DNA from: a bacterium
GTDB lineage: Bacteria > CG2-30-53-67 > CG2-30-70-394
Assembly (NCBI GenBank): GCA_024278555.1
Contig: JAJRSX010000042.1
Coordinates: forward strand, 1-38,225
DNA: 38,225 nt
Direction of reading: 5' to 3'
Positions 1 through 38,225 of this stretch are shown here, piece after piece. Under the pieces are notes generated by a model. It worked only from the letters and a program-made list of their open reading frames with translations, was not told where the DNA came from and ran no database searches. How positions within the stretch are numbered: position 1 is the first letter of the stretch; each line of letters begins with the position of its first letter. The position numbers and the translations under genes were made by a program.

Positions 1-1470
1 CCCCTGACCCTGCTGGGTATCCTATTTCCCATTCTTAAAGGCGGAGTATCACCGACAACAACTGCGACCGCGATCTTCGCCGCCCTTTCGATCGCCACCG
101 TCACCTACCTGCGTACGCATGGTGCCGGGAGCGTCGCCCGCAAGCTCCTCCTCACAACCGCCAGCTTACTGTTCTATAGCGCCTGGCGCTGGCCATTCAC
201 CGCCCTTCTACTATTCAGCACCGTCCTCGACTTCAATTGCGCCCGCGCCATTCACCGCGCACCGGACCAAAGGAGGCGCCGACTTTATCTGACCATCAGC
301 CTCATCGGTAACCTTGGCCTCCTTGCCTTCTTCAAATACACCAACTTCCTCCTCGGCGCTCTTGGCGACCTTCTCGGCATCGCCGGCCTCCATGTTGCGA
401 TCGGCCCCCTCCCGATCATCCTCCCACTGGGAATCTCCTTCTACACATTCCAGACTCTCAGCTACACGATCGACGTCTATCGCGGCCAACTCGATCCCCG
501 AGAATCGGTCCTGGACCTAGCCCTCTTCGTCTCCTTCTTTCCCCAACTCGTCGCTGGCCCCATCGTTCGAGCCTCAGACTTTCTCCCGCAACTCGACGAA
601 GAACACCGGTGGGATTCCAAACGAGCCAAGGCGGGCCTTCTCCTCATGTGCCAGGGCATGGCGAAGAAGCTCCTCGTCGCCGATACCCTCGCCCCGATCG
701 TCAACCAGGCATACTCCAGCCCCAGTCTCTACAGCGGTGTCTCCCTCTTGGTCGCAACTTACTGCTTCGCGTTCCAGATTTACTGTGATTTCTCCGGCTA
801 CAGCGACATCGCCATCGGTGCCGCACAGGTCCTCGGGTTCGAGATACCGCTGAACTTCCGACGTCCCTACTTCGCCACAAACATCACAACCTTCTGGCGC
901 CGCTGGCATATCTCCCTCTCCACGTGGCTGCGAGACTACCTCTACATCCCCCTCGGAGGAAACCGGCACGGCACTCTGCGTACCTACAAGAACCTAATGG
1001 CAACAATGGTCCTTGGAGGACTATGGCACGGTGCCAGCTACAACTTCGTGATCTGGGGAACGATCCATGGCGTTGCACTTGCAGCCCACAAACTGATGAT
1101 GTCGCTTCGTCACCAGCACACGGTAACTGATACCAAGCATCCATTTTCATGGATCATCCATACAGCAATTACCTTTCACCTCGTTTGTATCACCTGGGTC
1201 TTCTTCCGCGCTGAGACATTTAGCAAGTCCATCGCGATTATCCACCGAATTTTTCTCGACTCAGCGGGTCTTATGGTGCCATGGCTCTTCCCAGCAGTTC
1301 TTATTCCAGCCCTCCTGGTCTCAGATTCCCTGCAGTCACGAACAGGTATCATCGACACGATTGTGAAATATCCCCGTTTGAGCCGCGCAACAGTCACAAT
1401 TTGTATCGCTGTGATGCTAGCAATCGTAACTTCGAGCAAACCCTCCGACTTCATCTATTTCGTATTTTAG
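1..1470 (+). CDS. MBOAT family O-acyltransferase (AlgI-like), 5' end outside window
   Basis: This is a multi-pass membrane O-acyltransferase that would pass acyl (usually acetyl) groups across the inner membrane to a surface polysaccharide. The reading frame is open from the first base of the window and the first clear membrane segments are already under way, so the start codon lies upstream or is ambiguous; about 489 codons are visible. Family marks seen: LPLGISFYTFQTLSY, then FPQLVAGPIVRASDF, then FWRRWHISLSTWLRDY followed by IPLGGNRHG, and GGLWHGASYNF, which holds the conserved MBOAT histidine (WHG). The stop is TAG at 1468-1470. A GDSL/SGNH protein starts 15 bases later, the usual AlgI/AlgJ-like pairing in exopolysaccharide acetylation. 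The family call is firm; the acyl group and the acceptor are inferred from context. Confidence 0.93.
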   Translation, partial: PLTLLGILFPILKGGVSPTTTATAIFAALSIATVTYLRTHGAGSVARKLLLTTASLLFYSAWRWPFTALLLFSTVLDFNCARAIHRAPDQRRRRLYLTISLIGNLGLLAFFKYTNFLLGALGDLLGIAGLHVAIGPLPIILPLGISFYTFQTLSYTIDVYRGQLDPRESVLDLALFVSFFPQLVAGPIVRASDFLPQLDEEHRWDSKRAKAGLLLMCQGMAKKLLVADTLAPIVNQAYSSPSLYSGVSLLVATYCFAFQIYCDFSGYSDIAIGAAQVLGFEIPLNFRRPYFATNITTFWRRWHISLSTWLRDYLYIPLGGNRHGTLRTYKNLMATMVLGGLWHGASYNFVIWGTIHGVALAAHKLMMSLRHQHTVTDTKHPFSWIIHTAITFHLVCITWVFFRAETFSKSIAIIHRIFLDSAGLMVPWLFPAVLIPALLVSDSLQSRTGIIDTIVKYPRLSRATVTICIAVMLAIVTSSKPSDFIYFVF

Positions 1471-1485
1471 TCGAGGATAATATTT

Positions 1486-2646
1486 GTGACAATAACATCC
1501 TCAACAAGACACATCAGCAGCACGATCGCCGCCGATATCGCTATTGCCATTACAGCGATTCTACTCGCAGAGGGGATACTACGTCTGGTCTATCCCCAGC
1601 CACTCCATCTCCTCCTTCGTGGAGTCTACCAAGTACGCAAGACAGGGTTTGTCTATCGACCTCACTCGAGAACAATCGTCAACAATGGATACGGTGATCA
1701 TGAGTTTTCCGTAAACAACTGGGGATGCAGGGATCAGGACTATGGCGCAAAGCGACCAGAAGAATGGCGCCTCCTCTGCATTGGTGACAGCTTCAGCGAC
1801 AATCAAGCCCTCGAAGTTAACCAGATCTATCCCAATGTCCTTGAAGCCGATCTCATGGGTGAATTCCCGGAAAGACGACTATCCGTGATCAACGCGGGTA
1901 TGGCTGGATGGGGGTTATGGCACTACCTCGACTATCTCAAAGAGATGCTACCAACCATCAAGCCCGATCTCGTAGTAATCGCAATGGCTGCGTCAGGGGA
2001 CATGCTCAAGAGCAACAAGCCAAAACCGCCACGGAGCTACGAGCTCTGGAATGGCCTGCCTGTGCCTCGACATTCCTCAATAGCACACCGGCTGAAGTGG
2101 ACGCTTTCGTACACGAATCAATGGCTCAAGGGCCACTCGCACGCCTACATCCTCTTTCGCCGCCTGACCTACTGGCCTGGCCGCTGGATTGGGTTGAGCA
2201 AGGTGCCCCATTTTTACCCACTGGTCACCGACCCAACTTACGAAAGACGCGTACTGGCTCCAACGACGAAAGTGCTGAAAGAGATCCAAAGCCTTTGCAC
2301 TGACGCGGGAGTACCCATTGTCGTCCTCGACGTACCGCGAATCTACGAGGTTGACCAACGAGACCGGCAGCTAAGGATCCAGCTCGAACGTCCCGACCTC
2401 ACACGTTTCGACATCCAGCGGCCGATCCGCGTCTTGCGTGGCATCACCCAAAGCCTACACATCCCTCTCTATAACCCCACCGAAGATCTCGCGGCGTCAC
2501 GCGAGGCGGTCTATTTCGCCGGATTCGAGCACTGGAATGTGGCCGGTAACCGAATTGTCGCCAAGGGTCTCCGTGCCTTCTTGGAACACCAAGGGCTCCT
2601 GTTCAAATTGAATACTCCGTCACGAAGCGCCCCTGCCGTCCGGTAG
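1486..2646 (+). CDS. SGNH/GDSL-type membrane-anchored acyl-transfer partner
   Basis: A 386-aa protein with an N-terminal membrane anchor (about residues 13-30) and an extracytoplasmic SGNH-hydrolase-like domain. Block I is CIGDSFSDNQAL (Ser about residue 102), and a C-terminal FEHWNVAGN supplies the probable catalytic histidine (about 349). The start is GTG at 1486, preceded by a GAGG Shine-Dalgarno at 1473-1476. It follows the MBOAT gene by 15 bases, so the two are almost certainly co-transcribed. By analogy with AlgJ/AlgX and PatB-type pairs it would take an acyl group from the MBOAT protein and place it on the exported glycan; this is inferred. The 3' end converges on the deacetylase gene, with only 20 bases between the stop codons. 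Confidence 0.82.
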   Translation: MTITSSTRHISSTIAADIAIAITAILLAEGILRLVYPQPLHLLLRGVYQVRKTGFVYRPHSRTIVNNGYGDHEFSVNNWGCRDQDYGAKRPEEWRLLCIGDSFSDNQALEVNQIYPNVLEADLMGEFPERRLSVINAGMAGWGLWHYLDYLKEMLPTIKPDLVVIAMAASGDMLKSNKPKPPRSYELWNGLPVPRHSSIAHRLKWTLSYTNQWLKGHSHAYILFRRLTYWPGRWIGLSKVPHFYPLVTDPTYERRVLAPTTKVLKEIQSLCTDAGVPIVVLDVPRIYEVDQRDRQLRIQLERPDLTRFDIQRPIRVLRGITQSLHIPLYNPTEDLAASREAVYFAGFEHWNVAGNRIVAKGLRAFLEHQGLLFKLNTPSRSAPAVR

Positions 2647-2673
2647 CAACCGGCCAACAACGTCTGTTACCGG
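2640..2673. other. Imperfect inverted repeat spanning two convergent stop codons
   Basis: CCGGTAGCA at 2640-2648 pairs with TGTTACCGG at 2665-2673 with one mismatch and a 16-base loop. It covers the stop codons of the convergent SGNH and deacetylase genes. There is no T tract on either side, so a bidirectional intrinsic terminator is possible but weakly supported. Confidence 0.3.
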
Positions 2674-3647
2674 CTCACGAGCCAAGCCATTGCCCCGCCG
2701 AGCAACACCGCCGTGCCAAGCAGAAAGGTCAAGCCGCGAGTGGTGAAGATGGGGGCCAAGGGGGAATTGAAAAGAAAGGCGCGAATCGGAATCCAGATTC
2801 GCGGGCCGAGGATCCGGGGTGGCAGCTTCTTCAGGTAGCTGATCACCTTGCGCACCAGGATCGGCACTGGACGGAGATTGGCGAAGAGCTCTTCCACCCC
2901 AAAGGTCCCCTCCACCAGGATCCGCCGCACCATCATGGGATCCGCCCCCGGCGCCACCGCCCCGATGAATGGCGTGTGGATCGACTGATAGCCGAGTTCC
3001 TTGGAGACCCTCACTAGATCGTGCGTGTGGCGCGTCGTCCCCGGCAGGCTGTAGCTGTCCACCGTACGTCCGGTAAGGGCCTCGATCGCCGCCCGGCTCT
3101 CGGTGAGCTCGCGACGCACCTCTGCCTCCGCCATCCGCGATAGATCGCCATGGGTCACCCCGTGACCCTGGAAATCGATTCCCACTGCCGCCATCTCTCG
3201 CACCTGCGCCTCTGTCAACGGCCGGTCGACCGCCGCCTTGGAGGTAAAGACCTCCGACTGCGGATCGGTGGTGAGAAAGATCGTCGCCGGGATACCCAGC
3301 TCCCGCATCACCGGAAAGGCATTGTCGTAGACCGAGCGCCACCCATCATCAAAGGTGACCACGACCCACCGGGCCGGAAGCCCCTCCCTCCCCTCCAGGG
3401 CATCCACCATCTCCCCGTTCGAGATAAATCGATACCCCTGCCCGGCCAACGCCCGCATCTGCGCATCGAAGACCTCCCGACCCACCGAAAAGAGGCGCTC
3501 GTATGGTGAAGTCGCCACCGCCGCCCCCCAGTCATCCACCACCGAGTGGTACTGGAGCACGAAGCCCCGTCGGGGGTGGAGTTCATTGCGGTTGTACCAG
3601 AGAGCCCAGGCAAGGAGGACGCCGCTGGCCAGCAACAAAATACTCAC
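2667..3647 (-). CDS. Polysaccharide deacetylase (NodB homology domain, membrane-anchored)
   Basis: A NodB/CE4-type metal-dependent deacetylase, expected to remove N- or O-acetyl groups from a glycan outside the cytoplasm. It has an N-terminal membrane segment (SILLLASGVLLAWALW), then LQYHSV, the metal/catalytic TFDDG motif (about residues 98-102) and HGVTH, the usual His pair (about 162-166). A second hydrophobic segment ends the protein (LTFLLGTAVLLGGAMAWLV), which is unusual: both ends seem tied to the membrane. I chose GTG at 3647; a TTG at 3659 adds four residues, and neither has a well-spaced ribosome site (the GGGGGAG lies only 3 bases before the GTG). It is convergent to the MBOAT/SGNH pair, so acylation and deacylation genes adjoin. 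Confidence 0.85.
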   Translation of the reverse strand: MSILLLASGVLLAWALWYNRNELHPRRGFVLQYHSVVDDWGAAVATSPYERLFSVGREVFDAQMRALAGQGYRFISNGEMVDALEGREGLPARWVVVTFDDGWRSVYDNAFPVMRELGIPATIFLTTDPQSEVFTSKAAVDRPLTEAQVREMAAVGIDFQGHGVTHGDLSRMAEAEVRRELTESRAAIEALTGRTVDSYSLPGTTRHTHDLVRVSKELGYQSIHTPFIGAVAPGADPMMVRRILVEGTFGVEELFANLRPVPILVRKVISYLKKLPPRILGPRIWIPIRAFLFNSPLAPIFTTRGLTFLLGTAVLLGGAMAWLVSR

Positions 3648-3729
3648 GCACTCCCCCAATCCGAATCACCCATCACCCGTTGCGTTGGCAGTAACGACAC
3701 TAGCCCTCCACCGGTATCGTCTTCGTCCC

Positions 3730-4875
3730 CTACCACCGAACACGAGGCATGATCTTGTTCCGGTCGATCCGCTCCTTGTAGCGAATCACCTCCTCCAACA
3801 TACCGCCAAGGACCTCGTCAGTCAGAAAGTGTGGTTCCAGACCAAGCTCCAAGAGACCTGTATAGTTGGCATTGTAATAGTGATCTTCAGGCTCCTTGCG
3901 GGGGTTCTCGATCGGCTTGATCTTCACATTGAGTCCCATGCCGTTACCCACACGCTGGACCTTCTCCGCCAGCTCATTGACCGAGAAGAGCTCGGTGAAC
4001 TGGTTGAAGATCCGCAGCTCACCCGACGCCGCCGGCTGGTTTGCGGAGAGCTCCACACACGCGAGAGTGTCACGCAGGTTCAAATAACCACGTGTCTGCC
4101 CACCCTTCCCGTACACCGTCAGGGGATGGCCAACGGCCGCCTGGACGAGGAAACGGTTGAGCAAGGTCCCAAAGATGTCGTCGTAATGAAAGTTCGGCAT
4201 CAACCTCTCATCCTGCTCCGTCTCGTCCGTCATCAGCCCATAAACCGGACCCTGCATCAGATCCGTGACCCGCAGCCCCCACATTCGGACATAGAACCAC
4301 AGCATGTCCGTGTCCATGATCTTCGTGGTGTGGTAGAGCGATCCCGTCTGCCGTGGATAGAGGAAACGCCCCTTACGTCCCTTGTGCTCGATCTCGATCC
4401 ACCCCTCCTCGATGTCGATGTTGGGCGTGCCGTACTCGCCCATGGTGCCCAGCTTGACGACGTGGCACTCGGGCGCGAACTCGTGTACCGCCCAGATGAC
4501 GTTGAAGGTTGCCCCAAGGTTATTGAGCAAGGTAAGACGCGCCGTGACATCGTCGATCATCGAGTAGGGCGCCGAGGGCTGCTCGGCATAGTGAACCACC
4601 GTGTCCGGATGCCACTCCTGAAATACGCCAGAGAGGAACCGGTAATCGCCACAATCGCCGATAAAGCAGTCGATCTTTCGTCCGGAGACCTCCTCCCATG
4701 CGGCCACCCGTTCGTGGAGGTTCGGATTCGGCATCAATGCCTCAACGTTCTGCTCTCGCGCCATATTGCGTCGAAGATAGTTGTCCACGACCGCAACATC
4801 GTGCCCCCGGGCAGACAAGTGCATCGCCGTGGGCCAACCAAGATAACCGTCACCACCGAGAATCAGGATACGCAT
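3730..4875 (-). CDS. sqdB: UDP-sulfoquinovose synthase (SqdB/SQD1 family)
   Basis: Makes UDP-sulfoquinovose from UDP-glucose and sulfite, the only common route to a C-S bonded sugar. The 381-aa protein is an extended short-chain dehydrogenase with the NAD loop ILGGDGYLGW (residues 5-14). The SQD1 hallmarks are nearly unchanged: EQPSAPYSMID, KLGTMGEYGTPNIDIEEG with the active-site Thr144, YHTTK with Tyr181 and Lys185, QAAVGHPLTVYGKGGQTRGY, and a C-terminal YYNANYTGLLELGLEPH. Length matches the family. The start ATG at 4875 has an AGGAG site 7 bases upstream. Known roles are sulfolipid synthesis in phototrophs and some other bacteria, and Agl3 in Sulfolobus for the N-glycan. Here its neighbours are glycan-assembly genes and no SqdD/SqdX partner is evident, so use in a polysaccharide is inferred. 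Confidence 0.95.
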   Translation of the reverse strand: MRILILGGDGYLGWPTAMHLSARGHDVAVVDNYLRRNMAREQNVEALMPNPNLHERVAAWEEVSGRKIDCFIGDCGDYRFLSGVFQEWHPDTVVHYAEQPSAPYSMIDDVTARLTLLNNLGATFNVIWAVHEFAPECHVVKLGTMGEYGTPNIDIEEGWIEIEHKGRKGRFLYPRQTGSLYHTTKIMDTDMLWFYVRMWGLRVTDLMQGPVYGLMTDETEQDERLMPNFHYDDIFGTLLNRFLVQAAVGHPLTVYGKGGQTRGYLNLRDTLACVELSANQPAASGELRIFNQFTELFSVNELAEKVQRVGNGMGLNVKIKPIENPRKEPEDHYYNANYTGLLELGLEPHFLTDEVLGGMLEEVIRYKERIDRNKIMPRVRW

Positions 4876-4900
4876 GGACTGCTCCTATGTGATTTACGTT

Positions 4901-4928
4901 TGAAGAATCGTCCGTGGACGATTCTTCA
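4901..4928 (-). other. Perfect 13-bp inverted repeat in the spacer before sqdB
   Basis: TGAAGAATCGTCC and its exact complement are separated by two bases, making a 28-base hairpin in the 61-base gap between the dehydratase stop and the sqdB ribosome site. On the transcribed strand no T run follows, so it does not look like an intrinsic terminator. It could be an mRNA-processing or stability element, or an attenuator for sqdB. Confidence 0.7.
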
Positions 4929-4936
4929 TCACCCTC

Positions 4937-5950
4937 TCAATCGCAGGCATCTTCTCCAAGGCAGCCGGCGGTTTCCAGAAAGTCCTTTACCTCTACCTTC
5001 GTTATGGGCTCCTCTTCCGAAGAGACATAGGCGCTGCGCACCTGCTCCTGGCCTCCTGGATAACGGTAGCTTGCCCGCTCCTCCTCAGCCTGGATCGCCG
5101 GCAAGGTGACAAACATCGAGCCGATATCCAGAGACCTTGGCACCTCCGCGTCAGTCATCAGCTCCTCATACAGCTTCTCCCCCGGCTTCGCGCCGATCTC
5201 GGTGATCTCAATCGACACAGGATCGTGTCCGAATCTCGGCGCCAGCTCCTCAATCATCACCCGCGCGAGGTCCTCGATCCGCAACACGGGCATTTTCGTA
5301 ATGAAGACCTCGCCCCCCTTGGCCAGGGTGCACGAGGCGAGTACCAGATGGGCCGCCTCCTCGACCGTCATCACGAAGCGCGTCATGCGCCGATCCGTCA
5401 GGGTGACCGGCCCGCCCTTACGGATTTGCTCGACAAAGATTGGTACGACCGATCCGCGCGACCCGACCACGTTGCCAAAACGGCTGCTGAAGAAAATCGG
5501 GCCGCCGTCATGCCGCCCGTAGTTGGCGGCGGTCATCAACCGCTCGCCCATCAGCTTCGAGGTTCCCATCACGTTCGTCGGGTTCACCGCCTTGTCCGAG
5601 CTGGTGAAGAGCACCATCTCCACACCCGGCGTGTGCAGCGCCGCCTCAATCACGTTCTGACCGCCCATCAAATTCGTCTGCACCGCATCGAAGGGGTTGT
5701 ACTCGCAGAGAAAGACGTGCTTGAAGGCCGCCACGTGGAGCACCATGTCGCACCCCTCCATGGCACGCTGAACCTTGCGGGCATCACGGATGTCGCCGAG
5801 CAACGGGCGGACACTCCCCGTGTCTCGATACTGCTCACCCAGGAGAAAGAGACCGCTCTCATTATTGTCGAGGACACGAACCTCCTCAGTGCCGAGCTCC
5901 ACGAGCTGCGCCACCAAGGCACTCCCAACCGTCCCCACTCCCCCTGTCAC
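4937..5950 (-). CDS. CapD/WbpM-type nucleotide-sugar 4,6-dehydratase, soluble short form
   Basis: A polysaccharide-biosynthesis dehydratase of the WbpM/CapD group, which turns UDP-GlcNAc-type sugars into 4-keto-6-deoxy intermediates. Marks seen: TGGVGTVGS (dinucleotide loop), AAFKHV, FTSSDKAVNPTNVMGTSK, SSRFGNVVGSRGSVVP and GAKPGEKLYEEL. The catalytic tyrosine position is methionine (NVMGTSK), the Ser-Met-Lys arrangement known from WbpM. There is no N-terminal membrane domain. The start is a problem: GTG at 5950 begins inside the first Rossmann strand, yet the same frame continues upstream with RAFFARRHVL to an in-frame TGA at 5999-6001 without ATG, GTG or TTG. An ATT at 5981-5983, with GAG five bases before it, is the best alternative. 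A DegT-type aminotransferase encoded further along could use its product. Confidence 0.88.
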   Translation of the reverse strand: MTGGVGTVGSALVAQLVELGTEEVRVLDNNESGLFLLGEQYRDTGSVRPLLGDIRDARKVQRAMEGCDMVLHVAAFKHVFLCEYNPFDAVQTNLMGGQNVIEAALHTPGVEMVLFTSSDKAVNPTNVMGTSKLMGERLMTAANYGRHDGGPIFFSSRFGNVVGSRGSVVPIFVEQIRKGGPVTLTDRRMTRFVMTVEEAAHLVLASCTLAKGGEVFITKMPVLRIEDLARVMIEELAPRFGHDPVSIEITEIGAKPGEKLYEELMTDAEVPRSLDIGSMFVTLPAIQAEEERASYRYPGGQEQVRSAYVSSEEEPITKVEVKDFLETAGCLGEDACD

Positions 5951-6097
5951 CAGGACATGGCGCCTGGCGAAAAAGGCCCGAATCTGCTCTGCAAAGAGTC
6001 AACCCAAGGTCACTCCCTCCGTTTCCGGCAGACACCATTGCCCGCCGCTCGTTCCTTATCGGTCTAACCGGCAGTCCAGTGCAAGCGAGACGCCGAC

Positions 6098-7252
6098 CTA
6101 CCGCTGCGTCGGCTGCCACTGCTGGATACGCTCTCCCCGCACCACCTTCCACCACGCCACCAAGAGGGCGGTATTCACCAAGAGGTAGAAGGCCGGGAAG
6201 TTGAGGGCCTTGAGACCTCGCCCCTGCCTTTGCAAGACCAACCCAGCGATCGCCGCGGTCCAGAAGAACAGTTGCACCGCAAACGCCGCCGTGTAGAACC
6301 AGCCCCGACCTACCAGGACACAGCTCGAGACAAGCAACACCACCAAGAAAAACGGCACCAACCATCGACACAGCTTGTGGCTGAAGAACTGGAGCGAGAG
6401 CAGGCCATGGCGGCGGGGATCGAGGATGTCGAGGTTCTGGGTGAAGGCGGTGATCCCCCGGGTGAAGGTCCGAATCCTCCGGCGGAACTCCACGCCGGAG
6501 CTCTTCGAAGTCGCCACCCGCGCTCGCGCCTCGCTCTCATGAATTACCCGATAGCCACGCCGCACCACGGACAACGGCACAAAGATGTCTTCCGAGTACC
6601 AGTCCACCAGCTCCGGCATCAGCTCACGGCGAATCCCGTAAAAGCAGCCACTCACCACAAACAGGGTGTTGACCTCGGTCTCCAGCCGCCGCACCCAGAT
6701 CTCGTACGCCGTGTACCAGCTCGCGATACGCGTCACCGGTGACTCCTTGCTTGGAATACTGTGGTCCTGCCCGGTGATCATTCCCACCCGCGGATCGGCG
6801 AAGCCACGTACGAGCTGCCGCAGTGAGTCCGGATAGAGCTGCACCGTCGCGTCGGTCACCACGACCACATCGCCCCTCACATTTGCCATCGCGGCATTGA
6901 TCGCCCGTGGTTTGCCAACACGCTCCGGCAACTCCAGCACCTCCAGGCTCTCATAACCCAACCCGCGCGCCACGTCCGCCGTCCGGTCGGTACACCCATC
7001 GCAGACAAGCAGCACGTGAAACCGATCCTGCGGGAAGTCCGTTTCGAAGGTGTTACGGAGCTTCGCCGCAATGGTTGACTCACCGTTAAGCACCGGGATG
7101 AGGATCGTAAGTATAGGTGTAAGATCACCCCGCACCACTGGCCGACCACCACGAAGCCAGCGAATGACCACCAAGAATAGAGGGTACCCGGCATAGGCGT
7201 AGACCACGAGAAATACTGCTGCCAAAAAGCACATCGTTGCCATTATGGCCAC
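6098..7252 (-). CDS. Glycosyltransferase family 2, membrane-bound
   Basis: A 384-aa inverting GT-A glycosyltransferase that would add a sugar to a lipid-linked or nascent glycan on the cytoplasmic face. It begins with a membrane segment (about residues 8-32). Then come the GT2 nucleotide-binding motif CDGCTDRT (84-91), GKPRAINAAM (113-122), TDAT in the DXD position (133-136) and SEDIFVPL (220-227), which supplies the catalytic acid. RRRIRTFTRG (257-266) resembles the Q/RxxRW region of processive GT2 enzymes. Two or three C-terminal membrane segments follow. GTG at 7252 is the longest start; ATG at 7243, with GGTGG before it, is equally likely. The sugar donor cannot be told from sequence. Confidence 0.9.
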   Translation of the reverse strand: MAIMATMCFLAAVFLVVYAYAGYPLFLVVIRWLRGGRPVVRGDLTPILTILIPVLNGESTIAAKLRNTFETDFPQDRFHVLLVCDGCTDRTADVARGLGYESLEVLELPERVGKPRAINAAMANVRGDVVVVTDATVQLYPDSLRQLVRGFADPRVGMITGQDHSIPSKESPVTRIASWYTAYEIWVRRLETEVNTLFVVSGCFYGIRRELMPELVDWYSEDIFVPLSVVRRGYRVIHESEARARVATSKSSGVEFRRRIRTFTRGITAFTQNLDILDPRRHGLLSLQFFSHKLCRWLVPFFLVVLLVSSCVLVGRGWFYTAAFAVQLFFWTAAIAGLVLQRQGRGLKALNFPAFYLLVNTALLVAWWKVVRGERIQQWQPTQR

Positions 7253-7493
7253 CAGGGAAACTCGATACTCTCAGTCCATGTCGGACATAGAGAAATTCAT
7301 TACAACAACCGATAAATCCACTACATGGACCTCTGTATATTTCCGTAACGTTCTACTATTCCGCCTTCCGTGATCCACTAGCGACACTCCTTGCACCCTT
7401 TGCCGTCCAGATCACCGCGATCCCCAGACACGTCTCCACATGTTCCGATTCTGAAAGCTCTTCGTGGATACTCAGGCCTCTTTATGCACTCAT
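7253..7493. other. AT-rich spacer without a recognisable gene
   Basis: About 240 bases between the flippase stop and the GT2 start, noticeably richer in A and T than the flanks. I saw no convincing coding frame, hairpin terminator or strong promoter. It marks one edge of the low-GC part of the locus and could hold the promoter of the GT2-dehydratase-sqdB-deacetylase unit. Confidence 0.4.
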
Positions 7494-8792
7494 TCATGTA
7501 CCGCGAGCAAGCGGCGGTGAATAATCACTAGCGATATAAATACCGCATGCAATCGTAGCGACACCGACCAATACTCCTACACAGCTAAACATGATTAGCG
7601 TTGCCTCTGCACTCATACCACAAACATGCCCAATGGTGAGCGCGATCGCACCTAGCGAAACAGAAATAACCTGAAGCAACAACGTAACCCTCTGCTCCTT
7701 CAAGACAATAAAAACAACAGAAGAAGGCGCCTGAACGAAAATAGCTACCAACCACGGAACCAGAATTGCTGTATACCGCCCTGCAGTAGCCCAACGATCA
7801 CCAAGAACCGCTGCGAACAACGATTCACCTGCCAGGGAGAGAGGTCCGAAAACGATGACAGAACCTACCAGCATGCCAACAGTTAGCTTGATGAGACTAG
7901 GACGCAGCGAAACCCCTCCTGCGTTGATCTCCGCTGCCTTCTGGAGATATACCTTCCGTATTGACTCACTCAGCAGGTTAACTGGAATCCGGACAAGTCG
8001 GCTGCTCACTGCGTAGAACCCAACCACCTCCGGACCGAAAAACGACGACATCATTACGATCGGTAGGTTTCCAGAAACATTGCGAAGCAGCGCGGTCGGA
8101 GCCGCATATCGAGGAAATTCTTTGTATCGACGCGCCAGTGCAAATAGGTCGCCACGCTTCAACCCAGAAAACGTTGCCTTATCCGTAAACCGATACGCCG
8201 TCGCTGCCAGCAGGATCATTAGGGCGAAACAAATACCTACAAAGAAACCACCAATCAAGCCGCCCACCGTCGATGACACCGCTACGCCAACGACAATCCG
8301 AAAAACCCCCTGCCCTCCCGCCTGAGCCATAGAGGCCTTCGCCAGAGCACCGAAGCACTTTCCACGAATCGTCAGAGATATACATATTGTATTCATACCC
8401 CACACAACGATTCCCAACGGAACAACGAAATACCAACTCCCAAGCTTCTGATGCCAATCTCGAAAAGGCTCGACGTCCGGCGCGAGGAACAAAACGAGCC
8501 ACGCAGCCATAGATACCCCGATCAAGATAACCGCAGATAATACAGCCAACCGGGACGCTTCAGCCTCCGACGCCGGGATGACAATAGCTTGGTCATACCG
8601 TAGTGACCCGATAGAGGCGGTGATGGTCACTAGCGACACGAACAAGGCGGCCACACCAAAGTATTCCGGCCTGTATAGCCTTGCGATTACCGGGGTGAGG
8701 GCGACCGTAATTGCGCGAGCAGCCGCACTTCCAGACAGAAGTGTAAGTACATTTGCAAGGAACCCTCCCCATCGCAGTACAAGACCACGCAT
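7494..8792 (-). CDS. Wzx-type polysaccharide/oligosaccharide flippase
   Basis: A polytopic membrane protein of the polysaccharide-export (MOP/MATE-like) group, expected to flip undecaprenyl-linked repeat units to the periplasm. It has about 12 hydrophobic segments over 432 residues. The N-terminus (SGSAAARAITVALTPVIARL, then RPEYFGVAALFVS) is typical of these flippases, and a central KEFPRYAAPTALLRNVSG precedes the second half. The ATG at 8792 has GGGGTGG directly upstream and gives MRGLVLRWGG; a longer frame to 8843 adds 17 residues that do not look conserved. It sits between the GT2 gene and a sulfotransferase gene, and with the Wzy-like polymerase it suggests a Wzx/Wzy assembly route. No Wzz, Wza or priming transferase is in the window. 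Confidence 0.88.
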   Translation of the reverse strand: MRGLVLRWGGFLANVLTLLSGSAAARAITVALTPVIARLYRPEYFGVAALFVSLVTITASIGSLRYDQAIVIPASEAEASRLAVLSAVILIGVSMAAWLVLFLAPDVEPFRDWHQKLGSWYFVVPLGIVVWGMNTICISLTIRGKCFGALAKASMAQAGGQGVFRIVVGVAVSSTVGGLIGGFFVGICFALMILLAATAYRFTDKATFSGLKRGDLFALARRYKEFPRYAAPTALLRNVSGNLPIVMMSSFFGPEVVGFYAVSSRLVRIPVNLLSESIRKVYLQKAAEINAGGVSLRPSLIKLTVGMLVGSVIVFGPLSLAGESLFAAVLGDRWATAGRYTAILVPWLVAIFVQAPSSVVFIVLKEQRVTLLLQVISVSLGAIALTIGHVCGMSAEATLIMFSCVGVLVGVATIACGIYIASDYSPPLARGT

Positions 8793-8922
8793 TTTCCACC
8801 CCTGCTCTCTTTGCCCCCCATTTGGTGTAACCACTCCGAGCACAGATCTGAACTACACCTACAGTACCACAGTGATTAGATATTAGACTAGGCATTACCC
8901 ATACAATCTGGTACACCTACAG

Positions 8923-9546
8923 TCAGCGAAAGTCGTAACCAAGTAACTCGATGTCACGGCCATACATATCACCAACGATGCGAAGGGTCTCATCATCGTA
9001 ATATTCATAATACGGCCGATGCCGCGTCTTCTTTTTATGCGGAATTTTGCCTAAATCAATCCCTGTTTTATTGGCTACTACACAAAGGTCTTTTTTGAGT
9101 TGTTCCAACCGCCCAATAAAGTCGACCATAATTCCCCCATTCTCGTCTGTAATAAACTTATACTGCGGTGCCCACTGAACATGTTCCTTTGTCACTATGC
9201 AATCAAGGTACTCTCGAAAACTAGCCGTTATCCCCATCCCTATATATAGGCGCAGATCCTTTCTTTGCTTCATGTAACAATACTGCGAAACACATCTTGA
9301 CCACGGATTTCTAACAAAGGCAAACTTGAAATAGTGATTAAACACCCCTTGACCAACAGAATCGAGAATATATCTTGCGTAGAGGTGCTGAAGACCACCT
9401 GTTTGGTATCTATTCCTGTACCTAGATACAAATCCACCGAATAGTTCCTTCTCACTCCGTTCACCGGGCCACAATATATCCTCAATGCTGCTTCCGCCGC
9501 ACTTTGGAATATGTACAAAGATACATTTGTGTTTATGAGAAATCAT
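8923..9546 (-). CDS. PAPS-dependent sulfotransferase family protein (Sulfotransfer_2-like)
   Basis: A 207-aa cytoplasmic sulfotransferase, expected to move sulfate from PAPS to a hydroxyl of a sugar. The 5'-phosphosulfate loop is CIFVHIPKCGGSSIEDIL (residues 8-25), and the 3'-phosphate-binding strand-helix is KFAFVRNPWSRCVSQY (74-89). Both are textbook for the carbohydrate/Sulfotransfer_2 group. I chose ATG at 9546 because GGATGG lies 5 bases upstream; a TTG at 9558 would add four residues. The gene is clearly more AT-rich than its distant neighbours and uses many A/T-ending codons, suggesting horizontal acquisition. It lies between the flippase and a methyltransferase-like gene, so the substrate is probably the lipid-linked repeat unit before export. 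Confidence 0.88.
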   Translation of the reverse strand: MISHKHKCIFVHIPKCGGSSIEDILWPGERSEKELFGGFVSRYRNRYQTGGLQHLYARYILDSVGQGVFNHYFKFAFVRNPWSRCVSQYCYMKQRKDLRLYIGMGITASFREYLDCIVTKEHVQWAPQYKFITDENGGIMVDFIGRLEQLKKDLCVVANKTGIDLGKIPHKKKTRHRPYYEYYDDETLRIVGDMYGRDIELLGYDFR

Positions 9547-9621
9547 AAGACCATCCAAGAGACCACAGATCGACCAAGTAACTCAATAATTCTGACGAGC
9601 CTAAACAGATCCCCACTGCAC

Positions 9622-10593
9622 TTAGGTGGATTGGAAGGCCCGACGAACAAACTCGCTGACTTCGCTACCGCCATTGAAACTAGCGAGTTCTTCGGCACCG
9701 GTGGTTGTTGCCTTGAACACGGAGCAGGCGGTGGTCCAACCGCCATTGGGGCGGGCCATGGAACGCCCAATGATCAGAAGCCCGCCGTCTGCCAGCGAAT
9801 TCCGAATCATTTGGAGAGCACCGAGTAGCCTCTCCGAAGGGAAATACCCCAAATTCAACAGATTCATCACCCGGATGAGGCTGTACTCGCGGTCGAGGGG
9901 CTTCATGACATCGTGTCGTACGAAGCGAACCCGCTCATTGTCGGCCACGAGCTTCAACGCCTCGGGTCCAAGCAAGAGGTAGTCGTCGACGGCGAAACCC
10001 CGGGGCACCGGCAATCCTGGCCCCCATTGCCTCCGTAGCCGTTGAAGAGCCGGCGAGAGAAGTCTGGCGACCAACCGCCAGGTGACCCAGTTCACCGGAT
10101 AGTAGAGCGCGGACTGATGAGGGGTCAGGACGAGCGGACCTCGAAAAAACTGCATCGGCAGCAGCTCCGCGTCCAGAACGGCCGTCCACCGACTGCCTTC
10201 GCACTGCACGACATAGCATCGGTCGTAGTAGTCCGAGAGAGTAAAGACGATCTCGGGCGCGAGTGTGTCGAGCCGGCCAAACCACTCGACTGCCGTCGTA
10301 CCATCGCTGACACCGAGATCGTGGACGGCCAGGGAGCACAGGCCACGGAGTTCCTTGTCGATGATGTTCAGGAGTTTGTCGTCGACGTCGTCGAAGCGAC
10401 CCGGCGCGCTCGTCTTCACCACGCCGTTGCTCATCTTCAGACGGTGAAATGCCTGGCGACAAACATCATCGTAGGTCCCGCTTGGATCCTGCCAAGCCGC
10501 CATGAGGACCGAGGCTGCAATGTCCTTTTGCAGCCCAATGAGGGTCTTCGGCCTGGACAACCCCTCGCGACAAGTCACACCGAGACGAATCAT
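9622..10593 (-). CDS. Putative SAM-dependent methyltransferase
   Basis: A 323-aa soluble protein with a class I methyltransferase-like fold pattern. HDLGVSDGTTAVEWF (about residues 91-105) resembles motif I (the SAM loop), IVFTLSDYYD gives a possible acidic residue at the end of strand 2, RFVRHDVMKPL fits motif II/III, and LGALQMIRNSLADGGLLIIG (about 253-272) fits the last conserved helix-strand-helix. RVMNLLNLGYFP replaces the more usual motif IV region. It might O-methylate a sugar, but nothing in the sequence shows the substrate. It begins at ATG 10593 and is followed 75 bases later by the 8923-9546 sulfotransferase. Its GC content is higher than that of the two flanking sulfotransferase genes. 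Confidence 0.65.
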   Translation of the reverse strand: MIRLGVTCREGLSRPKTLIGLQKDIAASVLMAAWQDPSGTYDDVCRQAFHRLKMSNGVVKTSAPGRFDDVDDKLLNIIDKELRGLCSLAVHDLGVSDGTTAVEWFGRLDTLAPEIVFTLSDYYDRCYVVQCEGSRWTAVLDAELLPMQFFRGPLVLTPHQSALYYPVNWVTWRLVARLLSPALQRLRRQWGPGLPVPRGFAVDDYLLLGPEALKLVADNERVRFVRHDVMKPLDREYSLIRVMNLLNLGYFPSERLLGALQMIRNSLADGGLLIIGRSMARPNGGWTTACSVFKATTTGAEELASFNGGSEVSEFVRRAFQST

Positions 10594-10687
10594 GGCACGC
10601 TCACATCTTGTCTTGCGTCACTGGAAAGAATATAATGGATTTTAATCTAAATGCCTCGCCCAACGCCATGTTAACGGAGCGGTAAGA

Positions 10688-10933
10688 TTAACAGCACAGC
10701 ACCCAATCGGCGGCCAATCGCTCCCAACGCCACATGCACTGTACATGGTGATGGGAGATATTCACAGCGGCATCGCAGCCATTGTCGGAGACGGGTTGAA
10801 GCAATACCAGAATGCGCCCCTGAAGAACGTGAGAGAACCAATAAACAAAGAACATTTCCTTATCGCTTCGCACAATCCACAGCAGGCTACCACCATCGAA
10901 GACACTTGTGACTCGACATACCTCTGCACTCAT
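10688..10933 (-). CDS. Small hypothetical ORF coupled to the sulfotransferase stop
   Basis: An 81-codon frame whose ATG overlaps the stop of the upstream sulfotransferase as ATGA, the same coupling seen at several junctions in this locus. The protein is rich in Trp, Cys and His (for example HHHVQCMWRWERLAADWVLC) and has no family I recognise. It could equally be a chance frame in a 336-base spacer or a remnant of a larger gene. The overlap is the only argument for it. Confidence 0.25.
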   Translation of the reverse strand: MSAEVCRVTSVFDGGSLLWIVRSDKEMFFVYWFSHVLQGRILVLLQPVSDNGCDAAVNISHHHVQCMWRWERLAADWVLCC

Positions 10934-11802
10934 AAATCAAATTTCCTACGGATCATCTCATAAGAACCTGGAACAAGGTACGCCTTGCGCGCTGACTTAA
11001 GGTTCCATAGAAGCCACAGAATTTCTAACGGAACAAAACTAAATACACCACGAAGAAAACCACAAAGAACCATCTTACTCGGCTTCAACACAGCAGATCT
11101 TTCCGCGTCTGATTGAAAACTAGTATTCTTCCTAAATGTCACCTTAGTCACATCCTTCTCGTACTCGACCCCCAAATACTCACACACGTCACGCACCACA
11201 TCTGTCGTATCACTTCTTAATCTTTCATATGTCACACGACATACTTCTCTCTTCCTACCAAGCCGGGCAAGGAGTTTCTCCTGCATGACAAAGAGGAGGA
11301 TCGCGTTAATAATGTGTCGTTCTCTGCCGTAATTTGTCCACATTTTGAGGGTCGACTTCATCGTGTCGTAAAAATCCCTTTCAATGATCAGGCATTTGGC
11401 ATCAGGATACGCCTTCAACGCAGCCACGGCGTCCTGGGGATCAGTCTTCTGGAGCCAAAATTGAGCCTTTTCACGTCGCACAAGATCTTCCATAAGTATA
11501 GAGAAAATCTCGAAGCAATCCTTGGGCCTGGGGCGCATCTGATAGAAAATCACCTTATCACCCTTCGCAATCTTGAAAAAATCGGTTGCCGACCAAAGCT
11601 CAATCAAACCGATATAATCGCTTACGTAAGTTAGGTCTGGAAACTTCCGCGTCAGGGAGCCGAACATATTGGTCTCCTGAATGCCGCCACCATGGTCACT
11701 TTGGACGCCAACGATCTTCGAGTGATTGCAGAGGATGTTCGACAGCCACTTGGTTCCAGATCGGTTTCTTCCGACAACAATGATTGGCTGGATTTTGTTC
11801 AT
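10930..11802 (-). CDS. Sulfotransferase family protein (second, Sulfotransfer_1/3-like)
   Basis: A 290-aa PAPS-type sulfotransferase of a different subfamily from the 8923-9546 gene. The N-terminal loop is IIVVGRNRSGTKWLSNIL (residues 7-24), with the Ser-Gly-Thr-Lys that binds the 5'-phosphosulfate. Further on, AKCLIIERDFYDTMKSTLKM matches the region that holds the 3'-phosphate contacts. The C-terminus (VCEYLGVEYEKD, then a hydrophobic LEILWLLWNL) is typical for bacterial members. ATG at 11802 has GGAGG nine bases upstream and is preferred over TTG at 11820. It is AT-rich like the other sulfotransferase gene. Two sulfotransferases of different subfamilies imply two sulfation sites or steps. 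Confidence 0.85.
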   Translation of the reverse strand: MNKIQPIIVVGRNRSGTKWLSNILCNHSKIVGVQSDHGGGIQETNMFGSLTRKFPDLTYVSDYIGLIELWSATDFFKIAKGDKVIFYQMRPRPKDCFEIFSILMEDLVRREKAQFWLQKTDPQDAVAALKAYPDAKCLIIERDFYDTMKSTLKMWTNYGRERHIINAILLFVMQEKLLARLGRKREVCRVTYERLRSDTTDVVRDVCEYLGVEYEKDVTKVTFRKNTSFQSDAERSAVLKPSKMVLCGFLRGVFSFVPLEILWLLWNLKSARKAYLVPGSYEMIRRKFDL

Positions 11803-11840
11803 AGAGTCAAACCTCCACAAGAGGACCGCGCCTTCTCCGC

Positions 11841-13157
11841 TTAGTCAAACAGGGCTGGCCCACGAAGCCCCTGGGGCCAGTAGCGAACGAGGGTCCCAAT
11901 AATATGAGCACGCTCCAACTCCAGCGTATGGGCCGCGACGAATGCATGACCTTCTCTAGCAAGAGCAGTGGAGAGGGCCTCGTCGTCGAGCACCTCGCAG
12001 ACACGAGAGGCGAGCATGTCGGGAGCATCAGGGGGAACAAGGAGACCGTTCATCCCATCATCAATAAGGTATGGCACCCCCTCGACTGCGCTGGCGACCA
12101 CGGGGGTGCTGCTCGCCATCGCCTCGAGCAACACCTGGGGTACCCCTTCCCCAGATCGAGATGGCAAAACGAAGACATCTGCGTTCCGGTAATATGCCAG
12201 TAACGTCGGCCCAAAAGGAATATAGCCATGCAGAGTAACCGAGGCCTGAAGACCTAGCCCTGTAATACGTCGCTCGAGAGCGGCCCTTTCCGGCCCCTCA
12301 CCGACGATGTCCAGGGTGATCTTCCTTCCACCGGAGACCATGCTGCTCACCGCATCGAGGAGCACGTCGAAGCCCTTCTCGCCGCTCAGTCGGCCCACCG
12401 CGAGTAGGCGTCTGCAGTTCGCTTCCCGCGTCTCTCGCCCTTCCCCTTCTCCCATGGAGGCAACCAACTTCTGGCGCACCATGGAGACGACGATGGGCAC
12501 CACGGGGGCATCCGGATGCCGTCCCTTGTACGCCACGAGAAGTGCCTGACCGACGACAAGCGTAAGGTGACGTTTCGCAAGATGGCGAAAATAACCTTCG
12601 ATGAGTCGTGCCACCAGTAGCGAAAGCCTCGCCTTTGGGCCACTGCCTCTGTGCCGGACCTGTTCCACGAGGTTCTGGCGGATCACCAGGAAATAGGGCA
12701 GTCGGGTAAGACGGCAGAGCAGCACGAGCAGCGGTCCCAAGATATGCGGGCCGCCAATCCACAAGAGATCCACATGGCGGCGCATCGCGAAGAAGGCACG
12801 TATTGTCCCCGGAAGACAGGCGATGACACTGAGTGGTGAGTACTGATTGAGGGGTGGAAGTGGAGATACCGCAATCTGCTGAGGATCGACGCGATACGGT
12901 CCCGGCCCAGTAGCATCGCGTACCGGTACTAGCAGGGTTGTGGAAGGAAACTGCGTGGCAATTTCTTCTAGAAAACGAAAAAACACCCGGTCGGTGGAAA
13001 ATCCGCCAGTCGACCGAAAGAAAGCCTGTCCCATGAAAACCCCAAGGCGGAGAGGTACCGTCTTGGTCAGCATCCCACCGGAACAGGAGGTACCCGTCCG
13101 GATCCCGGGGGACTCGATCGACGAAGCAACCGAATCCTCTACTGTCGCCTTCTTCAC
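11841..13157 (-). CDS. Glycosyltransferase family 4 (GT-B) enzyme
   Basis: A 438-aa retaining glycosyltransferase. The N-terminal domain has LGVFMGQAFFRSTGGFSTDR; the C-terminal donor-binding domain has RLLAVGRLSGEKGFDVLLDA, LDIVGEGPERAALE, LHGYIPFG and SRSGEGVPQVLLEAM with the conserved Glu-x7-Glu pattern, then GLLVPPDAPDMLA. I chose GTG at 13157 because it overlaps the polymerase stop as GTGA (stop at 13154-13156), implying translational coupling; a TTG at 13175 gives six more residues and ATG at 13073 removes 28. It is the only GT downstream of the polymerase in this transcription unit. The donor sugar is unknown. Confidence 0.9.
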   Translation of the reverse strand: MKKATVEDSVASSIESPGIRTGTSCSGGMLTKTVPLRLGVFMGQAFFRSTGGFSTDRVFFRFLEEIATQFPSTTLLVPVRDATGPGPYRVDPQQIAVSPLPPLNQYSPLSVIACLPGTIRAFFAMRRHVDLLWIGGPHILGPLLVLLCRLTRLPYFLVIRQNLVEQVRHRGSGPKARLSLLVARLIEGYFRHLAKRHLTLVVGQALLVAYKGRHPDAPVVPIVVSMVRQKLVASMGEGEGRETREANCRRLLAVGRLSGEKGFDVLLDAVSSMVSGGRKITLDIVGEGPERAALERRITGLGLQASVTLHGYIPFGPTLLAYYRNADVFVLPSRSGEGVPQVLLEAMASSTPVVASAVEGVPYLIDDGMNGLLVPPDAPDMLASRVCEVLDDEALSTALAREGHAFVAAHTLELERAHIIGTLVRYWPQGLRGPALFD

Positions 13158-14524
13158 CCTCGGATACCTACACAACCTTGTTGCGAATTGGACACGATTT
13201 GGCGCATACCCTTACGATCCTCTGCAATATCAACAGTGGACCCTGTCGTATTTTCAAATGCGAGAACATTTTCTAAGACCAGCGGAAGGACAATGCCTAT
13301 CCAGAGCAGCGGTCTCTGGTGTTGTGCCCCAAACAGAATCACTGTAAAAATCCCCAACAAAGCCATCGGAAGATACCGAATAACTGACGCCACATATGGA
13401 TCCGCGCTGGCCACGTTTCGAGATAGAAACTGCGCTCTTCGGATAGACTTGAAACAGATCGCAAGGAAAAGAACGATACCTGCTGTGCCGAGGTCAACGG
13501 CAACAGTAAGGTAGGTATTGTGCAGATCTCCGTGGCCGCCAATCGTGTGTCTTATGAGCCACTCCCGATCGACAGAGCCAGCAGGCTGCCTAAACATTAA
13601 TTCAGCAACACGGAACCTTCCATTCTGCAACCCATAGCCCAAGATCGGTCTCTCCATGAACGCCTTTATACCGTTGACCAATAGCGCTCTCCGCCCCGCA
13701 AGAGATCGTTCCGTGATGTGTTTCTGGCCAATCTGTTCAAGGTCTTGTATATGCTCGACGTTCTTCTGCATGTAGGGAATCGCGACCGCGAGACACACGA
13801 CGCCAAGAGCAGCAACGATATAGATGGCGAAGCTCTTACGATCCCTGAGCAAAACTGCCACCCAGAGGACCACTGCCGCGATCATCGCACTCCTTGACCC
13901 CGTGGCGAGGATCCCGACCACGAGGAGTGCCACAACACCGATTAAGCCAAGACGGAGCCACCTTTTTGAAGTACCGCGCATCAAGGCGTAGGCGAATGGC
14001 TGCGAGAAGAGAAAAAAAAAGGCGTTTGCGTTGGTATTGTTAAATAACGCCGCTCCACCTTCGCGAAGGCCAAGGACAGTAATCCCATAAATTGAAATAA
14101 TCGCACCCATAACTCCGACCACTACGAACATCGAGAGCAAAGTAAGAAGCTCACGCTGCTCGCGTATAAAAAGACTCAATATCCATGCCAAGGCGACTGC
14201 CTTGCTATATTTATAGATACCATCTAACGCGCTGACAGGATCACGGACCCATATCATGGAGAGAAGCTCGAGCCCAACAAAGAGGATGAGGAGGAGACGG
14301 ATAGGTGAACGCACCGTGATACCCGGCGGGGGCTTGACAAAGAGGCGCACCGCAACGATAGCGCCGAAGGCGGCCACCAAATGGAGTTCTGTCAGCCGCT
14401 CGGCGATACCGAGATCAGGCATGCACTGCAGCATTGTGATCGCCATCAATGCCCACACCGGACGGAAAAGTGCGACTGTCGATCCGACCAGGCCCAAGAA
14501 GGAGTAGAGCAGCCACTCAATCAC
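13154..14524 (-). CDS. O-antigen polymerase/ligase (Wzy/WaaL-like) membrane protein
   Basis: A polytopic inner-membrane protein of 456 residues with about 10-12 hydrophobic segments and one large periplasmic loop. Family marks: GSRSAMIAAVVLW before the loop, then GRRALLVNGIKAFMERPILG and the loop segment GGHGDLHNTYL, with the Arg/His residues typical of O-antigen polymerase/ligase proteins. In a locus with a flippase it most likely polymerises lipid-linked repeat units; a ligase role cannot be excluded. I chose GTG at 14524: GGAGG lies six bases before it and it overlaps the end of the upstream GT4 gene (stop at 14517-14519). The longer TTG start at 14548 is less likely. Confidence 0.85.
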   Translation of the reverse strand: MIEWLLYSFLGLVGSTVALFRPVWALMAITMLQCMPDLGIAERLTELHLVAAFGAIVAVRLFVKPPPGITVRSPIRLLLILFVGLELLSMIWVRDPVSALDGIYKYSKAVALAWILSLFIREQRELLTLLSMFVVVGVMGAIISIYGITVLGLREGGAALFNNTNANAFFFLFSQPFAYALMRGTSKRWLRLGLIGVVALLVVGILATGSRSAMIAAVVLWVAVLLRDRKSFAIYIVAALGVVCLAVAIPYMQKNVEHIQDLEQIGQKHITERSLAGRRALLVNGIKAFMERPILGYGLQNGRFRVAELMFRQPAGSVDREWLIRHTIGGHGDLHNTYLTVAVDLGTAGIVLFLAICFKSIRRAQFLSRNVASADPYVASVIRYLPMALLGIFTVILFGAQHQRPLLWIGIVLPLVLENVLAFENTTGSTVDIAEDRKGMRQIVSNSQQGCVGIRG

Positions 14525-15713
14525 GAAGCACCTCCAGAGCAGCTCCAAGCCACTTCACGCCGCGAGCACGGAGTACGAGCCTGTATTGTTCGAGGGTGGA
14601 CGCGACGAGACGCTCGGCGCTGAATTGATCTAGGACCCGCTGGTGGCCATTTGCCCCCATTCGCTCCCGTAGATTGGGATCGTCGAGGAGCCGTTGGCCG
14701 GCGGCGACGAACGCTGCCCCATCGTCGGGCTCGATGAGGTAGCCGGTCTCGCCGTCGGCGACCACCTCTCTGCAGCCGCCGACGTCGGTAGCGACCACGG
14801 GTCGACGGAGCCACATGGCCTCCAGGAGGGTGTTGGGGAAACCCTCCCAGTCCGAGGTGAGGACCACGAGGTCAGCGGCGACCATGAGGTCGGGGATGTC
14901 GTCGCGCGGTCCGAGGAAGTGGACCACTTCGGCGAGGCCGAGGGTACCGACGAGGGATTGGAGCTCTGCCTCCAACGGCCCCTGCCCTGCGACGAGCCCA
15001 GTGAGGTCGGGGTTGGTCTCCCGGAGATGGGCCATGGCACGGAGAAAGAAAGGGTAGTTTTTCTGCCGTGCGAGGCGTCCCACCATGAGGATCACCGGAC
15101 ACTCCCCTTCCACACCGAGGGCTGCGCGGACCTCACCGCGGCCTCGGCGTGGCCGGACCTCTTCGGTATCGAGGCCGTTGTAGACGGTTGCGAGGTGGCG
15201 CGGGGGAATCTTCAGGGCACGCCCGAGGTAGCGGGTCACCTGTTCGGAATTGCCCAACATCCGATCATGAAAGAGGCGGGCAGCAAGCCGGAAGAGGAGG
15301 ACATCGGCAAAGCGATTGCGCAGCTCGAGATGGTCCACGTTGCGCTCCGTGGCGATCACGGCGGGGACCCGCGCGAGCCTCGCGGCGAACCCTCCCCAGA
15401 GGGAGGCGGTGAAGAGAAAGAGGTGGGCAACGTCCGTGCGCCGGTGGCGAAAAAGGGCGGCGAGACGAAAGGGGAGGGTCAAATCCACCTTCGAGCGCTT
15501 GACGATCAGGTGAACCGTGATGCCATGGTCACGGAGGGAATCGCCGAAGGGCCCCGGTCCGCGCAAGCAGCAGACCTCCACCTCGACGCCGGCACGTCGC
15601 ATCCCGAGGGCGAGGTGGTGGAGCTGGCGCTCGGTGCCACCGTATTGCAGGGACTCAATCACCAGCATGAGACGCAGCGGCCTCTGCTGCTCTATCGGTG
15701 GTCCATTGCTCAA
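14517..15713 (-). CDS. Glycosyltransferase family 4 (GT-B) enzyme, second
   Basis: A 398-aa GT4 enzyme. The N-terminal acceptor domain begins LRLMLVIESLQYGGTERQ, a strong signature for this family, followed by VAHLFLFTASLWGGFAAR and VIATERNVD. The donor domain has VILMVGRLARQKNYPFFL, GLVAGQGPLEAELQ, FLGPRDDIPDL, SDWEGFPNTLLEAM and TGYLIEPDDGAAF. The start is TTG at 15713 with AGAGG seven bases upstream; no in-frame ATG lies before the first strand, although the internal ATG of LRLM is possible. It overlaps the start of the polymerase gene, so the two are co-translated. Similarity to SqdX-type GT4 enzymes that use UDP-sulfoquinovose cannot be judged by eye. Confidence 0.92.
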   Translation of the reverse strand: MSNGPPIEQQRPLRLMLVIESLQYGGTERQLHHLALGMRRAGVEVEVCCLRGPGPFGDSLRDHGITVHLIVKRSKVDLTLPFRLAALFRHRRTDVAHLFLFTASLWGGFAARLARVPAVIATERNVDHLELRNRFADVLLFRLAARLFHDRMLGNSEQVTRYLGRALKIPPRHLATVYNGLDTEEVRPRRGRGEVRAALGVEGECPVILMVGRLARQKNYPFFLRAMAHLRETNPDLTGLVAGQGPLEAELQSLVGTLGLAEVVHFLGPRDDIPDLMVAADLVVLTSDWEGFPNTLLEAMWLRRPVVATDVGGCREVVADGETGYLIEPDDGAAFVAAGQRLLDDPNLRERMGANGHQRVLDQFSAERLVASTLEQYRLVLRARGVKWLGAALEVLRD

Positions 15714-15825
15714 ACTGCTACCTCTGACAGAACGTCACCGAGTCCCCGGGACCCGGGTTCCGGGGAGGAGATGGACCACAAGAGGCGGCAGTGGGCGAGC
15801 CCCACCGGTCCGGCGACACCACACA

Positions 15826-17220
15826 TCAGAGGTACCCCAATTCTTCCAGCATGGTGAGGGTCCTGGCGTCGAAGGCGTGGTCATCCTCGCGCTCCACCGC
15901 TGGGGTGCAGTCGCGGCGCCACGTGGAGAGGGCATCGCCGTAATTGGCTGCGAGGTCGGGATGGTCCGAGGCGAGGTTGTTTTCCTCGTGGGGGTCTTCG
16001 TGCAAGTCGTAGAGCTCCTCCGTGCCGTCGCTCGTCTGGATGAGCTTGTAACGGTCGTCGCGAACCATGGACAGGGCGCGGTCGTAGGGGGTGACATCGA
16101 AGGTTGGATGCTTCTCCTGGAGCGCCGAGAGGGTGGTGGAGGGACGGGCGTAATCGGCGTAGACGTACTTTCGTGGCTCGGTCGCCACGTCGTCGGGAAG
16201 GAGGGACTGGCCTTGGAGCACCATCTCCCCGGGATCCGCCCCGGCGACCTTGAGGATGGAGGGGGCGAAGTCCACATTCTGCACTAGGCCCTCCACGGTA
16301 GAGCCGGGCGAAAAGAGCTCCGGATAACGGACGATGAGGGGGATGCGCACCAGGGTGTCGTAGAGGCAATACTGGTGGTCGACCATGCCGTAGTCGCCGA
16401 GGTTCTCGCCGTGGTCGCTGGTAACGATGACCATTGTCTGGTCGAGGAGGCCGGCGGTGCACAGATTGGTAAAGATGTCGTGGAGACGGGTGTCGAGGTA
16501 AGCGAGCTCGGCGTCGTAGAGGATGGCGAGGTGGTTCAGCCCCTCCTCATCGAGGGTCACCCTCCCGGTCAGGTAGTCGGCGCCCGCCGCTTCGAGACCC
16601 ACCCGCCGCACCTCGGCTCTGATCGCGCATGGGTCACAAAACCGCTCGACAAAGCGACGCGGCGGTGTATAGGGGAGGTGGGGTTCGAGAAAGTTGATAA
16701 AGAGAAAGAAGGGCTGCTCCGGGTCACGTCGTCGCAACCAGCGGCGTACCCACTGGACCGAGTGGCTGGCGCCGGCATCGCGCACACCGTCGCGCATCTT
16801 TGCCCAGGCACGCGCCGCGCGCTTCCTCAGGTAGCGCCAACGGTTCGGGTCCCCCTTCTCCTCCACCGTAGTGAAGCCGCGATCAAGGCCGGTGGCATAA
16901 CCGACGAAGGAGTTGTTGGTGAGGTTGATCGTCTCGTAGCCGGCAGCGGTGAGGGTGGCCGCAAGGGTGGGAACCTCCGGCTCCAGAAAGAGGTGGCCGT
17001 GGTCTACCTTGTGACTCGGGGGGTAGAGACCGGTGAACATCGTCGCATGGGAGGGTGGTGTCCACGGCGCGGCGGTGAAGGCGTTCTCGTAGACGCATCC
17101 CTCTTCGGCAAACGCGGCGAGATGCGGTGTGGTTTCCCGGAGGGCTCCATAACTGGAGACATGGTCCCGGCGCGCCGGGTCCATGACAATAAGTAAAATG
17201 TTGGGACGCCTGGCGACCAT
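15826..17220 (-). CDS. Sulfatase/alkaline-phosphatase superfamily enzyme with Thr at the nucleophile position
   Basis: A 464-aa enzyme of the sulfatase (AlkP) fold. It opens with NILLIVMDPARRDHVSSYG (first metal Asp about residue 14), has FLEPHLPY (about 178-185), TSDHGENLGDYG (second metal Asp269/His270) and VDHQYCLYD. The region that should read Cys/Ser-x-Pro-Ser-Arg reads TPPSH (54-58): Thr replaces the formylglycine precursor and His replaces Arg. It therefore should not work as a classical formylglycine sulfatase. Threonine is the nucleophile in the related phosphoethanolamine and glycerol-phosphate transferases, so a hydrolase or transferase role on a phosphate- or sulfate-bearing glycan is possible. 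No signal peptide is visible, so it may act in the cytoplasm. ATG at 17220 has a strong GGAGGAG site. Confidence 0.85.
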   Translation of the reverse strand: MVARRPNILLIVMDPARRDHVSSYGALRETTPHLAAFAEEGCVYENAFTAAPWTPPSHATMFTGLYPPSHKVDHGHLFLEPEVPTLAATLTAAGYETINLTNNSFVGYATGLDRGFTTVEEKGDPNRWRYLRKRAARAWAKMRDGVRDAGASHSVQWVRRWLRRRDPEQPFFLFINFLEPHLPYTPPRRFVERFCDPCAIRAEVRRVGLEAAGADYLTGRVTLDEEGLNHLAILYDAELAYLDTRLHDIFTNLCTAGLLDQTMVIVTSDHGENLGDYGMVDHQYCLYDTLVRIPLIVRYPELFSPGSTVEGLVQNVDFAPSILKVAGADPGEMVLQGQSLLPDDVATEPRKYVYADYARPSTTLSALQEKHPTFDVTPYDRALSMVRDDRYKLIQTSDGTEELYDLHEDPHEENNLASDHPDLAANYGDALSTWRRDCTPAVEREDDHAFDARTLTMLEELGYL

Positions 17221-17270
17221 TTACACTCCTCCGGCAACAGACCGCACCCGTGTTGGGAGATTCTCGCCGC

Positions 17271-19775
17271 TCATGGTTGTTTCTCGTCGACGGGCGTCTT
17301 TTCCTGCCCGCTGGAGAGAACATGACGCAGGTCCGTGATCGCGACGGCTACCTCTCGGCGGGCGGAATCCAGATCCGCCTCGCTCCAGCCAGCCCGGCGA
17401 TTCACCGGCCACGGGGAGCGTTGACTCTTGCCGTCGGGGTGCCAACTACGGTCCTCATCCGGCCGTGCCACGTCGATGACAATACGACCCCGCCAATGTG
17501 TAAGGACGGCCTCGGCACGGCGGGCCGCTTCTCGCACATCCACACCGCTTCGATCACGCGCGGCAGCAAGGAAGTGGTCCAACGTCGCAAGGTAGGCGGC
17601 ATCGTCGATCCCCTCGCGGATCGATTCCAACTCGGGGCGCGGCGCGAAGCCCTCCGGCAATGGCAGGGCGAGCCCCCACTCCAGCCTTGGTCCATCCCAG
17701 TCGTTGAAGGGTTCGCCGTAGTAGATCGCAAATCCCTCATGGCCGAGCCGCCGGGCTCCCACCGTCCAGGCGTACCAGCCCCAGCCGAAGCGGTGGCGGC
17801 TGAAATTGTACAGCGCCAGCTCGGCACCCGCCGCGTGAATACGCTTTATGTGCTTCCCCCGCAGGAGACGGCGGTTGATCATGGCCACGTCGATTACCCC
17901 CTCGTTGATTACTATTAAATCGGCCAGACTGTTGGCTCGCAATAGGGTCTTCCCCCCTGCGTCGTGGATCAAGCGGTAGACGCGCCTGCCCCAGCGGAGC
18001 CCTTGCTGCTTTTTTCGGTAGTTCTGCAGCTCGCCCCCCATCTCGAAGAGGTGCTCGGGCCAGCCGGCGGCACATGCGTGGGTGAGGGCGGTGCGGACTA
18101 CCGCCTGGAGACGGAGACCGTCCGCCGGTTCCTCGGAGAAATGAATTTCCTTACGGCCACGCCCGCCGATGGGCTGGTGCCAAAAGGAGTGAAAGAAGGA
18201 CGCTTGGTTGAGGAGAACGAGGCTGAGGCGGCCGTCCGCCGGGAGGGCATTGACGCGCCGCCGGCGGAGAATCTCCCTGTCGAGGGCGGTCCAGTCCACC
18301 GCTACACCTTCCCCACCCACAGTCCGAAGCGCGCCTTGTGGCAGGCTCACATAGGCAGGGGCGATACCATACCGGTGGAGCTCACGGTAGACGCCCTCGC
18401 GCCACGGTCCCTGGATGGTGCCGAGTCCGGTGCCCGGCCGCCGAAAGCCGTAGTAGAGGACATAGGCAGGTGCCGCGGCACGCAGCAGATGGAAGGGGTA
18501 GATCTCGACCTCGATCGGCAAGCGGGCCACGAGCGGTCCGCCGGTACGAGAGATCACCACCTCGCCCTCGTAAATGCCCGCCACTGCATCCGACGGGGCA
18601 TGGAGCCGCCCCCACCAGCGGCCGGTACAGCCCGCCACAAGCTCGAGCCGGGCGCCAGGGAGGATTGCGCCCTCCACAACCTTGTAATGGCGTACCTCCC
18701 AGGCGGGCGCCTCATCCGCCGGCCGTTCCTGCCACCAGGTGGTACCCCACGCCATCTCGGGGTGATCCCAGACCACGCCCGGCCGGTCGCGGTGGTGTAG
18801 AGAGGAGAGGCCGATGGTGAGATTGGCCGGTGCGGCGGACCAAGCACCAAGGGTGAAGGCAGTCCACTCGTCCGGGGTCTGGGCGAGACGGATGGTCGGC
18901 TGGGCTGCCGCCGGCCAGTCGCGACCGGACCACGGGTGGAGGTGCTCGTCCGGCGAAAGGGGGTGCAGGACGATGGGCGCACCGGCCGAGGCCACCCCTG
19001 CTGCGTCGTGGGCCGCCTCATAGGTAGCCTGGACGGGGGTGGGCCGCCATCTTTGTCTTATGGCAGTGGCACGATTTTTCTCCACCCGCGCCAAGAGGCG
19101 GTCAAGCGCTGGCCGGTCGCCACCCTCCTGGACCACTACCGCACACACGGGGGCCCACGGATCGAGGGTGACGTCGATCGAGTCGCCGGTGACCTCCCCC
19201 TCCACCACCAGCCACTCGTACCGCGGGGCCACGTAGGTCTTCCACATGTCTCTCCCCGGCCGGTAGGGCTGGTCGAGGAGGCGGAAGAACTTCCACGGTG
19301 CGAGATGGCTGCGGGCGACCACATGGCCGCTACGCACGGTGATCGCATCGCGGTAGCAGCGCGGGAGGTGCCTGATGGACGGGAAGAAATCACCCACGAG
19401 GATGGCCACACGCACCGACCCGCGGGAGCGTCGCCAGCGGAAGGTGATGGGACGATCGGATCCGCCGGTGACGAAGTCGCGGCCGAGGTCGTCGGGGAGG
19501 GGCGCTTCGACCCCTTTCAGCCCTGTCGAGACCCAGCCCCAGCCTCGTGTCTCGGACCAAGTGTCGCTCGGTGTGAGGCGCTTCCAGTGGGAGAGGAGGG
19601 CGCTGCCCGGCGGGCCGGCGTCGAGGAGGGTCACCGTGCCCTCGCTCCCCGAGGAGGATGCCCCCGGAGCGGCGGTACAGGAGAGAGGGAGGAGAACGGT
19701 GAGGAGGGCGACCCGAACCAGCCACCCGACCCTGTTGTGCAGCGCGGACTGCCTGCCGGGGGACGCCGGTGTCAT
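17271..19775 (-). CDS. Large secreted glycoside-hydrolase-like protein (DUF4091 type)
   Basis: An 834-aa exported protein. The N-terminus has a signal segment (VRVALLTVLLPLSCTAAP); Cys33 might be lipidated, but Pro at -3 is a poor lipobox, so ordinary cleavage is possible. A beta-rich N-terminal half (to about residue 420) resembles carbohydrate-binding or DUF6067-like domains. The C-terminal half has Trp- and Tyr-rich barrel segments (WGWYAWTVGARRLGHEGFAI, YGEPFNDWDGPRLEWGL) and then ESIREGIDDAAYLATLDHFL (about 716-735), the mark of DUF4091 proteins, which are usually grouped with glycoside hydrolases. It would trim or degrade a surface or foreign polysaccharide. Its ATG overlaps the aminotransferase stop as ATGA; the sulfatase-fold gene follows after 50 bases. 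Confidence 0.75.
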   Translation of the reverse strand: MTPASPGRQSALHNRVGWLVRVALLTVLLPLSCTAAPGASSSGSEGTVTLLDAGPPGSALLSHWKRLTPSDTWSETRGWGWVSTGLKGVEAPLPDDLGRDFVTGGSDRPITFRWRRSRGSVRVAILVGDFFPSIRHLPRCYRDAITVRSGHVVARSHLAPWKFFRLLDQPYRPGRDMWKTYVAPRYEWLVVEGEVTGDSIDVTLDPWAPVCAVVVQEGGDRPALDRLLARVEKNRATAIRQRWRPTPVQATYEAAHDAAGVASAGAPIVLHPLSPDEHLHPWSGRDWPAAAQPTIRLAQTPDEWTAFTLGAWSAAPANLTIGLSSLHHRDRPGVVWDHPEMAWGTTWWQERPADEAPAWEVRHYKVVEGAILPGARLELVAGCTGRWWGRLHAPSDAVAGIYEGEVVISRTGGPLVARLPIEVEIYPFHLLRAAAPAYVLYYGFRRPGTGLGTIQGPWREGVYRELHRYGIAPAYVSLPQGALRTVGGEGVAVDWTALDREILRRRRVNALPADGRLSLVLLNQASFFHSFWHQPIGGRGRKEIHFSEEPADGLRLQAVVRTALTHACAAGWPEHLFEMGGELQNYRKKQQGLRWGRRVYRLIHDAGGKTLLRANSLADLIVINEGVIDVAMINRRLLRGKHIKRIHAAGAELALYNFSRHRFGWGWYAWTVGARRLGHEGFAIYYGEPFNDWDGPRLEWGLALPLPEGFAPRPELESIREGIDDAAYLATLDHFLAAARDRSGVDVREAARRAEAVLTHWRGRIVIDVARPDEDRSWHPDGKSQRSPWPVNRRAGWSEADLDSARREVAVAITDLRHVLSSGQEKTPVDEKQP

Positions 19776-20980
19776 GGTTGTACCTCATGGGAGATGAGGT
19801 GGACGGCCTTCGCCATGTCTCCCCGGGTCACGTAGGTGTGCGTCGCCAGGGTGAGCAGCCTGGGGGCGAGGTCCCAGGTCGAGGGCGGGGTTGTGGGAGG
19901 GGAAGGACAGCCGGGGAGGTGGTACCAAGCCTGGGGATAGGTGATGGAGGCGCCCAGCCCCGCGGCGATGAGCGCGGCGGCGGCGCGGTCGCGGGCGGCG
20001 GGGTCGTCGAAGAGGAGCGGCAGACGGAGCCACACTGCCTCGCCCCCCGAGGGTGTCGGAATCTGCACACCTGAGAGGCCGGCGAGGGCGGCGCGCAACC
20101 GGGCGCCGTTGTGGCGGCGGGTAGCGTTGGACTCGGTGAGGTGCCGCCAGCTCCGGCAGGCGAGGGCCGCCTGCGTACCGCCCATGGTACGGGTGGGAAA
20201 GTTCGGGTTGTGCTCGAAGACTTGGAGGCGAACACCGGGGAGGTGGGGGGTGATCCCGTAGAGGTGCGGTCGGAGGAGGGTCCAAAAGGCCATTGCCTCC
20301 ACCAGGGTACGGACCTCACGCCGGCGACTGACGGGCGAGAGCCTCTTTGCTTCCTCCTCCACGGCGTCCGCGAGGTCATCGCAGTCGGTAACCAGGATAC
20401 CGCCTCCCATGGCGGTGATGTTCTTGCCACGGGCGAGGGAGTAGAAGCCGGCATCGCCCCAGCGGCCGCTCGGCCGGCCGGAGCATGCCGCACCGAGGGT
20501 CTGGGCGGCATCGTCGACGAAGAAGGCACCGGCCTCACGTGCCAGGGCGGCCCACCGGGGGGAGCGTCCCGGCATGCCGAAGAGGTTGACCGCGAGGAGC
20601 GCCAGGGGCCGGTGGCGCTCGAGGGCCTCGACGAGGGCTCCCTCTCGGTGATCGAGGGTGGTCTCATCGAGGGGCACGGGTACGGGGGTGAGCCCGGCAC
20701 GGACGATTGCGGAGGGGAGTGAAGCACAGGTGTGGGCAGGAAGCAGAACGGCGTTCCGTTCATCTACTGCCAGCCGCTTCATCGCCTCCAGCAGGAGCCA
20801 GACGATGGTCCGACCACTGGAAGCCAGTAGGCAGTGGCGCGCGCCGGTCTCGCGAATCACCCGTTCGCGGAGCTTCTGCCGAGCAGCCTCGGGATCATCG
20901 AGCCCCCGGGATGCGGCCACCACATCCGTCAGGCAAATCGGGGTACCAGCAGGAGGCAGTTTGCGAAAATCGAGAGACAC
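19772..20980 (-). CDS. DegT/DnrJ/EryC1/StrS family PLP aminotransferase
   Basis: A 402-aa fold-type I aminotransferase of the sugar-aminotransferase group. PLP contacts seen: the phosphate-side SSGRTIVWLLLEA (54-66), FFVDDAAQTLGA (153-164, with the Asp and Gln that hold the ring), and GFYSLARGKNITAMGGG (178-194) with Lys186 as the Schiff-base lysine. SLARGKN differs from the common SFxxxK form and matches a divergent branch often found in exopolysaccharide loci. It would aminate a keto-sugar, perhaps one derived from the WbpM-like dehydratase of this locus (inferred). The start is GTG at 20980 with only a weak AGAG site. The stop overlaps the start of the DUF4091 gene. Confidence 0.88.
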   Translation of the reverse strand: MSLDFRKLPPAGTPICLTDVVAASRGLDDPEAARQKLRERVIRETGARHCLLASSGRTIVWLLLEAMKRLAVDERNAVLLPAHTCASLPSAIVRAGLTPVPVPLDETTLDHREGALVEALERHRPLALLAVNLFGMPGRSPRWAALAREAGAFFVDDAAQTLGAACSGRPSGRWGDAGFYSLARGKNITAMGGGILVTDCDDLADAVEEEAKRLSPVSRRREVRTLVEAMAFWTLLRPHLYGITPHLPGVRLQVFEHNPNFPTRTMGGTQAALACRSWRHLTESNATRRHNGARLRAALAGLSGVQIPTPSGGEAVWLRLPLLFDDPAARDRAAAALIAAGLGASITYPQAWYHLPGCPSPPTTPPSTWDLAPRLLTLATHTYVTRGDMAKAVHLISHEVQP

Positions 20981-21048
20981 GGGGCTCTGGAGTTAGTTCT
21001 GGCTCTCCCGGGTCGACCGCGGCCGTATACCGGGGAGTCGGTGTCGCG

Positions 21049-22077
21049 TCACGGGAAGTACTTGGCGAGGCGTGGCCCGAGAGCGTTGGTGATCGGCAGC
21101 GGGGTCTTTCTCCACAGGTCGCTGAGCAGCAGGGTGAGACGGCCGGGACCGGTGTTGGAGATGTCACCGCCCCCAGGCAGGTGGTATTGCCAGTAGAGGG
21201 GAACGCTCTCGCCGCGCCACCCCTTCTTGTACTGGGCGGAACCGGAACCCTCGGAGGAGCGACCGAAGTCGACCGCGGTGCAGCCGAGACGTATGCCGTC
21301 TTCCATCGCCTCCCAGTTGAGGAGACTCACCACCCCGGTCCGCATCTGGGGTCGTAGGGCGGCGGCCCAGAGGAAGTAGAGACGATCGCGAAAGCGGAGG
21401 GTGAACTTGCCGGCGATGCAACGGCCATCGAGGTAGCCGGTATAGACTTGGCAGGTCTGGGGGAAGGCGGCAGCGATCTCGGCGAACCAGGCGAGCGGTG
21501 GTGTTGGGGTTCCGAGGTCGCGGACGTTGATCCGGTACACCTTGTAGAAGGAGGTGAGCTCGTCGAGTCCGCGCCGGACCTCGATTCCTTGCTTGCGTGC
21601 TTTGCGGACCTTGTTGCGTACCTTCTGGCCAAGGCTCTTCTTCCAGGTGGTGTTGCTGTCCTCGTGAAGGGGGACGAGGGTGGTGTGCTTGTGGTCCTGG
21701 GTGGGAAGGTCGAGGTCGAGGCGGGTGCGCTGGTGGGTCTCGATACGGCCCGCTTTGAGGGTGCCACACCTTTCTACGGCTGCGTTCCAAAGGACTGACT
21801 CGGCCTCGGGGGTATCACCGATGAGGCCGGCGTAGCCGACGATGGGAAGAGAGACGAGGGTACGACCACCGAGGAGACCTGGGACCACGACCATAGGAAG
21901 TAGGGCGGCCAGGCAGTCTCGGCGCTCACCCGCAGCCAGGTAGCAGAGGCGATAACCGAAGGCAAGCCGGTAAACCTGCCGCCACGCCCATGGGTGGAAG
22001 GGGGTGGCATGGGCCGCGGCGTCCGCGAAGGCTGTCCACGCATTCGGGTCAATCTCTTGTTCTTCGAAGATCTGCAT
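21049..22077 (-). CDS. FemAB-related protein, PEP-CTERM/exosortase system-associated
   Basis: A 342-aa GNAT-fold protein of the FemAB-like group found with exosortase loci. Seen: HPWAWRQVYRLAFGYRLCYL near the N-terminus, KVRNKVRKARKQGIEVRRG in the middle (the positively charged helix typical of these proteins), FYKVYRINVRDLGTP, and the C-terminal acyl-transferase segment GCTAVDFGRSSEGSGSAQYK followed by KGWRGESVPL. Relatives transfer amino acids from aminoacyl-tRNA; the substrate of the exosortase-associated branch is not established. ATG at 22077. It lies 158 bases after the exosortase gene and 68 bases before the aminotransferase gene, consistent with one long transcript. Confidence 0.88.
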   Translation of the reverse strand: MQIFEEQEIDPNAWTAFADAAAHATPFHPWAWRQVYRLAFGYRLCYLAAGERRDCLAALLPMVVVPGLLGGRTLVSLPIVGYAGLIGDTPEAESVLWNAAVERCGTLKAGRIETHQRTRLDLDLPTQDHKHTTLVPLHEDSNTTWKKSLGQKVRNKVRKARKQGIEVRRGLDELTSFYKVYRINVRDLGTPTPPLAWFAEIAAAFPQTCQVYTGYLDGRCIAGKFTLRFRDRLYFLWAAALRPQMRTGVVSLLNWEAMEDGIRLGCTAVDFGRSSEGSGSAQYKKGWRGESVPLYWQYHLPGGGDISNTGPGRLTLLLSDLWRKTPLPITNALGPRLAKYFP

Positions 22078-22235
22078 CGATCATCCGACAAGAAAGCTGC
22101 CAACGCGCAGGCCTGTATAACGCGCCCGAATGGTGGCGTGATGAAGACGGCGCCCGACTGCCGATCGCAACTTAACGGCGACCTCCCCTCCGAAACCGAC
22201 GAGGGCGGCCTTGCCTACCCCGAGATAGACGATAA

Positions 22236-23135
22236 TCACGCTGACGGGGACTGCCCCTGGTTTCGCTCCTGCCAGCCAAAGAGTTGGCTCAAGGCCCAGT
22301 TCTCAACCAACAGCACCGTGAAGGCAAAGATGAAGACGATCCAGCCGGCAAAAGAGTGGAAGAAGCCCTCTGCCGCCTTGATCGACCAGTAATGAGCGAG
22401 CATGCCGGTGCCGCCGATGCGGAAGGCATTGGTGAGGACAGCAATGGGAATGGCAGAAAGACAAAGGGTAAAACGCGGCCAAAATCGCTTCTGGGCGACG
22501 TAGGCGAAGATGTAGGCAACGGTGATGAGCGACACTAGAGAGGTGATCCCACTGCACGCCTCGGCGACCTCGAGTTGGGTGTAATAGAGGTCGATCACGT
22601 TGCCCTCGCGGTGAACCGGGAGGGCAAAGAGTTGCATGAACCCCACCGAGAGCTGAGAAGAGAGGATCTGGAGATTGAACGAGAGGTTGCGGTAGATGAT
22701 CGAGGGGATGGGGATCATCAAGTAAAGAAGGCTCAGGGGAAAAATGATCCTCTTGGTGACCGCATCGCCCAGGTGGATCCAGACCAGCCCTACCAGGAGG
22801 CTGGCGACGGCCACCTGGAGGGTGAATCGGTCGGCTCCGATCTTACCCACCACGAAGAGGAGGACGGCAGCACAGAAAAAGACGACTCCCTTCCTGGAGA
22901 AGGCGACCTCCATCTCGGCCAGCTCCTTGCGCCACTCCCAAATAAAGTAGCCGGCGATGAGGGGCATGAGCGGCGCATGGGTATAGGCCTCGTTCCCGGT
23001 AGCAAACCATTCACGCGCGGTCATCTCCCAGAGGGGGACGCTGAGACCACCGATGATCAGGGGAAGTCCAAGGAGCGCCAGCATCTCCCATCGTGTAAAG
23101 CCGGGATGGACGAAGGTTTTCGCAGTAGCACTCAT
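22236..23135 (-). CDS. Exosortase (EpsH/Xrt family transpeptidase)
   Basis: A 299-aa inner-membrane protein with about eight hydrophobic segments. It is the transpeptidase-like enzyme that recognises C-terminal PEP-CTERM-type sorting tails. All three catalytic residues are visible: Cys194 in VAEACSGITSLVSL, Arg239 in LTNAFRIGGTGMLAHYW and His260 in AEGFFHSFAGW. The early NEAYTHAPLMPLIAGYFIWE region is also typical. CSGI is followed by Thr where many XrtA proteins have Arg. No PEP-CTERM substrate is encoded in the window, which is usual because substrates are scattered. It starts at ATG 23135, 18 bases after the EpsI stop. Confidence 0.95.
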   Translation of the reverse strand: MSATAKTFVHPGFTRWEMLALLGLPLIIGGLSVPLWEMTAREWFATGNEAYTHAPLMPLIAGYFIWEWRKELAEMEVAFSRKGVVFFCAAVLLFVVGKIGADRFTLQVAVASLLVGLVWIHLGDAVTKRIIFPLSLLYLMIPIPSIIYRNLSFNLQILSSQLSVGFMQLFALPVHREGNVIDLYYTQLEVAEACSGITSLVSLITVAYIFAYVAQKRFWPRFTLCLSAIPIAVLTNAFRIGGTGMLAHYWSIKAAEGFFHSFAGWIVFIFAFTVLLVENWALSQLFGWQERNQGQSPSA

Positions 23136-23153
23136 GGCGGCCTTCTCTCCGAG

Positions 23154-23891
23154 TCAATCGGGAATGTAACGCGAGATGATCTTCAACGTGGGCAGCGCCA
23201 GTGCGAGGATCCTCTCCTTGGCGTCGTCCTCGTTCTCGTCACGGGTGAGGGTGGTCATAAAACGAACGAGACCGCCGTCGCTCCTGTGGCGCAGGAAGAG
23301 ATCATGAAAGATGTAGGCACGGGCAAGATACTCGTTGGCGATGACCCTCCCGTTGGACTGGATCCAGTAGAGGGCAATCTGAGTATCGAGCCCCTTTTCT
23401 ACCCGTACCAGGTTCACCTTCGCCTCGCCCCCCTTCCATGGAACAGGGATCCGCCGGATCTCGACAATGCGCCACCCCGCCCCGGGGAGACACGACTTGG
23501 GGCTGTGGACACGACTTCCCTCCGACTGATCCGCGTGGTAGGCGATGTAAAAAGAAATGGGCGGCTCATCTGGACGACGCGCGTAGGCACGAACCACGGT
23601 GTCGGTGGGCTGGAGGATCTTGAGGACATTGGGTGGGATCGTCGACTCGTGGACCATGCGGAACCCCCCAAGCTCCTTCGGAAAGGTCGCAAGCTGCTGG
23701 CGTGCCACATCGGGCGGGCTCTCGTGAAAGAGGAAGGTCAGGGCCAGCAGTGCCGCAAGTACCGCATAGGAAAAAAGGAGCGCTGCCGGCGAAAGGAGGC
23801 GAAAGCCAGCAGATCGGCTCTTGCTTTCTTCAGCCTCTGCCTGTCGCGGAAGGCCCATCTCGCCTTCCCCTTGAACCACTCCATTGCCCAT
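23154..23891 (-). CDS. epsI: EpsI, exosortase-associated periplasmic protein
   Basis: A protein of about 245 residues with one N-terminal membrane segment (LLFSYAVLAALLALTFLF) and the EpsI domain behind it. The domain is marked by FYIAYHADQSEGSRVHSPKS, CLPGAGW (Cys about residue 134) and VKVN/LYWIQSNGRVIANEYL. In many exosortase loci this domain is fused to the exosortase C-terminus; here it is a separate upstream gene. ATG at 23891 (AGGAG four bases before) is my choice; GTG 23918 and ATG 23858 (after GGGGAAGGCGAG) are alternatives. It appears to be the first gene of the long leftward exopolysaccharide transcript. Confidence 0.9.
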   Translation of the reverse strand: MGNGVVQGEGEMGLPRQAEAEESKSRSAGFRLLSPAALLFSYAVLAALLALTFLFHESPPDVARQQLATFPKELGGFRMVHESTIPPNVLKILQPTDTVVRAYARRPDEPPISFYIAYHADQSEGSRVHSPKSCLPGAGWRIVEIRRIPVPWKGGEAKVNLVRVEKGLDTQIALYWIQSNGRVIANEYLARAYIFHDLFLRHRSDGGLVRFMTTLTRDENEDDAKERILALALPTLKIISRYIPD

Positions 23892-24823
23892 ACGACTCCT
23901 CGACTCACCTACCAACACAAATCAACGGATGCACAACGCACGCTCCGAATCGGGGCTTGACGGTTCACCCCGGCAGGACAACAGAACCACAAAATTGATG
24001 CAGCAGCGTAACCCACCACAGTCCTCTGACATACCGTCCACTCTGCCACCCCGCCCCCAGAACACTACGGAGCCCGTCGAACAACTCCGCCCCCAGGCCC
24101 GGACCTGCCTCCCCGCCCTTTGTGGTGTGTCCTCCCATCTTCTTCACCTCGGCGCCCCTCTCTGTCCTCGTCTCGGCCCGTGACAGCAGCACGCGAACAA
24201 AGGACATCCCCTTTAATTTTCAACAAGTTACCAGCAAACAACGATCCCAAGCCCGCAGCTTAGCATCATTCTCTTATCGACATGTATCCCTAATGACTCA
24301 AGGGCCGGAGGGGGGACTGCATGTAGAGAGTAGAGAGTAGACAGGGGGGGGCTGGGCCGAGGAGCCGGCGTCACCGGCGGTGGGCCGGGGAACGGCAACA
24401 GCCTCGAGGGTCAGGCTTGCACTATTGCATGATTGCCGCCAACCGCCTGAAAACACTGCGTGCCGCCGCCCGACCCTGGGGTACCTGGGTGGAAGAGGCC
24501 CTTCGTGCAGGCGCACCGCGCCCTTTGTGTTCCTCCGCGGCCCCCCCCTGCCCGGCAGCGACCGGAGTCCAGGGGACTACCGGCGCCACCGCTGCCAGGG
24601 ACAACCCTTGGCGTCCTTGGCGTCTTCGCGGTGAGATCGAGCCTTCACACGAAGGACACGATGGGAACTACAACTGCATCTCAACGCACAGACGCCAAGA
24701 CGCAAAGAACTGCGAACGGCAGGGACGAGAAAAGGGGACAGGACCCTTTTTCGCCTCTCGGGAGAGGGAACGGGGAGGCAGGACCGAGGAGCCGGTGTCG
24801 CCGGCGGTGGGCCGGGGGACGGC
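23892..24823. other. Gene-poor, repeat-bearing region upstream of epsI
   Basis: About 930 bases with no frame that looks coding. It holds an AGAGAGTA-type microsatellite with a G8 run near 24325-24352, one copy of a 45-bp direct repeat, and scraps of the CGCGAAGACGCCAAG-type dispersed repeat (24605-24634 and 24690-24715). The promoter for the exopolysaccharide transcript should be near 23900-24200, but I could not pick a convincing -35/-10 pair. Confidence 0.5.
24357..24401. repeat. 45-bp direct repeat, copy 1
   Basis: A GC-rich segment beginning CCGAGGAGCCGG and ending ACGGCAACAG. It recurs at 24784-24828 in the same orientation with three differences. The copies are 427 bases apart in a gene-poor stretch. 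Confidence 0.85.
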
Positions 24824-24828
24824 AACAG
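24784..24828. repeat. 45-bp direct repeat, copy 2
   Basis: Second copy of the element at 24357-24401, three mismatches over 45 bases. Its edge touches the end of the reverse-transcriptase remnant. Confidence 0.85.
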
Positions 24829-24994
24829 ACTCTTCGGCCATCATGGCCGCGGCCCCCTCCTTCCGGAGTACCCGCAGGGGCTCATTCAACAGCTTCAGCC
24901 TCCTCCGCATCAGCTTGCCATCGGTCTTTCGACCGACGACGAACCGTCCGCGGCGGCTGCGACCTACGAAGTGGGTGATCCCGAGGAACTGCAA
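24824..24994 (-). pseudogene. C-terminal remnant of a group II intron reverse transcriptase/maturase
   Basis: About 55 codons read LQFLGITHFVGRSRRGRFVV and RKTDGKLMRRRLKLLNEPLR, closely following the FxFLGFTHYxGxSRxGxxxVxRKT stretch that comes after the catalytic domain in group II intron reverse transcriptases. The frame is closed just upstream (TGA eight codon-positions before the motif region), there is no start, and the YADD core is absent. The relic therefore cannot be active. It points to an old retroelement insertion that has been eroded and partly replaced by repeats. Confidence 0.72.
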
Positions 24995-25109
24995 GGCTCA
25001 GTTCCCGGCCCATGGCCGGCGGTTACCTGGGTAGGCCTTCCTCCCACAAGAGTACGCGGCATCGCCAAGCCGCAACCGTGGCCTTTGTGGTTTTTCCCCG
25101 ACCTGCCCG

Positions 25110-25616
25110 TCAGTACCGCGATGCCTCGTGGAGGGCGTCGACGACGGTTTTGAGGACCATCAGCAGATGGAGGAACTCACCGCCGGTGAGCTCGGGGGCG
25201 TCGTCGTCGCCCTCCTCGACCAGGGCCGCGGCCACATACTGGAGGACCGCCGGCTCGCTGGCGGTGGAGAGGTCGGGCGGCATGATGCCGGTGGCCTCGT
25301 CCATGGAGGCAACCACCCGCCGCACCATCTCCTGGTTGTCGCGCAGGAAGCCGTCGAAGCGGGCACCGTCCACCGGTTCGATCTCCAGGGCCGGGCCGCT
25401 ACGGAAGATCTCGAAGATCACCGTGGCGAGGTAGAGGGCCAGCGGCCGCACCTCCTCGCGCAGCTCGCCGGTGGAGCCGAGGACGAAGGCTGCGAGCTCC
25501 TCTTGCTCCCCGATCCACCGGTCGAGGAGGCGCTGAACCTCGTCGCCCTCGGACTGAGAGACGCGGTAAAGGGTCGCCTCTACCACGGCGCGTGAGATCG
25601 GAGTCGGGGCTGCCAT
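25110..25616 (-). CDS. Conserved-looking hypothetical protein, 168 aa, partner of the Eco57I-like pseudoenzyme
   Basis: A mainly helical, acidic protein with no domain I recognise. It has no membrane segment or signal peptide. Hydrophobic-charged alternation suggests a bundle (for example VRPLALYLATVIFEIFRSGP, FLHLLMVLKTVVDALHEAS). ATG at 25616 is preceded by GGAGA. It starts 36 bases after the stop of the 676-aa methyltransferase-like gene, in the same direction, so the two probably form one transcription unit. Codon use matches the high-GC surroundings. I assign no function. Confidence 0.7.
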   Translation of the reverse strand: MAAPTPISRAVVEATLYRVSQSEGDEVQRLLDRWIGEQEELAAFVLGSTGELREEVRPLALYLATVIFEIFRSGPALEIEPVDGARFDGFLRDNQEMVRRVVASMDEATGIMPPDLSTASEPAVLQYVAAALVEEGDDDAPELTGGEFLHLLMVLKTVVDALHEASRY

Positions 25617-25652
25617 CGACGTTCTCCAGAGAGGGCCGGGGGATCCGGCCGG

Positions 25653-27683
25653 TTAGTCTTCCTCGCCCGCCCCTCGGCGCCAGACGCAGAGGCGACCCGC
25701 CGGGTCCGCCACGACCGGCAGGGGCGACGCCCCTGCCAGCTCCACAAGCCGGTCGGCACCGCCGCGCTCGGCGAAGAGCATCGCCACCCCGCCGAGGACG
25801 AGGAGGGCGTGGAGGCGGCGACGGATCCGTTCGCCGCCGCGCCGGCCGCCACCGGCGCGGGCGGCGACTACGGTGAAGCCGAGCCGCCCCTCCGGGAGGA
25901 GCCGCTCGGAGAAGGTGAGCTCCAGATACAGGAGGCCGCGGTCGCGCGCCCAGGCGCGGGCGTGGTCGCACCACGCCGCCCCCTCAATCGCTGAGTCGCC
26001 GTTGCCGCGCACCTGCGCCACCGCCTGCTCGACACCGTCCCACGGGATCGGCTCGCCGGCGAGCCAGGCATTGACCACGTCGGCTCCGAGTCGCGCCCGC
26101 GCCGCGGAACGGCGCACCGCCTCGGGGATGTGGGCACCGGCGGCGGCGACCTGCTGGAGGTGGAGGTCGCGACGCACCATGCGCAGGTGCTCGCGGAAGG
26201 TGTGGTCAAAGAGGTTCGCCTGGCCGGGCCGCGGCCGGCGCGCGGCCAGGGGGCTGGCGAGCTCGGTGAGGGGGGCGGCCGACCGCCAGTCACCGGCGAT
26301 GAGGCGGCGGGCGAGGTCCGGGTCGGCGGCGGCCGGCGCCATGGTGGTGAGGGGACAGAGCAGCAGCGCCGGGTCGCTCTCCGCCTCCGCCACCGCGTAG
26401 AGGCCGCGCCGCGCCGCCGCCCGCACCTCGGCCATCTCCTCCGCCTCCGACCACCCGGCCCACGGGCTCACATAGCCGGCGGTGGCGACCACCGCCTCGG
26501 CGACCCGCGCCACCCAGACCGCCAGCCGTCCGCCACGGCCGGGGGCGAGGTCGAGGAGGGTGATCCCCGCCACCGTCGCCTCCTGGGCGGCGAGCCGCTC
26601 GTCGAGGTGGGCCCAGGCGGTACGTGCCTCCGCCCCCTCGTCGCCGACCCCGTGGGCGCCACCCAGGGCGGCGACCACCGCCTGGTGGCCGGCGGCGAGA
26701 TCGCCCGCCACCCGCGCCACCGCGTCGTCGGCGAGGCGGTACAACACGCCGTCCTGCGCCTGCTCGGCCGCCCTCCGTCGCCCCTCCCATGCGCGCGCGA
26801 AGTCGACCGGGGCAAGGGCGGCGAGGAGGCCGCGCGCCTCCGTCCCGAGCCCCTCCGAGAGCTGCTCCACCGCCGCCTCGCCGCCCCCACCCCACCAGTC
26901 GGCGAGGGGGCCACAGAAGCCGGCGGCCACCCCCTCGGGCCAACCATGCGCCACCAGACCGACCACCACCTCGTGCCGCCAGCCGTCGCCGCCCTGTGCA
27001 TAGGTGTCGAGGGCGGCGGCGAGACGCGGGCTACGGCCGGCGAGGTGGGCGAGGAAGGCCCACCGATCCAGTGGCGAGACCGCGGAGTCGCGGTCGCGCG
27101 CCGCGGCGAGGAGACGGCCAAGGCGGCCGACGGCGCGCTCGCGCCACCGCCACCCCTGCTCCCACCACCGATCACGAAGGGCACCACCGCGGTCACGGCC
27201 GGCGACCAGGGCCACAGCCTGGGCGAGGAGGGCGGTGTCGCCGTCGCGGTGGGCGGCGGCGAGGTCGAGGGTGAGGTGGCGATCGGGCGGGGCGTCGCGA
27301 TGTTGCAGGCGCAGGCGGAGGCCGTCGGTGGTGACCCCCCAGGCGACCCCGCTCTCCCGCAGCCGCCGCCACATAGCGACCGCCGGGCTCACCAGCTCAC
27401 CACCGCGCCACCCCTGGCGCGCCGCCGAGCCGAGGGGGGCGGCCGCCGGGCGGAGGGCGAGGAGGATCGTATCACCGGCCGAATCCACCCACACGAGACG
27501 TTCGTCTTGGCGCGCGACCGAGATCCCCACCGCCTCGGCGAGGCCCGCCACGGCCGCCATCCCCGCCTCCGGGCCGGTCGCCAGCCACCCCGAGAGGCGC
27601 CGCACCGCCCGGCTGGCGGGGGGCGACTGCGGCAGGCGGGGGAAGAGCAGGGAGTCAGGAGAGATCATCGCCGAACCGGCCAT
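25653..27683 (-). CDS. Degenerate Eco57I/type IIG-like adenine methyltransferase (probable pseudoenzyme)
   Basis: A 676-aa protein (from ATG 27683) keeping the layout of Eco57I/type IIG restriction-methylation enzymes with altered active-site motifs. In order: AWGVTTDGLRLRLQHRD (about residues 114-130) matches the WGxxTNGxxWRLY segment; ITLLDLAPGRGGRLAVWVAR (374-393) takes the place of the SAM-binding DPACGSGxFL; ARRGLYAVAEAESDPALLLC (424-443) matches RCIYGVDLNPxAVELxxLSL; LIAGDWRSA (461-469) matches GNSLxG; LLYLELTFSERLL (584-596) matches the FHWELEFPEVF block; and GFTVVAARAGGG (602-613) stands where catalytic NPPY should be. Both SAM-binding and catalytic motifs are lost although the frame is intact. 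Alternative starts are ATG 27668 and ATG 27761, the latter inside the flanking direct repeat. The homology is by eye, not by search. Confidence 0.65.
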   Translation of the reverse strand: MAGSAMISPDSLLFPRLPQSPPASRAVRRLSGWLATGPEAGMAAVAGLAEAVGISVARQDERLVWVDSAGDTILLALRPAAAPLGSAARQGWRGGELVSPAVAMWRRLRESGVAWGVTTDGLRLRLQHRDAPPDRHLTLDLAAAHRDGDTALLAQAVALVAGRDRGGALRDRWWEQGWRWRERAVGRLGRLLAAARDRDSAVSPLDRWAFLAHLAGRSPRLAAALDTYAQGGDGWRHEVVVGLVAHGWPEGVAAGFCGPLADWWGGGGEAAVEQLSEGLGTEARGLLAALAPVDFARAWEGRRRAAEQAQDGVLYRLADDAVARVAGDLAAGHQAVVAALGGAHGVGDEGAEARTAWAHLDERLAAQEATVAGITLLDLAPGRGGRLAVWVARVAEAVVATAGYVSPWAGWSEAEEMAEVRAAARRGLYAVAEAESDPALLLCPLTTMAPAAADPDLARRLIAGDWRSAAPLTELASPLAARRPRPGQANLFDHTFREHLRMVRRDLHLQQVAAAGAHIPEAVRRSAARARLGADVVNAWLAGEPIPWDGVEQAVAQVRGNGDSAIEGAAWCDHARAWARDRGLLYLELTFSERLLPEGRLGFTVVAARAGGGRRGGERIRRRLHALLVLGGVAMLFAERGGADRLVELAGASPLPVVADPAGRLCVWRRGAGEED

Positions 27684-27753
27684 GATCCCACCCCGCCGGG
27701 CGGCACGTCCAACCCATCTGCGTCTCTTCGATCGTCGGCTCTGGTTTTTCGTC

Positions 27754-27927
27754 ACCGCCATGGCGCTGACCTCACGAACACCCGGCCCGATCCGTGTGCG
27801 GCAATCGCGTCGCCCCCGGATCCCCTGCCGCCCGGCAGGGAACTGGCCACGGAATCCACGGAAGCACACGGAAGGGGCGAGAGCGCTTGGCGGCGGGGGG
27901 AAGGAGAACGAGGTGGCGCCTGCCGTG
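27754..27927. repeat. Long direct repeat, left copy flanking the toxin-antitoxin pair
   Basis: About 174 bases, ACCGCCATGGCGCTGA through GGCGCCTGCCGTG, matching 28656-28825 in the same orientation at roughly 96%. Differences seen are a few substitutions and a 4-base indel near 27880. It contains one copy of the CCACGGAATCCACGGAAGC dispersed repeat. It lies between the toxin stop (27949) and the Eco57I-like gene and supplies that gene with an in-frame ATG (27761). Confidence 0.93.
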
Positions 27928-27948
27928 CTGTCGCCCGATCGCAAGGGC

Positions 27949-28347
27949 TCAAGCCACGAGCTCTGCCACGCCGTCGTATCCAGGGACGGTGGTCAGCGCC
28001 CTGTCCCGGGTGAGGAGCGGCACACCGAGGGCTTCGGCGAGCACCAGGTAGACCGCATCGTAAAGCGTGACGTTGTCCCGTAGGGCGAAGGCGCGGGTGA
28101 GGAGCGGGGTGTGTGGATAGCGGGTGATCGGCAGTGCTGCGAGATCTTCAAGGGCGGCCTGGGCAAAGCCCGGCTCGATTGCACCTCCCAGGCAGTGCCG
28201 CCTGAGGACCTGGGCGACCTCGACGTCGAGGAGGTGAGGGGCAGCGAGGGCGGGTGCCTCGGCCTGGATCCGTGCGGCGATGATCTCTGCGTGGGGCGGC
28301 AGATCCAGCAGAAGATCAACCACCACCGAGGCGTCGAGAACGATCAC
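27949..28347 (-). CDS. PIN-domain toxin (VapC/FitB type ribonuclease)
   Basis: A 132-aa PIN-domain protein, expected to be a magnesium-dependent ribonuclease toxin. The acidic active-site residues are visible: Asp5 in MIVLDASVVVDLLL, Glu43 in HLLDVEVAQVLRR, Asp97 in NVTLYDAVYLVLAEALG and Asp115 in LLTRDRAL. The GTG at 28347 overlaps the antitoxin stop as GTGA, the standard coupled arrangement with antitoxin first. The toxin looks intact. The gene ends 22 bases from the left direct repeat. Confidence 0.93.
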   Translation of the reverse strand: MIVLDASVVVDLLLDLPPHAEIIAARIQAEAPALAAPHLLDVEVAQVLRRHCLGGAIEPGFAQAALEDLAALPITRYPHTPLLTRAFALRDNVTLYDAVYLVLAEALGVPLLTRDRALTTVPGYDGVAELVA

Positions 28348-28577
28348 TCCCGATTCTCACGCTCGGCACGGACGGCGGTGGCCGAGTCGATGGAGACCTT
28401 GGCCGGTCCCCGCTCTTCGATGCGCCGCAGCACCTGCTCCAAGGTAGGACGCTGGGCCACATGGGTGACCTCACGGAGAAGAAACTCGGAGAGGGTCATC
28501 CCCGCCTCGGCCGCGCGCACCTTGAGCGTCCGGTGGATCGCCTCGGGAACGTTGCGGATCTGAATCATCGACGCCAT
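28344..28577 (-). CDS. FitA/VapB-type ribbon-helix-helix antitoxin
   Basis: A 77-aa antitoxin. The N-terminus MASMIQIRNVPEAIHRTLKV followed by AAEAGMTLSEFLLREV is the FitA-type ribbon-helix-helix DNA-binding domain; the C-terminal half (PTLEQVLRRIEERGPAKV) would wrap the PIN toxin. I chose ATG at 28577 because it begins exactly at the conserved RHH sequence; a longer frame to 28607 adds ten unconserved residues and runs through the operator palindrome. A perfect 10-bp-arm palindrome covers the start codon, so the complex probably represses its own promoter. Confidence 0.9.
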   Translation of the reverse strand: MASMIQIRNVPEAIHRTLKVRAAEAGMTLSEFLLREVTHVAQRPTLEQVLRRIEERGPAKVSIDSATAVRAERENRE

Positions 28578-28597
28578 GCGATAAACATTATCGCATG
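28575..28597 (-). promoter_or_regulatory. Palindromic operator over the antitoxin start codon
   Basis: CATGCGATAA and TTATCGCATG are perfect 10-bp arms around ACA, with the antitoxin ATG inside the left arm. RHH antitoxins of FitA/VapB type bind such palindromes, so this is the likely autoregulatory site. Confidence 0.75.
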
Positions 28598-28612
28598 TTG
28601 TCCACATGTCAA
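28584..28612 (-). promoter_or_regulatory. Candidate promoter of the toxin-antitoxin pair
   Basis: On the minus strand a perfect TTGACA (28607-28612) is followed, within or next to the operator, by AT-rich GATAATGTTTAT. The exact -10 is unclear: GATAAT gives a short 14-base spacer and TAATGT 16 bases. The start codon is so close that transcripts would be almost leaderless. Confidence 0.45.
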
Positions 28613-28655
28613 TCTTCCTGATGTCGCCAAGATCCTCGCCTCGAATTTTCCTGTA

Positions 28656-28825
28656 ACCGCCATGGCGCTGATCTCACGAACACCCGGCCCGATCCGTGTG
28701 CGGCAATCGCGTCGCCCCCGGATCCCCTGCCGCCCGCCAGGGAACTGGCCACGGAATCCACGGAAGCACACGGAAGGGGCGAAACGCGCGGCGGGGGGAA
28801 GGAGAACGAGGTGGCGCCTGCCGTG
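28656..28825. repeat. Long direct repeat, right copy flanking the toxin-antitoxin pair
   Basis: About 170 bases matching 27754-27927 in the same orientation. The repeat-to-repeat period is about 900 bases and contains exactly the toxin and antitoxin genes. The arrangement fits duplication of a target on insertion, or a cassette moved by recombination between repeats. Confidence 0.93.
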
Positions 28826-28880
28826 TTTCGAGCAGGAACGGGGTCCGGGTCGATCGATCAACCCAACGGGAGCCCCCTAC

Positions 28881-28907
28881 TTCCGTCTGCTTCCGTGGGT
28901 TCCGTGG
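28881..28907. repeat. Dispersed TTCCGTG-type repeat, inverted copy
   Basis: TTCCGTCTGCTTCCGTGGG and the following TTCCGTGG are the reverse complement of the CCACGGAATCCACGGAAGC element at 27847-27875, 28749-28777 and 30348-30376. This copy lies in the spacer between the right long repeat and the aldolase stop. Confidence 0.8.
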
Positions 28908-29082
28908 CCAATAGACCGCCTTCCAGGCCGCTGCGCGCCGGATGTCCCCACCGGTGACGTCAGGCTGGAGGCGCCCACCATGCGCGTCCATTCGCGCCCC
29001 ATATGCGGCTCGACTATGGATTGGCCTTCCGGGCCGCGGCCCCACTGTATGCAGGTGCGGTTTTTTCGCGGGATTCTCCCCC

Positions 29083-30114
29083 CTACCCCCCCATGTCCAC
29101 GTACCGCTTGGCCATCTCGGTCAGGGTGGTGCGGCGGATCTCGCTGGCGTGGCCGGCCTGGCCGAAGGCGATCATCCGCGCCTTCACCACCTCCGCCATC
29201 GCCGCCCGCGCCGGCTTCAGGTAGGTGCGGGGATCGAAGACCTTGTGGTCTTCGGCGAAGACCTTGCGGATGGCGCCGGTGATGGCGAGGCGCGAGTCGG
29301 TGTCGACGTTCACCTTGCGCACCCCGCTGGCGATGCCGCGCTGGATCTCCTCCACCGGCACGCCGTAGGTCTCGGGGATCTCGCCGCCGTACTCGTTGAT
29401 GATGTCGATGAGCTCCTTGGGGACCGACGACGATCCGTGCATCACCATGTGGGTGTTGGGCAGCCGCTTGTGGATCTCCTGGATGACGTCGATGCGCAGG
29501 ACGTCGCCGGTCGGCTTCTTGGTGAACTTGTAGGCGCCATGGCTGGTGCCGATGGCCACTGCCAGGGCGTCACAGCCGGTGTCGGCGACGAACCGCGCCG
29601 CCTCCGCCGGGTCGGTGAGGTGGGCGAGGGCCTCCTCGCCGGTCAGCCCCGCACCCTGGCCGTCCTCGATGCCGCCGAGGCAGCCGATCTCCGCCTCCAC
29701 CGTCACCCCGAGGGTGTGCGCCACCTCCACCACCTTGCGGGTCACCTCGACGTTGTACTCGTACGACGACGGCGTCTTGCCGTCCTCCTCTAGAGAGCCG
29801 TCCATCATCACCGAGGTGAACCCCTGCTGGATCGCCGAGAAGCAGGTGGCCGGCGAGTTGCCGTGGTCCTGGTGCATGACCACCGGGATCTCCGGGTTGA
29901 GCTCCACCGCCGCCAGCATCAGGTGGCGCAGGTAGGCGTCGTCGGTGTAGGAGCGGGCACCGCGCGACGCCTGGACGATCACCGGCGAGTCGGTCTCCCG
30001 GGCGGCGGCCATGATCGCCTGGATCTGCTCCATGTTGTTCACGTTGAAGGCGCCCACGCCGTAGTTGTTCTCGGCGGCGTGGTCCAGCAAGACGCGCATT
30101 GGGACGAGAGGCAT
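29083..30114 (-). CDS. fba: Class II fructose-bisphosphate aldolase (CbbA/Fba type)
   Basis: Zinc-dependent aldolase that joins dihydroxyacetone phosphate and glyceraldehyde-3-phosphate (and sedoheptulose bisphosphate in the Calvin cycle). The 343-aa protein starts [20 protein letters not shown] and has [14 protein letters not shown], the zinc/catalytic [10 protein letters not shown], the [19 protein letters not shown] loop, [24 protein letters not shown] and [10 protein letters not shown]. Length and sequence match the long-lived proteobacterial CbbA subgroup, which occurs in autotrophs but also in heterotrophs. ATG at 30114 has a strong AGGAGGAAG site. It is isolated here, with repeat-rich spacers on both sides, and no phosphoglycerate kinase or pyruvate kinase gene is next to it. 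Confidence 0.97.
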
Positions 30115-30683
30115 GGTGGTCTTCCTCCTGAAGGGGGGGTGGGCAAGATGAGGGTGACTCCTCGGCTGAAGCTAGCACCGGCTCCAGGAGGGGTGAAGGG
30201 GGCATGGGCGGCCCATCATCGCCGGTTGGATTCTCGCGCGGAGAGGCGGAGGAGAGCGGGGGTGGGGAGGGGGAGGCAGGAGGGGGAACAGCAGGAGGCA
30301 GTAGACAGTAGATAGGGGGGGAGGCCGGGGCGGGAAGGCCATTTGAGCCACGGAATCCACGGAAAGACACGGAAGGGAAGCGAGCCGCGGGTAGAGGCGT
30401 CGCTGGTGGTGAAGACCAGGGCACGGCGGGGGCCTGGAAGGTAGGGCTCACCGCGAAGACGCCAAGGGCGCGAAGACCACGAAGGGGAACAGGTCCAACG
30501 CAAAGGCGCGAAGCCGCCAGGGCACAAAGAGCTGCGTCTCCCCTCCGCGACCCGTCCATCCCGCTGCCGGCCACGGACCGCGGCCGGGAAGAGCTCCACG
30601 CCGCCGGGGCCGCCGCGCAAGCCTTTGCGCCTTTGCGCCTTTGCGTGACCCAAGGCCTTCAAGGCCCAGGCAAGACCGCTTCA
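30115..30683. repeat. Repeat-rich spacer upstream of the aldolase gene
   Basis: About 570 bases without a convincing gene apart from the aldolase ribosome site. It holds a GCAGTAGACAGTAGATAG microsatellite followed by a G7 run (30291-30321), a CCACGGAATCCACGGAAAG element (30348-30376), a CGCGAAGACGCCAAGGGCGC element (30453-30486), a related AAAGGCGCGAAGCCGCCAGG copy (30499-30530), and a CTTTGCGCCTTTGCG array (30612-30650). The aldolase promoter presumably lies near 30150-30250 but I could not define it. Confidence 0.7.
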
Positions 30684-30863
30684 TCACCCCAAAAACAGCC
30701 GCTCGACCTCTTCCTGCGAAACAAGTCGGCCGTCATCACCATCCCGCAGACCCTGCTCGATCTTCTGACGCACATAGAGCTCATACATGATGTCGTCCCA
30801 CGTCGCCTGGTCGGGAAGGTTGCGAACGATCTCGGTCGCTTGCTGTTTTACCGAGCGTGGCAT
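30684..30863 (-). CDS. Orphan antitoxin-like small protein (59 aa)
   Basis: A short acidic protein: MPRSVKQQATEIVRNLPDQA, then TWDDIMYELYVRQKIEQGLR and a VSQEEVERLF tail. This pattern is that of small antitoxins that pair with RelE/ParE-type toxins. ATG at 30863 has AAGGAG seven bases upstream, a strong site. No toxin gene follows: the next 500 bases toward the aldolase are repeats only. It is either a solitary antitoxin or the survivor of a broken pair. Confidence 0.75.
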   Translation of the reverse strand: MPRSVKQQATEIVRNLPDQATWDDIMYELYVRQKIEQGLRDGDDGRLVSQEEVERLFLG

Positions 30864-30931
30864 TGCGCGCTCCTTGAGAAAGAAAGTGTTCCCTCGTCCC
30901 AGACAATGGCCGGCACGGGTCAAATTGCACC

Positions 30932-31600
30932 TCATTCCCGCTCCGCCGCCGCGAAGACCACCTCGGCGGTGGCGAGGAGTCGGCGGATGCCGCGGGTGAT
31001 CGCCCGGGCGGAGAGGGTGGCGCCGGAGATCGAGTCGATGGCGCGGCCGAGGTGGAGCTCCGGAGCGAGGCGCCGACCACGGAACTGGTCGCGCCACCCC
31101 TGGCCCTCGACCTGGTAGCCGTGGCTCTCACGGAAGGTGAGGAGGTCGACGCCGATCACCGTCGCCTCCGGGGAGATCGCCGCGAGGTAGGTGATCGGCT
31201 CGGTACGGCCGATGACGTCGTCGACAAAGGCGTAGCCGAGGAGCGCCCCCCCTCGCCGCGCCTCGTAGTACGGGACCACCCGCCGCGGCCGCTCGCCGCT
31301 GCGCCGCTCGATCTCCGCCACCTGCGCCGGGGTGAGCCAGGCGACCTTGCGGGTGGTGGTGGCCGGCGGCGGGAAGTGGCGCGCCAAGGCTTGCGACGCC
31401 GTGGCGTAGTCCCTCGCGGCGCCGGCCGGCGCCGCGAGGGCGAGGGAGAGAAGGAGGAGAGAGGCGAGGCGATAGGGCCATCCAGGTACAGCCCCCCGTG
31501 CGCCACCTCCGGCACGCCCCCACCCCACCCCTCCCCCGGAGGGGGAGGGAGCAGATCTCAGTCCCCGTGGTCCACACCTTCGGTACCCACATGGCTCCAT
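30932..31600 (-). CDS. Periplasmic FMN-binding domain protein (RnfG/NosR-like)
   Basis: An exported flavoprotein with an FMN-binding domain. A signal segment (RLASLLLLSLALAAPAGAAR) leads into the mature part; near the end DSISGATLSARAITRGIRRL contains the SGAT motif whose threonine carries covalent FMN in RnfG/NqrC-type proteins. FVDDVIGRTEPITYLAAISP and GVDLLTFRESHGYQVEGQ are typical of the domain. The start is uncertain: ATG at 31600 has a good AAGGGG site but gives a long leader coded across a GC hairpin; GTG at 31528, just after the hairpin, gives a more normal signal peptide but poor initiation context. It follows the porin gene and closes the iron operon, where it may carry electrons for ferric reduction (inferred). 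Confidence 0.82.
   Translation of the reverse strand: MEPCGYRRCGPRGLRSAPSPSGGGVGWGRAGGGARGAVPGWPYRLASLLLLSLALAAPAGAARDYATASQALARHFPPPATTTRKVAWLTPAQVAEIERRSGERPRRVVPYYEARRGGALLGYAFVDDVIGRTEPITYLAAISPEATVIGVDLLTFRESHGYQVEGQGWRDQFRGRRLAPELHLGRAIDSISGATLSARAITRGIRRLLATAEVVFAAAERE
31529..31549 (-). other. GC hairpin in the porin/FMN-protein junction
   Basis: Perfect 9-bp arms CCCTCCCCC and GGGGGAGGG around GGA. It has no T tract and lies at or before the FMN-protein start, so it may slow or modulate translation or be one of the common GC-rich dispersed hairpins. Confidence 0.6.
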
Positions 31601-31652
31601 GTCACACCCCTTCGGGTCCTTCGTGGCTTTGCCCCTCACGAGACTTCCGAGC

Positions 31653-32840
31653 TCAGAACCACCACCCGACCCCGACGTTCCACCGATCCAGGCCGGTGGA
31701 GGCGTCGTTGTGGAAATCCTGCAGGTCCACCTTCACTACCACCTGTGGCACCGGCCAGTAGTTGAGGCCGACGGTGGTGACACGCTCATCCAAGCTCGGG
31801 TCGCGGGGGACGCCGGTGGGGAGCTGGTCGTCGGTGTCGAGCCACTCGTAGCGCACGAAGGGAGCGAGGTCGTGGCCCTCGGGGAGCAGCCGGGCGAGGT
31901 GGTAGGCCGCCTCCACGTACCACCCCTGCTGGGCGTCGGCGATCCGGCCGCCGCCGTCGGTGAAGAAGTCGTCCGCGCCGCCGACGTCCCAGCGGGCGTA
32001 GAGGGCCCGCGCCTCCAGGGGGCCGCGGCGGTACTGGAGGTGGGCCTCGGAGAGCAGCGCCGAGACATCTGCCCCCGCCCCCTGGGTGAGGTCGTTCTGG
32101 TAGACGGCAGAGAGGCCGCCGGCGAGGCCACCGCGTGGGGCGATCCGCAGGGCCGCCGAAACGGCGAGGCGCTCACCGTTCGCCTCCGCCGCCCCCTGGC
32201 GGCTGGCGCGCAGGCCGCCGCGGGCGTCGCTCCCCGGCGCCAGCTCCAGGCCGCTGTGCACGCCGACCTGGTAGGCGATCCCCTCGGCCACCTTGCCGAA
32301 GAGCTGCACCCCGGCCTCGCGCCAGGTGGTGGGGATGATCCGGGTCTCCACCCGGTTGCGCTCGACCCCGAAGAAGGTGGGCGGCTCGTGGGTCTCGTTG
32401 ACGATCCCCACCGGCACCAGCATGAGGCCGGCGCGCGCCCCGAGCCACGGCCTCCCCGCCCACTCGATGTACGCCTGCTCCACCGCCACCTCCCCCGGGG
32501 CCCCGTCCTCCCCCGAGGCGATCCCGTGCTCCACCTCCACCTCCGAGCGGAAGGAGACCGCGTCACTGAACCGGTAGCCGAAGAAGAGGACGAAGCGGTG
32601 CAGGTCGATCTGGTCCCCGGGTACGGCGGAACCGTCGTCGCGCTCGCCGTCGAAGTTGTTGTAGTGGAGCTCGCCGTAGCCGCCGAGGCTCACCCTGGGT
32701 TTCGTCGGGGTGCGCTGCGCGGCAAGCTCGGCGGCGAGGGCATCGAGGCGCTGCTCCAGCTCCGCCACCGTGGCCCCCTGGCCGATGGTGGCGAAGATAA
32801 AGGGAAGGAGGGCGAGGACGAGGGAGCGGAGGGGCTTCAT
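31653..32840 (-). CDS. Porin-like outer-membrane beta-barrel protein
   Basis: A 395-aa outer-membrane barrel. A signal peptide (MKPLRSLVLALLPFIFATIG) is followed by a short coiled-coil (VAELEQRLDALAAELAAQ) and alternating strands such as VSLGGYGELHYNNFDGERDD, RFVLFFGYRFSDAVSFRSEV and AGVQLFGKVAEGIAYQVGVH. It ends in aromatic Phe (NVGVGWWF), the outer-membrane assembly signal. The pattern is like phosphate-selective porin O/P relatives. ATG at 32840 has AAGGAG six bases upstream. A Fur-box-like site lies 19 bases before the start. In this operon it may let iron complexes reach the periplasm (inferred). Confidence 0.85.
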   Translation of the reverse strand: MKPLRSLVLALLPFIFATIGQGATVAELEQRLDALAAELAAQRTPTKPRVSLGGYGELHYNNFDGERDDGSAVPGDQIDLHRFVLFFGYRFSDAVSFRSEVEVEHGIASGEDGAPGEVAVEQAYIEWAGRPWLGARAGLMLVPVGIVNETHEPPTFFGVERNRVETRIIPTTWREAGVQLFGKVAEGIAYQVGVHSGLELAPGSDARGGLRASRQGAAEANGERLAVSAALRIAPRGGLAGGLSAVYQNDLTQGAGADVSALLSEAHLQYRRGPLEARALYARWDVGGADDFFTDGGGRIADAQQGWYVEAAYHLARLLPEGHDLAPFVRYEWLDTDDQLPTGVPRDPSLDERVTTVGLNYWPVPQVVVKVDLQDFHNDASTGLDRWNVGVGWWF

Positions 32841-32858
32841 AGGGGACTCCTTTGGTTG

Positions 32859-32877
32859 GGTATTGGGAATCATTCTC
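32859..32877 (-). promoter_or_regulatory. Candidate Fur box before the porin gene
   Basis: GAGAATGATTCCCAATACC (minus strand) matches 13 of 19 positions of the classical Fur consensus GATAATGATAATCATTATC. It lies just upstream of the porin ribosome site, in the 86-base gap after the PepSY gene, and suggests a separate iron-controlled promoter. Confidence 0.5.
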
Positions 32878-32926
32878 AGTTTGTCGCGACGGATCGGGCG
32901 ACAGGCCATTGTCTCGTTCGGGGGCG

Positions 32927-34105
32927 TCAGCGCGCCTCGGAGGAGGCGGACGAGTTGAGGCGCACCGCACCGCCCTGCTGCGCCGCGGTCGCCGGCGCAT
33001 CAGCGCCGGCGCGGGCCGCGGTGCGGGCGGCACGTTCCCGCAGGTGGCGCCGGCGGGCGCGCGCCACCAGCGGCCCGCTCATCGCCAGGCCGAGGAGGAC
33101 GAGCCAGGAGAAGAGGACCACCCCCCGCCAGCGGCCGCCGAGGAGGTGGCCGCCGTGGAGGTCGATGGTGAACCGCTCCCAGGTAGGCCAGCCGCGCGCC
33201 GCGAGCCAGGCCTCCGCGGCGTCGGCCGGCGCCGCGCCCTCCACCGCCGGCGGACCGGCGAGGGCGGCGGGCGGCTCCCCCGCGGCCGGTCGCCACGAGA
33301 CCCCGCCATCGACGGAGAGGCGCGGACCGAGGGCGGTCTGTGCCCACACCCGGCCGTCCACCACCGCCAGGCGGGTCACCGGCGTAGGCAGCCCGGCGGA
33401 GCCGTCGGCGAGGTAGTCCCATCGGCCGGTATCGGCGGAGATCCAGACCCCGCGGCCGGTGGCCGCGGCGAGGTGGCCGTTGTCGAGCCACGCCACGTCG
33501 TGGACCGTGCCCAGGGGACGGGTGGTCGCAACCCCGTGCCACGGGCCACCGCCCGTGCGGACCACGACCCCGTCCGCCGCCGCCACCGCCTCGCCCGCCT
33601 CACCCCGCGCCACCGCCACCGGCCGACCGGCCGCATCGCCGTAGAGGGGCAGCGCCAGGAAGGGGGGCAGGGGCCGCCGGTCGAGGGAGATCTCTTGTGC
33701 GAAGAGGAGGCCGATGCCGCTCGCCAGGAGCAGCAGGAGAAAGGGGAAGGCGATCACCGCCACCATCCCGTGGAACTGGCGGGCGGTGGGGCCGCGCCGC
33801 CCCTCTCTCCGCTGCTCCCCCTTGGAGGCCGTCGGACCCGCGCCCGCCTTCCCTCGCGACGATCGCATACGTCCGACAGACGCCTTTCGATCCGGCCCCT
33901 CGCGCCTCTCCCCGAGGGTGAAATTGAGCGGCCGGCATGACTCCGTCGTAGGCGCCCCCTGGTCACGCGAGGCGCACCCCGGCTCGCTGCAACCGGCGCA
34001 CCGGCCACGCCGCACCGCCCGCACCAGGTAGCGACCGAGGACCACCGCAGCGGTGCCTCCGAGGAGGACGGCCCAGATGATGTCTCGTGTCGTAATCGCA
34101 TCCAT
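32927..34105 (-). CDS. Fusion of FeoB-associated Cys-rich anchor with PepSY-type membrane protein
   Basis: A 392-aa protein with two parts. The N-terminus, one membrane helix (IIWAVLLGGTAAVVLGRYLV) and then RRGRCAGCSEPGC, is that of the small FeoB-associated Cys-rich proteins. After a charged low-complexity linker comes a PepSY_TM-type domain: ARQFHGMVAVIAFPFLLLLL near residue 110, a periplasmic section with propeller-like repeats (GHLAAATGRGVWISADTGRW, VDGRVWAQTALGPRLSVDGG), then ERFTIDLHGGHLLGGRWRGV and a final membrane helix. PepSY membrane proteins include ferric-siderophore reductases (FoxB/FpvG-like). The conserved HG..HL pair could bind haem or metal. It begins 30 bases after the FeoB stop; GTG 34114 is an alternative start. 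Confidence 0.78.
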   Translation of the reverse strand: MDAITTRDIIWAVLLGGTAAVVLGRYLVRAVRRGRCAGCSEPGCASRDQGAPTTESCRPLNFTLGERREGPDRKASVGRMRSSRGKAGAGPTASKGEQRREGRRGPTARQFHGMVAVIAFPFLLLLLASGIGLLFAQEISLDRRPLPPFLALPLYGDAAGRPVAVARGEAGEAVAAADGVVVRTGGGPWHGVATTRPLGTVHDVAWLDNGHLAAATGRGVWISADTGRWDYLADGSAGLPTPVTRLAVVDGRVWAQTALGPRLSVDGGVSWRPAAGEPPAALAGPPAVEGAAPADAAEAWLAARGWPTWERFTIDLHGGHLLGGRWRGVVLFSWLVLLGLAMSGPLVARARRRHLRERAARTAARAGADAPATAAQQGGAVRLNSSASSEAR

Positions 34106-34135
34106 ACCAGCCACTTAGAAGATTTCGATTATCCG

Positions 34136-36337
34136 CTACGCGAACCCGAGAAGCCGTCCACCCTGGTAGGTGAGGAAGGCGAGAGACCAGCCGAGGGTGA
34201 GAAGATAGGCGGCGGCAAAGGCGGTCCACCGCCAGCCGAGCTCCTGCCCCATCGCCGCCATGGTGACCACACACGGGATGTAGGTGAGGACGAAGACCAT
34301 GAAGGCGATCGCGGTGAGCGGCGTGAAGGCGGTGCGCATCCGCTTCGCCAGGGCCGACGGCGGCGGCTGCTGCTCCGGCGCCGGGAAGAGGTGCAGCCCG
34401 GCGAGGACCGCCACCACCGAGTCCCGGCACGCGACCACGAAGCCGCGGCCGATCTGGGCGATCTCCTCCGCGACCTCCGGCGGCGCCGTGGCCGCCTCCG
34501 GCTCCGGGGTGTAGATCTCCCCCATGGTGGAGACCACCACCTCCTTGGCGATCACCCCGGTGAGCAGGGCGCCGGTCGCCTGCCAGCTTCCGAACCCCAC
34601 CGGCGCGAAGATCGGCGCTACCCCCCCCGCCACCTTGCCGAAGTAGGAGTCGGCCGGGTTCTGCACCCCCCACGGGAGGTTGAGGAAGAACCAGATCACC
34701 ACCGAGGTAGCGAGGATGTAGGTCCCCGCCTTGCGCACGAAGCTCCTGAGCTTCTCCCACACATAGAGCATCAGGGAGCGGAGGGTCGGGAAGCGGTACG
34801 GCGGCAGCTCCATCACGAAGACCGGGGCGTCGCCGCGGAAGAGGCTGCGCTTGAAGATGAAGCCCATCCCCACCGCCAGGAGGATCCCGAGGAGGTAGAG
34901 GGAGAAGATCACCGTACCGCGCTGGTCGACGAAGAAGGCGGCGACGAAGACCGCATAGACCGGCAGCCGCGCCGAGCAGCTCATCAGGGGGATGAGCAGG
35001 GAGGTGAGGACGCGGTCGCGGTACGAGTCGAGCGACCGGGTCGCGTAGACCGCCGGCACGTTGCACCCGAAGCCGAGGATCATCGGGATGAACGACTTGC
35101 CGTGCAGGCCGATGGCGTGGAAAAAGCGGTCCATCACGAAGGCGGCGCGCGCCATGTAGCCGCTCCCCTCCAGGATCCCCATGAAGAGGTAGAGGAAGAA
35201 GAGGATGGGGACGAAGGTGAGGACGAAGCCGGCGCCGCCGATCACCCCCTCGCTCACCAGCGACGCCACCCAGTCCGGCGCCCCGATGGCGGTAAGGCCG
35301 ACCAGGAACCACCGCTCCACCGGCCCGGTGATCACCTGGTTGATGAAGTCGACGAAGGGCTGCGCGCCATCGAAGGTGGTGTGGAAGACGAACCACAGCA
35401 TGGCGAAGAAGATCGGGATGCCGAGCCACCGGTGGAGGACCACCCGATCGATCAGCTCGGTGAGGTCGCGCCGATCAATGGGACGCTGGCGGATGACCTC
35501 CGCCACCACCCCCTTGGAAAAGCCGTAGCGGCCGTCGCTGATCAAGGTCGCCGGGTCGTCGCCGGCGAGGGCCTCGATCCGGCGGCGCTGCTCCCCCACC
35601 TGTTTCAGTAGCGTCGTGGCGGCGCCGTCGAGGAGCGCCTGCGTCCCCTCATCGCCTTCGAGGAGCTTCACCGCCAACCAGCGGCACGGGACACGCTCCA
35701 CCACCTCGGCGGCGTCACGGTGGAGCGCCTCGCCGAGGAGGCGCACCTCCGGATCCACCAGGGGGCCGTAGTGGGCCACGTGGGGACGCTCGGCCGCGGC
35801 CGCGTCACGACAGGCCTGGTTGTACTCGGCCACCGTCGCCGGCCGCTCCGCCGCCATCCGGCGCGCCGTCGGCAGGAGCGCCCCTACCCCCTCGCCGGAG
35901 GTCGCCACCGTCGGCACCACCGCCACATCGAGGATCCCGGCAAGCGCCTCGGTGTCGATCTCGATCCCCCTCTCCTTCGCCTCGTCCCACACGTTGAGCG
36001 CCAGGACCACCGGGATCCCCAGCTCCAGGAGCTGCAAGGTGAGGAAGAGGTTGCGCTCCAGGTGGGTGGCATCGACAACATCGATCACCACGTCGGGCCG
36101 CTCGTTCAGGAGGTAGTCGCGGGTCACCCGCTCCTCGATCGAGTAGGAGGAGAGGGAGTAGGTGCCGGGGAGATCGACGAGCTTCACCTCCTCGCCCTCG
36201 AAGGTGAAGGTCGCCTCCTTCTTCTCCACCGTCACCCCGGGCCAGTTGCCCACATGCAGCCGCGTCCCGGCGATCGCGTTCACCAGGGCCGACTTGCCCA
36301 CGTTCGGATTTCCGATAAAGGCGATCCGCATGGTCAC
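34136..36337 (-). CDS. feoB: Ferrous iron transporter FeoB
   Basis: The inner-membrane Fe(II) importer with an N-terminal G-protein domain. The 733-aa protein has G1 GNPNVGKS (9-16), G2 WPGVTVEKKE (32-41), G3 DLPGTYSLSSYS (55-66) and G4 NVWD (115-118; the usual NMxD form, with Trp). A GDI helix region follows, then the membrane part with two Gate-like motifs: GFVLTFVPILFFLYLFMGIL and FGCNVPAVYATRSL in the first, VFVLTYIPCVVTMAAMGQEL in the second. Length is normal. GTG at 36337 overlaps the stop of the Fur-FeoA gene as GTGA; ATG 36331 gives MRIAFIGNPN. FeoA is not separate: it is fused to Fur upstream. Confidence 0.98.
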   Translation of the reverse strand: MTMRIAFIGNPNVGKSALVNAIAGTRLHVGNWPGVTVEKKEATFTFEGEEVKLVDLPGTYSLSSYSIEERVTRDYLLNERPDVVIDVVDATHLERNLFLTLQLLELGIPVVLALNVWDEAKERGIEIDTEALAGILDVAVVPTVATSGEGVGALLPTARRMAAERPATVAEYNQACRDAAAAERPHVAHYGPLVDPEVRLLGEALHRDAAEVVERVPCRWLAVKLLEGDEGTQALLDGAATTLLKQVGEQRRRIEALAGDDPATLISDGRYGFSKGVVAEVIRQRPIDRRDLTELIDRVVLHRWLGIPIFFAMLWFVFHTTFDGAQPFVDFINQVITGPVERWFLVGLTAIGAPDWVASLVSEGVIGGAGFVLTFVPILFFLYLFMGILEGSGYMARAAFVMDRFFHAIGLHGKSFIPMILGFGCNVPAVYATRSLDSYRDRVLTSLLIPLMSCSARLPVYAVFVAAFFVDQRGTVIFSLYLLGILLAVGMGFIFKRSLFRGDAPVFVMELPPYRFPTLRSLMLYVWEKLRSFVRKAGTYILATSVVIWFFLNLPWGVQNPADSYFGKVAGGVAPIFAPVGFGSWQATGALLTGVIAKEVVVSTMGEIYTPEPEAATAPPEVAEEIAQIGRGFVVACRDSVVAVLAGLHLFPAPEQQPPPSALAKRMRTAFTPLTAIAFMVFVLTYIPCVVTMAAMGQELGWRWTAFAAAYLLTLGWSLAFLTYQGGRLLGFA

Positions 36338-37056
36338 GCCCCGCTGCCACCCTCGCCGGCCACCTCCACGACGATCGACTCCGCCTCCTGGTGGCGCAGG
36401 GCCAGGGAGGTCCCCTTCACCCGGATCGAGATCGGATCACCCAGGGGGGCGACCCGCTCGACCACGATCGTCTCCCCCACTACCAGCCCCATCGACTGCA
36501 GCCGCTGGCGCAGCTTGTCCGCGCCGCCGACGCGCACGATCCGCCCCGCCTCCCCCGGGACGAGTTGGGCCAGGTTGCGCACCGAACTCTCGCCGTCGGC
36601 CGCCGCCTCCGCCACCGTGAGGATCCGTGGCCGGGTACCGCGACACTCGCTGCACAGGCCGTAGAGCTCCATCCGGTGGTCGAGGAGCTCAAACCCCTCC
36701 TCCCGCGCCACCTCCAACTGCAGCTCCTCGATCCGATCCCGGGCGAACTCCACCACCTTGCCGCAACGCACACAGATCAGGTGGTCGTGGTGCGACTCCG
36801 GCGCCACCTCGTAGCGGGCCCGGCCGTCGCCGAAGTCGTGGCGATCCACCAGCCCCTTCTCCGCGAAGAGCTTCAAGGTGCGATAGACCGTGGCGATCCC
36901 CAGGTGCGGATCGATCTGGCGGGCGAGGTGGTAGATCGTCTCCGCGTCCGGATGGCCGGTGTTATCGCGAATCGCCTGGGCGATCACCCGCCGCTGCGCG
37001 GTCGGGGCGATCTCCGCCTCGTGAAAAAGGGTCTCAATGTCGCGGGTGGTCTTCAT
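36334..37056 (-). CDS. Fur-FeoA fusion protein
   Basis: A 240-aa protein joining two normally separate proteins. Residues 1-140 are a complete Fur repressor: recognition helix DPHLGIATVYRTLKLF (49-64), metal site ESHHDHLIC (87-95), and structural zinc pairs CVRC (95-98) and CSEC (135-138). Residues about 159-232 are a FeoA SH3-like domain: VRNLAQLVPGEAGRIVRVGG, KLRQRLQSMGLVVGETIVVE, and IRVKGTSLALRHQEAESIVV. The linker is about 18 residues with no stop or frameshift, so the fusion is real in this sequence. It is followed with GTGA overlap by feoB. The FeoA part could keep the regulator near the transporter or regulate its G domain; that is inference. It is preceded by its own Fur box. Confidence 0.95.
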   Translation of the reverse strand: MKTTRDIETLFHEAEIAPTAQRRVIAQAIRDNTGHPDAETIYHLARQIDPHLGIATVYRTLKLFAEKGLVDRHDFGDGRARYEVAPESHHDHLICVRCGKVVEFARDRIEELQLEVAREEGFELLDHRMELYGLCSECRGTRPRILTVAEAAADGESSVRNLAQLVPGEAGRIVRVGGADKLRQRLQSMGLVVGETIVVERVAPLGDPISIRVKGTSLALRHQEAESIVVEVAGEGGSGA

Positions 37057-37060
37057 GATT

Positions 37061-37079
37061 GAGAGTGATTATCACTCAC
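37061..37079 (-). promoter_or_regulatory. Fur box over the -10 of the Fur-FeoA promoter
   Basis: A perfect 15-bp palindrome GAGTGATTATCACTC (37063-37077) within a 19-base site matching 13 of 19 Fur consensus positions. It covers the -10 hexamer and the predicted transcription start, the ideal position for iron-dependent autorepression of the whole operon. Confidence 0.82.
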
Positions 37080-37096
37080 ACACAACAAAGAGTCAA
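37068..37096 (-). promoter_or_regulatory. Sigma-70-type promoter of the iron operon
   Basis: On the minus strand TTGACT (37091-37096), a 17-base spacer, and GATAAT (37068-37073), each one base from consensus. The start of transcription would fall about 3-5 bases before the Fur-FeoA ATG at 37056, giving an almost leaderless mRNA. This fits the absence of a Shine-Dalgarno sequence before that ATG. Confidence 0.78.
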
Positions 37097-37252
37097 CCCC
37101 ACCGGAACGGATTCGACGGAGGGAAGAATACGCCGCGCCGGGGACGATGGCACGGCGACCCTTCGCAGGACCTCCACCCCATCGGCCCGACCCACGGCAG
37201 CCAATCGCACAGGGGATGGGCCGGAAGCTCCTGTTACGTTTCCCCGTCGCCC

Positions 37253-38083
37253 TCACCGCACCAGGAGGCGGTAGAGGTCGTTGGCGGCGGCGCCGGTGGC
37301 GGCGGCGACGAGCTTGGCGGCGGCGCGGGGCGGGAGGGGGGCGCCGGCGGTGAGGGCACGGGCGAGGGCGAGGTGGGGCTCGTCCGCGACCGGGGCGGCG
37401 GTGCGGCCGCCGCCTTCGATCACCAGACAGATCTCGCCCTTCGGTGGCCGGTCGCGGTAGTGGGTGGCGAGGTCGGCGGCGGCGGCGACACGCACCTCTT
37501 CGTGGAGCTTGGTGAGCTCGCGGCAGACGGCGACCCGCCGCTCGCCGAGGGCCTCGACCACCGCCTCCAGGGTGGCGACGAGGCGGCGGGGGCTCTCCAG
37601 GCAGACCCAGGTGTGGCGGGCACGACGGAGGTCATCGAGCCAGGCGCGCCGCGCCTCCCCCTTGCGCGGCACGAAGCCGGAAAAGGTGAAGCGGTCCGCG
37701 GGAAACCCCGAGAGGCAGAGGGCGAGGAGCGGCGCCGACGGACCGGGCACCGCGAAGACCGCCACCCCGGCGGCGCGGCAGGCGCGCACGAGGAGAAAGC
37801 CGGGGTCGTTGATCAGCGGTGTGCCCGCGTCGCTCACCAGGGCGAGGCGGGCGCCCGCCGCGACCTCCGCCACCAGCGCCGCGGCCGCGCTCGCCTCGGT
37901 GTGGTCGTCGAGGCGGGCGGTGGGGCGATCGACGCCGAGGTGGGCGAGGAGGCGGCCGGTGTGGCGGGGGTCCTCGGCGAGGATCCGATCACAGCCCGCG
38001 AGGGTCGCCACCGCCCGCGGTGCGATGTCGCCGAGGTTGCCGATCGGGGTGGCAACGAGATAGAGGCCGGGGGGGAGGTCCAT
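37253..38083 (-). CDS. rsmI: 16S rRNA (cytidine1402-2'-O)-methyltransferase RsmI
   Basis: Methylates the 2'-hydroxyl of C1402 in 16S rRNA. The 276-aa protein has LYLVATPIGNLGDIAPRAV (8-26), CDRILAEDPRHTGRLL, ALVSDAGTPLINDPGFLLVR, VFAVPGPSAPLLALCLSG, FTFSGFVPRKGEARR, VCLESPRRLVATLE and RELTKLHEE, all in the order expected for the tetrapyrrole-methylase-fold RsmI family. Length is normal. ATG at 38083 has only a weak ribosome site. A 7-bp tandem array begins 19 bases upstream. The downstream neighbour is the iron operon, in the same direction but with its own promoter. Confidence 0.97.
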   Translation of the reverse strand: MDLPPGLYLVATPIGNLGDIAPRAVATLAGCDRILAEDPRHTGRLLAHLGVDRPTARLDDHTEASAAAALVAEVAAGARLALVSDAGTPLINDPGFLLVRACRAAGVAVFAVPGPSAPLLALCLSGFPADRFTFSGFVPRKGEARRAWLDDLRRARHTWVCLESPRRLVATLEAVVEALGERRVAVCRELTKLHEEVRVAAAADLATHYRDRPPKGEICLVIEGGGRTAAPVADEPHLALARALTAGAPLPPRAAAKLVAAATGAAANDLYRLLVR

Positions 38084-38102
38084 GGGGGTCAGCTCACGGC
38101 TT

Positions 38103-38225
<123 letters not shown>

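Follow-up and report, generated by a model that had tools for sequence, protein, structure and literature searches.

A Fur-FeoA fusion encoded upstream of feoB and its possible role in iron feedback on the ferrous iron importer

FeoB is a very widespread bacterial Fe2+ importer, and a natural Fur-FeoA fusion gives a direct handle on the role of FeoA and on the post-translational tuning of transport to iron. The FeoA of Bacteroides fragilis stabilises GTP-bound FeoB (PMC8980893), and surveys of Feo systems report FeoA fused to FeoB or to another FeoA, as well as FeoA that carries an unnamed "additional domain" (PMC8749426, PMC8980893). Another partner of FeoB, FeoC, is a small winged-helix protein that controls the FeoB level and is oxygen-sensitive (PMC10710835). 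For the Fur of Magnetospirillum gryphiswaldense (MgFur), Lys15 enters the minor groove of the DNA and the K15A mutant bound DNA less well; the Y56A mutant binds DNA very weakly, and R57A does not bind (PMC4506495). A matching phrase in the same paper describes Fur bound to the feoAB1 operator rather than a fused protein. No Fur-FeoA protein was found among the open-access papers searched, although InterPro may already list the architecture.

The window analysed here is the whole stretch of 38,225 nucleotides of contig JAJRSX010000042.1 (assembly GCA_024278555.1). An open reading frame of 240 residues runs on its minus strand at positions 36334-37056, from an ATG at 37056 to a TGA at 36336-36334, and contains no internal stops. 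The coordinates given in the preliminary description hold, but the gene sits on the minus strand, and translating the plus strand does not give this protein. The N-terminal part of the protein matches the Pfam FUR family (PF01475, residues 19-132, positions 36661-37002, minus strand) with 130.4 bits against a cut-off of 23.1 (E 4.8e-38). The C-terminal part matches the FeoA family (PF04023, residues 161-231, positions 36364-36576, minus strand) with 75.4 bits against a cut-off of 23 (E 3.7e-21), and the domain is a type-1 FeoA. The reading frame and the two profile matches together bear out the earlier claim that a full Fur continues uninterrupted into a FeoA domain. The domains are connected by a linker of 19 residues (141-159, positions 36580-36636, minus strand). 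In the Protein Data Bank, the N-terminal half is best matched by the Fur of M. gryphiswaldense and the C-terminal half by solved FeoA proteins. An AlphaFold model of the fusion has a mean pLDDT of 61, with the linker and the dimerisation domain poorly modelled from an alignment that spanned the Fur half alone, and is too weak to show contacts between the domains.

All of the metal ligands of the Fur domain (His-35, Glu-83, His-90, Asp-91, His-92, Glu-110 and His-127) are present. Both zinc CxxC pairs, Cys-95/Cys-98 and Cys-135/Cys-138, are found as previously described. The recognition helix carries an intact T56-V-Y-R-T60 motif (positions 36877-36891, minus strand), with the DNA-reading pair Tyr-58 and Arg-59 retained. 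Residue 17, which corresponds to Lys15 of MgFur, is an alanine both in the window's protein and in that of G001, a congener belonging to another species, whereas all 46 stand-alone Furs have a lysine or arginine here. This residue is a DNA contact and not a criterion for membership of the Fur family. By analogy with the weaker binding of the K15A mutant, DNA binding by the fusion may be reduced.

The fusion gene overlaps with feoB (positions 34136-36337), which lies on the same strand and matches TIGR00437 with 635 bits against a cut-off of 316. The GTG start of feoB (36337-36335) shares the sequence GTGA with the TGA stop of the fusion, confirming the overlap noted earlier, and an alternative ATG is located at 36331. 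In G001, the overlap at the same position reads ATGA, which favours the overlapping start rather than the ATG that lies six bases downstream. The FeoA-coding sequence and feoB are thus overlapping neighbours on one strand; a FeoAB fusion protein is ruled out by the TGA stop ahead of feoB.

The order of genes that follow is common to the window and G001, comprising feoB, a gene of 395 residues, a porin-like gene, an FMN-binding gene and a class II aldolase. The 395-residue gene (positions 32927-34114, minus strand) has two matches below the Pfam cut-off and, from its synteny in G001, is a probable member of the iron cluster. The FMN-binding domain protein near feoB (positions 30932-31639, minus strand) contains a stretch, ISGATLS, resembling a flavinylation site, and the FMN-binding, PepSY-TM-like and porin-like genes could form an extracytoplasmic iron-reduction module. 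At positions 21052-23135 (minus strand), an exosortase gene and a FemAB-family XrtA/PEP-CTERM-associated gene belong to an exosortase/exopolysaccharide cluster. At the end of the contig, a 7-bp unit, TCAGCGG, is repeated perfectly 17.6 times (positions 38103-38225), which is probably where the assembly stopped.

The genome of the window is a draft of 211 contigs, and a fused reading frame in such a genome could arise when two genes are joined by a sequencing or assembly error. G001 carries the same fusion with 85-86% identity. When the two genes were compared codon by codon, dN/dS was 0.15 for the Fur domain, 1.34 for the linker and 0.25 for the FeoA domain. The linker differs by an in-frame indel of 3 nucleotides and contains no stop. 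On these ratios, both domains are under purifying selection, and the linker evolves freely with its frame kept. The preliminary description named an error masking a stop between residues 140 and 159 as a possible cause of the fused frame; the congener excludes this and rules out sequencing error as the origin of the fusion. With an independent genome in which the frame is fused in the same way, the linker indel keeps that frame and both halves are under selection, and with further Fur-FeoA fusions in other genomes, the probability that the two genes were joined by error is negligible.

The 3.06-Mb genome of the window, which is rated 100% complete, contains one Fur-family gene and one FeoA-domain gene, and both are the fusion gene. 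A second stand-alone Fur or FeoA, proposed earlier as a check, is thus lacking from this genome. In G001 and in a further genome, G050, the fusion is likewise the sole Fur-family gene and the sole FeoA-domain gene.

A free FeoA could still be made from the fusion gene if an internal start before the FeoA domain yielded a second product, with the fusion being only partly used. In the window, in-frame GTG codons stand just ahead of the FeoA domain, and in G050 the natural FeoA start is still an ATG. However, the window's GTG is preceded by a purine-rich stretch that is not conserved in G001, and a separate initiation signal was not found in the fusion gene, which makes a two-product arrangement rather improbable.

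To find how widespread the architecture is, a profile of the Fur C terminus and FeoA was run over 386 genomes and a second, mostly overlapping set, which together comprise about 390 distinct genomes thinly spread across bacteria. Fused Fur-FeoA proteins occur in at least eight of them (about 2%), a lower bound because only the best candidates per genome, among the matches listed, were scored. These are the genome of the window (G000), its congener G001, G050, G042, G108, G263, G276 and G386. The phylum lists of G000 (eight genomes), G050 (two) and G276 (two) contain no other fusion genomes except the congener, so the fusions are spread over several phyla. The preliminary description had raised the prospect that the architecture is already common and characterised; it is neither unique nor common, at about 2% of a broad sample with several origins. 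When the full protein was searched against contigs of named genomes, no organism with the fusion was found; the hits were mainly sphingomonad Furs over the Fur half, which the search patterns favoured. In a plasmid collection, 124 records match; the one place that reaches 80% query coverage does so at 30% identity and spans two genes annotated separately.

The fused proteins fall into two classes. Class I (G000, G001 and G050) keeps Thr-56, Tyr-58 (Phe in G050) and Arg-59. In class II (G042, G108, G263, G276 and G386; L193:4025-4741, L187:3613-4341, L188:2286-2999, L190:4421-5089 and L192:3599-4339), Thr-56, Tyr-58 and Arg-59 are lost from all five proteins. The same five keep His-35, Glu-83, His-90, Asp-91, His-92, Glu-110, His-127 and the four cysteines Cys-95, Cys-98, Cys-135 and Cys-138 (window numbering), and Glu-103 is an aspartate in one of them. 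The Tyr-Arg pair is present in 45 of 46 distinct stand-alone Furs, a set picked by similarity to the window's protein that favours canonical Furs, versus none of the five class II proteins. The Fisher p value of 2.6e-6 overstates the significance, since the test takes sequences as independent and four class II members form one clade. Another metal-responsive DNA-binding regulator lies beside the fusion or the Feo genes in four of the five class II genomes, namely a Fur in G042 and DtxR-type proteins in G108, G263 and G386; in G276, a separate Fur is encoded elsewhere in the genome.

The Fur-domain tree requires four gains of the fusion. G000 and G001 are placed beside sphingomonad Furs, whereas G050 pairs with a stand-alone Fur; of the class II proteins, four group together (100/100), and G042 lies beside its own neighbouring Fur. 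The AU test rejected a single origin for all eight proteins (p 0.0015) and also for the three of class I (p 0.001); for class II, a single origin was not rejected (p 0.30). By the tree and this test there are at least three, and probably four, independent origins of the fusion. The FeoA tree agrees with the Fur tree: the FeoA domains of class I and class II are of two different types, separated at 100/99. The class II proteins lie on other Fur and FeoA branches than the window's protein and are only distantly related to it; they carry a second type of FeoA and are possibly more interesting than the window's own.

Neighbouring fur and feoA genes that are not fused are found in several genomes. 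They overlap by 4 nucleotides in G008 and are adjacent in G045, and in a class mate of the window's genome, G005, fur is followed by feoA-feoB. In G065, fur and feoA share one frame before feoB with a stop between them, and this genome was therefore rejected as a fusion. Judged by these gene orders, loss of the stop between neighbouring fur and feoA would be the natural origin of the fusion. In G005, a Fur-box-like sequence is situated between fur and feoA (L006:1720-1790), and feoAB there may have its own operator rather than one in common with fur.

The unfused arrangements in these four genomes, together with the freely evolving linker, fit a passive fusion, in which the neighbours fur, feoA and feoB simply lost a stop and the domains are tethered yet independent, with no coupling through iron. 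We consider this doubtful, as it leaves unexplained both the repeated independent origin and the metal ligands that have outlasted the DNA-reading residues in the five class II fusions.

As to what the FeoA domain does, the fact that it is the sole FeoA of the genome, its overlap with feoB and the published work on FeoA and FeoB (PMC8980893) indicate that it probably serves FeoB. In the FeoA tree, it groups with stand-alone FeoAs of Feo operons. Alternatively, the domain could serve the repressor, like the SH3-like FeoA domain that ends DtxR/MntR regulators. DtxR-FeoA proteins do occur beside Feo genes in related loci, and PgMntR with FeoA domains has been described (PMC4805248). The FeoA tree does not part DtxR-FeoA from stand-alone type-1 FeoA, so sequence alone does not decide what the domain serves. 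A role confined to the repressor is nonetheless quite unlikely with feoB directly adjoining the only FeoA domain of the genome, and with class II proteins that have lost DNA reading and retained FeoA.

A sigma70-type promoter, TTGACT-17-GATAAT (positions 37068-37096, minus strand), precedes the fusion gene and is conserved in G001. It is the only promoter-like site in the scanned upstream region on either strand. Its -10 element is covered by a putative Fur-box-like operator, GAGTGATAATCACTC, a perfect 7-1-7 palindrome at positions 37063-37077. The -35 block and AGTGATAATCACTCTCA have stayed unchanged between the window and G001, while the sequence between and upstream of them has diverged. 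Without mismatch, AGTGATNATCACT occurs once in the 3.06-Mb genome, at the fusion's own promoter, and no second perfect copy of the palindrome AGTGATAATCACT in this conserved promoter exists in the genome. Allowing up to two mismatches gives 20 sites genome-wide versus 3 for a reversed control, most of the 20 being of the GGTGATSATCACC type. The surroundings of four other such sites were read; one of them, AATGATTATCATT (L208), is at the start of an ATPase-like gene, and none is beside a recognisable iron gene. In the genome-wide scans, no convincing Fur box beside an iron gene was found besides the fusion's own promoter, and no wider Fur regulon was seen with this operator pattern. The conserved promoter and the sole perfect palindrome over its -10 element make it likely that the fusion represses its own operon through AGTGATAATCACT.

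Taken together, the locus probably encodes a bifunctional protein, an autorepressing Fur that is also the FeoA partner of FeoB and is coupled to iron, although we hold this account as a whole with only fair confidence. The N-terminal Fur dimer would sense Fe2+ and, by occupying the -10 element, repress its own fur-feoA/feoB operon, and the C-terminal FeoA domain, on a flexible linker, would be the partner of FeoB, the product of the overlapping gene that follows. At low iron, the operon would be transcribed, the fusion and FeoB would be co-translated, and FeoA would support FeoB. When Fe2+ rises, the Fur domain would become metallated and transcription repressed, and a metal-driven change in the shape of Fur could alter FeoA or withdraw it from FeoB so that import is damped at once, on top of the repression. 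Operator binding, the action of FeoA on FeoB and the iron-dependent coupling are steps that we infer from sequence.

Feedback on transport had been proposed in the preliminary description, and the bearing of the present data on it is indirect and positive. Sequestration of Fur at the membrane, the other consequence named there, is conceivable. Fusions of other lineages keep the metal-sensing ligands and lose the DNA-reading residues, which favours direct iron feedback on FeoB and suggests that the iron sensor acts on the importer itself. For the window's protein, this lesson from class II would apply by analogy, the two classes having arisen separately. A broader proposal, plausible but put forward tentatively and with some doubt, is that Fur-FeoA is a recurrently evolved post-translational switch that may act on FeoB via FeoA, with or without DNA binding, and that here would also be a repressor.

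If this is true, a Fur-family protein would regulate transport directly, and in the window's organism one molecule would be both repressor and transporter subunit. Such an activity would give the Fur family a role beyond transcription. The fusions that lack the DNA-reading residues but keep the metal ligands predict a sensor on FeoA/FeoB and are ready-made proteins for testing.

With canonical Fur, as seen in M. gryphiswaldense (PDB 4raz/4rb1), the fusion shares the winged helix with TVYRT, the dimerisation domain and the metal ligands. MgFur, however, has no FeoA domain, carries the minor-groove lysine that is an alanine in the fusion, and is without the structural Cys pairs that the fusion has. 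A type 1 SH3-like FeoA domain directly upstream of feoB is also what stand-alone FeoA provides, but that is a separate protein of about 75-80 residues, whereas the FeoA here forms the C terminus of Fur. In the FeoAB of B. fragilis (PDB 7R7B, PMC8980893), FeoA is likewise covalently fused within the Feo system; there it is joined to FeoB, and in the window to Fur, with FeoB separate. FeoC uses an Fe-S cluster, in contrast to the mononuclear metal sites of the Fur sensor, and the fusion gave no match to a FeoC profile in Pfam or NCBIfam at E 1e-3. The DtxR/MntR regulators with a C-terminal FeoA have the same layout, in which a FeoA/SH3 domain comes after a metal-responsive winged-helix repressor. 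Their DNA-binding and metal domains come from different families than those of the fusion, for which membership of DtxR-FeoA is ruled out by the lack of a PF01325 or PF02742 match at E 1e-3. Unlike in those regulators, the window's FeoA is the only one in its genome and lies beside feoB. By the sequences compared here, Fur-FeoA is a rare fusion that has arisen independently several times.
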